Below are positions 1-42,575 of a DNA stretch of 42,575 bases, piece after piece. Within the stretch, counting starts at the first letter, position 1. Every line of letters begins with the position of its first letter. This DNA is from Cryomorphaceae bacterium (GTDB taxonomy: Bacteria > Bacteroidota > Bacteroidia > Flavobacteriales_D > SKUL01): positions 1-42,575 of the forward strand of contig REDV01000045.1 of assembly GCA_007695365.1 (NCBI GenBank), in the 5' to 3' direction. The notes below the pieces were generated by a model, which had not been told where the DNA came from, made no database searches, and was given only the letters and a program-made list of their open reading frames with translations. Both the position numbers and the translations under genes were made by a program.

Positions 1-2
1 CC

Positions 3-1616
3 CTTTTTAATCCACCTACAGCGACATTTGATTACATGCTGCTCGAGTTTGAGGCAGTTGGAGGAGGCTCAACCCTTGTAGAGCATGTTCTTACAGGGTT
101 GCCATTGACTCTGTTGGCTTTTGCCGGTGAGAATGTTACAGGAGACACACCCCCCATCCAGATTAATGTCAATCAACTGTGTGAACTTGATATTACTTCA
201 ACAGTTACTCCTGCTCAAATTGGATTTGCAAGTGGTTCTGCAACTGTGTCTGTCACTGGTGGTGTTCCACCTTATTCATATCAGTGGAATGATCCTTTCA
301 TGCAAACAACAGCTACCATGTTCGGTGTATTTCCTGGGTTTTATACTTGCGTGGTTACAGATTCCCAGGGCTGCGTAGATGAAATTCAAGTTTTTGTCCC
401 GCTTCAGATGGGAGTTGATCCAACAAGACTAGATATTCCCTTTTGTGACAATCCTGAGCCGTACTCAATTCTGGCTTTTGTAAAAGCCTTAACGGTGGCA
501 AATGCCGTAGCCTACCAGTGGGAATTCAGAGACCTCGACAACAATTTAATCTCTGAATATACGAGGGTTGGCGGTAATCCCTGGATTCGGTTGGCTTGGG
601 TTGACGGGCTTGAATTGGGGGAAACATACAACGTGCGGATTCGTGCACAGGTGGGAGCAGAGTGGGGAGTATATGATGTTGTATGTGCCATCACCATCAA
701 GAACGATATTCCTCTGACCGAGCTGAGACCAGAATACACACCCACCAATGCTCAAGGGAATGAATACGTGTTTTGTGATTGGGCAATAGCATTCGCTTTA
801 GAAGGCGCAGAGGCTTATGAATGGCGCTTTGATCCGGATACCGACCCTACAAACGGAAATGAAATACATTATATCAGAAATGCACCAAACCCATCGTTGC
901 GCTTGTCCTGGGTTAACGGATTAATTCCTGGAACGACTTATAACGTGGCAATCCGAGCTCAATTTGGTGGTCAGTTTGGAGATTTCGGAAACGTTTTGCC
1001 TCTTACTATTTCATTGCCCCCACCAGTAAATGTTCGTCCACAGTTTTGCAATGTTACCCTTGCACCCAACGCTGTTGTGCTGTGTCAATCCGTATGCACG
1101 GCAGATTTTTATCAATGGGAATTTGTAAATACCGAAACAAATGTGGTGAGTGTGGCAAACAGACCGAATTATGGAATTCTATTGAATTGGAACGGAATTT
1201 CGCCGGCTCTTTCGCCAGGCAATTACGATGTGCGGGTAAGAGTGCAGCAAAGCGGTGTTATGGGCCCCTTTGGACAAGTTTGCAACTTTACTATTGATGC
1301 AGGACCGCAAGTGGGTGGAGGAACAGAGCAGGCTGCAAGGAGTTTGGAAGTGTCAGGATTTAAACTTTTCCCCAATCCAAACAAAGGACAGCAATTCCGT
1401 ATTCAGATGGATGGTTTGGATAATGAGGGTCATATGATTCATGTACGTGTCTTTGACTCTTTCGGTAAGGCCGTTGCAGAGTCGGAGTTTGGTGAAATGG
1501 GTGAATTTGTAGATCGCGAAATCCTATTGCCCCAAAATCTTGCGTCAGGTTTATATCTGGTTAATGTATTTGTAGATGGTGAACGCTTCGCAACAGAACG
1601 AATGATTGTCCATTAA
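3..1616 (+). CDS. T9SS-exported repeat protein, 3' part (5' end outside window)
   Basis: The frame is open to the left edge: codons before the first ATG (position 36) still read as protein, so the true start is outside the window. The visible part begins with a SprB-like repeat (TGGVPPYSYQW, then PGFYTCVVTDSQGC). Three divergent repeats of about 100 residues follow, each with a pattern like YQWEF/YEWRF, then Y-N/D-V-x-I/V-R and G-x-F/Y-G/D near its end. The last ~75 residues (FKLFPNPNKG to the final MIVH) form a Por_Secre_tail, the type A C-terminal sorting signal of type IX secretion. By family knowledge such proteins cross the inner membrane by Sec and the outer membrane by T9SS, and are attached or released at the surface. 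The specific function, perhaps adhesion, is unknown. A strong terminator follows 64 bases after the stop. Confidence 0.88.
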   Translation, partial: LFNPPTATFDYMLLEFEAVGGGSTLVEHVLTGLPLTLLAFAGENVTGDTPPIQINVNQLCELDITSTVTPAQIGFASGSATVSVTGGVPPYSYQWNDPFMQTTATMFGVFPGFYTCVVTDSQGCVDEIQVFVPLQMGVDPTRLDIPFCDNPEPYSILAFVKALTVANAVAYQWEFRDLDNNLISEYTRVGGNPWIRLAWVDGLELGETYNVRIRAQVGAEWGVYDVVCAITIKNDIPLTELRPEYTPTNAQGNEYVFCDWAIAFALEGAEAYEWRFDPDTDPTNGNEIHYIRNAPNPSLRLSWVNGLIPGTTYNVAIRAQFGGQFGDFGNVLPLTISLPPPVNVRPQFCNVTLAPNAVVLCQSVCTADFYQWEFVNTETNVVSVANRPNYGILLNWNGISPALSPGNYDVRVRVQQSGVMGPFGQVCNFTIDAGPQVGGGTEQAARSLEVSGFKLFPNPNKGQQFRIQMDGLDNEGHMIHVRVFDSFGKAVAESEFGEMGEFVDREILLPQNLASGLYLVNVFVDGERFATERMIVH

Positions 1617-1680
1617 GCTTTAGATCCGGATGTTGGCTGCTGTTCGAGCATTTCGTGACAAGATCCATGTTGATTATACA

Positions 1681-1711
1681 AAGCCCCGATGATTGAATCG
1701 GGGCTTTTTCT
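1681..1711 (+). terminator. Rho-independent terminator of the T9SS repeat-protein gene
   Basis: A perfect 10-bp stem (AAGCCCCGAT, 1681-1690, with ATCGGGGCTT, 1697-1706) and a 6-base loop are followed by a T run. It lies 64 bases after the stop codon at 1616. Confidence 0.9.
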
Positions 1712-1807
1712 TTCCAAACTGCATAGCGGAAATTGCTGCATTTGGAAGCAATCCAACGGGTGAGGCCTTTGCGATGTTATGGTTAAATACCTTCTGCATT
1801 AATTACG

Positions 1808-1911
1808 GATCACCTCCTAACCCGTGCAGTGGATACAAAAAACGCCCCCAATTCACCCCGGAGGTTCTTGGGGGCTTGTTTTGTTGTTTCACTTCGTTCG
1901 CTCAAACGCCT
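1808..1911. repeat. 104-bp direct repeat, copy 1
   Basis: This stretch is base-for-base identical to 1990-2093, with centres 182 bases apart. Read on the minus strand, each copy carries GTGAAACAACAAAACAAG, then a hairpin (GCCCCCA ... TGGGGGC) followed by GTTTTTTG, then GGTTAGGAGGTGATC. The hairpin with its T run looks like a terminator of minus-strand transcription, so the pair may be tandem back-up terminators behind ssrA. The plus strand at 1807-1818 reads GGATCACCTCCT, the sequence usual at the very 3' end of 16S rRNA. Confidence 0.9.
1834..1867 (-). terminator. terminator-like hairpin in repeat copy 1
   Basis: On the minus strand a GCCCCCA/TGGGGGC stem encloses about 19 bases and is followed by GTTTTTTG. 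The loop contains ACCTCC, which could pair with the AGGAGGT lying about 30 bases further downstream on the same strand. Boundaries are approximate. Confidence 0.6.
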
Positions 1912-1989
1912 TGTGGAGGTGTTCCAGTGAGAGTTCTTGGGCGAAAATCTTGATTTCAATAGGTTGTACGTCCTCGGGATTACTTACGT

Positions 1990-2093
1990 GATCACCTCCT
2001 AACCCGTGCAGTGGATACAAAAAACGCCCCCAATTCACCCCGGAGGTTCTTGGGGGCTTGTTTTGTTGTTTCACTTCGTTCGCTCAAACGCCT
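1990..2093. repeat. 104-bp direct repeat, copy 2
   Basis: This is identical to copy 1 at 1808-1911. It lies closer to ssrA, and its right part forms the left arm of the palindrome at 2060-2127. Flanking similarity continues loosely on the left (ATTACTTACG against ATTAATTACG), so the original duplication may have been somewhat longer. Confidence 0.9.
2016..2058 (-). terminator. terminator-like hairpin in repeat copy 2
   Basis: This is the same hairpin as in copy 1 (GCCCCCA/TGGGGGC stem followed by GTTTTTTG on the minus strand). It is the first such hairpin met by any transcript reading through the ssrA terminator. Confidence 0.6.
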
Positions 2094-2127
2094 GGCGGCG
2101 TTTGGCGACTTTGTGAAACAACAAAAC
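2060..2127. repeat. 68-bp imperfect palindrome next to ssrA
   Basis: The outer arms are a perfect 15-bp inverted repeat (GTTTTGTTGTTTCAC, 2060-2074, with GTGAAACAACAAAAC, 2113-2127). Inner arms CAAACGCC (2085-2092) and GGCGTTTG (2097-2104) enclose TGGC. The left half belongs to repeat copy 2. The right half ends in the ssrA terminator stem, so two hairpins compete for the same bases. Confidence 0.8.
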
Positions 2128-2151
2128 CGCCACGGTTACCCGCGGCGGTTT
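2113..2151 (-). terminator. ssrA terminator
   Basis: On the minus strand AAACCGCC (2151 to 2144) pairs with GGCGGTTT (2131 to 2124) and is followed by TGTTGTTT. It begins 12 bases past the mature 3' end of the tmRNA. Confidence 0.8.
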
Positions 2152-2162
2152 GTATCATCAAG

Positions 2163-2561
2163 TGGAGCCGGAGGGATTCGAACCCTCGTCCAAACAAGGA
2201 ACCATTCAGCTTTCTACATGCTTAGTTTCGCTTTGATTGTCGGGAAGCAGCAGGCAGCGCACAGCCAACTGAATCCGTAGTTCCTTAAGTCTCGTTGAGA
2301 CGTCGGAACCTCGTCTCAACCAGCATCGAAAGATGTTGCCCCATATACCGAAAGTCCGATGCGACCTTTCAGCGGGACACCCGCCCCGGGTTACTGTGCT
2401 TCACCGCGGGCTAGAGCCATTTATCACAAAGTGAGATTAGGCTGCGAGGGCGTAGTTATTTTCGCCTTTTATGGTTTGAACAACCTGATTTACGAGCCCA
2501 TTGTTCAACGCTCGGCATGCTTACTAAACGACTACTCTTGCTGTCAAAACCAGTCGGCCCC
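2163..2561 (-). ncRNA. ssrA: tmRNA (transfer-messenger RNA)
   Basis: tmRNA rescues stalled ribosomes and, with SmpB, adds a degradation tag. The 5' end (GGGGCCGACTGGTTTTGACA, from 2561) and 3' end (GGTTCGAATCCCTCCGGCTC then CA, ending at 2163) form the tRNA-like acceptor stem and T arm. GGGGCC pairs with GGCUCC, with one G-U pair. The tag frame lies at 2466 to 2437 and reads G-E-N-N-Y-A-L-A-A then TAA, of the Bacteroidota type. The CCA is not encoded (the next bases are CTT), so it must be added after transcription. Length is 399 nt. The end points come from acceptor-stem pairing. Confidence 0.96.
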
Positions 2562-2574
2562 AAAGAACGTGTTG

Positions 2575-2602
2575 CAAAGATATGCCTAATATCATCAGCA
2601 AA
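2575..2602 (-). promoter_or_regulatory. probable ssrA promoter
   Basis: A perfect -7 element TATCTTTG (2582 to 2575, consensus TAnnTTTG) ends 13 bases before the mature tmRNA 5' end. An upstream TTTG (2602 to 2599) is the likely -33 element. The 16-base spacer is shorter than the usual 17-23. Confidence 0.55.
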
Positions 2603-2612
2603 AACCGTGCAC

Positions 2613-2640
2613 TTTGCTCGGATGGCTTTCTTTACATTTG
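2613..2640 (+). promoter_or_regulatory. probable promoter of the saccharopine dehydrogenase-like gene
   Basis: TTTG (2613-2616) and a perfect -7 element TACATTTG (2633-2640) are separated by 16 bases. The -7 box ends 17 bases before the ATG at 2658. It is divergent from the ssrA promoter. Confidence 0.5.
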
Positions 2641-2657
2641 CAACAAATCATTGATGC

Positions 2658-3878
2658 ATGAACTTGATAAAGGTTGCTTTGATTCGCGAAGGCAAAGTTC
2701 CGCCAGATAAACGTGTGGCCCTCACACCTGTACAGTGTAAAGAGCTGGTGGAGCGTTTCCCGTCACTTCAAATAGTGGCACAAAAAAGCGCCATCCGGGC
2801 CATCGAAGATGCGGAATACGCCAAACAAGGCATCGAATTGCGTGACGATGTGTCAGACTGCGACATCATGATCGGCGTAAAGGAGGTAAACATTGACGAG
2901 CTCATTCCCAATAAAACCTACCTCTTCTTTTCGCACACGTTTAAAAAGCAACCCTACAACCGCAAGTTGTTGCAAGCCATACTCAACAAGCGTATCCGAT
3001 TGATTGACTATGAAGTAATGACCTACAGCGGAGGTGGCAGGGTACTGGGCTTTGGCAGATATGCGGGTATCGTTGGGGCTTACAACAGCTTACTGGCCTA
3101 CGGACGAAAAACCGGCCTTTTCAGCCTGAAGCCCGCGCATAAGTGCTTCGATCGTACTGAGGTAGAACGTGAACTCTCCAAAGTGAAGTTTCCCGATAAC
3201 TTTCGCATGGTGATGACCGGTTTTGGCAGAGTGGGCATGGGAGCCCGTGAAATCATTGATCTTGTTCCTGTGGAGCAGGTAAGCCATCACGATTTCCTGG
3301 AACGCGATTTTAATCGCCCGGTTTTCACGCACATCAACGTGGAGAACTACAACATTCACCGCGACGGAGAAGACTTCAGCCGGGAGCATTTCTACGCCTT
3401 TCCCGAGGAATACATGTCCACTTTTCCGCGATACGCCCACCGGGCTCAGCTCTATATTGCCTGTCATTATTGGGGTGCGGGAGCTCCGTACATTTTCACC
3501 CGGGAAGACACCAAACACCCTGATTTTGCCTTGCAGGTGGTGGGAGATATTTCCTGTGATATTGACGGACCGGTGGCCAGTACCCTGAGGCCCTCAACCA
3601 TTGCCGACCCTCACTATGGCTACGATCCCCAAACCGAAACGGAGGTGGACTTTATGCATCCTGGGGCTATTGGGGTGATGGCCATAGACAATCTGCCGTG
3701 TGAATTACCGCGCGATGCCTCAGAGGATTTTGGTAGCGAGCTTATGGAAAAGGTAATGCCTTGCCTGTTGGGCCAAGACGACGATGGAATCATTGAACGG
3801 GCCGCGCAAACCACATTGCAAGGCGAACTGGCTCCTGCGTTTGCCTACCTCAAGGGTTATGTTGAGGGTAAGGATTAG
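2658..3878 (+). CDS. saccharopine dehydrogenase-like NAD(P)-dependent oxidoreductase (AlaDH/PNT fold)
   Basis: This 406-residue protein matches the alanine dehydrogenase/transhydrogenase fold in its lysine-forming saccharopine dehydrogenase (LYS1-like) branch. The N-terminal catalytic part has IREGKVPPDKRVALTP near residue 8 and FSHTFKKQPYN near 91. A Rossmann nucleotide-binding loop TGFGRVGMG lies at 187-195. By family knowledge the enzyme interconverts saccharopine with lysine and 2-oxoglutarate, using NAD. The real substrate in this clade is uncertain and could be another amino acid. The ATG at 2658 starts the conserved N terminus and is 17 bases after a good -7 element. The gene stands alone, divergent from ssrA, and ends 3 bases from the convergent rpe. 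Confidence 0.82.
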   Translation: MNLIKVALIREGKVPPDKRVALTPVQCKELVERFPSLQIVAQKSAIRAIEDAEYAKQGIELRDDVSDCDIMIGVKEVNIDELIPNKTYLFFSHTFKKQPYNRKLLQAILNKRIRLIDYEVMTYSGGGRVLGFGRYAGIVGAYNSLLAYGRKTGLFSLKPAHKCFDRTEVERELSKVKFPDNFRMVMTGFGRVGMGAREIIDLVPVEQVSHHDFLERDFNRPVFTHINVENYNIHRDGEDFSREHFYAFPEEYMSTFPRYAHRAQLYIACHYWGAGAPYIFTREDTKHPDFALQVVGDISCDIDGPVASTLRPSTIADPHYGYDPQTETEVDFMHPGAIGVMAIDNLPCELPRDASEDFGSELMEKVMPCLLGQDDDGIIERAAQTTLQGELAPAFAYLKGYVEGKD

Positions 3879-3881
3879 GTT

Positions 3882-4532
3882 CTAAGGATTTTTCAGATGG
3901 GCAATGGCAGCAACCGGGTCATCGGCCCCAAATACTGCGTTGCCGGCTACGAGCACGTCTGCGCCAGCTTCCACCAGCTTTTTGGCGTTGCCGACCCCTA
4001 CGCCACCGTCAATTTCAATCTTGGCTTTTGAACCATTGCGGTCAATCAGTTTGCGCAGTCGCTCAATTTTGCGGTAGGTGTTCTCAATAAACTTCTGCCC
4101 GCCAAACCCGGGGTTTACCGACATCAGGCAAACCAATTCTATTTCGCCGATAATGTCCTCAAGGTCGTTGATGGCGGAGTGCGGATTTACAGCTACTCCG
4201 GCATGCATATTCTCGGCCTTGATGGCCTGAATGGTGCGGTGCAGATGTGTGCAAGCCTCAACGTGCACGGTAAGTACGTTGGCGCCCGCCTCGGCAAAGC
4301 GCGTAATAAAAGGGTCAGGATTTACAATCATCAGGTGCACGTCCAGCGGTTTCAGGGTGTGCCTGTTTACCGCTTCAATCACCGGTAGCCCAAAGCTGAT
4401 ATTGGGAACAAACACTCCGTCCATCACATCCAGATGAAACCAGTCTGCATCACTTGCATTGACCATTTCAATGTCGGGCAGGAGGTTGGCAAAATCAGCA
4501 GAGAGCAGAGAAGGGGCTACAAGGTGTGACAT
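3882..4532 (-). CDS. rpe: ribulose-phosphate 3-epimerase
   Basis: Rpe interconverts D-ribulose 5-phosphate and D-xylulose 5-phosphate in the pentose phosphate pathway. The 216-residue length is typical. It shows LLSADFANL near the start, the metal-binding HLDVMDGVFVPN (about residue 33) and HLMIVNP (about 66). The Gly-rich phosphate-binding end has IDGGVGVGNAKKL and ADVLVAGNAVF. It is a TIM-barrel cytosolic enzyme. It is separated from rpoD upstream by a terminator, so it is probably transcribed separately, and it is convergent with the oxidoreductase. Confidence 0.96.
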   Translation of the reverse strand: MSHLVAPSLLSADFANLLPDIEMVNASDADWFHLDVMDGVFVPNISFGLPVIEAVNRHTLKPLDVHLMIVNPDPFITRFAEAGANVLTVHVEACTHLHRTIQAIKAENMHAGVAVNPHSAINDLEDIIGEIELVCLMSVNPGFGGQKFIENTYRKIERLRKLIDRNGSKAKIEIDGGVGVGNAKKLVEAGADVLVAGNAVFGADDPVAAIAHLKNP

Positions 4533-4564
4533 ATTTCAAGGGCTTGATTGAAGGGCAAAGTAAC

Positions 4565-4589
4565 AAAAAAAGGAGGCCCAATGGCCTCC
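4565..4589 (-). terminator. rpoD terminator
   Basis: On the minus strand GGAGGCC (4589 to 4583) pairs with GGCCTCC (4578 to 4572) around a 4-base loop, followed by seven T. It lies about 30 bases beyond the rpoD stop codon. Confidence 0.88.
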
Positions 4590-4618
4590 TTCTGTTTTCA
4601 TAGCAAAGGTAATGTGCG

Positions 4619-5488
4619 TTAACCCAGGTAAGCTCTGAGAACCTTGCTTCTTGCGGTATGTTTCAACCTTCGGATGGCTTTTTCCTTGATTTGCCGAACG
4701 CGCTCACGGGTGAGGTCAAAGCGCTCACCGATTTCCTCAAGCGTCATGGAATGTGTATTGTCAATTCCGAAGTAAAGGCGGATAACATCTGCCTCGCGGG
4801 TGGTGAGTGTGTGAAGCGAACGTTCAATTTCTTTGCGGAGCGAGTCGGCCATGATGCGGGTCTCGGGCCCTGGTACGTCATCATTGCTGAGGATGTCGTA
4901 CATGTTTCCCGATGAGCTCTCATCATTGGTGAGTGGGGCGTCCATGCTTACATGGCGTCCGGAGTTGCGCAATGTTTGTTTTACGTCTTCGAGCGACATT
5001 TCCAGCACCTCGGCCAGTTCCTCCATCGATGGCGGTCGCTCAAATTCCTGCTCCAGTTTGGAAAATGCGCGGTTTACCTTGTTGATGGAACCGATTTTAT
5101 TGAGCGGAAGCCTCACGATTCGCGCCTGCTCGGCCAATGCCTGAAGAATCGACTGGCGAATCCACCAAACAGCGTATGAAATGAATTTAAACCCCCTCGT
5201 TTCATCAAATCGCTGCGCGGCTTTTATCAATCCGAGGTTTCCCTCATTGATAAGATCTGGTAGTGTAAGTCCTTGATTCTGGTATTGCTTGGCCACCGAA
5301 ACCACAAAGCGAAGGTTGGCCTTGGTGAGCCTTTCCAATGCTTCCTGGTCGCCGGTTTTTATCCTGCGTGCCAATTCTACCTCCTCTTCGGCCGAAATCA
5401 GGTCCACCCGACCAATTTCCTGCAGGTACTTATCGAGCGACGCCGTCTCCCGGTTGGTAACCTGCTTCGATATTTTTAACTGTCTCAT
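4619..5488 (-). CDS. rpoD: primary RNA polymerase sigma factor (RpoD/SigA family, Bacteroidota short form)
   Basis: This is the housekeeping sigma factor that directs RNA polymerase to promoters. Region 1.2 is at about residues 14-45 ([20 protein letters not shown]). Region 2 runs through [28 protein letters not shown] and the -10-reading [13 protein letters not shown]. Region 3 follows. Region 4 at about 215-285 ends with [20 protein letters not shown], the helix-turn-helix. At 289 residues it lacks the long region 1.1 and spacer of the E. coli protein, as is usual in this phylum, whose sigma reads TAnnTTTG promoters. It is monocistronic, with its own terminator. Confidence 0.95.
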
Positions 5489-5561
5489 AGCTTTGTTTTC
5501 GAATGCGCTTTAATAAACGACAGGCGCTGATTTAGGTTACACTTCAGGAAGTCAAGGGCAC

Positions 5562-5592
5562 AAAAAAAGCCCGCAATTACGCGGGCTTTTTC
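5562..5592 (-). terminator. pnp terminator (bidirectional in shape)
   Basis: An AAGCCCGC/GCGGGCTT stem with loop AATTAC (5575-5580) has T runs in both directions. It lies about 30 bases past the pnp stop. Confidence 0.88.
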
Positions 5593-5623
5593 TTTAACGG
5601 TAGATTTAACCGATTGATCGGTA

Positions 5624-7771
5624 TTAGTTTGCTGATTCAGGTTTAGGAAGCAAAACTTTTCGCGAAAGTTTAAATTTACCCGACTTGGGATCTTTTCCGG
5701 TAACCTTAAATTTCACCAGTTCGCCTTCTTTGATGGCGTCTTCCACGCGATCGAGGCGGTGCCATTCAATTTCTGAGATGTGCAGGAGTCCGTCCATACC
5801 GGGGAGGATTTCTACAAAAGCCCCGTAAGGCATAATGGACTTTACTTTCCCTTCGTATTCTTCGCCAACTTCAACGGTAGGAGGGAAGGCAATTTGCTTC
5901 ACCATCTTCTCGGCGCGCTGAATGTCTTCCTTGTTTTGCGACATAATGGCTACTACACCAACGCCGTCTTCCTCATCAATGGAAATAACCGTATTGGTTT
6001 CCGCTTGAATCTCCTGAATGATTTTTCCACCGGGTCCGATAACCGGCCCGATGAATTCCTTGGGAATGGTGAAGGAAATAATACGGGGAGTGTGGTCTTT
6101 GTAATCCGCGCGCGGCTCAGAGATGGTTTTGAGCATTTCGTTCAAAATGTGCTCTCTTCCGTCTTTGGCTTGAAGCAGGGCCGTTTTCAGGGTCTCAAAT
6201 GTGAGTCCGTCCACCTTGATGTCCATCTGGCAGGCAGTTATTCCCTGAGATGTTCCTGTTACTTTAAAGTCCATATCTCCCAGGTGATCTTCATCACCTA
6301 AAATGTCTGACAGAATGGCTATTTGCCCGGTTGATGGCTTGGCAATCATACCCATGGCTATACCGGAAACGGGGCGCTTGATTTTTACACCACCATCCAT
6401 CAGCGACAATGTTCCGGCACAAACGGTAGCCATTGACGAAGATCCGTTCGATTCGAGAATGTCCGAAACGATACGAATGGTATATGGGTTTTCTTCCTGT
6501 GGAGGAATTACCGGCTTCAAGGCGCGCAATGCCAGGTTTCCATGACCGATTTCTCTTCTGCTGGTAGAGCGTATGGGGCGGGCCTCACCGGTACAGAACG
6601 GCGGGAAGTTGTAGTGCAGCATAAAGTCTGAACTTCCTTCAATTAATGCGCTGTCAATGGTTTGCTCATCGCGACTGGATCCGAGTGTGAGGGTGGTAAG
6701 CGACTGGGTTTCGCCACGGGTAAAGATGGCTGATCCATGGGTCATGGGCAGGTAATCCACTTCGCACCAGATAGGACGAATGTCAGTAGTTTTACGACCA
6801 TCCAGACGAATGCCTTCGTTGAGCACTGCATCGCGAACAGCTTCTTTTTCAACTTTTTTGTAATATGTGTTAATGTACCAAGCCTTTTCAGCGAGCTCGT
6901 CTTCAGAGAATTTCGATACGTATTCCTCTTTTACGGCAGAGAACAATTCCTTGCGGAGAACTTTGGATGGATGTCCACTCTTGGCAATGTCATAACATGC
7001 CTGATAGCAAGCAGCTTTTACGTCTTCGTAAAGTGCTTCGTCAGGAACGGGTTCGTGCTGATATGTGCGCTTGGTGTGCGATTTAGGAACAGCTTGACCA
7101 AGCTCCACTAGTGCTTGGCACTGTTGCTTTACAGCAGCATGCCCTACTTCAATGGCTTTGAGCATGTCGTCCTCACTCACTTCACTCATTTCACCTTCCA
7201 CCATCATGATGTTGTCTAGTGTACCAGCGATAATCATGTCCATGTCCGAATCTTTCATTTCGGTAGCGGTAGGATTCACCACGTACTCGCCATTGATTCG
7301 AGCTACGCGCACCTCTGAAACAGGGCCATTGAAAGGTATGTCGGATACAGCAATTGCGGCGGATGCGGCAAGGCAGGCCATGGCATCGGGAACATGCTCG
7401 CGATCACCTGAAATCAGGTTGATGATCACTTGAACCTCTGCGTGAAAATCATCGGGAAATAGCGGGCGCAGAGCGCGGTCTACCAATCGCATGGTTAATA
7501 TTTCATCCTCCGACGGACGGGCTTCGCGTTTGAAAAACCCACCGGGGAATTTTCCGGTAGCGGAGTATTTTTCGCGGTATTCTACAGTAAGTGGCAGAAA
7601 ATCTACGCCTTCACGTGCTTCCTGGGCTGCAACAACAGTTGCGAGTAGCATGGTGTTTCCCATTCGGGCTACTACAGCTCCATCTGCTTGCTTGGCAAGT
7701 TTTCCGGTTTCGAGGGTAATGGCCTTTCCATCACCGAGGTCAATTGTTTTTGTTACCAATTCGTAATTCAT
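5624..7771 (-). CDS. pnp: polyribonucleotide nucleotidyltransferase (PNPase)
   Basis: PNPase is a trimeric phosphate-dependent 3'-5' exoribonuclease that decays mRNA, and it can also add tails. The 715 residues show the full order. The first RNase PH domain (from about residue 12, with [18 protein letters not shown]) is followed by an alpha-helical linker. The second RNase PH domain (about 320-540) contains [22 protein letters not shown] domain with the GPGGK loop (about 575) and an S1 domain (about 630-700, [15 protein letters not shown]) complete it. It lies downstream of rpsO, the same neighbourhood as in many bacteria, but a hairpin separates the two. Confidence 0.97.
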
Positions 7772-7840
7772 CTTCTTCTGGTTGTTAATTAATGCTTCTT
7801 CTTTCTTCTTGTGTTTACTTGTTCAATGGGGTGCAAAACA

Positions 7841-7873
7841 GGAAAAGGCAACCACTTAAGCAGTTGCCTTTCC
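7841..7873 (-). terminator. rpsO-pnp intergenic hairpin, probable terminator
   Basis: AAAGGCAAC (7844-7852) pairs with GTTGCCTTT (7863-7871) around a 10-base loop. On the minus strand it is followed by TCCTGTTTTG. It may terminate rpsO or be a processing hairpin in an rpsO-pnp transcript. Confidence 0.6.
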
Positions 7874-7911
7874 GTTTGTTTCATGAAGTATGTGCGTGTG
7901 CTGGACGATCC

Positions 7912-8181
7912 TTACTTTCGGATGCCAAGATCCTTAATAAGGGCCCGGTACTTCTCAATGTCATTAGCTTTCAGGTAATCCAGCAAACGGCGACGCTTAC
8001 CAACCAAACGCACCAACGACCGCTCGGTGTTGAAATCCTTGCGGTTGTTCTTCAGGTGCTCGGTAAGGTGCTGAATGCGGTAGGTAAAAAGGGCGATTTG
8101 CCCTTCGGTGCTTCCGGTGTTAGTCTCCGACTCTCCGTACTGCTTAAAAATCTCTTTTTTCTTTTCGGTAGTTAAATACAT
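7912..8181 (-). CDS. rpsO: 30S ribosomal protein S15
   Basis: S15 binds the central domain of 16S rRNA early in 30S assembly. With the ATG at 8181 the product is 89 residues, the standard length, starting MYLTTEKKKEIFKQYG and containing the conserved TGSTEGQIALFTYRI and LVGKRRRLLDYLK. The frame continues 23 codons further upstream, but that extension crosses the promoter and is not part of S15. Confidence 0.97.
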   Translation of the reverse strand: MYLTTEKKKEIFKQYGESETNTGSTEGQIALFTYRIQHLTEHLKNNRKDFNTERSLVRLVGKRRRLLDYLKANDIEKYRALIKDLGIRK

Positions 8182-8220
8182 GCCAATATTGTTGAAATGA
8201 TTCTTATGTATTTGGGGCGG

Positions 8221-8250
8221 CAAATATACGCCTATTTTCGGCAAAACCAA
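8221..8250 (-). promoter_or_regulatory. rpsO promoter
   Basis: TTG (8250 to 8248), a 19-base spacer and TATATTTG (8228 to 8221) match the Bacteroidota consensus exactly. The leader to the ATG at 8181 would be about 33 bases. It abuts the accD stop codon at 8251. Confidence 0.75.
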
Positions 8251-9102
8251 TTATGCGTGATATTTTAACATGCTGAGCACATTGGCCAGATTGTCTTTGA
8301 GCTTGCGGCGATCTACGATGTAGTCCAAAAAGCCGTGTTCCTTCACAAATTCAGCAGTTTGAAAATCTTCTGGAAGATCACGACCTATGGTTTCGCGCAC
8401 CACTCGCGGACCGGCAAATCCAATCAGGGCACCCGGTTCTGCTATGTTCAGGTCGCCCAACATAGCAAATGATGCGGTTACGCCCCCGGTGGTGGGGTCA
8501 GTGAGGATAGATATAAAAGGCAGTTTTGCGTTGGCCAGTTGGGTGAGTTTGGCAGAGGTTTTGGCCATTTGCATCAACGAGAAACCGGCTTCCATCATCC
8601 GGGCTCCCCCCGATTTGGAGATGATGATAAGGGGTATTTTTTTCTTGAGGCAGTGGTCAATGGACCGAGAGATTTTTTCTCCAACCACAGAGCCCATTGA
8701 CCCGCCAATAAAACGGAAATCCATGGCTGCCACCATGACTTCGGTGCCATGTATCAATCCATAGGCTGTGCGAATAGCATCCTTAAGACCGGTTTTCTCC
8801 TGGGTTTGGGCAATCCGATCGGTGTACTTCTTGGTGTCTTCAAAATTGAGCGGGTCGCCGGAAGATAGATTTTTGTTGACCTCCACGTATTTGTGTTCAT
8901 CAAACAGAAGGTAGAAGTATTCTTCTGAACCGATTTTTTCGTGGTACTCGCATTTGGCACAGACCCAAAGTGTGTCATAGTGCTCCTCGCTGGTTACTAC
9001 ATGCTTGCACTTCGGGCATTTGTACCACAGCCCTTCAGGGGTTTCCCTTTTGTCTTTGGTGGAGGTGGTAATCCCTTCTTTGTTTCGCTTAAACCAACCC
9101 AT
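8251..9102 (-). CDS. accD: acetyl-CoA carboxylase carboxyltransferase subunit beta
   Basis: AccD with AccA moves the carboxyl group from biotin to acetyl-CoA, giving malonyl-CoA for fatty acid synthesis. The 283-residue product has the N-terminal zinc ribbon with Cys29, Cys32, Cys48 and Cys51 (CPKC and CAKC). A crotonase-fold carboxyltransferase domain follows, with [20 protein letters not shown] and [16 protein letters not shown]. The accA partner is not in the window. The gene is 17 bases downstream of the aldolase gene and may be cotranscribed with it. Confidence 0.96.
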
Positions 9103-9119
9103 GGTGTTGTTTTTTACCC

Positions 9120-10178
9120 CTATGCCAGGGTGATATCCTTGTTCAAATATACCGATTGAATGGCGTTGAGCAAAGCTACCCCCTCATTCATGGGTTTTTG
9201 AAATGCCTTACGACCGGAAATCAGTCCGTGACCACCGGCTCTTTTGTTGATCACTGCGGTTTCGACGGCTTCTGCCAAATCGGTCGATCCCGCAGATGCT
9301 CCGCCTGAGTTAATCAAGCCAATGCGCCCCATGTAGCAGTTGGCTACCTGGTATCGGCACAGATCAATGGGGTGATCGCTGCTGAGCTGGTCGTAAACTC
9401 TGGTGTGTGTTTTTCCAAAATTCAGCGCGGTGTAACCTCCGTTGTTCGTGGGGAGCTTTTGTTTGATAATATCCGCCTGAATGGTCACACCCAGGTGATT
9501 GGCCTGAGCGGTGATGTCGGTGGCAGTATGATAGTCGGTACCGTCTTTCTTGAAACCGCTGTTGCGAAGGTAGCACCACAAAATGGTAGCCATGCCCAAT
9601 TCATGAGCCTCTTCAAAAGCCTCGGCTATTTCTATAATTTGTCTTGAAGATTCCTCAGAACCAAAGTAAATGGTAGCACCTACAGCCGCTGCACCGAGGT
9701 TCCATGCTTCCCGAACGCTTCCAAATGGAATCTGGTCGAACTTGTTGGGGTAGGTGAGCAGTTCGTTGTGGTTAATTTTCACCACAAACGGAATTTTATG
9801 TGCGTATTTGCGCGAGTTGGCTGCCAGTACACCAAAGGTTGAGGCCACTGCGTTGCATCCTCCTTCAACCGCAAGCTTCACAATGTTCTCAGGGTCGAAG
9901 TAGATGGGGTTGGGCGCAAAAGATGCACCTGCGCTGTGCTCAATTCCCTGATCTACCGGCAAAATGGAAAGGTAACCTGTGCCGCCGAGGTTTCCATGCG
10001 AATAAATGCGCTCCAGATTGTTCAATACCTGAGGATTCCTGTTGCCGGGACCAAATGATCGTTCTACAAAATCGCCCCCCGGCAGATGGAGCAGTTCACG
10101 CTGAATGGTTGTGCATTCGTGCTGGAGTAGGTTGTTGGCTTTATCGCCCAGCAATTCAGTGATTTGGTTCAGAGTCAT
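9120..10178 (-). CDS. fbaB: class I fructose-bisphosphate aldolase (FbaB/DhnA type)
   Basis: The enzyme splits fructose 1,6-bisphosphate into two triose phosphates by a Schiff-base mechanism, without metal. The start at 10178 ([14 protein letters not shown]) gives 352 residues, the usual FbaB length; the frame extends 12 codons further upstream without conservation. Family motifs include [17 protein letters not shown] (about residue 62), [16 protein letters not shown] (about 175), [15 protein letters not shown] and the C-terminal [12 protein letters not shown] phosphate-binding segment. The lysine in ADIIKQK is at the position I would expect for the Schiff base, by analogy. accD follows after 17 bases. 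Confidence 0.93.
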
Positions 10179-10211
10179 GGACGTCTTTTTGAGGGTCTTG
10201 AAAACAGGGGG

Positions 10212-10219
10212 CAAAACTA
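10212..10219 (-). promoter_or_regulatory. possible -7 element for the aldolase gene
   Basis: TAGTTTTG (10219 to 10212) matches TAnnTTTG and lies 33 bases before the aldolase ATG. No -33 TTG is seen at the expected distance, so this is weak. Confidence 0.35.
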
Positions 10220-10244
10220 ATAAAACTTTGAAGACTCCTTCTGT

Positions 10245-12764
10245 CTAGAACGGATATCCAATACCCAGATTCAGGTTCAGGCGCGGGCTGTAATAATTGG
10301 CCCTCCTCACGGGATTGGCCGCGTTGAAGTCATCTACTCTTCGGTTGTAGTCGTCTTTGGGTTGAAAGGCCCAGCGTTCCCCGGGCGCCATGGATGGGTC
10401 GCGCATTTGCATGGCCAGATCAAAGCGAATGATGAAGAAGTCAAAGTTCAATCGCGCTCCTACGCCTGCACCAATGGCAATCTCTCCTGCAAAGCGGTCA
10501 ATGGCAAAGTGCCCTCCCGGACGAACTGGATCCGGACGGAGCAACCAAATGTTTCCGGCATCTATAAAGAAGGCACCTTCAAGGATGCTGAAAATTTTCT
10601 GTCTGTATTCAATGTTTCCTTCCAGATGTGCTTCTCCAATTCGGTCAAAGGTGGTGAAAACTGTTCTGTAAGAACCCGGCCCCAACGTTTGAATTAGCCA
10701 TGCCCGAATGCCGTTGGCACCTCCTCCAAAGAAACTGCGCTCAAAGGGAAGTACCTCCAGGTTGCGCAGCGGAACTCCAACACCGCCAAAAAACCGCAAT
10801 ACCAGGGAACTGTTCTCGTTAAAGCGTCGGTAGTAACGCACGTCGTGATCGGTGCGCACGTAATTGGCATAGCGAATGTCGAACAACCTGAAACTACCCA
10901 GTGAGTCGCGCTCCTGCCCCGTGATTCCCATAACACCTGTGAGCACATTTCCGGCCGTTTCAGCATTACCACGGTAGAAAAAGGTGTTGGTGCGGCGCGT
11001 AAGTATTTGGTTGTTGAATATGTACGAAACTTTGAAAGCCGAAATCAGGTGGTCGCTGTAACTGGCGTTCAGAAAAAGGTCGTTCAGGGCGTCGAGGCGC
11101 TGCTGAAAGGCATCGGATTTGAAAATTTTAATAAAGCTGATTTCAGCAGGGGTTACAATCCACGTTTTGAAATCAGACTCGCGCCAGCGGTAGCTCATTC
11201 GCGCCCGGAGCATGTTTCTCGTAAAGTCGGGGCGTTGCTGAAAACCATAAGATAAACTCAGGTCGGTAAAGGGCCGCGCGGATTTGGCGATGCGGTCAAT
11301 GCGAATGGGAAAAAGAAACTTTGGAATGGTAAGCGAAACCTCCGGCACAAATTCAACGGTGTTAAAAACGGTTTGATCCTGCAGCAAACCACTCAGTTCT
11401 TCCTGCACGCCCCCGCCTGTGAGCAACTGTTGCGCCTCAAACGCCCCGGAGAGCCGGATGCGGAAAACTTCGGCGCCGTTAAACAGGTTGCGGTTTCGGT
11501 AGGTTACGGATCCCGCTGTGCCGAAAAATCCGCTCTGATGGGTTCCGCGGGTTTCAAATACAATCTGTTGTCTTCTGGCAGGCGTGAGCAGCACCTGACA
11601 GTTGAGCATTCCCTCGCCTTCCGTCGTTTCTGGCAATCGCTCAAATCGTATGTTCACCCCGCTGAACGCTTCTAGTCCGGCCAGCGAGCGGTGTGTATTT
11701 TCCAAACGCTCCCGGCTGTAGAATTGCCCGGGTTCAAACCTGATCTGCTGCGCGAGAATTCCTGGCTTCACGTACACCGCTGGGTGACCTACAATGGTGT
11801 AGGGCTCGTACCGAACCGTATCAGTAGGAACCACGGCATCCATGCCCGGCCGAGGGGCTATATGTGTTCGGTTGATGATGACCTCGTTGAGTCGGTAGCG
11901 GATGTGGTTGAGCTCAATGAGCGAGTCGGGATTGAGAGCAAAAGGCCGCCGCAAGGGCTGAATACCCATCAGCACGTCCACTTGTAGATTGCCGATGGTG
12001 CTGTCCACCTGAAAGTAAATTTCCTCCTTGCTCAGGTCAAAAAAGCCTTCGTTCTTGAAAAAGCGCATGAGTCGGTCGCGCTCGCGGTCCATGCGTGTAA
12101 CGCTGAACCTTTGCCCGGGGTGGATCAGGCTTCCTGCGGCTTCGCGGTCTGTAATGTACTTCAGGTTGAGGTCGGGTATCCTTTGGGTGAGGTTCCGTAT
12201 GCGATGTGCCGGCCCTGATTTCACCGAATAAATAACCCTCGCACGCTTCCTTCCAAAGTATTCAACCTCATGTGTTACCTCATTTTGGAAGTAGCCTTCT
12301 TTCAGCATAAACAGGCTCATTTGCCGCGCCGCTTGCTCTGCCTGCATGGTGTCGAGCACCACCGGAGCTGTACCCAGCCCGTAGCGAAGCCACTCGCCAA
12401 AAGTCCTTTTGTAGCGTCGGGGCTGCTTGCCTTTGGCCAATCGTTGCTGATTGCGCTCCTCCAGCCTTTGGCGTTTTTTTGCTGCATTTCTCTCTACCAC
12501 CTCTGGGTTGGGAAGGTTGTGCGCCCATACCGAAAGGTGAAACACACCCAAAAAATGTCGGTTGGGTTGTTGCCGAATGATTTCATTGAGCGCCGAACGG
12601 CGGATTTCGCTGTCGTCGAGCATCTCAATTTCGTTCTTGCGCAGCCAGTACTCATCGTCGGCAAGGCGCCGCGTAGGGCCGCAAGAAGCCATTACCACCG
12701 CCAATAAAACGATGGCCACAGTTTTATGTACCGAAGCTGTTCGCAAATGTTTTTCTTTGTGCTT
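10245..12764 (-). CDS. tamL: TamL-like outer membrane lipoprotein of the BamA/TamA family
   Basis: The protein has about 839 residues. The N terminus has a lipoprotein signal (TVAIVLLAVVMASCGPTRRL; the lipobox Cys follows VMAS). POTRA-type regions follow, then a long C-terminal beta-barrel with the bacterial surface antigen (D15) pattern, ending in aromatic GIGYPF. A lipidated BamA/TamA homologue is characteristic of Bacteroidota, where it is called TamL and works with a TamB-like partner in envelope assembly. No ATG is available. The GTG at 12764 gives a 29-residue signal peptide and the TTG at 12743 a 22-residue one; I chose the GTG. A longer TTG start at 12806 would overlap the divergent methyltransferase gene. 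Confidence 0.88.
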   Translation of the reverse strand, partial: KHKEKHLRTASVHKTVAIVLLAVVMASCGPTRRLADDEYWLRKNEIEMLDDSEIRRSALNEIIRQQPNRHFLGVFHLSVWAHNLPNPEVVERNAAKKRQRLEERNQQRLAKGKQPRRYKRTFGEWLRYGLGTAPVVLDTMQAEQAARQMSLFMLKEGYFQNEVTHEVEYFGRKRARVIYSVKSGPAHRIRNLTQRIPDLNLKYITDREAAGSLIHPGQRFSVTRMDRERDRLMRFFKNEGFFDLSKEEIYFQVDSTIGNLQVDVLMGIQPLRRPFALNPDSLIELNHIRYRLNEVIINRTHIAPRPGMDAVVPTDTVRYEPYTIVGHPAVYVKPGILAQQIRFEPGQFYSRERLENTHRSLAGLEAFSGVNIRFERLPETTEGEGMLNCQVLLTPARRQQIVFETRGTHQSGFFGTAGSVTYRNRNLFNGAEVFRIRLSGAFEAQQLLTGGGVQEELSGLLQDQTVFNTVEFVPEVSLTIPKFLFPIRIDRIAKSARPFTDLSLSYGFQQRPDFTRNMLRARMSYRWRESDFKTWIVTPAEISFIKIFKSDAFQQRLDALNDLFLNASYSDHLISAFKVSYIFNNQILTRRTNTFFYRGNAETAGNVLTGVMGITGQERDSLGSFRLFDIRYANYVRTDHDVRYYRRFNENSSLVLRFFGGVGVPLRNLEVLPFERSFFGGGANGIRAWLIQTLGPGSYRTVFTTFDRIGEAHLEGNIEYRQKIFSILEGAFFIDAGNIWLLRPDPVRPGGHFAIDRFAGEIAIGAGVGARLNFDFFIIRFDLAMQMRDPSMAPGERWAFQPKDDYNRRVDDFNAANPVRRANYYSPRLNLNLGIGYPF

Positions 12765-12795
12765 CACGCGCCCCTTGGAGATACGCGCAAACTTA

Positions 12796-13527
12796 GTGAT
12801 AAGCAACGCCGAAATAAAACGACTACGCCGACTTCATCAAAAAAAGTACCGCGACGCCGAGCGGCTTTTTCTGGCCGAAGGCACCAAACTCATGGAGGAA
12901 ATGGCGCGTGCCGGTGTTAAACCCGCGGGCGTATGGGCTGCGCACAGCCTCAATGCTTCGCTGCCTTTTGAGGCTGAGCGGATTTCAGAGGAGCAAATGC
13001 GTAAAATAAGTGCCCTCAGTACACCTCCGGGAGTATTGGCTGTGGTGCCGTACTTGACTGATGAGGCGGTGACCCCATGGAGGGGATGGGCCATGTACCT
13101 GAGCGGCGTGAGCGACCCCGGCAATATGGGGACCCTGCTGCGCATTGCCGATTGGTTCGGACTGAGTGCGGTGTTTTGCTCGCCCGCTTGTGTGGACGTG
13201 TACAACCCCAAAGTGGTGCAGGCTTCGATGGGAGCGGTGTTCAGGGTTCCTTTTCGGCAAAATTGCGATTCAGACTGGCTTCAGGGTGTTGCAGAAAGTG
13301 GTATTACGGTGGTATCAGCTGAGATGCAGGGCACACCGGTTCAGGATTTTCAATGGCCTGAAAGGGGCTTGCTGGTGATGGGAAGCGAGTCGCATGGCGT
13401 AGAGCCCGGGGTTGAGGCATTGGTGAGTGAGCGCGTTACCATTCCGAGGGTAGGAGAGGCCGAATCGTTGAATGTGGCCGTAGCGGCAGGTATTATTTGT
13501 TCCCGCTTACCGGTTTCCGGCCGCTGA
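12796..13527 (+). CDS. SpoU/TrmH-family RNA 2'-O-methyltransferase
   Basis: The product transfers methyl groups from S-adenosylmethionine to ribose 2'-OH of an RNA; which RNA cannot be told here. Starting at the GTG at 12796, the 243-residue protein begins VISNAEIKRLRRLHQKKYRD, the usual substrate-binding N-terminal domain, then FLAEGTKLMEEM. The three SpoU motifs follow: LSGVSDPGNMGTLLRIADWFG split around residue 105, GSESHGV, and the knot-forming AESLNVAVAAGI. The frame is open upstream to 12562, but that part is antisense to tamL and not conserved. It starts 31 bases from the divergent tamL start and overlaps the convergent FAD oxidoreductase gene by 35 bases at its 3' end. Confidence 0.9.
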   Translation: MISNAEIKRLRRLHQKKYRDAERLFLAEGTKLMEEMARAGVKPAGVWAAHSLNASLPFEAERISEEQMRKISALSTPPGVLAVVPYLTDEAVTPWRGWAMYLSGVSDPGNMGTLLRIADWFGLSAVFCSPACVDVYNPKVVQASMGAVFRVPFRQNCDSDWLQGVAESGITVVSAEMQGTPVQDFQWPERGLLVMGSESHGVEPGVEALVSERVTIPRVGEAESLNVAVAAGIICSRLPVSGR

Positions 13528-15088
13528 GCATTTCCGCACAAACCATTGCACATCGCTCGCCGTCCATGGCAGCGGATACAATTCCTCCGGCGTAGCCCGC
13601 GCCCTCACCGCAGGGATACAGTCCCGCCACCTCGGGGTGCTGAAGCGTGTCGGGCAAACGCGGGATGCGAACAGGCGATGAGGTTCTGGACTCAACACCT
13701 ACCATCACGGCATCGCGGTGGAGGTAAGGCGGCATTTTGCGAACGGTTGCACGGAGCCCGTTTTCGAGCGCGGCGGCAACACTTGCCGGAAGTACCTGCC
13801 GCAGGTCATAAGGCACAATGCCGGGTTTATAGGAGCACTCCGGAAGTTCGGCAGAAGTCTTGCGATCCAGGTAGTCTTTTAGGCGCTGGGCAGGAGCGGA
13901 TTGGCGCTTACCGCCTGCCTCCCATGCTGTTCGCTCTACTGCGCTCTGGTATTCGAGGGCAGCCAGCGGACCGGCATCTTTCCACGGCTGCCAGTCGTGC
14001 GGCAAAATGCTAACCACCACCCCCGAATTTGCAAAGGGGTTGTTTCGTTTGGAGGGCGACCAGCCGTTGGTGACCACCTCTTCCTGCGCGGTGGCGCATG
14101 GTGCGATGATTCCACCCGGACACATACAAAACGAGTAAATGCCACGGCCGTTGTGCTGGGCTGTCCAGGCGTAAGAAGCAGGTGGTAAAGTTTCGGGCCT
14201 TGTGCTGCATCTGTACTGCATACTGTCAATCACTTCCTGCGGGTGTTCTATGCGCACGCCCAGTGCAAAAGGCTTGGCTTCAATAGTAATGCCCTCGTTG
14301 TGAAGCAAACGAAAGATGTCTCTGGCAGAATGTCCCGTGGCAAGAATGACATGGTCAAAGCGGTGGCTCTCGCTTTGATTGATTTCTAGGCCGCGGATAT
14401 TACCTGCTTCAATCACCAAACCGGTAAGTTTGGCTCCGAAACGCACCTCACCGCCGTGTTCAATGATGGTTTCTCGCATGGAGGTGATAATGCCCGGCAG
14501 TTTGTTGGTGCCGATATGCGGGTGGGCATCCACCAGAATGTCGGGGTGGGCGCCAAATTGCACAAGCGTTGCGAGTACGGAGTGTACGTCGCCCCGCTTT
14601 TTGGAGCGCGTGTAGAGTTTACCATCGGAATAGGTGCCGGCGCCGCCCTCGCCAAAGCAATAGTTGGACTCAGGATTTACAATGTGGTCGCGGTTGATGG
14701 CCGCAAGGTCGCGTCTGCGCGAACGAACGTCCTTTCCGCGCTCAAAAACAACGGGTTGAACGCCCATCTCCAGTAGCTTGAGGGCGGCAAACAACCCCGC
14801 AGGACCCGCTCCGATAATGGCGGCGCGCTTGGCCGTTTCGGGTTCTTTGAACACCCGCGGTGTGATGCCGCCCAATGCCGCTTCAGGCTTGTTGCTGAGA
14901 AGCACCCGCAACTGAAAGACCACGGGTTTTTTGCGCGCGTCTATTGAGCGGTGAATGATTTTGTGGCGGATGAACGAAGCCGCTTTGCCCCCCGTTTGTG
15001 CCAGTAGCTGCTCGTGAATTTTTTCGGGGTGATCCATGTCCTCCGGCCGCACGCGGATATCTACGGTAAGCTCATCCGGTTTTGCCAT
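13493..15088 (-). CDS. FAD-dependent oxidoreductase, uncharacterised (COG2509-like)
   Basis: The 531-residue protein has an FAD-binding Rossmann motif AAIIGAGPAGLFAALKLLE near residue 88. It also has a glycine-rich NYCFGEGGAGTYSDGKLYTR segment, HVILATGHSARD and a C-terminal YPCGEGAGYAGGIVSAAMDG. These are marks of a widespread family of dehydrogenase-like flavoproteins without assigned substrate. The N-terminal ~85 residues contain the family-specific VRPEDMDHPEKI segment. It is last in the minus-strand run after porT (10-base gap), and its 3' end overlaps the methyltransferase gene tail to tail. Confidence 0.85.
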   Translation of the reverse strand: MAKPDELTVDIRVRPEDMDHPEKIHEQLLAQTGGKAASFIRHKIIHRSIDARKKPVVFQLRVLLSNKPEAALGGITPRVFKEPETAKRAAIIGAGPAGLFAALKLLEMGVQPVVFERGKDVRSRRRDLAAINRDHIVNPESNYCFGEGGAGTYSDGKLYTRSKKRGDVHSVLATLVQFGAHPDILVDAHPHIGTNKLPGIITSMRETIIEHGGEVRFGAKLTGLVIEAGNIRGLEINQSESHRFDHVILATGHSARDIFRLLHNEGITIEAKPFALGVRIEHPQEVIDSMQYRCSTRPETLPPASYAWTAQHNGRGIYSFCMCPGGIIAPCATAQEEVVTNGWSPSKRNNPFANSGVVVSILPHDWQPWKDAGPLAALEYQSAVERTAWEAGGKRQSAPAQRLKDYLDRKTSAELPECSYKPGIVPYDLRQVLPASVAAALENGLRATVRKMPPYLHRDAVMVGVESRTSSPVRIPRLPDTLQHPEVAGLYPCGEGAGYAGGIVSAAMDGERCAMVCAEMLSGRKPVSGNK

Positions 15089-15098
15089 GGTGCTTTGC

Positions 15099-15830
15099 TT
15101 ATCCCTCGAAAGTGAAGGAAATCATAAAGGTACGGGTGCGCAGCGACTCGATCGGATTGGAGAAAATGGTGTTGTCCTGAATAAGCATATTGGGTATTCC
15201 CACGCTTAACTTCAGCTCTATGCCGAACTTGAAGTAGGGCAGGAAAAAGTCAAATCCACCGCCCACTTCACCGGCAAAGTCGTGTTGACGCAGCTTTACG
15301 ATCAACTCTTCGAGCAGCACGTTTCGCACATCTTTTTGCGTGGCCACATCCAGGCTGTATTTCCCGCCAAAGAGCACATACACCGCAAAGTTGTTGATGC
15401 GGTCTGAGCGATACTTAAAGTGTAGCGGAAAGTCAATAAACACACTTTCAATGCGCTTTTCGTAGCTCTGCACGTTGTTGAAGCCATCCGACGAGTAGAA
15501 CTCGTAATTCAGCAGGCGCTCCTGAAAGGTGAGCGTAGGCACAAAACGCAGAGCCAGGTTGTTCACGAGTTTAAGCTGCGTTACAATACCGAGGTTAAAA
15601 CCGGCCGCGCTTCCCGTGCTCAGGCTCAGGAGCGAATCCGAAAAGGCCGTGTTCAGGTTGGGGTTGATGTAACTGTTGGCGCTGTTTACACCTAGGGCAA
15701 ACCCGAAATGATAGCGACGATCGTCGAAACCCTGCAGGTTGAGTTGCTTGTATTTATTGCGTTTCTGGCTGTGTGCCGGAAGCGCAGTAACCATGAGCAG
15801 CAGAACAAGTATGGTTCGGAAAGTACCCAA
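15099..15830 (-). CDS. porT: PorT family protein, type IX secretion component
   Basis: PorT is an outer membrane beta-barrel protein needed for T9SS export and, in gliding species, for motility. The 243-residue product has a cleavable signal peptide ending near PAHS-QKR. Alternating beta-strand sequence follows (YHFGFALGVNSANSYI, LRFVPTLTFQERLLNYEF, HFKYRSDRINNFAVYVLFGGKY) and the chain ends MISFTFEG. It lies immediately downstream of ubiE/menG, an arrangement I recall from other Bacteroidota. The start is a TTG at 15830. No ATG precedes the signal peptide and a -7 box lies just upstream, so TTG is preferred. Confidence 0.87.
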   Translation of the reverse strand: MGTFRTILVLLLMVTALPAHSQKRNKYKQLNLQGFDDRRYHFGFALGVNSANSYINPNLNTAFSDSLLSLSTGSAAGFNLGIVTQLKLVNNLALRFVPTLTFQERLLNYEFYSSDGFNNVQSYEKRIESVFIDFPLHFKYRSDRINNFAVYVLFGGKYSLDVATQKDVRNVLLEELIVKLRQHDFAGEVGGGFDFFLPYFKFGIELKLSVGIPNMLIQDNTIFSNPIESLRTRTFMISFTFEG

Positions 15831-15850
15831 ATCTTTTGCCTTGAGGGATG

Positions 15851-15858
15851 CAAAGGTA
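15851..15858 (-). promoter_or_regulatory. possible -7 element for porT
   Basis: TACCTTTG (15858 to 15851) matches TAnnTTTG and lies between the menG stop and the porT TTG start. No clear -33 TTG is seen, so it may be a secondary promoter inside the cluster. Confidence 0.4.
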
Positions 15859-15880
15859 TAAAAACGCAGCGCTGAGGAGT

Positions 15881-16618
15881 TTATTTTTCTGCGAGGTAGA
15901 TGGTGGCAATACCGCCGGTAACGGGACGCACGGCACAGCTCTTAAATCCGGTTTTCAACACAATCTGCCGGAAGTCCTCTCCTTCGGGAAATGCCATCAC
16001 CGACTCGGGAAGGTAGGTGTAGGCCGAGCTGTCTTTGGAAACGAGTTTACCGATAAAAGGCATCATCCTCCTGAAATAGAAGTAGTAAAACTGCTTAACC
16101 GGAAACTTGCGGGGCTTTGAAAACTCCAATATGGCCGCCTGACCACCGGGTTTCAGCACACGACTCATTTCACCCAGACCGAGTTCCAGGTTCTCAAAAT
16201 TGCGTACCCCGAAGCCCACGGTAATCGCGTCGAAAGCGCCGTCTTCAAACTGCAGGTTTTCAGAATCGCCAATTTGCAGGGTAATGCGGTCGTCTTTTTT
16301 GCGCTTCTTCACTTTTTCCTTTCCCACCTCAATCATCCCGGCCGAAATATCTACTCCCACCACCTTGTCGGGGTTTAGGCGGAGCGACTCAAAGGCAAAA
16401 TCTCCGGTTCCGGTGGCAATGTCGAGCACTTTTTTGGGCTGTGCTTTTTTCAGCAGAGCGATGGCTTTTCGTCGCCAGAGGATATCAATACCCAGCGAGA
16501 AGAGGTGGTTCAGAAAATCGTAGCGATGAGCGATGTTGTTGAACATGGTGGCCACCTGTTCTTTTTTGCTTCCGTCGGGGCGGTAAGGTTTTACGGTTTG
16601 TTCCGTGGATGAGGTCAT
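15881..16618 (-). CDS. menG: demethylmenaquinone methyltransferase
   Basis: This enzyme (also called UbiE) methylates demethylmenaquinone with S-adenosylmethionine, the last step of menaquinone synthesis. The 245-residue protein has an early AHRYDFLNHLFSLGIDILWR, the SAM-binding VLDIATGTGDFAF (about residue 65), VVGVDISAGMI, then VTVGFGVRNFENLELGL and VLKPGGQAAILEFSKP, all family signatures. Respiration in this phylum uses menaquinone, so menG is the natural name. It lies between rfaE1 (30-base gap) and porT (50-base gap). Confidence 0.95.
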   Translation of the reverse strand: MTSSTEQTVKPYRPDGSKKEQVATMFNNIAHRYDFLNHLFSLGIDILWRRKAIALLKKAQPKKVLDIATGTGDFAFESLRLNPDKVVGVDISAGMIEVGKEKVKKRKKDDRITLQIGDSENLQFEDGAFDAITVGFGVRNFENLELGLGEMSRVLKPGGQAAILEFSKPRKFPVKQFYYFYFRRMMPFIGKLVSKDSSAYTYLPESVMAFPEGEDFRQIVLKTGFKSCAVRPVTGGIATIYLAEK

Positions 16619-16648
16619 GTGTGCTTAACAGCTTTTTAGGGTTGAGGT

Positions 16649-17650
16649 TCAGCGCGCGGGGTGTAATAGGCAGGCTTCGTTGTAGAGGTGATCAGCATCA
16701 ATGGGCACTACACCCACCTGCTCGCAAACGAGTCCGCCGGCGAGGTTGCTTAAGGCCGCAATGATTCTCAGGTCGAGGTTCAGCGCCAGGCAAAGCGCCG
16801 CCACGCTGATAACGGTATCGCCCGCTCCCGACACGTCAATGATTTTTCGGTCGTGTGCGGGGAGGTGCTCAAAACGATTGCTTTCGGTGATGGCCACACC
16901 GCGTTCCGACAATGTGACAAGCGAAATGCGATTGCCGAGATTGTCGTGCAGCGTGCGCATGGCATTTCGCAGCGATACTTCGAAATCGGTGTCGAGGGGC
17001 AGGTTCAGGCCTTCACGCAATTCTTTGAGGTTGGGCTTGAAAAGGTCCACGCCGCGGTAGCTGAGAAACTGGTCTTTTTTGGGATCAACAGCTGTGGGGA
17101 TGTTTCGAATACGGCACATTTCCGTGGTGCTTTCAATCACTTTTTCGGTGAGCACGCCCTTGTTGTAATCCTGCATGATGAGCACATGGGGCTCCACGTC
17201 GTTGAGCAATTGCTCCAGTCGCGCCAGCAGCTTCGCGCTCTCGTTGTCGCTCAGCAGATGGGTGTTTTCCTGGTCAACGCGCAGCAGGTGCTGCCCGTCG
17301 CTGATGATGCGCGTTTTCACCGTGGTGGGTCGTTCGTCGGAGCGAACGAGTGCTCCCGGATCCAGTCCGCTCTGTGCAAAACAATCTTCCAGAAGGGCGG
17401 TCTTGTCGTCGTTACCAACCACTGCGCAAACATGAACTTCGGCTCCGAGGGCGGCCACATTGAGTGCTACGTTGGCCGCGCCGCCCAGCCTGTTTTCGGT
17501 TTGGGTAACCGACACCACGGGCACAGGTGCTTCGGGCGAAATGCGTTTTACATCTCCCCAGAGGTAACTGTCAATCATCACATCGCCCAGCACCACCACC
17601 CGCAGGGTGCGGAATCGCTCAAAAATTTCTGGAAGCTGAGGGGTGAGCAT
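16649..17650 (-). CDS. rfaE1: PfkB-family kinase, RfaE1/HldE kinase-domain type
   Basis: By family the protein phosphorylates D-glycero-D-manno-heptose 7-phosphate at C1 in ADP-heptose synthesis for LPS. The 333 residues contain VVVLGDVMIDSYLWGDVKRI, the PfkB motif RLGGAANVALNVAALGA (about residue 54), DPKKDQF and the C-terminal catalytic/anion-hole motif VSGAGDTVISV. The bifunctional E. coli HldE has an added cytidylyltransferase domain after about residue 320; here the chain ends first, so adenylylation would need a separate protein not seen in this window. The ATG overlaps no neighbour and the gene follows the aminotransferase after 2 bases, indicating cotranscription. Confidence 0.87.
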   Translation of the reverse strand: MLTPQLPEIFERFRTLRVVVLGDVMIDSYLWGDVKRISPEAPVPVVSVTQTENRLGGAANVALNVAALGAEVHVCAVVGNDDKTALLEDCFAQSGLDPGALVRSDERPTTVKTRIISDGQHLLRVDQENTHLLSDNESAKLLARLEQLLNDVEPHVLIMQDYNKGVLTEKVIESTTEMCRIRNIPTAVDPKKDQFLSYRGVDLFKPNLKELREGLNLPLDTDFEVSLRNAMRTLHDNLGNRISLVTLSERGVAITESNRFEHLPAHDRKIIDVSGAGDTVISVAALCLALNLDLRIIAALSNLAGGLVCEQVGVVPIDADHLYNEACLLHPAR

Positions 17651-17652
17651 GG

Positions 17653-18846
17653 TTAGTTGAGTTCAGCAATGGCTTGAGAAATGCGTTGTACTGCGTTTCG
17701 GAGGGTGTCTTCAGAGGATGCGTAGGAAATACGCAAGCAATCGGGAGCGCCAAAAGCACCACCCGATACCAGCGCTACGTGTGCCTTGTCGAGGATGTAT
17801 TCGCAGAGGTCGTCGGCAGAGTTGATGGTCCATTCCCCGGCGCTTTTACCGAACAGGGCGGTTACATCGGGCAGCACATAAAACGCTCCGGGTGGTTGGT
17901 TTACCTTCAGTCCCGAAATTTCAGACAGCAGTGATACCACGAGGTCGCGACGTTTCAAAAAAGCTTCGCGCATGTAAGAGATTTCCGAAGGGTCGGCGTC
18001 CACAGCGGCTTTGGCTGCGCGCTGTGAAATGCTGCTGGGCGCGGAGGTAAATTGCCCCTGAACCTTGCTGCAGGCTTTGGCAATCCAGGTGGGCGCACCG
18101 AGGTAACCAATGCGGTATCCGGTCATGGCAAAGGCTTTCGATACGCCGTTCACCGTAATAACGCGCTCAGCCATTCCGGGCAGTGCGGCCATGCTGAAAT
18201 GTTGACCGGTGTAGTTGATGTGCTCGTAAATCTCGTCACTGATCACATAGAGGTTGTTGTGACGCGCCACCACTTGCGACAATGCCTTCAGCTCATCGTG
18301 GGTAAACACACTGCCCGAAGGGTTGCAGGGCGAGCTGAAAATGATGAGTTTGGTTTTGGGCGTGATGGCGGCTTCGAGTTGCTCGGGTGTGATTTTAAAA
18401 TCCTGCTCAATGGTGGTGGGAATAACCACCGGAACGCCACCGGCCATTTTTACAATTTCGGAGTAGCTAACCCAATAGGGGGCGGGTAGTACCACTTCCT
18501 GGCCGGGATTGATGAGGCTCAGGCAGGCGTTGGCAATGCTCTGTTTGGCGCCGTTTGACACTACGATCTGATCGGCGGCGTAGTTCAGTCCGTTGTCTCG
18601 CTTGAATTTGTGCGCGATGGACATCCGCAAATCCAGGTAGCCGTTTACCGGCGGGTATTTGGAGAAATTCTTGTCAACCCCTTCTTTGGCGGCCTCCTTG
18701 ATGAAATCGGGTACGTCGAAGTCGGGTTCGCCAAGGCTGAGCGAAATCACATCAATACCTTGTTCGGCCATTTCGCGGCTGCGACGGGCCATGGCGAGGG
18801 TTGCAGATTCTTCCAGTTGATTGAGCAGTGCAGATAATTCTTGCAT
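17653..18846 (-). CDS. class I PLP-dependent aminotransferase, aspartate aminotransferase type
   Basis: The 397-residue protein fits aspartate aminotransferases of the Bacillus/Thermus (Ib) subgroup. It shows SLGEPDFDVPDFI near residue 37, SNGAKQSIANA, PAPYWVSYSE, the PLP-contacting SSPCNPSGSVF and SDEIYEHI, and the Schiff-base lysine in NGVSKAFAMTGYRIGYL. The arginine of the C-terminal LRISYASSED would hold the substrate alpha-carboxylate. It makes oxaloacetate/aspartate interconversion likely, although aromatic or prephenate activity cannot be excluded. It lies 12 bases downstream of a second aminotransferase and 2 bases upstream of rfaE1. Confidence 0.9.
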   Translation of the reverse strand: MQELSALLNQLEESATLAMARRSREMAEQGIDVISLSLGEPDFDVPDFIKEAAKEGVDKNFSKYPPVNGYLDLRMSIAHKFKRDNGLNYAADQIVVSNGAKQSIANACLSLINPGQEVVLPAPYWVSYSEIVKMAGGVPVVIPTTIEQDFKITPEQLEAAITPKTKLIIFSSPCNPSGSVFTHDELKALSQVVARHNNLYVISDEIYEHINYTGQHFSMAALPGMAERVITVNGVSKAFAMTGYRIGYLGAPTWIAKACSKVQGQFTSAPSSISQRAAKAAVDADPSEISYMREAFLKRRDLVVSLLSEISGLKVNQPPGAFYVLPDVTALFGKSAGEWTINSADDLCEYILDKAHVALVSGGAFGAPDCLRISYASSEDTLRNAVQRISQAIAELN

Positions 18847-18858
18847 AAAAAGGGGGGA

Positions 18859-20082
18859 TTAGCCGTTGGCGAATTCTGTTTTTGCTAAAGTGCGTCCGGG
18901 ATATATCTTTAGTGCAGCATCCAGGCACCGCACCGCCTCGCGCAGTGAATTCTGGTTGAGAACGTAGGCCAAACGGACTTCCTGCTTGCCGAGGCCCGGT
19001 GTGGCGTAAAAGCCGGTGGCCGGTGCCATCATCACGGTTTGGTTGTCGAGTTCAAAAGACTCCAGCATCCACTGACAAAAACGATCGCAATCGTCAATGG
19101 GTAGGCGGGCAATGGTGTAAAAAGCGCCTCCCGGACGCGGGCAGAGCACACCTTCAATCTGGTTGAGGCCGTCCACCAGCACGTCGCGACGGGCCACGTA
19201 TTCTTCAATTACATCGCGAAAATAGGCATGCGGGGTATCGAGCGCCGCTTCCCCGGCAACCTGTCCGAGGGAGGGAGGGCTCAACCGCGCCTGACCAAAC
19301 TTGAGGGCAGTGTTGTAGATGTCCTGGTTGCGGGTTATCATAGCGCCTATGCGTGCACCGCACATGGAGTAACGTTTGGAAACCGAATCAATCAGCACCA
19401 CATTGTCTTCAATGCCTTCGAGGTTCATCACCGAAAAGGGAGTGGCACCGTCGTAGCAAAACTCGCGATACACTTCGTCGGCAAACAAAAAGAGGTCGTG
19501 CTTTTTCACCACTTTGGCGAGTTTTTCCAATTCGCTTTGGGGGTAGAGGCGGCCGGTAGGGTTTCCCGGATTGCAAATCACAATTCCGCGTGTTTTGAGA
19601 GTGATTTTCTCCTCAAAATCGGCCATGGACGGAAGGGCAAAATCTTTTTCAATGTGCGCCGTTACGGGAATCACTTTTACGCCGGCCATTACAGCAAATG
19701 CGTTGTAGTTGGCGTAAAACGGCTCCGGGATAATCACCTCGTCGCCAGGGTTCAGGCAGCTCATAAAGGCAAAAACCAGTGCCTCGGAGCCTCCTGTGGT
19801 GATGAGAATCTGCTCGGGAGAAATGTTGATGCCATTGCTGATGTAGTAAGTGGCCAGCCCCTCGCGGTAGCTTTCATTTCCTGCTGAGTGGCTGTATTCA
19901 ATCACCCGTGGCTCGTAGTTGCGGATGGCCTGCAGGGCCACGTCGGGTGTGTCAATGTCGGGCTGGCCGATGTTGAGATGGTACACCTTGCGACCCGCTT
20001 TACGGGCCATTTCGGCGTAGGGAACCAACTTGCGGATGGGGGAGGCGGGCATCAAGCGGCCTTTTTCAGAAATCTCTGGCAT
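18859..20082 (-). CDS. class I PLP-dependent aminotransferase, second paralogue
   Basis: This 407-residue enzyme shares the fold of its downstream neighbour but is clearly divergent. It has LNIGQPDIDTPDVALQAI, TTGGSEALVFAFMSCLNPGD, PFYANYNAFA, CNPGNPTGRLY, FADEVYREFCYD and the PLP lysine in DSVSKRYSMCGARIGAM. The C-terminal VRLAYVLNQ carries the carboxylate-binding arginine. Its substrate is not determined by the sequence; the family covers aspartate, alanine and aromatic substrates. It is the first gene of the minus-strand cluster that runs to 13493. Confidence 0.88.
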   Translation of the reverse strand: MPEISEKGRLMPASPIRKLVPYAEMARKAGRKVYHLNIGQPDIDTPDVALQAIRNYEPRVIEYSHSAGNESYREGLATYYISNGINISPEQILITTGGSEALVFAFMSCLNPGDEVIIPEPFYANYNAFAVMAGVKVIPVTAHIEKDFALPSMADFEEKITLKTRGIVICNPGNPTGRLYPQSELEKLAKVVKKHDLFLFADEVYREFCYDGATPFSVMNLEGIEDNVVLIDSVSKRYSMCGARIGAMITRNQDIYNTALKFGQARLSPPSLGQVAGEAALDTPHAYFRDVIEEYVARRDVLVDGLNQIEGVLCPRPGGAFYTIARLPIDDCDRFCQWMLESFELDNQTVMMAPATGFYATPGLGKQEVRLAYVLNQNSLREAVRCLDAALKIYPGRTLAKTEFANG

Positions 20083-20313
20083 GGTTTGTTAGATATAATG
20101 GTGGGCAAATATCCGAATTTGGGGGGAACTGGTTGGTAGGGGTGAAAGTGTTGTTGCGCAGCTTGTTTGTTGGGTGAATCCGCTTCTCAGTCAGAGGGCT
20201 CTGTTGTTCTGACCCCCAAATCTCCACCAACGGCAAAGGAATGGTGCCGAGCCCAACAAGGCAATATGCCAACCAATGGCCCGTTAATTGACTGACCAAC
20301 TTCACCAAACGCC

Positions 20314-21231
20314 ATGCGCTGCAACACGTTTATCCTGACGTTTTTTGTTTTCCAAGTTCAGGTTGCCATCGGGCAGCAAATTCTGAACGGCGGATTTGAA
20401 GATATCCTCACTACAGACTCACCTCACGCCTTTCCTGTTCCTGAATTTTGGGAAAGCTATTCTTCCGAACTTGGATTCGGCGCAGCAAGCCTCGTTGATG
20501 ACAGCCACGCCGGCGAGTGGTCGGTGAAACTAGAAACCTCCAACCATGCTGATTTGAAAGCGGCCAGATTGACCACATTGTTTCATGCACCGCAAATGCC
20601 GTTGGAAATATTCGCACACCCATTGAATCATTCACCCAATCAACTTTCCTTTTACCACAAGTACTCGCCCCAAGGGGGTGATACCGCACAGGTTTCGGTG
20701 TTGTTGTTTAACTTTCCAGACTCGCTGCCCTTTCACGATCCGTATCTTTCGTTTGTTGACACCCTTTTTTATGTTGAGCAGGGTATTGCAGATGCGGCAA
20801 ACGCTTACACGCAAATGGCACTGGACCTGGATTATGAAAGCGATGTTGACCCACAATACATTCAAGTGGAATTTGTGAGCAGTAAGCATGCATTGGAAAA
20901 CGGCAATCTTACTTCTGCTCAGGGCACCCCTGGCACCGCTTTGTGGGTTGATGATATAGAGCTAATGTACCCGGTTTCTACTGCCAACAGAAAAGATACG
21001 CATACCGATATCACGCTTTTTCCGGTTCCTGCGGTTGAATTCTTTGAAATTCAGAAACCTGAGAGCACCATTGTTCAGCTTGCAGTGCTTTATGATTTAA
21101 ATGGACAGCAAGTCATGGTTTTGAATCCCGACCTTACCCAGCATTCGGTGAGTAATCTGCCCCGTGGAATGTACTTGCTTCATTTGGAATTGAATGAAGG
21201 CCATGCGGTAAAAAAGCTGTTGAAGCAGTAA
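20314..21231 (+). CDS. T9SS-exported protein, function unknown
   Basis: The 305-residue protein has a signal peptide (FILTFFVFQVQVAIG-QQ). A body of beta-sandwich character follows, starting ILNGGFEDI and containing DDSHAGEWSVKLET, SFYHKYSP and LWVDDIEL. This resembles carbohydrate-binding or jelly-roll modules of exported Bacteroidota proteins. The last ~75 residues (ITLFPVPAVEFFEIQ to VKKLLKQ) are a T9SS type A sorting domain. No catalytic domain is visible. It stands alone on plus. No terminator is visible directly after it, and the frame reopens into the degraded ORF downstream. Confidence 0.8.
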   Translation: MRCNTFILTFFVFQVQVAIGQQILNGGFEDILTTDSPHAFPVPEFWESYSSELGFGAASLVDDSHAGEWSVKLETSNHADLKAARLTTLFHAPQMPLEIFAHPLNHSPNQLSFYHKYSPQGGDTAQVSVLLFNFPDSLPFHDPYLSFVDTLFYVEQGIADAANAYTQMALDLDYESDVDPQYIQVEFVSSKHALENGNLTSAQGTPGTALWVDDIELMYPVSTANRKDTHTDITLFPVPAVEFFEIQKPESTIVQLAVLYDLNGQQVMVLNPDLTQHSVSNLPRGMYLLHLELNEGHAVKKLLKQ

Positions 21232-21324
21232 TGGAGTCATAGGGGTAATTTTAAAGGCGCTTTAGGAGGGCGCAGCTTTTCTGCCTCAACACAAGGTATC
21301 CACCCATATCGTAAAACCGTAGTC

Positions 21325-21708
21325 ATGCCAGACCCCATTATCTACAAAACGCTCGAGTAAACGCCCTTTGTTTACAGAAGGGATAGGTTCAGGTTTATCA
21401 GGCTTACCAAAATAGTGAGCAGGGATGAGTTCCTTGCCGACGATCACCTGATTCCTTTGCTGGTATGTAATCAGCACAGGATTTACCCGGACGAGTTTCA
21501 GGATTTAAAACTGCTGAGGGGCAGAACCATTGCCCTTGTGGGAATAACCTACCTCTCGGGAGTGGAGTCCAACATAGAGAAGTATTACCTGGATGATACA
21601 ACCCTCTTTATGCTCACCTTCGCTGAGGCAAACCTCATGACCAGGGAGTATGTAGACACCAAAAAATACAACTTGCGCTTGCGGAACTACTGGCAGCGAA
21701 ACGTGTAA
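21325..21708 (+). pseudogene. apparent broken ORF of unknown family (in-frame stop)
   Basis: From the ATG at 21325 the frame reads MPDPIIYKTLE, then TAA at 21358. It then stays open for 116 codons to 21708, ending RNYWQRNV. The part after the stop (TIALVGITYLSGVES, TLFMLTFAEANLMTREYVD) has codon use like the neighbours. The sequence before it, in the same frame, is also open back to the stop of the T9SS gene. I do not recognise the family. It may be a nonsense-mutated gene, or a short real gene starting at GTG 21415 (97 residues). A minus-strand frame over 21286-21477 is also open, so the strand is not certain. The last 22 bases overlap the convergent lipoprotein frame. Confidence 0.4.
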
Positions 21709-22352
21709 GCACGCTGTATAGGGGCTTTTTTCATCCGGTACACTCGGTCAAGCATAAAAAAAAGAGGCGCCATACCGACGCCTCTCTTATTTTGTCCAAA
21801 ACGATGATAACCTAATGGACACGAAACGTTTACGTTGAAGTCCTCAAACATACCGTTGGGGTTGGCTTTCCACACCCACACGTGCAGCGCATAATCTGCA
21901 AATGGCTGAGGGAAGGGGTGAAAATGTACCTGTCCGCCAAACATGGGCGACTCTTCACCTACGTAGAGGTACTCTACTCCGGTGAGTTTGTACTCGCCGT
22001 TGTTCTTGATTTCGTAGAGCAGCACCTCGGGCTCAAGCGGGTTGAATACATCGTCAATCCAATCCATTTTTACAAAGTGCACTCCCATGGCTCCTGCTCC
22101 GGGAGGGCCTTCCACGCAGTCCATGGTGTTAATATAACCGGCAGCCAGGGCAGCTTCTACGTCGTGGTACTGAGTAGTGGCTTTTCGCACATCCGCCAGC
22201 AGTTTGTTGAGCGCTGAGGGATTTTTGGCAAGGTTATTTGTTAGTTCCGAAGTTGCTACGGCTTCTTCAGGAAGATCTTCGGCCTTTTGACAGGCGGTTA
22301 CGCCGATCACCATCCCGGTGATGAGCGCAACATAGTAGTGTAGTTTTTTCAT
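21687..22352 (-). CDS. lipoprotein of unknown function; frame runs through a terminator hairpin
   Basis: The 221-residue frame starts with a lipoprotein signal (YYVALITGMVIGVTACQKAE, Cys21). Its body has features of a small family of unknown role: AALAAGYINTMDC, GPPGAGAMGVHFV, EVLLYEIKN, LTGVEYLYV, a His-rich QVHFHPFPQPF and HVWVWKANPNGMFEDF. The last three conserved-looking segments suggest metal or ligand binding, but this is inference. After NVNVSC (about residue 182) the frame continues about 40 residues across a clear terminator hairpin (21756-21787). That tail is basic and unlike the rest. From memory, relatives end near this point, so a stop codon may have been lost by an indel. Confidence 0.7.
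   Translation of the reverse strand: MKKLHYYVALITGMVIGVTACQKAEDLPEEAVATSELTNNLAKNPSALNKLLADVRKATTQYHDVEAALAAGYINTMDCVEGPPGAGAMGVHFVKMDWIDDVFNPLEPEVLLYEIKNNGEYKLTGVEYLYVGEESPMFGGQVHFHPFPQPFADYALHVWVWKANPNGMFEDFNVNVSCPLGYHRFGQNKRGVGMAPLFFMLDRVYRMKKAPIQRAYTFRCQ
21756..21787 (-). terminator. terminator overlapping the lipoprotein 3' end
   Basis: AGAGGCG (21763-21769) pairs with CGCCTCT (21779-21785) around 9 bases, with eight T following on the minus strand and a weaker T run on plus. It lies inside the last 34 codons of the lipoprotein frame. Confidence 0.8.
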
Positions 22353-22390
22353 TTTAATGATGTTTGGTTTGTAATACAGCTGTTGTAATG

Positions 22391-22398
22391 CAAACCTA
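22391..22398 (-). promoter_or_regulatory. possible -7 element for the lipoprotein gene
   Basis: TAGGTTTG (22398 to 22391) matches TAnnTTTG and lies 38 bases before the ATG at 22352. No matching -33 TTG is visible. Confidence 0.4.
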
Positions 22399-22470
22399 TC
22401 ACCATCGTAGCACGAGGCATTCCCTCTAAAGAGTGATTTTCAGATTGGGCCGGCGCCGGGAGTTTTTTGG

Positions 22471-23187
22471 CTATTTGGAGGGCGGCTTGCTAGGGCGTAC
22501 CTCAATTTTTGAAGGCAGGGTGCGCGGATGCATGCGCAGCAGGTCCACAATCATCTGTCCGATATCTTCGGGCTGAATTTTCCAGGCGTCTTCCGGAACC
22601 GGCACGTGATCATTAAAATGGCTGGTTACTGAACCCGGGCAAATGGTGGTTACTTTTACGTCGTGCTGGCGCAGGTCGAGCATAATGGCTTGCGAAAATC
22701 CCACGAGGCCGAACTTGCTGGCGTTGTAGGCGCTTCCGGCTTTGAAAAAGTTAACCCCCGCCAAACTCGCAATGGTAACAATGTAGCCCTTCTGCTCAAT
22801 CAAGGCAGGAATACACGCCTTTACGCTGTTGAATACGCCCGTGAGGTTGGTGTCAATCATCTGGTGCCAGTCGTCGTGTTCCATCTCCTGAATGGTGGCA
22901 AACTTGCCCAGGCCCGCGTTGGCAATCAGTACGTCGAGTCTTCCCCAAAGAGCAAGAACTTCCTCTACAGCCCGCTCCTGATCCTTGTAGTTGCGCACAT
23001 CGGCCTCGATGCCCAGGGCGCATTTGGGATGGTTGGCACACAAGCGCTCGGCAGCTGCCTGTGCGTCGGCGAGATTTCTTCCGGTGATGGCCACCTTGTA
23101 GCCAGCGTTCAGCAGCACTTCCGCCACACCGTATCCGATTCCCTTGGTTCCTCCAGTAATCAATACCACCTTGCTTGTGTCTTCCAT
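22471..23187 (-). CDS. short-chain dehydrogenase/reductase (SDR)
   Basis: This 238-residue NAD(P)-dependent oxidoreductase shows the classical SDR order. The cofactor loop is TGGTKGIGYGVAE (residues 11-23), followed by DVRNYKDQ, the structural NAG (IANAGLG) and the catalytic Ser near TIASLAG with YxxxK in YNASKFGLVGF. PG motif ICPGSV closes the substrate pocket. The arginine and lysine in AITGRNLA suggest preference for NADPH. The substrate is unknown. It is a single gene, divergent from rpoN. Confidence 0.9.
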   Translation of the reverse strand: MEDTSKVVLITGGTKGIGYGVAEVLLNAGYKVAITGRNLADAQAAAERLCANHPKCALGIEADVRNYKDQERAVEEVLALWGRLDVLIANAGLGKFATIQEMEHDDWHQMIDTNLTGVFNSVKACIPALIEQKGYIVTIASLAGVNFFKAGSAYNASKFGLVGFSQAIMLDLRQHDVKVTTICPGSVTSHFNDHVPVPEDAWKIQPEDIGQMIVDLLRMHPRTLPSKIEVRPSKPPSK

Positions 23188-23211
23188 CTTTTCGGGTTTT
23201 AAATGATGCCC

Positions 23212-23219
23212 CGAAGTTA
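23212..23219 (-). promoter_or_regulatory. possible -7 element for the SDR gene
   Basis: TAACTTCG (23219 to 23212) matches TAnnTTTG except for one base and lies 24 bases before the ATG at 23187. No -33 TTG was found. Confidence 0.3.
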
Positions 23220-23274
23220 ACTTTTAATGTGCGGCCTGCCTCGAAAAAGGGCAGCAACATTAAAGCCGATTCCG

Positions 23275-23282
23275 TAACTTTG
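23275..23282 (+). promoter_or_regulatory. possible -7 element for rpoN
   Basis: TAACTTTG (23275-23282) matches TAnnTTTG and lies 19 bases before the rpoN ATG. The -33 element is not clear. Confidence 0.45.
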
Positions 23283-23301
23283 AACGCTTAATCATTGCAA
23301 T

Positions 23302-24777
23302 ATGCTCAAACAAACGCTTCAGCAAAAGCTCCTGCAGAAACTCTCTCCTCAGCAAATTCAGCTGATGAAGCTCCTGCAGGTACCCACCATGGAACTGGAG
23401 CAGCGCATCAAGGAGGAAATTGAGGGAAACCCCGCGCTGGAAGAAGGTGCCGACGCCGACGAAGAAGAACTGCGCGAGCGTGAAGAGTACAACAACACCG
23501 ATGACAACGACAACGATCGCGATGAGGAACGAAGCCGCGACGATGACTTTGATATTTCCGAGTACATGCAGGACGACGAAATGCCGTCGTACAAGCTCTC
23601 GGCCAATAACCACAGCCCCGACGATGAAGACCGCAGCATGCCCATTTCGTCAGGACGCACCTTTCACGAAAACCTGCTCACCCAGCTTGGGCTTGCCGAT
23701 TTGGATGAGCACGAGCGAGAACTGGCACTCACCCTGGTAGGTAACCTCGACGACGACGGATATCTGCGCCGCGACCTCATTAACATTGTGGATGACCTGG
23801 CCTTTTCGCAAAATCTCTCTACCTCAGAGTTAGAACTGGGTGAAGTGCTCAAGGTGATTCAGGAGTTTGAACCTGCGGGCGTGGGGGCGCGCAATTTGCA
23901 GGAGTGCTTGCTCATTCAGATCAAACGCCGAAAAAACCAGGGTCCGGCCGTGCAACTGGCCACCCGCTTGCTCGAAGACCATTTTGAGAGCTTCACCAAG
24001 AAACACTACGACAAAATTACCAGGCGGCTGGATGTGAGCGAGGAAGAGCTCAAGGCCGCTGTGGATGAAATCATACGCCTCAATCCGCGGCCCGGCAACA
24101 GCATGACCGATACCTCTCGCAGCATTCAGCACGTAGTGCCCGACTTTTTGCTGAGCGTTGAAGACAACGATATCAAGCTGAGCCTGAACGGACGAAATGC
24201 CCCGGAGTTGCGCATCAGCCGAACCTATAAAGACATGCTGCAGACCTACGCCGAAAGCAAGGAAAAAAGCAAGCAGGACAAAGAGGCGCTGATGTTTGTA
24301 AAGCAGAAGATTGATTCGGCAAAGTGGTTTATCGACGCCATCCGGCAGCGTCAGGAAACCTTACTGTACACCATGAATGCCATCGTGGAAATTCAGAAGG
24401 AATACTTCCTAACCGGCGACGAGACCAAGCTCAAGCCCATGATTCTGAAAGATGTGGCCGAAAAAGTGAACCTCGATATCAGCACCATCAGCCGCGTGGC
24501 CAACAGCAAGTACGTGCAAACCCCTTACGGAACTTTTCTGATCAAGACCTTTTTCAGCGAATCACTCAGCACCGACAGCGGCGAAGAGGTATCCACCCGC
24601 GAGGTGAAGAAAATTCTGCAGGATGCCATCGACCAGGAAAACAAATCGAAACCCCTTACTGATGATCGGCTCGCCAAGCTGCTGAAAGACAAAGGCTACA
24701 ACATTGCTCGGCGCACTGTGGCCAAGTACCGCGAGCAACTAAACATTCCGGTGGCGCGCTTGCGCAAGGAACTCTAA
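23302..24777 (+). CDS. rpoN: RNA polymerase sigma-54 factor
   Basis: RpoN binds -24/-12 promoters and depends on AAA+ activators. The 491-residue protein has the Gln/Leu-rich activator-contact region I (LKQTLQQKLLQKLSPQQIQLM). A very acidic region II (about residues 45-90) follows, then the core-binding domain (ELALTLVGNLDDDGYL, EPAGVGARNLQECLLIQI). The DNA-binding part has LKDVAEKVNLDISTISRVAN and YVQTPYGTFLIKTFFSES. The RpoN box ends the chain as ARRTVAKYREQLNI, close to the canonical ARRTVAKYRE. Any cognate enhancer-binding protein must lie outside the window. A membrane protein gene starts 3 bases after its stop. Confidence 0.97.
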   Translation: MLKQTLQQKLLQKLSPQQIQLMKLLQVPTMELEQRIKEEIEGNPALEEGADADEEELREREEYNNTDDNDNDRDEERSRDDDFDISEYMQDDEMPSYKLSANNHSPDDEDRSMPISSGRTFHENLLTQLGLADLDEHERELALTLVGNLDDDGYLRRDLINIVDDLAFSQNLSTSELELGEVLKVIQEFEPAGVGARNLQECLLIQIKRRKNQGPAVQLATRLLEDHFESFTKKHYDKITRRLDVSEEELKAAVDEIIRLNPRPGNSMTDTSRSIQHVVPDFLLSVEDNDIKLSLNGRNAPELRISRTYKDMLQTYAESKEKSKQDKEALMFVKQKIDSAKWFIDAIRQRQETLLYTMNAIVEIQKEYFLTGDETKLKPMILKDVAEKVNLDISTISRVANSKYVQTPYGTFLIKTFFSESLSTDSGEEVSTREVKKILQDAIDQENKSKPLTDDRLAKLLKDKGYNIARRTVAKYREQLNIPVARLRKEL

Positions 24778-24780
24778 ACC

Positions 24781-25401
24781 ATGCTCAGGGCTACTTCGCA
24801 CCTCGCCAGCTACTTGTTTCTGCCGCTGTTTATGCCTTTGCTGGCGTTGTACGTGGTGGTGAAGGTTGACCCCTTTTTGGGTTATTTTCTGGCACCGTCG
24901 CAGGCCCGGATTCTCTTTATAGTGGTATTGCTGAGTACGGTGGTTTTTCCACTGATTAACCTGTTTATCCTCAGAAAGTCGGGCATCATTACCAGCTATG
25001 GGTTGGTGCACCGGCACGAGCGACTGGCTCCTGCGGTGAGCACTGCAGTGTACTTTGCGCTCGGGTATTTTTTGATTCGCAAAGGGGCACTGCCTACGGT
25101 GATTTATTCGCTGTACCTGGGGGCGATGGTGTCGGTGGTGATGGCGCTCGTCGTAACCCTGAAGTGGAAAATTTCCATGCATGCCATTGGCGTGGGCGGG
25201 GTGCTGGGCGGTTTGGTAGGCGTGTTTGTCCTGCACGACTTTGTTCATTTTCCGGCCATGATTGCGCTGATTTTGGCCGGAGGCTGGGTGATGACGGCTC
25301 GACTGGCCTTGAAAGTGCACACTCCCGCGCAGGTGTATATCGGCTATGCCACAGGTTTTGCCATTACATGGATAAGCGTGGTGAATGGGTGGAACATATA
25401 A
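24781..25401 (+). CDS. PAP2-like integral membrane protein
   Basis: The 206-residue protein is mostly hydrophobic with about six membrane segments (residues about 10-30, 43-62, 78-97, 108-125, 135-160 and 185-203). KISMHAIGVGG and HTPAQVYIGYATGF resemble motifs 2 and 3 of PAP2-type lipid phosphatases, with His residues where catalysis would need them. The first motif, KxxxxxxRP, is not convincing, so activity is uncertain. The start is 3 bases after the rpoN stop, so the two are cotranscribed. A lipid or undecaprenyl-phosphate role is only inference. Confidence 0.68.
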   Translation: MLRATSHLASYLFLPLFMPLLALYVVVKVDPFLGYFLAPSQARILFIVVLLSTVVFPLINLFILRKSGIITSYGLVHRHERLAPAVSTAVYFALGYFLIRKGALPTVIYSLYLGAMVSVVMALVVTLKWKISMHAIGVGGVLGGLVGVFVLHDFVHFPAMIALILAGGWVMTARLALKVHTPAQVYIGYATGFAITWISVVNGWNI

Positions 25402-25518
25402 CCGTGTGTAATCAGGCACAGACTCATTCCGGAGCCCTTTTCTGCCTTTTTGAGGGACCCCATGGCAGGAACCAATCGGGTATAACTTACAATCTTCTCG
25501 TACATTTACCGTACTGAC

Positions 25519-26115
25519 ATGCAGACCAAAGCTTCACTTCAGGATTACCTGTTGCACCATGCGAAGATGCGGCCCGAGGCTGTAGAGCGGCTGTTGCAAC
25601 ACACCCAAACCCGCGAATGCGAAAAAGGAGAAATCCTCATGCACGTGGGGCAGGTGTGCCGGCAAACATTTTTCGTTGAAACAGGCTTGTTGCGTCTGTT
25701 CTCTACCGACAGCAAAGGCCGTGAGCACGTGCTGCAGTTTGCTCCGGAAAACGGATGGATTACCGACCGAAGCAGCTTGTATTTCAATGAACCCTCAGGT
25801 TACCAGATTGACGCCATTGTGGTTACACGTGTGCGTGTGCTGGAAGAATCATTTTTCGGAAAAGCCCGCGAGCTCAGCCCCGTTTTCAGGCGTTTTAATG
25901 AACAACTGCTCCAGAACCACATCCGGCATCTGCAGCACCGCATCAACCTGCTGATTGGTGCCGACGCCGAAACCCGTTACATGGATTTTGTACAGCGCTA
26001 CCCCGATTTGATGCTTCGGGTGCCACAGTGGATGATTGCCTCCTACCTGGGCATCACGCCCGAAAGCCTCAGTCGGGTGCGCCGCGACCTGGCCGAAAAG
26101 AATTTCAAAAAGTAA
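25519..26115 (+). CDS. Crp/Fnr-family transcriptional regulator
   Basis: The 198-residue protein has an N-terminal cyclic-nucleotide-binding-type beta roll (EKGEILMHVGQVCRQTFFVETGLLRLF split over residues 35-62; AFENG-like FAPENGWITD). A long dimer helix and a C-terminal winged helix follow, with WMIASYLGITPESLSRVRRDL as the recognition helix region. It lacks the Fnr-type Cys cluster and the full cAMP-binding RxS motif, so the effector is unknown. In Bacteroidota such proteins are common one-gene regulators of neighbours; the downstream pirin gene is the obvious candidate. Confidence 0.85.
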   Translation: MQTKASLQDYLLHHAKMRPEAVERLLQHTQTRECEKGEILMHVGQVCRQTFFVETGLLRLFSTDSKGREHVLQFAPENGWITDRSSLYFNEPSGYQIDAIVVTRVRVLEESFFGKARELSPVFRRFNEQLLQNHIRHLQHRINLLIGADAETRYMDFVQRYPDLMLRVPQWMIASYLGITPESLSRVRRDLAEKNFKK

Positions 26116-26167
26116 TGCCCCAAAACCGAACTTACCATAGGTCAATGTGGGAGAAAAGGGCTTGAAA

Positions 26168-26175
26168 TACCTTTG
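26168..26175 (+). promoter_or_regulatory. possible -7 element for the pirin gene
   Basis: TACCTTTG (26168-26175) matches TAnnTTTG and lies 26 bases before the ATG at 26202. It suggests the pirin gene has its own promoter apart from the Crp/Fnr gene. No -33 TTG is seen. Confidence 0.45.
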
Positions 26176-26201
26176 TATCACAATTCTAAAAACGACCCCT
26201 T

Positions 26202-27077
26202 ATGGCAACAAGAAACATTGAAGCGGTGGTTACACCACGTCCGCCCCACTACGTAGGCGACGGATTCAGGGTGCACAACTTTATTCCCTCCGATCAGCGA
26301 CTCAATATGATTCGCATGGATCCCTTTATCATGCTCGATTACAACGCCCGATTTTACTTTCCGCCCAGCGAGAAGCCACGTGGCGTAGGTGTTCACCCGC
26401 ATCGCGGTTTTGAAACCGTTACCATTGCCTACGCGGGCAAAGTGGCACACCACGACAGCAGCGGCGGGGGAGGAGTAATAGGAGAGGGCGATGTTCAGTG
26501 GATGACCGCCGCATCGGGCGTGCTCCACAAAGAGTACCACGAAGAGCAGTTCAGTAAAGAGGGTGGCGATTTTCAAATGGTGCAACTGTGGGTTAATCTG
26601 CCCGCCAAACACAAAATGGACCCTCCCGGATACCAGGGCATCAAAGCATCGGACATGGGCCGACATATCCTTCCTGACGGTGCCGGTGAAGTTGAAGTTA
26701 TTGCAGGTAATTTTCGCGGCACAGCCGGTCCGGCCCTTACCTTTTCGCCCCTGCACCTGCAACACGCCCGGTTGAATGCCGGGGGTGAAGTGGAGTTTGA
26801 GTTTCCCGCACAGTACAACACGGCCTTGCTGGTGGTTGAAGGCAGCGTTCAGGTAAACGACCGCGACGTTGCAGTGAGTCAGTTCGCGCTGATGGCTAAC
26901 AATGGCGAGCGTTTCTCAATTCGCGCCACTGAAAAATCTGTGGTGCTTGTGCTGAGTGGAGAACCCTTGAGAGAGCCCATCGCCGCGCATGGTCCTTTCG
27001 TGATGAACTCTCGCGAAGAGCTGATTCAGGCATTTGAAGATTTCAATACCGGTAAGTTCGGGTATCTGGAGGATTGA
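26202..27077 (+). CDS. pirin family protein
   Basis: Pirins are bicupin proteins with one metal site. Bacterial ones include quercetin dioxygenases and redox or stress regulators. The 291 residues contain GVGVHPHRGFETVTI and SGVLHKEYHEEQ, giving the expected metal ligands His65, His67, His109 and Glu111. Their spacing is close to that of human pirin. The C-terminal cupin runs from about residue 170 (FSPLHLQHARLNAGGEVEFE). The catalytic role is not known from sequence. It follows the Crp/Fnr gene by 86 bases and is followed by a terminator. Confidence 0.93.
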   Translation: MATRNIEAVVTPRPPHYVGDGFRVHNFIPSDQRLNMIRMDPFIMLDYNARFYFPPSEKPRGVGVHPHRGFETVTIAYAGKVAHHDSSGGGGVIGEGDVQWMTAASGVLHKEYHEEQFSKEGGDFQMVQLWVNLPAKHKMDPPGYQGIKASDMGRHILPDGAGEVEVIAGNFRGTAGPALTFSPLHLQHARLNAGGEVEFEFPAQYNTALLVVEGSVQVNDRDVAVSQFALMANNGERFSIRATEKSVVLVLSGEPLREPIAAHGPFVMNSREELIQAFEDFNTGKFGYLED

Positions 27078-27091
27078 TTATCAATTAGCAC

Positions 27092-27156
27092 AGGCGCAAA
27101 GGGAGCCAGGAGTACTTGCTGAAAAAGCACGTTTCCGCTGTCTTTGCGCCTTTTTT
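27092..27156 (+). terminator. pirin gene terminator
   Basis: AGGCGCAAAG (27092-27101) pairs with CTTTGCGCCT (27142-27151), followed by a T run. The loop is long (40 bases), which is unusual, but the stem is perfect. Confidence 0.6.
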
Positions 27157-27198
27157 ATGCTGCCCAACCTTCTTTGCAAGTAAGTCCGATGCGTCTCC

Positions 27199-28386
27199 TT
27201 AGAAGCGATAAATACGCACCCCCTCAAAATCACCAATCTGATGCTCGAGAAAAGGTTGCAGGTAGGGCGCGTTGAGCAGGTTATCGTCAATGATGATAAG
27301 ATGTGTGGCGCCCCGCAGTTTCAAGTGCTCGATGTCTTCTGCTGTCTGAAAAAGCTCTCTGCCCGTCCAACCTTTGCGATTCAAGAGGTACAAGGTAATG
27401 TTAAACGATTCATCGGGCAGCACCACCACACGTGCGCTTTGGTCAACACCCAGTTCATTCAGGTACGATTCCATCCGTGTTAAACGGTTGAAGTTTGTTT
27501 CTCGCTCCCAGTTAAAAAAGTCTCTGATTTCAAGAAATGGCTTGTTGGTAATCAGCACCCTGCTCCAGTTCTTGTAATCGGATTGGAGATGTACCACGGC
27601 CATGCAGTACAACATATTGAATGCAAGAAACCCGATGGCAACGTAGCGCACTGGCTTTTGCAGCAACACTTTTGAGTGGTGTTCACGAAGGTGAAACAGG
27701 GCAGGTAAAAGAATGGCGGGCACCAGTATGAGCAGGGCGATGTAATAGTAGTCGTGGTGGCTCATCAGGGGTAACCACAAAAAGAAGTAGAGGGCTCCGC
27801 CAAAAGGTATCACTGTGGTGCTGAAGCGCGCCAGCCATGAAAGTTGTTGAAAGCGCGCCAGGTTGTAAATGAGAGTGAGCAAAAGGAGGGTGAGCACCGA
27901 AACATGATAAATAGACGAATAGGTGTACATCTCGAACATTTCGCCAAAGCGCTGCATCTCTTCGGTAGTGCCTTTCCAGAATGGATGAATGCTGTTGAAA
28001 GTGTATTTGAAATCTGATTGAACATTGTACAAGTGGGCGTAATAGTACCATGCAAAAATGAGCACCGGTACCCACATCAAAACGGCAGCCTCTCTGAGCG
28101 GGCGAGCGAAGAGTTTTTTGTTACCAAGCGCTTTGATGCCCAGTGCTTCCATGCAGAAAACAAAAACCAGGAACACAAAAGCTATTAGGCTCGACACCTT
28201 TAACAAGCCCGCCAGGGCAAAGAGCACCATGCTTCCTGCCAACCATCCGAAATGCCCATTTTGGTGATACCTCAGAAGCGCGTACAAAGCCATCAGTACA
28301 AATGAAAAGGCTGGCACATCGCTAAGAAAACTCACTCCGTAGTACACGTAAATGGGTGAGGTGAGGAGCAGAAAGCTCATCCACGC
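27199..28386 (-). pseudogene. GT39-like membrane glycosyltransferase, C-terminal part after a frameshift
   Basis: This frame continues the protein begun at 28841. It resumes at AWMSFLLLTSPIYVYYGVSFLSD directly where the upstream frame loses sense. About 395 residues hold several membrane segments (for example ALYALLRY, VLIFAWYYYAHLYNV, LILVPAILLPALFHL). They end with a soluble part containing VVLPDESFNITLYLLNRKGW and DDNLLNAPYLQPF. Together the two parts give about 547 residues, typical of ArnT/PMT-type (GT39) enzymes that use lipid-linked sugars. A single missing base near 28386-28388 explains the break; a sequencing error is as possible as a real mutation. The same frame is open further upstream to 28659 without resembling protein. 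Confidence 0.75.
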
Positions 28387-28841
28387 CGGCCGAATTTGCC
28401 GCCAAAAACCAAGCTTAGTGAGCGATAAAACGACCAGATTCCAGCCAAAAAAATCAACAGGTAAAATAGCCTGAAGCTGAGGTAAGATTTGCCAAACACC
28501 TTCCAGAACCCCGCCACCGCATAGTACAAAACCGGAAATTCGCCAGCTGACTTGCCCGAGGTGTATTGATGCCCGAGTTGGATGTGCATTTCTGGCTCCA
28601 GAAAAGAATTGCCGGTGTAGTAGTGGTGCGTGAGGGACAAACAATCGGCCTGACGCCACATGTGCGTGCGCATCATTCCTTCGCCCAACAGGGGTGTAAG
28701 GTAAACGAGTAAAACCAGAATCATCCCACCCAACACAAGTTTGTCAGCACTCAACGACCTGATGATTAAGCGCATGCGATGAATGAAGCCAGTGCGCGTT
28801 TGCAATGCGTGCGGTTTTGATTTGCTTTTCAAAGCCTTCAT
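28377..28841 (-). pseudogene. GT39-like membrane glycosyltransferase, N-terminal part before the frameshift
   Basis: The frame from the ATG at 28841 encodes a basic N terminus, a first membrane helix (LVLGGMILVLLVYLTPLLGE) and the periplasmic loop HMWRQADCLSLTHHYY. GKSAGEFPVLYYAVAGFWKV follows, then a second helix YLLIFLAGIWSFY. WRQAD and the E-F-P segment are usual in GT39-like enzymes of this phylum. After LSLVFGGKFGR the frame shifts and ends at 28377. The rest of the protein is in another frame at 27199-28386. Role by family: adds a sugar from a polyprenyl-phosphate donor at the outer face of the inner membrane. Confidence 0.75.
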
Positions 28842-28959
28842 GGGGTGATGTTGCTTTATACGGGCATCAATATTACGGGGTATTTGGGTTGAATTGAAAG
28901 AACAGAAGTACTTTTTCGGGGGCGAATATCATACGCATGCCACCCCACTACAGATTTCC

Positions 28960-28967
28960 TACCTTTG
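28960..28967 (+). promoter_or_regulatory. possible -7 element for gatC
   Basis: TACCTTTG (28960-28967) followed by CA matches TAnnTTTG and lies 42 bases before the gatC ATG. No -33 TTG is seen at 17-23 bases. Confidence 0.5.
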
Positions 28968-29009
28968 CAACTTCCGGCCAGATAGTTGGCCGGGCAAGTG
29001 ATTTGCCCC

Positions 29010-29315
29010 ATGAATATAGACGACAACACCATTGATCACCTCGCTAAACTCTCACGCCTTGCGTTTACGCAAGAGCAAAAAGAGCAGATTAAGAGTGATT
29101 TGCAAAATATTCTGAATCTTGTGGACAAACTTGGTGAGCTGAATACCGAGGGCGTAGAGCCGCTCATCCACATGACCGAACATGTGAATGTGTTGCGCGA
29201 CGATGTCGTAAAGGAGAGCATCACCCGCGAGGAAGCCCTTCGCAACGCTCCCAAAAAAGACTCCGATTATTTTAAGGTGCCCAAAGTAATTGCACAACCT
29301 TCACAAAGTCAATGA
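29010..29315 (+). CDS. gatC: aspartyl/glutamyl-tRNA amidotransferase subunit C
   Basis: GatC tethers GatA and GatB in the complex that converts Glu-tRNA(Gln) or Asp-tRNA(Asn) to the amidated form. The 101-residue protein starting at the ATG at 29010 (MNIDDNTIDHLAKLSRLAF) has the usual length and EQIKSDLQNILNLVDKL, then TEGVEPLIHM, LRDDVV and DSDYFKVPKVI at the end. An alternative TTG at 28986 would add eight residues without conservation. gatA and gatB are not in the window. rbfA follows after 3 bases. Confidence 0.95.
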   Translation: MNIDDNTIDHLAKLSRLAFTQEQKEQIKSDLQNILNLVDKLGELNTEGVEPLIHMTEHVNVLRDDVVKESITREEALRNAPKKDSDYFKVPKVIAQPSQSQ

Positions 29316-29318
29316 GCC

Positions 29319-29654
29319 ATGGCCTCCATACGTCAGGAAAAAATAGCCAGTTTGATTCAGCGCGAAATGGCGCAGATTATCCAACGCGAGTCGGCACATT
29401 TTGGGCCGGGGGTGATGGCATCGGTTACTGTGGTGCGCGTATCGCCCGACATGGGTTACGCAAAGATTTACATCAGTCTGTTTGGCGCCAAAAACCCCGA
29501 CGAGCTGATAGAACAGGCCAACCGCGACAAAGGTTTCTACCGTAAATTGTTGGGCGATGGAGTGGGAAAAGTGCTGCGCAAAGTGCCCGATTTGCGTTTT
29601 TTTCTGGATGACTCACTGGATTACTCCGAGCAGATTGACGAATTGCTGCAATAG
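29319..29654 (+). CDS. rbfA: ribosome-binding factor A
   Basis: RbfA helps the final maturation of the 16S 5' end and 30S subunit, and is important in cold. The 111-residue KH-like protein shows RQEKIASLIQREMAQII, VTVVRVSPDMGYAKIYISLF and the C-terminal RKVPDLRFFLDDSLDYSEQI, which is diagnostic. It is tightly coupled to gatC upstream and to the permease downstream (9-base gap). Confidence 0.95.
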   Translation: MASIRQEKIASLIQREMAQIIQRESAHFGPGVMASVTVVRVSPDMGYAKIYISLFGAKNPDELIEQANRDKGFYRKLLGDGVGKVLRKVPDLRFFLDDSLDYSEQIDELLQ

Positions 29655-29663
29655 GCACAGCGG

Positions 29664-30878
29664 GTGAATTTTCCGTTTTACATAGCCCGTCGCTACCTCT
29701 TTTCCAAAAAGTCGCACAACATCATCAACGTTATTTCCGCTATCTCACTTTCGGTGGTGGCAGTGGTAACCATGGCCATGATTATCGTGCTCTCGGCCAT
29801 GAACGGCATTGAGGGCTTGGTAAAGAACCTCTACAGTATTTTTGAGCCGGATATTACCATTACCCCTGCACGGGGCAAAACCTTTGAGGTGGGTGCAGCC
29901 GATACAGTGGCCCTGGCAAATGTGCCGGGCGTGCGCTATGTGTTGCCCGTGATAGAGGAAAACGTGCTCATTGAATACGGCGGTGCGCAGCGCATTGCAA
30001 CACTCAAAGGAGTACACGACAACTACGCCGACTTTACCCGCCTCGATTCGGTGCTGGTAGATGGCTCCTTTATGCTGCACGACCGCGGACTCTATTTCGC
30101 CATGGTGGGCTACGGGTTAAAGTACGAATTGGGCATGAACCTTTATCAGGCTTCCATGCGCCCGCTCAAGGTGTTTGCACCCATTCGAGGCAGGCGCATC
30201 AGCCAGAGCCAGGAACGGGCATTTAACCGCAAAGACATGATGATTGGTGGTATTTTTAGTATCAGTCCGGATTTTGATAACCGCTATGTGCTGGCCTCCA
30301 TGGACTTTACCGCTGATCTGTTCGGATACCAAAACGAGCGAACGGCGCTGGAGATTGGGTTGCAGCCGGGCGTGGATGCCCGTCGCATGCAGCGCACCTT
30401 GAGTGAGGCGGTGGGCGAGGATTTTGTGGTGAAAACACGAATGCAAAAGAACGAGCTGATTTTTCAAACCAACCAGAGCGAAAAGTGGATCACATTCTTC
30501 ATTCTGTCCTTTATTCTGCTGATCGCCTCGTTCAACATCATCGCATCGCTCACCATGCTCATCATCGACAAGAAGAAAGACACCTTTGTGCTCAGCAGCA
30601 TGGGGGCATCGCGCGCGGCCATCCGCCGCATCTTTTTCTTCGAAGGGGTGCTGATCAATGCCATTGGCGCCGGGCTGGGGCTGGGGCTGGGCTACCTCTT
30701 TTGCGTGTTGCACCTGCAATTTGGTTTGATTCCGCTCGAAGGGGGAATCGTACCCTATTATCCCATGGAGATGCTTCCCGGTGATTTCTTTGCTGTGTTT
30801 GGTGTGGTGATGCTGGTGGGGGGAATAACCAGTTCGGTGCCTATCTACTACTTTACCAGAACCATGCAAGCGTCGTGA
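29664..30878 (+). CDS. FtsX/LolC-like ABC transporter permease
   Basis: The 404-residue protein has the LolC/E-type layout. An N-terminal membrane helix after FYIARRYLFSKKSHNIINVI (about residues 20-45) is followed by a large periplasmic domain (about 46-260). Three C-terminal helices (about 270-300, 325-355, 370-395) form the FtsX domain, with MLIIDKKKDTFVLSSMGAS as the coupling segment. In this phylum such genes typically sit beside rbfA and are annotated as lipoprotein-release permeases, which is the likely role. No ATPase gene is adjacent. The start is a GTG at 29664. Confidence 0.87.
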   Translation: MNFPFYIARRYLFSKKSHNIINVISAISLSVVAVVTMAMIIVLSAMNGIEGLVKNLYSIFEPDITITPARGKTFEVGAADTVALANVPGVRYVLPVIEENVLIEYGGAQRIATLKGVHDNYADFTRLDSVLVDGSFMLHDRGLYFAMVGYGLKYELGMNLYQASMRPLKVFAPIRGRRISQSQERAFNRKDMMIGGIFSISPDFDNRYVLASMDFTADLFGYQNERTALEIGLQPGVDARRMQRTLSEAVGEDFVVKTRMQKNELIFQTNQSEKWITFFILSFILLIASFNIIASLTMLIIDKKKDTFVLSSMGASRAAIRRIFFFEGVLINAIGAGLGLGLGYLFCVLHLQFGLIPLEGGIVPYYPMEMLPGDFFAVFGVVMLVGGITSSVPIYYFTRTMQAS

Positions 30879-30975
30879 TGGGGTGTTTTTACCTGCCGCC
30901 GGGTATTTCGAAATAGAAGCTACGTAGAACAGGCGATGAACAGCACGAAAAAATCGCGATTCGCCACACTCATAT

Positions 30976-31007
30976 TTTGGCGGTTATCAAAAATAGTTCT
31001 ACCTTCG
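30976..31007 (+). promoter_or_regulatory. rplM promoter
   Basis: TTTG (30976-30979), a 20-base spacer and TACCTTCG (31000-31007, one base off TAnnTTTG) form a good Bacteroidota promoter. The leader to the GTG at 31054 is about 40 bases. Confidence 0.65.
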
Positions 31008-31053
31008 CAGCCCGATTTTAGGAAGGAGTAGTTTTTAACAAAGCATTGTTGAC

Positions 31054-31509
31054 GTGAACACCTTAAGTTACAAGACCATTTCGGCCAACCGCAACACCGT
31101 AAAGAAAGAGTGGGTGTTGGTAGATGCCGAGAACCAGACGCTGGGTCGTTTGGCCAGTAAAGTTGCCAAAATCATTCGTGGCAAAAACAAGCCCGATTAC
31201 ACCCCGCACGTAGATTGCGGAGACAATGTAATTGTGGTAAACGCCGAAAAGGTAAAACTGAGCGGCAACAAGATGCAGGACAAAGTGTACCTCCGTCACA
31301 CGGGTTATCCCGGTGGCCAGCGCGAGCTCACGGCCCAGCAACTGCTCAACCGCAAGCCCATCGCCTTGGTTGAAACAGCCGTTCGCGGTATGCTTCCCAA
31401 GAACAAATTGGGCAGCAAGCTCTACACCAATCTTCATGTGTTTGAGGGCCCCTCGCACAACCACGAGGCACAAAAGCCCCGCACCATCAACCTCGACGAT
31501 ATTAAATAA
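31054..31509 (+). CDS. rplM: 50S ribosomal protein L13
   Basis: L13 is an early 50S assembly protein bound to 23S rRNA. The 151-residue product begins [19 protein letters not shown], as in other Bacteroidota. It contains [22 protein letters not shown] split, [13 protein letters not shown] and [12 protein letters not shown]. The start is GTG, supported by the conserved second residue onwards. rpsI follows after 11 bases, the universal pairing. Confidence 0.97.
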
Positions 31510-31520
31510 GGAACAGCGAT

Positions 31521-31907
31521 ATGGATATCAATAACACAACCGGTCGCCGAAAAAATGCCGTAGCGCGTGTGTACCTCAAGGAAGGTAACGGAAAGATCAC
31601 CGTAAACAAGCGCGACGTGTCGGAGTATTTCAACACCATGATTTTGCGCTATCGCGTGAACCAGCCCTTCATCCTTACCGAAACCGAAGGCAAGTTCGAT
31701 GTGAACGTAAACGTACACGGTGGTGGTTTTACAGGTCAGGCGGAAGCTATTCGATTGGGAATCTCACGTGCTCTCGTTGAGCGCGACCCCGAATTCCGCC
31801 CGATGCTTAAAGTTGAAAGCCTCCTGACCCGTGACCCTCGTATGGTGGAGCGCAAGAAATTCGGTCAGAAGAAAGCCCGTAAGAAGTTCCAGTTCAGCAA
31901 GCGTTAA
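31521..31907 (+). CDS. rpsI: 30S ribosomal protein S9
   Basis: The C-terminal tail of S9 reaches the P-site tRNA. The 128 residues include [20 protein letters not shown] near the start, [21 protein letters not shown] and the basic tail [12 protein letters not shown] ending in the conserved Lys-Arg. It is cotranscribed with rplM. Confidence 0.97.
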
Positions 31908-31926
31908 TCCGGCTTCGGATTATCGT

Positions 31927-31973
31927 TGGTTTAGCATCCAAACCATCAGGACTGCGCATGCACTACCTGCTGG
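31927..31973 (+). promoter_or_regulatory. possible structured leader of rpsB
   Basis: TGGTTT (31927-31932) can pair with AAACCA (31940-31945). CCATCAGG (31943-31950) can pair with CCTGCTGG (31966-31973) with one mismatch, and TGCGCATGCA lies in the second loop. The two stems share CCA, so they exclude each other. Autoregulation by S2 is known in other bacteria; here it is only suggested by position. Confidence 0.35.
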
Positions 31974-32013
31974 TTGACTTTCAGAGAACGTAAACCTAAA
32001 TTAAACAAACATA

Positions 32014-32763
32014 ATGTCACGTACCAATTTTCAAGAGCTTCTGGAAGCCGGAGTGCACTTCGGTCACCTCAAGCGCAAGTGGAACCCTAGCATGGCTCCC
32101 TATATTTTCGGAGAGAAAAAGGGAATCCATGTAATAGACCTTAACAAAACCGTACACAAAGTAGAAGAAGCTGCTGCCGCGATGAAGCAAATTGCCAAGT
32201 CCGGACGCAAAATTCTTTTTGTGGCCACCAAAAAGCAGGCTAAAGACCTCGTTGCCGAGCGCGTAAAGGCCATCGGAATGCCCTACGTAACCGAGCGCTG
32301 GTCGGGTGGTATGCTTACCAACTTTGGAACCATCCGCCGGGCGGTGAAAAAGATGAGCACCATCGATAAAATGCAGACAGACGGTACATTCGAGAATATT
32401 TCCAAGCGCGAGAAACTTCAGATCCTTCGCCAGCGCGAGAAACTCGAAAAGAACCTCGGAAGCATTGCCGATATGAACCGCATTCCCGCGGCTATTTTCA
32501 TCGTGGACATCAACAAAGAGCATATTGCCCTTGAAGAAGCAAAAAAGCTCAACATTACCACCTTTGCAATGGTTGATACCAATGCAGATCCTAATATGGT
32601 TGATTTCCCTATTCCTGCCAACGACGACGCTACCAAGTCAATTGCGCTGGTGCTTGATATCATGATCAAGGCTGTTCAGGAAGGAATGGGTGAGCGCAAG
32701 AACGACCGCGATAAGAAAGAAGAAGCTCCTGCCACCGAAGCTGCAGAAGCCGACAAGCAATAA
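32014..32763 (+). CDS. rpsB: 30S ribosomal protein S2
   Basis: S2 binds late at the head-body junction of the 30S subunit and supports S1. The 249 residues start MSRTNFQELLEAGVHFGHL and contain RKWNPSMAPYIFGEKKGIHV split, RWSGGMLTNFGTI and PAIFIVDINKEHIAL. The C terminus is an acidic Glu/Ala tail. tsf follows after 21 bases, the usual arrangement. Confidence 0.98.
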   Translation: MSRTNFQELLEAGVHFGHLKRKWNPSMAPYIFGEKKGIHVIDLNKTVHKVEEAAAAMKQIAKSGRKILFVATKKQAKDLVAERVKAIGMPYVTERWSGGMLTNFGTIRRAVKKMSTIDKMQTDGTFENISKREKLQILRQREKLEKNLGSIADMNRIPAAIFIVDINKEHIALEEAKKLNITTFAMVDTNADPNMVDFPIPANDDATKSIALVLDIMIKAVQEGMGERKNDRDKKEEAPATEAAEADKQ

Positions 32764-32784
32764 CACGCAAAAAATTCAGGAAGC

Positions 32785-33618
32785 ATGAATATTACTGCTG
32801 CAGATGTAAATAAACTGCGCAAGCAAACCGGCGCAGGTATGATGGATTGCAAAAAAGCATTGGTTGAGGCCAATGGCGACTTTGAAGCTGCTGTGGACAT
32901 CCTCCGCAAGCAAGGTCAGAAAGTGGCTGCCAAACGCAGCGACCGCGATGCCGCCGAAGGTCTTGTAATAGCCAAAACTACTGCCGACGGCACCAAAGGT
33001 GTAATGGTGGTAGTAAACTGCGAAACCGACTTTGTAGCCAAAAACGAAGATTTCGGAAAATTCGCCAACCAGATTCTAGACGTGGCCATGGAGCACAGCC
33101 CAGCTGATATAGAAGCTCTAAAGGCCTTGCCCTTTGCCGGAAACGGTATCACCATCGGTGAGAAAATCATTGAGCAAACGGGTGTAATCGGAGAGAAAAT
33201 TGACCTGAGTGGCTACGAGCAAATCAACGCCGCCATGGTTTACGCCTACAACCACCCCGGAAACAAACTGGCTTCGATGGTTGGTTTGAGCAAAGGTGGC
33301 GACTTCCAGGAAGCAGCCAAGGACGTGGCCATGCAGATTGCTGCCATGGATCCCGTTGCAGTGAGCAAAGAGGAAGTTCCCCAGGAAACCATTGACCGGG
33401 AAATTGAGGTGGGCAAGGAGCAAGCCATTCAGGAAGGTAAGCCGGCCGACATGGCTGAGAAAATTGCCATGGGTCGCCTCAACAAGTTCTTTAAAGAGAA
33501 CACCCTCCTCAGCCAGGAATACATCAAAGACAACAAGAAAACCATTGAGCAATACCTCAAAGGCTTCGACGCTGAACTTACCGTCACAAGCTTCAAAAGG
33601 ATAGCGCTCAGCGTTTAA
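32785..33618 (+). CDS. tsf: elongation factor Ts
   Basis: EF-Ts exchanges nucleotide on EF-Tu. The 277-residue protein has the N-terminal UBA-like domain ([21 protein letters not shown]) and the core with the EF-Tu-contacting [16 protein letters not shown] (residues about 75-90). The C terminus reads [20 protein letters not shown]. It is followed by a strong terminator, so rpsB-tsf form a unit apart from pyrH-frr. Confidence 0.97.
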
Positions 33619-33627
33619 TCATTTCAC

Positions 33628-33661
33628 AAAAAAGAGAGAATCACGGTTCTCTCTTTTTTTT
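33628..33661 (+). terminator. rpsB-tsf terminator
   Basis: AAAGAGAGAA (33631-33640) pairs perfectly with TTCTCTCTTT (33647-33656) around TCACGG, followed by T. It lies 12 bases past the tsf stop. Confidence 0.9.
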
Positions 33662-33712
33662 GCTATCATTGGCAGCATTCATTTTAAAACCTACCGCAAA
33701 ACACATCCCCCA

Positions 33713-34420
33713 ATGAAATACCGACGCGTTCTGTTGAAGCTAAGTGGTGAAGCCCTGATGGGAAACCAGCAATTTGGCATCGATCACAACCGACTGATGC
33801 AGTACGCCTACGATATTAAAGCTGCTTGCGATCAGGGTGTGGAATTGGCGCTCGTAGTGGGAGGAGGAAATATTTTCCGCGGTGTGCAGGCCGTAGAAGG
33901 AGGCATGGAACGCACCCAGGGAGACTACATGGGAATGCTCGCCACCATGATCAACAGCATGGCACTGCAGTCAGCCCTCGAGTCTATTAATGTGCAAACG
34001 CGTTTGATGTCGGCCATTAAAATGGAGCAAATCGCGGAATCATTCATCCGCCGCCGTGCCATTCGCCACCTTCAAAAAGGCCGTGTGGTAATTTTTGGCG
34101 CCGGTACTGGTAACCCCTATTTCACAACCGACTCTGCCGCTTCACTGCGCGCCATCGAAATCAATGCAGATGTAATTCTGAAAGGAACCCGGGTGGATGG
34201 GATCTACTCGGCAGACCCCGAAAAAGATGCCTCAGCGGTAAAATACGATACCGTTACCTTCGATGAGGTGTACTCTAAAGGTTTGAACGTGATGGACCTC
34301 ACCGCATTTACCCTTTGCAACGAAAACAAACTGCCCATCATCGTATTCGATATGAATGCTCCCGGAAATTTATCAAGGGTAATCACAGGTGAGCACGTTG
34401 GAACATTGGTAGAATTTTAA
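33713..34420 (+). CDS. pyrH: UMP kinase
   Basis: PyrH phosphorylates UMP to UDP and is an amino-acid-kinase-fold hexamer regulated by GTP and UTP. The 235 residues contain [42 protein letters not shown] and the ATP-binding [17 protein letters not shown] segment. The typical C terminus is [13 protein letters not shown]. frr follows after 10 bases. Confidence 0.97.
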
Positions 34421-34430
34421 TTTTGTAGCC

Positions 34431-34994
34431 ATGAACGAAGAACTCGACCTTATTTTCGACACCACGCGTGAGGCCATGCAGAAAGCCATTGACCACCTCA
34501 CTACAGAGTTGCAGAAGATCCGCGCCGGAAAGGCCAACCCTTCTATGCTCGACAGTGTATCGGTTGATTATTATGGAGCCACCACGCCGCTAAGTCAGGT
34601 GGCCAACATCAATACCCCGGACCCCAAAACCATTACGATACAGCCCTGGGAAAAAAGCATGCTCGATACCATTTCGAACGCCATACTCACTGCCAATCTG
34701 GGATTTGCTCCACAAAACAATGGAGAGATATTGATTATCAGTTTGCCACCAGTTACAGAAGAACGCCGCCGCGAATTGGTGAAAAAAGCGCGCGCCGAAG
34801 CTGAGCACGCCAAAGTGAGTATCCGCACGGCGCGTAAAGAGGCGAACGACGAAGTCAAGAAACTGCAAAAAGATGGCCTGTCAGAAGATGCGGTTCGTGG
34901 GGCAGAAGATGAAGTGCAGGAAATGACCAACTCTTTTTCCAACCGCTGCGACAGCATCGTAGACCGCAAGGAAGAGGATATCATGAAGGTGTAG
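34431..34994 (+). CDS. frr: ribosome recycling factor
   Basis: With EF-G, Frr splits post-termination ribosomes. The 187-residue product has the three-helix/beta domain layout. It contains LQKIRAGKANPSMLDSVSV, the hinge and domain II with YYGATTPLSQVANINTPD, then PPVTEERRRELVKKARAEAE and a C-terminal helix ending VDRKEEDIMKV. It forms a unit with pyrH. Confidence 0.97.
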   Translation: MNEELDLIFDTTREAMQKAIDHLTTELQKIRAGKANPSMLDSVSVDYYGATTPLSQVANINTPDPKTITIQPWEKSMLDTISNAILTANLGFAPQNNGEILIISLPPVTEERRRELVKKARAEAEHAKVSIRTARKEANDEVKKLQKDGLSEDAVRGAEDEVQEMTNSFSNRCDSIVDRKEEDIMKV

Positions 34995-35100
34995 CCCAAT
35001 ACGAATGGATTGGCAGATTGTATTGTTTGCAGCTTGAGACGAGAGCTCCTGAGAGTAATTTAGGGGATTTGTTCATCTGCCTCACACAATGAAAATGTTC

Positions 35101-35148
35101 ACCCCAGTGAATAAAAAGCTTTAAAAACCTTACCCCAGTGAATAAAAA
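35101..35148. repeat. pair of 17-bp direct repeats downstream of frr
   Basis: ACCCCAGTGAATAAAAA occurs at 35101-35117 and again at 35132-35148, 31 bases apart. A degenerate third form (GGGTGAGTAAAAC) starts near 35169. They lie in the gap between the convergent frr and radical SAM genes. No terminator hairpin was recognised here. Confidence 0.65.
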
Positions 35149-35189
35149 AGGGTCAAAAAAGGTTCGCGCGGGTGAGTAAAACGTAGCGT

Positions 35190-36218
35190 TTACGCCTCTG
35201 ACCACACCTTGGTGCCTTCGGTGCAATTGGTACAGATGTCAATTTCCGAGCGCGAGCGAAGCAGCTTTTGGCGAAAGTTTCGGTACACGGGGCCGCGCCA
35301 AACTTCTTTCATGGGGGTATTTTTCAAATCGCCCATGCGGTGCTTGGCGTCTTTATCGAAACAGCAGGGCACCACCAGCCCGTCCCAGGTCACTACGCAG
35401 CCCTGCCACATACGCCAGCACTGGTTGAGCAATTGATTTTTGATTCGGTATTTGCCGTTTTTGCCCTTGCGGTAGCGCGAGTATTTTTCATTGCTGGGAA
35501 TAAGTGAATTTCCGTTTTCGTAATCGTACACCTGGGCGGTTTTGAACACCACCTGGTCCACCCCAAGCTCTTCGCCTAGTTTCAGCACATCGTCTATCTG
35601 GTGCTCATTGGGCCTCACCACCAGAAATTGAAACACGACCAGTGGTTTGGAGGCATTGAGTTTCTTTCTCCACTTCAGAATGTTACGGGTGCCCTCCAAT
35701 ACTTTGTTGAGTTTGCCGTGAACACGATACGACTCATACACCTCCTGCGTAACGCCGTCAATCGATATGATGAGCCTGTCCAACCCCGACTCTATCGTTT
35801 TCTTCGCCATTTCATCGTTCAGAAAATGCGCGTTGGTGGACGTAGCAGTGTAGATGTTTCGCTCCGAGGCGTACTTCACCATGTCGAGAAACTTCGGGTT
35901 GATGTACGGCTCACCCTGAAAATAAAAGGTGAGGTATGAGAGGTGACCCTTGCTTTCGTTGATTACTTTTTCGAAAAACGGCTGCTTGAGGTTTCCCGTA
36001 TCGCGACTAAATTGGCGCAGTCCGCTTGGGCACTCGGGGCAGCCGAGGTTGCAGGCAGTGGTAGGCTCAATAGACATGCTCATGGGTAAGCCCCAGAGAA
36101 AAGGTTTGCCCGTATAGCGCGAAAGATGGTAGCTCACGAATAGTTTGGCGGCATTCCATGCCCGCGAGGGCGTTGTTTTGCGCAGAATATTCCAGGTATC
36201 GGAGCGAATGGCGGCCAT
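35190..36218 (-). CDS. radical SAM/SPASM domain protein
   Basis: The 342-residue protein has the radical SAM cluster motif CNLGCPEC (CxxxCxxC; Cys56, Cys60, Cys63) followed by FYFQGEPYINP, the SAM-contacting element. A C-terminal SPASM-like region has Cys residues in QCWRMWQGC, VVPCC and ICTNC for extra iron-sulfur clusters. By family it modifies a peptide, protein or cofactor by radical chemistry, but no precursor peptide gene is visible nearby, so the target is unknown. It follows the MscS gene by 18 bases and is probably last in the dnaG-mscS run. Confidence 0.87.
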   Translation of the reverse strand: MAAIRSDTWNILRKTTPSRAWNAAKLFVSYHLSRYTGKPFLWGLPMSMSIEPTTACNLGCPECPSGLRQFSRDTGNLKQPFFEKVINESKGHLSYLTFYFQGEPYINPKFLDMVKYASERNIYTATSTNAHFLNDEMAKKTIESGLDRLIISIDGVTQEVYESYRVHGKLNKVLEGTRNILKWRKKLNASKPLVVFQFLVVRPNEHQIDDVLKLGEELGVDQVVFKTAQVYDYENGNSLIPSNEKYSRYRKGKNGKYRIKNQLLNQCWRMWQGCVVTWDGLVVPCCFDKDAKHRMGDLKNTPMKEVWRGPVYRNFRQKLLRSRSEIDICTNCTEGTKVWSEA

Positions 36219-36236
36219 GTGGAGCCAAAGTTACGG

Positions 36237-37376
36237 CTATTGCTCCTGAAATGCACTTCCCGAACCAGATGCTTTGGTATCGTCTGATTTGATATGCAGA
36301 TCGCGCTGTGGATAGGGAATGCCTATTCCGGCCTCCCGGAAGCGTTTATCAATTTCAAATCGCAAATCGCTTTTTACAATTTCGATATTCCAGGTCTGGA
36401 TGGCCCAGAAAAACAACTCGAACTCGATGGCGTATTCTCCAAAGTTGGCAAAACGCACAATAACAGGTCTGATATTGCTTACCTCCGGGTGGCGCGTAGC
36501 CACGTCCTGCAGAATGTTTTTAACCATCATCGTGTCGCTTCCATAGGCAACCCGGGTTTCAACTTTAAACCTCGTAAGTTGACTACTGTGACTCCAGTTC
36601 GTAAGGTTATCGCGCGTAAGGGTTGAATTGGGGATGATGATAAAGTTACCGTCGCGGGTAACGACCTTCGATGTGCGAACATCAATACGTTCAACCCTGG
36701 CCACCAGTCCGTTGATTTCAATCACATCGCCCACTTTAAACGTGCCTTCAAACAGCAGAATAAACCCCGAAACAACATCGGCAAAGAGGTATTGCAGACC
36801 GATACCTACACCCACCAACAGGGCGGCCGAGGCCAGCACCAGCGATGATAAGTCAGCGCCGATAGACTCCACCGCCACGATAAATGCCACCGTGTAGATG
36901 AAGTAGGTACTCAGTTTAAAAATGGTGAATTCCTTGCCTTTGTCTATCCAATCGCGCTGTAGCAGGTTCTTCTTAATGACAATGCGAACCATGCGCGCGA
37001 TGAAACCGGCAACCACAAAAATGGCCACGATGATAAAGATGTTCCCTACAGAGAACTTGAATCGCGTTTCGCGGCTTTCAAAAAAGGTAAAGCTCATAAA
37101 GGCTTCTACCAATTCCCACAACCCCAGTCCGGCAAAGCTGAAGAATGCTGCGAGGATGATCAGCGTATAGGTGCCGTACTTGCGCATAAACCCGGCGCGC
37201 TCGTCGTCTATCCAGTCGTTGCGCCGGAAGAGATTGGTGACAAAACGCCGGTAAAAAATCACAGCCTTTCGCGTCAGAAAGATAATCAGCGCGATGAGAA
37301 TCAGCTTGAGCAGCGTGAAGTCGAAATCACCGGCTGTGAAAAGTGGGTAGGTAAATATGTCTTTTAACCAGTTCAT
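36237..37376 (-). CDS. MscS-family mechanosensitive channel
   Basis: The 379-residue membrane protein has about five helices in its first ~200 residues (for example LILIALIIFLTRKAVIFY and IIVAIFVVAGFIARMV). The MscS core comes next: pore helix ASAALLVGVGIGLQYLFADVV, then the beta domain LLFEGTFKVGDVIEINGLVARVERI and the conserved IIPNSTLTRDNLTNWS. It protects against hypo-osmotic shock by family. The ATG overlaps the dnaG stop by one base (TAATG), so the two are translationally linked. Confidence 0.93.
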   Translation of the reverse strand: MNWLKDIFTYPLFTAGDFDFTLLKLILIALIIFLTRKAVIFYRRFVTNLFRRNDWIDDERAGFMRKYGTYTLIILAAFFSFAGLGLWELVEAFMSFTFFESRETRFKFSVGNIFIIVAIFVVAGFIARMVRIVIKKNLLQRDWIDKGKEFTIFKLSTYFIYTVAFIVAVESIGADLSSLVLASAALLVGVGIGLQYLFADVVSGFILLFEGTFKVGDVIEINGLVARVERIDVRTSKVVTRDGNFIIIPNSTLTRDNLTNWSHSSQLTRFKVETRVAYGSDTMMVKNILQDVATRHPEVSNIRPVIVRFANFGEYAIEFELFFWAIQTWNIEIVKSDLRFEIDKRFREAGIGIPYPQRDLHIKSDDTKASGSGSAFQEQ

Positions 37377-39322
37377 TACAGAATGGTACTGCCAGAAAAC
37401 TCGGCGAGTTTCATTTTTACCGTATCGAGGCGTTTTTTGCGCTCAAGCAGTTGCATAATGTCGGTTTCGGGGGTGGCGTTTTTCATTTCCTCCTCGGTTT
37501 TGGTAATAAGCTGCATTACGCGCCTCAGTTTAAAGGTGTAAATACCGTCCATCACGGAATGCATCAGCCGCTTGTCTTCGGTTGTGGTGTAAATATGAAA
37601 GCGCTCTTCCCACATGGCACTCAACTCATAGGGTTGTGAAACCAGGTCCACAGCCAATTGGCTGATGTGAGGATCTTCGTGGCGCATAAACCAGTCGTTG
37701 GAGGGCAATTCTTCGCGTTCGCGGAATTCGCAGTACTCATTGAAAATGCGTTGGTAGCGAAAGTTTTCAAATTGCAGGCCGTCGGTTTCGAGTTCACCGA
37801 TAATCACATCGCACACAGGAAGGGTAACCTCTACTTTTTCAGCTTCTTCACCGCCCGGAAGTGGAACGTTGATTTCCTCGTTGCCATAGGTTAGTAAAAG
37901 TCGCATCAGCTCGCGTTCCTGCGGGGCGGTGCCGCTGGCCGGTGCAAGGGTTTGGCGCGGTGCTTTGGCCTCTGTCTCCGGAACCACATCTTCGCCCACT
38001 TGCAGTTTTTTGCGGGCATCCTTGCGGAGCAGTTTGTTCAGCTCGTTTTTGAGGGCGATTTCCTCAATATCGAGCCGTGTACTGCATGCCTGAATGTACA
38101 CCGACCGCGTAATGTGGTCGGGGATAAGCGCTATGCTCTGCACAATATCTTTTACCGCAGCTGCTTTTCGCAAGGGGTCATTCACCGCGTCCTGCATCAG
38201 CACCCCAGCTTTGAACACCACAAAATCCTGCGATTGGTGCTCGAAGTACTGCTTAATTTCCGTGTAGCTGCGCTCGCGCGAGAAAGAATCAGGGTCATGG
38301 CCGTCGGGCAGCAGCAGTACTTTTACATTCATTCCTTCGGCAAGGATGAGGTCAATACCGCGGAAAGAGGCTTTGATACCGGCCGAATCTCCGTCGAAAA
38401 GTATCGTAACGTTTGGCGTGTAGCGCCGGATTAGCCGCACCTGATCGGGGGTGAGTGCTGTGCCGGAAGAGGCCACCACATTGGTAATTCCAGCCTGGTT
38501 TAAGGCCGTTACATCGGTGTAGCCTTCCACCAGGTAACAATTGTCGGCTTTGGCTATTTCCGCACGCGCCTGAAAGATGCCGTAAAGCACCTTGCTTTTG
38601 TGGTAAATCTCGCTTTCGGGCGAGTTAAAGTACTTGGCAACTTTGCTGTCGCGCTGCATGGTACGCGCACCGAAACCCAGCACACGACCGCTGATACTCT
38701 GAATCGGGAAAATGATACGTCCCTTGAAAAAATCGAAAGGTTGGTCGTTTCGCTGCCGGGTCAGTCCCAGTTTTTCGAGGTACTCCAGCCGGTAGCCTTT
38801 GGCAAGCGCGGCCTTGCTGAATGCATCGCCTGCGGAAGGGCAGTAACCGAGGTTGAATTTCTCGATGGTTTTGCCGTCGAACCCTCTCTCCTTGAGGTAG
38901 CTGAGGCCAATGCTTTTGCCTTCGTCGGTGTGGTGAAGCTGGTCCGTGAAAAACTCCTGGGCAAAGGTGTTAATCAGCATCAGGCTCTCGCGCTCGTTGG
39001 CGGCAGCCTGATCCTCTGCGCTCATTTCCTCGGCTTCGGGAATTTCAATGCCATACTTTTTGGCGAGATAGCGCAATGCCTCGGGAAAGCTGAGGCTTTC
39101 ATGCTCCATCAGGAAGGTTACCGCGTTGCCGCCCTTGCCCGAGCTGAAATCTTTCCAGATGTTTTTGGAAGGAGATACCACAAACGAGGGCGTGCGCTCA
39201 TTGTTGAACGGACTAAGGCCTTTGTAATTGGCCCCGGTTTTTTTTAATGATACAAATTCACCGATAACCTCCTCAACACGAGCGGCATCAAAAATTCGGT
39301 CAACAATTTCGCGTGGAATCAA
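37376..39322 (-). CDS. dnaG: DNA primase, without zinc-binding cysteines
   Basis: DnaG makes RNA primers at the fork. The 648 residues include the N-terminal CHC2-type domain, the RNA polymerase/TOPRIM core (EGYTDVTALNQAG near residue 270, FDGDSAG near 320) and a C-terminal helicase-binding part. The expected zinc ligands are replaced: CPFH is SPFN (residues 37-40) and the second Cys pair reads DFSS (58-61), while the surrounding TPSF and GKGGNAVTF are kept. From memory this loss is shared by other Bacteroidota. The gene heads a minus-strand run with the MscS gene. Confidence 0.96.
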   Translation of the reverse strand: MIPREIVDRIFDAARVEEVIGEFVSLKKTGANYKGLSPFNNERTPSFVVSPSKNIWKDFSSGKGGNAVTFLMEHESLSFPEALRYLAKKYGIEIPEAEEMSAEDQAAANERESLMLINTFAQEFFTDQLHHTDEGKSIGLSYLKERGFDGKTIEKFNLGYCPSAGDAFSKAALAKGYRLEYLEKLGLTRQRNDQPFDFFKGRIIFPIQSISGRVLGFGARTMQRDSKVAKYFNSPESEIYHKSKVLYGIFQARAEIAKADNCYLVEGYTDVTALNQAGITNVVASSGTALTPDQVRLIRRYTPNVTILFDGDSAGIKASFRGIDLILAEGMNVKVLLLPDGHDPDSFSRERSYTEIKQYFEHQSQDFVVFKAGVLMQDAVNDPLRKAAAVKDIVQSIALIPDHITRSVYIQACSTRLDIEEIALKNELNKLLRKDARKKLQVGEDVVPETEAKAPRQTLAPASGTAPQERELMRLLLTYGNEEINVPLPGGEEAEKVEVTLPVCDVIIGELETDGLQFENFRYQRIFNEYCEFREREELPSNDWFMRHEDPHISQLAVDLVSQPYELSAMWEERFHIYTTTEDKRLMHSVMDGIYTFKLRRVMQLITKTEEEMKNATPETDIMQLLERKKRLDTVKMKLAEFSGSTIL

Positions 39323-39478
39323 GAGGGTGCACTTTGTTGCCCGAAGGTAATCAAATTTGCTTGCTTACTTCGGGCCTGCTGAAAAAATCAGACGTGCGTT
39401 TGCTCTTTGTTAGCGCGTTTGCAACCCAAGTTAAGGTTTGGGTATTTGAAGGATGGATTTAAAGCAGCTCGTGCCGGC

Positions 39479-39919
39479 TTACTTCTCTTTTTTGTCTTGA
39501 AGTTTGGGAGTGAGATCTTCGTTTTTCTCGAGGTAGCCTTCTTCGTTGTAAAACTGCCAGATTCCCGTTTTGTAGTCGTTGTAGTATTGACCCGAGTAGC
39601 GCATAATTCCGCTCTCGTAATACGAGCGTGTGGTGCCGTCTTTAATGCCGTTGCGAAAGGTGGTTTCGCTCCATTTGAGGCCGTTTTGATAATAGGAGGT
39701 CCACATTCCGTGTCGTTCGCCGTTTACGAGTCGGCCCTCCAGTTGCAGGCTGCCGTCTTCGTAGTATTCGCGGTGCATTTGCCCCTCTTCTTTGCTTTTT
39801 TCCGGCGCTTTTCCGGCGGCGGTTCGGGGTTCTGGACTTGCTTTTTCTTCAGGGGAGTTGGCAGGGCTGCATGCTGTGGTCAACAGCAATAACAACACAT
39901 ACAAGATGCTTCGCTTCAT
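39479..39919 (-). CDS. MORN-repeat lipoprotein
   Basis: The 146-residue protein has a lipoprotein signal (ILYVLLLLLTTACSPAN, Cys17). A Glu/Lys/Pro-rich linker follows, then four to five MORN-like repeats of about 22 residues (YYEDGSLQLEGRLVNGERHG, YYQNGLKWSETTFRNGIKDG, YYESGIMRYSGQYYNDYKTG, FYNEEGYLEKNE). Such repeats occur in exported proteins of this phylum, often called toxin-antitoxin YwqK family antitoxins, without proof of that role. It follows the polyprenyl synthase by 6 bases, so it is cotranscribed. Confidence 0.85.
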   Translation of the reverse strand: MKRSILYVLLLLLTTACSPANSPEEKASPEPRTAAGKAPEKSKEEGQMHREYYEDGSLQLEGRLVNGERHGMWTSYYQNGLKWSETTFRNGIKDGTTRSYYESGIMRYSGQYYNDYKTGIWQFYNEEGYLEKNEDLTPKLQDKKEK

Positions 39920-39925
39920 GTTACT

Positions 39926-40900
39926 TTACTGTTTTCTTTCAATGGAGAATGCTACAAGTGATTCGAGCGCTGAACGCGCGGGCGAAGGTTCAAAGGTATG
40001 CAATATCTCTAACGCCTGGTCTTTGTAGCGGTGCATGGCTTCAACGGCTCGTTTGATTCCATCGGTCTGCTGTACGTAGTTCACCACTTCTTTCACTTTT
40101 TCGGGATTCTGGTGGTGGTGACGTACGGTTTTCACGAGCCAGCGTCGGTCTTTTTTGGGTGCCGTGCTGATGGCGTGAATGAGTGGCAGGGTTATTTTGC
40201 GCTCTTTGATATCAATGCCGGTGGGTTTTCCGATGCCGCTGCCGTCGCCGTAATCAAACAAGTCGTCTTTAATTTGAAAAGCAATTCCCACCGCGCTTCC
40301 AAACTGCCGGAGTTGTTCCGTTTGCTCGTTTGAGGCTTTGGCAGAAATCGCTCCGGCCTGACAGCAGGCTGCAATCAGCGTGGCCGTTTTATAGTCAATG
40401 ATGCGGAAATAGGTGGCTTCGTCAATATCCATTTTCCGCGCTTTTTCCATCTGAAGCAGCTCACCTTCGCTCATTTTCTGTACCGCTTCCGATACCACCT
40501 GCAGCAGGGCAAACTCTTTGTGTTGAGTAGCCAGTTGCAGTCCGCGGCTCAATAGGTAATCGCCTACCAAAACGGCAATTTTGTTTTTCCAGAGGGCATT
40601 GAGCGAGAAAAATCCGCGACGCAGATTGGAGTCGTCCACCACATCATCATGCACCAGCGTGGCTGTATGCAGCAGTTCAATGAGTGCGGCCGCGCGATAG
40701 GTAGAGTCGTTGGTTTCTCCAAACAATCTAGCCGTAAGGAATACAAACATGGGCCTGATTTGCTTGCCTTTTCGCTTTACGATGTAGTGAATCACATTGT
40801 TGAGCAGGGGTACATCCGTTTTGAGCGAGGCGCGAAATCGCTGTTCAAATTCGCCCAGTTCCTTTTGGATGGGCTCTTTTATGTGTTTGATGTCCTTCAA
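39926..40900 (-). CDS. trans-polyprenyl diphosphate synthase
   Basis: The enzyme extends allylic diphosphates with isopentenyl diphosphate, for menaquinone side chains or related lipids. The 324-residue protein has the first Asp-rich motif LVHDDVVDDSNLRRG and the second KDDLFDYGDGSGIGKPTGID, with GKQIRPMFVFL before the first. The size of the residue ahead of the first Asp motif suggests a medium-to-long chain, but chain length is not decided. Its ATG overlaps the stop of the upstream gene (ATGA). Confidence 0.92.
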   Translation of the reverse strand: MKDIKHIKEPIQKELGEFEQRFRASLKTDVPLLNNVIHYIVKRKGKQIRPMFVFLTARLFGETNDSTYRAAALIELLHTATLVHDDVVDDSNLRRGFFSLNALWKNKIAVLVGDYLLSRGLQLATQHKEFALLQVVSEAVQKMSEGELLQMEKARKMDIDEATYFRIIDYKTATLIAACCQAGAISAKASNEQTEQLRQFGSAVGIAFQIKDDLFDYGDGSGIGKPTGIDIKERKITLPLIHAISTAPKKDRRWLVKTVRHHHQNPEKVKEVVNYVQQTDGIKRAVEAMHRYKDQALEILHTFEPSPARSALESLVAFSIERKQ

Positions 40901-42447
40901 TTCTCCGGGTAGAAAATCTCGCCAAATTTATCCTTTCCGCTGCTTTCACCATAAATGATTTGACGGGCGTTTTGGTGCTCCGAGCTAAAATCGGGCCTCA
41001 GAATGGCGTCAAAGTCACCACTGCTAAAGAGGGCTTCTGTGGTCATTTTTCCTTTGCGGTCTATAGTAGCAATAACCGCAGCGGCACGAGTGTAGTTGCT
41101 CAGTGTTCGCACCTGCCCGGGTTGCCGCACCATGTTGGCGTTCGCCGGATGGTCGTTGAACACGATGTATGTTTTGTCGGCGTACTGATTTACAGCAATG
41201 GAGCCGTACAAACTTGGGTCGTTGGCCGAAATCTGTGATTTTGGAAGCACGCGCGCCCATTCCAGCAAGCCCTCGGGTGAAAGGCTTGTGACAAGAACAT
41301 CGTCGTAGTGGTAGTTGTAAGTAATGAGCCGCTGCCCTGTGTATGGGTCAAAGAATGATGAGGTTGTAACGTAGTCTTTTTCGGCAATAAGTACAATGCT
41401 TTCATCCGGTCGAACGAGCATATGCTTCATCTCAAATGAGGCCAATCCACCGTAAAGAAGCTCGTCGTTGGATGTAACCGCAATCATCACGTCGCGCGGC
41501 AGGGGTTCAAAGCCGTGGTTTACCACATCACCTGAACGTATGTTGAATCTCACCAGAAAAGTACCGGCGATATTTCCCTGCGATGAGCCTGAATAGAAGC
41601 CCGCGGCTACAAGCGTTGAGTCGTTGGTGAGCGAGAAGCGGGCAGAGTGAATCCACTTGCTGTCCAGGTTGATTTCAAATTCGGTGAGCCTGCGGTCTAA
41701 ATGGCTGTACTGTATGAGGGTGTATTTCTTGTTGGCACCGGCTTCCGCACCGCGCATAGCACCCCTCCCGTGGTGGCGGCAAACCATGTACACGTTTTGC
41801 TGATTATCGGCAATAGCCGTTACCACCTCAAAATCTTCGTCGGGATATGGCATGCGAAACATTCTTTGCCACAATGGGTTGAGTGAGGCGTCGAAGAGTT
41901 TCACCGAGAAGCTGGTATTCTGATAACGCCTGAAAGGCGTGTTGTGAAAAGCCATCAAATAGCTGCTGTCTGGCGAGAGGCGAAAGGCAAAATGACCTGC
42001 GTTTTTGTGATTGGTTACGTCTTCAATCTTATCTACCGGAACCATGGCTTTGATATAATTGCCCTGTTTGTCGAGCAATGAAGCAAAGGCTAGGTGCTGG
42101 TTGTTTTCCAGATCCAGAAACGAGGTGAAAAGCAGAAAGTGATGGTTGAGAAGAAAAACTCGCTCGAACTGAGTGGCCCTTTTTCCCAATACAGGCAGGT
42201 CAATGTGGAGGGTTTGTTGGCGATTATAGTCGTTTAAACTGTAGGCGTCAATGCGAATGTAGCTGTCGTGATGGCGGTTGAGGCGGTACACGTAAAACCC
42301 GCTTGTGTCGCGGCCAATCAGCCCGGAGGCTTTGATCTTGGCAGCGTCTTTATCCTCGCCCCATTTTACTTCTACGCGCTGCGCTATAAGATTGCCGAAG
42401 ATTATCAGGCAGAAGAATGGAACAGACAGAATGATTCGCACGGTCAT
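40897..42447 (-). CDS. large exported protein of unknown function
   Basis: With the ATG at 42447 (MTVRIILSVPFFCLIIFGNL) the product is 516 residues with a signal peptide ending near LIAQ-RVE. The frame is open 27 codons further upstream, but that extension is unlike a signal peptide. The body is repetitive beta-rich sequence (AFRLSPDSSYLMAF, VVTAIADNQQNVYMVCRH, IVLIAEKDYVT, TYIVFNDHPAN). This suggests a propeller-like fold, although I do not recognise a named family. It overlaps the polyprenyl synthase gene by 4 bases. Confidence 0.75.
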   Translation of the reverse strand: MTVRIILSVPFFCLIIFGNLIAQRVEVKWGEDKDAAKIKASGLIGRDTSGFYVYRLNRHHDSYIRIDAYSLNDYNRQQTLHIDLPVLGKRATQFERVFLLNHHFLLFTSFLDLENNQHLAFASLLDKQGNYIKAMVPVDKIEDVTNHKNAGHFAFRLSPDSSYLMAFHNTPFRRYQNTSFSVKLFDASLNPLWQRMFRMPYPDEDFEVVTAIADNQQNVYMVCRHHGRGAMRGAEAGANKKYTLIQYSHLDRRLTEFEINLDSKWIHSARFSLTNDSTLVAAGFYSGSSQGNIAGTFLVRFNIRSGDVVNHGFEPLPRDVMIAVTSNDELLYGGLASFEMKHMLVRPDESIVLIAEKDYVTTSSFFDPYTGQRLITYNYHYDDVLVTSLSPEGLLEWARVLPKSQISANDPSLYGSIAVNQYADKTYIVFNDHPANANMVRQPGQVRTLSNYTRAAAVIATIDRKGKMTTEALFSSGDFDAILRPDFSSEHQNARQIIYGESSGKDKFGEIFYPEN

Positions 42448-42508
42448 GAGAAATACAACTAAATTCGCGGAGCAAAGTTGATTTGCACACACGAAATTAC
42501 CGATTATC

Positions 42509-42575
42509 ATGCCAACGCGTTGTTTCACCGCTTTTTTTGTATTGCTCAGTTTTGTGCTGAGTGGGCAGGTGCCCG
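42509..42575 (+). CDS. start of a secreted-protein gene, cut by the window edge
   Basis: An ATG at 42509 opens a frame reading MPTRCFTAFFVLLSFVLSGQ, a clear signal peptide, then VP at the edge. It is divergent from the gene at 40897-42447. TAAATTCG (42460-42467) is a weak match to the -7 consensus. The product cannot be named from 22 residues. Confidence 0.6.
   Translation, partial: MPTRCFTAFFVLLSFVLSGQVP

Follow-up and report, generated by a model that had tools for sequence, protein, structure and literature searches.

The RtT repeats (RF00391) that lie behind the tyrT gene of E. coli have been known for decades, and both their origin and their function are unsettled. They have the form GGGGAAGGATGAGAAG...GAGTAATCCTTCCCCCACCACCA. 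The number of RtT copies differs between two Salmonella strains (PMC2658671), and RtT has been described as an RNA released from tyrT/tRNA transcripts (PMC4986893). Here we describe a duplicated unit behind the ssrA gene of a Cryomorphaceae bacterium which very probably belongs to a family of RtT-like repeats built on the tails of tRNA and tmRNA genes. In the literature searched, no description was found of tRNA-tail repeats or of tRNA-linked GIY-YIG elements in Bacteroidota.

In the window (the whole stretch of 42,575 nucleotides that was analysed), positions 1808-1911 and 1990-2093 are identical over all 104 bases and are spaced 182 bases from start to start, confirming the exact duplication beside ssrA that an earlier note had reported. 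Sequence comparison within the window finds the two copies 98% alike over 109 bases, and the homology continues past the 104 bases with one indel, up to ATTAC. The features of the region are as follows.

2162..2561, minus strand: ssrA (tmRNA), the host gene (ARAGORN and Rfam RF00023, 152 bits)
2124..2151, minus strand: terminator hairpin of ssrA
1990..2098, minus strand: ssrA-proximal repeat unit (104 bases exact, 109 at 98%)
1808..1916, minus strand: distal repeat unit, with the 3′ side of its hairpin drifted (GATC-CGTAATTAAT)
2027..2046, minus strand: terminator-like hairpin and T run of the proximal unit
1845..1864, minus strand: terminator-like hairpin and T run of the distal unit
2005..2016, minus strand: conserved box ATCCACTGCACG (family form ATYCMCTKCACG), from alignments and further loci
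1976..2000, minus strand: T-arm-like hairpin AGGAGGTGATCACGTAAGTAATCCC, origin of the Shine-Dalgarno-like match

Each copy carries the GC-rich hairpin and T run described in the earlier note (2046-2027 and 1864-1845, on the ssrA strand), an arrangement that agrees with an intrinsic terminator, and the region holds eight terminator-like sites against 1.3 expected. The sequence that follows the ssrA terminator hairpin (2113-2127) recurs in inverted form at 2060-2074 and 1878-1892. The predicted fold of a single unit is unremarkable (z -1.2), and the 372-base double unit folds unusually well (z -8.6). A 61-amino-acid frame at 1889-2074 (minus strand) has a protein-like end, but spans the repeat. 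A search of the 3.52-Mb assembly found no further copy of the 104-bp unit. At gathering thresholds, Rfam families in the window were limited to tmRNA and an S15 leader, the latter a S15-Flavobacteria ribosomal protein leader at 8179-8228 of the window (minus strand; RF03161, 54.8 bits).

Homologues of the unit are found behind ssrA in related genomes. A full ssrA was recovered in eight of 12 chosen relatives, six of which have the unit behind it (G040, G022, G035, G014, G050 and G029); it was not found behind ssrA in the other two, G003 and G034. The plan common to these loci is the box ATYCMCTKCACG followed by a hairpin that closes on AATCC, and in several relatives the units stand in tandem. 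In G040, a member of the same order but of another family, 184-bp tandem units behind ssrA end in CACGGGTTAGGAGGCGATCACCGAAGGTAATCCCTCCGGCTCCACTTG, of which AATCCCTCCGGCTCCACTTG repeats the 3′ end of the tmRNA itself. A sequence profile (R2) built from 10 unit copies was used to search 399 genomes of the order, and beyond its training loci it matched behind ssrA in G027 (L183) and G069 (L190), behind tRNA-Arg in G312 (L181) and G039 (L178), and behind tRNA-Val in G004 (L182); the many weaker matches with no tRNA nearby are probably due to chance. While the ssrA units of G040 and G027 retain a full copy of the tail, AATCCC is all that remains of it in the window unit, whose helix has lost the tail strand opposite GGAGG and has one core pair broken. 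With one mismatch allowed, the pattern GGGTTAGGAGGNNATCAC gave, outside G000, G001 and G040, only scattered single matches lacking the unit plan. The earlier note had held that a lack of other copies or homologues anywhere, together with no transcript past 2113, would reduce the repeat to a chance local duplication; since homologues exist, the duplicated module is more than that, and the duplication is real. In the sister genome G001, a copy 78% similar to part of the ssrA unit lies at L035 3062-3200, on a contig devoid of ssrA. This copy cannot be placed, because ssrA is absent from the G001 assembly, and it is either a dispersed copy or an assembly effect.

Within the genome under study, units occur behind 11 of the 30 tRNA genes examined in addition to ssrA, often in tandem, and can be divided into two classes. 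Class A units, behind tRNA-Met, Lys, Asn, Leu-CAG and Arg-CCT (in a variant form in the last), consist of the complement of the T-stem 3′ strand, GAGAAGTYTATGCCG, a hairpin, CGGTA and a copy of the tail. Class B units, behind tRNA-Val, Arg-TCT, Gly-GCC, Pro-TGG, Ser-TGA, Ser-GCT and ssrA, follow the plan GGAT-C-AC/GC-loop-GT/GC-A-ATCC, usually with the terminator region repeated in inverted form ahead of them. The largest tandem arrays, at tRNA-Pro and Ser-GCT, reach four or five copies, numbers that may be underestimates because several contigs stop inside arrays. The tRNA-Lys locus offers a comparison of filled and empty sites: two 151-bp units are present in this genome and none in the sister genome G001, the duplicated block reaching from the T-loop to where the T run of the terminator stops. 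Another repeated sequence, GTCATTTCGACCGGAGTGCTGAGG, was observed downstream of tRNA-His (L090) and tRNA-Asp (L083); at tRNA-His it has the inverted end GGTCGAAATGAC and is MITE-like.

The class A form extends well beyond this genome. It occurs across Bacteroidota, directly behind tRNA genes. When 84,980 species genomes were scanned with the pattern GAGARGTYTATGCCGN{25,55}CGGTAAG, 25 loci were returned, of which 20 are credible tRNA-tail units; in 16 of these 20 the upstream tRNA was identified, its own tail being mostly the one copied. The other five matches (L112, L115, L120, L123 and L135), with neither a tRNA nor the helix, were taken as chance. Since the inner helix and the loop were set by the pattern and helix 1 was left free, helix 1 provides an independent test. 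It pairs with the tail copy in 83% of cells, a percentage somewhat raised by the omission of near-duplicates and of the decayed copy L114 from an alignment whose 15 rows from other genomes all come from this single scan. The covariation score of the whole class A structure is 0.534, against 0.09-0.14 in slid versions (19 loci), and the class B helix covaries as well, with a score of 0.359 that none of 500 shuffles matched. A covariance model (R1) run over 392 genomes of the phylum gave matches in nine; every site in the other genomes follows the tRNA-tail plan, with a tRNA called in six of nine, and the motif is broadened to GAGAAGTYTA[TC][GC]C. Helix 1 tracks the host tRNA, unlike the inner hairpins, which are more alike across different tRNAs of the same genome (mean likeness 0.41, eight pairs) than between genomes (0.25).

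Some tRNA loci of this kind also carry open reading frames. At L113 and L122, a GIY-YIG ORF separates tRNA-Met from the class A unit. A search for GIY-YIG domains (PF01541) in 199 genomes yielded 30 loci (L199-L228), with a tRNA in the fetched stretch of 25. Partial tRNA copies were present in 16 of those 25, comprising the 3′ part in ten and the 5′ part in six, and were usually joined through a palindromic hairpin. The GIY-YIG ORFs of this order thus look like a family of tRNA-homing nucleases. At G000:C85:76-589 (L219), two tandem 295-bp units were observed directly ahead of an intact tRNA-Arg, each with a GIY-YIG ORF and, attached to the palindrome CCTGCCTGCCGGCAGGCAGG, a 5′-part copy of tRNA-Arg(ACG). 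A 23S rRNA IVP ORF (PF05635) was also seen behind tRNA-Leu at L117 (about 2954-3307), followed by a decayed class A motif.

At its fullest, a unit is made up of the terminator region, the complementary strand of the gene's 3′ tail, a hairpin or loop, GTA and the tail once more, copied from the T-loop on. Such a structure could arise if small pieces of selfish DNA inserted into tRNA or tmRNA genes, within their 3′ half, in such a way that one intact gene copy remained, the inserted units then multiplying by tandem duplication and possibly being moved by a nuclease acting in trans. The ssrA unit of the window would be an old and partly decayed insertion, most of which was duplicated locally. The empty tRNA-Lys site of G001, the likeness of hairpins within a genome and the GIY-YIG and IVP loci favour small selfish insertions in tRNA/tmRNA genes, although for this proposed mechanism we see the balance as about even. 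Taken as a whole, an RtT-like tail-repeat unit of selfish-insertion origin is, by a modest degree of confidence, the best explanation for the window repeat. More tentatively, and with greater doubt, a family of minimal mobile elements might home into the loops of tRNA/tmRNA genes, leaving an intact gene plus a hairpin-closed partial copy; some members would carry a GIY-YIG nuclease, most would be non-coding and in tandem, and the E. coli RtT would represent the enterobacterial branch. The link between GIY-YIG ORFs and the non-coding units consists in their co-occurrence in arrays at L113 and L122. If true, such a family would explain the RtT puzzle, open since the 1970s.

The strongest alternative, which we regard as rather unlikely, is that the units are a functional trailer RNA, in which the T-arm-like hairpin and the tail copy would serve tRNA/tmRNA 3′ processing, quality control or a released small RNA. 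Helix covariation and a loop, GAGAAGTYTA, conserved across many genera speak for such an RNA, the location behind ssrA conserved in several families could mean an inherited functional RNA, and the description of RtT as a released RNA (PMC4986893) points the same way. Against it, the distribution is patchy, as the unit is missing from many tRNA genes and genomes as well as from tRNA-Lys of the sister genome, and most units are located past a terminator.

Attachment-site scars, left by phages or integrative elements whose tyrosine recombinase acts at tRNA/tmRNA 3′ ends, constitute an improbable origin. The stretch from the T-loop to the 3′ end of tRNA genes is a usual integration region, and this block is the one duplicated, with copies in tandem; yet the units measure about 110-180 bases and contain no integrase, and the class A motif follows the tRNA at a distance of tens of bases and is not at the far end of an island. 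The window unit had no match in viral contigs (exact-pattern scans) or in phages and plasmids (BLAST), and nothing similar to RtT was found in phages. A tyrosine-recombinase attachment site was accordingly rejected, as neither an integrase-bearing element nor an occurrence in a phage or plasmid came to light.

A simple local duplication of a terminator, devoid of further meaning, is highly improbable: the exact 104-bp copy is indeed local and unique in the assembly, but homologues of the unit stand behind ssrA in other families, and related units behind many tRNAs. The earlier suggestion of "just a duplicated terminator" therefore fails as a full account because of those homologues, and holds for the last duplication step.

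The earlier note had also proposed a Shine-Dalgarno-like small RNA or module that binds the 16S 3′ end. The window has two occurrences of the 11-mer AGGAGGTGATC, each within the repeat, and GATCACCTCCTNA is present three times in the genome, namely in the two repeat copies and at G000:C20:2047. ACCTCC does lie inside the terminator hairpin, as had been noticed, but in the predicted fold its pairing partner belongs to the hairpin itself and is not the AGGAGGT further downstream. In ssrA-linked homologues AGGAGG is replaced by AGGTGG (G022, G035), AGGATG (G014), AGGAGT (G050) or GAGGGC (G069), so that 16S complementarity is not kept among them and the proposed binding finds no support. Where the copy of the tmRNA tail is intact (G040 and G027), GGAGG is the exact pairing strand for the tail's CCTCC; it is from the G027 unit, which reads GGAGGGAACACCAAAGGTAATCCCTCCGGCTCCAC, that GGAGG is recognised as this strand. 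Where the hairpin of the units stands behind genes for tRNA-Arg, Pro, Val, Gly and Ser, the bases before AT are AGG, TGG or GGG, following the host T-stem. In the window, the tail copy after AATCCC has been lost, and the leftover sequence matches Shine-Dalgarno by happenstance. Thus, although eleven bases in both copies can pair with the 16S 3′ end, a 16S-binding module deserves almost no credence, given that the extended match is confined to the window, that AGGAGG is missing from about half of the homologues and that pairing with the tmRNA tail accounts for the match in G040 and G027; the window repeat is not a ribosome-binding RNA.

The RtT-like tail-repeat reading has practical consequences. 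With such units behind many Bacteroidota tRNA genes and ssrA, and with a helix tailored to each host, comparative genomics can test a selfish element against a trailer RNA. The contigs that end inside unit arrays are relevant to genome assembly and to the annotation of tRNA fragments.

Several known systems share parts of this architecture. An intrinsic terminator has in common with each window unit the GC-rich hairpin and T run, and is just one component of the unit. The GIY-YIG tRNA loci are similar in combining an intact tRNA with a partial copy, a hairpin usually marking the junction, and in sometimes being tandem; they differ in that a protein is encoded and that the copy begins at the anticodon loop or corresponds to the 5′ half. 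Known IVP intervening sequences reside within 23S rRNA genes; their likeness to the units is the IVP ORF placed between tRNA-Leu and class A motifs at L117, the single tRNA-linked case here.

The likeness to RtT is broader. RtT units are situated directly behind a tRNA gene in tandem, as the two window units are behind ssrA, a tmRNA gene. In RtT and in the fuller members of the present family, the complement of the gene's tail pairs with a tail copy to form the helix, and the closing elements follow GGAT..GTAATCC. The GAGAA that follows the helix in RtT is shared by class A and by the forms behind tRNA-Ser. In the window, CAC and not GAGAA stands after the 5′ strand of the helix, and the unit further differs from RtT by lacking a full tail copy, by its position behind a tmRNA and by having its own terminator. 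The Rfam RtT model had no match in the window at its gathering score (45 bits), none in ssrA and tRNA loci at E<=5, none in this genome, and none above the cut-off in 100 genomes of the order, the best reaching 35.5 bits (G018). Several sub-threshold matches were obtained in the order, and the five inspected (L164-L168) all lie behind tRNA-Ser genes, reading GGGATGAGAACC with a closing AATCCC or similar and, in most cases, with tail copies in tandem. The units of this order fall below the cut-off in Rfam score, and the plan of the tyrT repeats is common to both; the homology drawn between class A, class B and RtT is based on architecture and short motifs rather than on full-length similarity. 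The window unit is not an RtT by Rfam score and is built on the RtT plan. It most resembles the tyrT repeats of E. coli, the closest known kind, seen here in another phylum.
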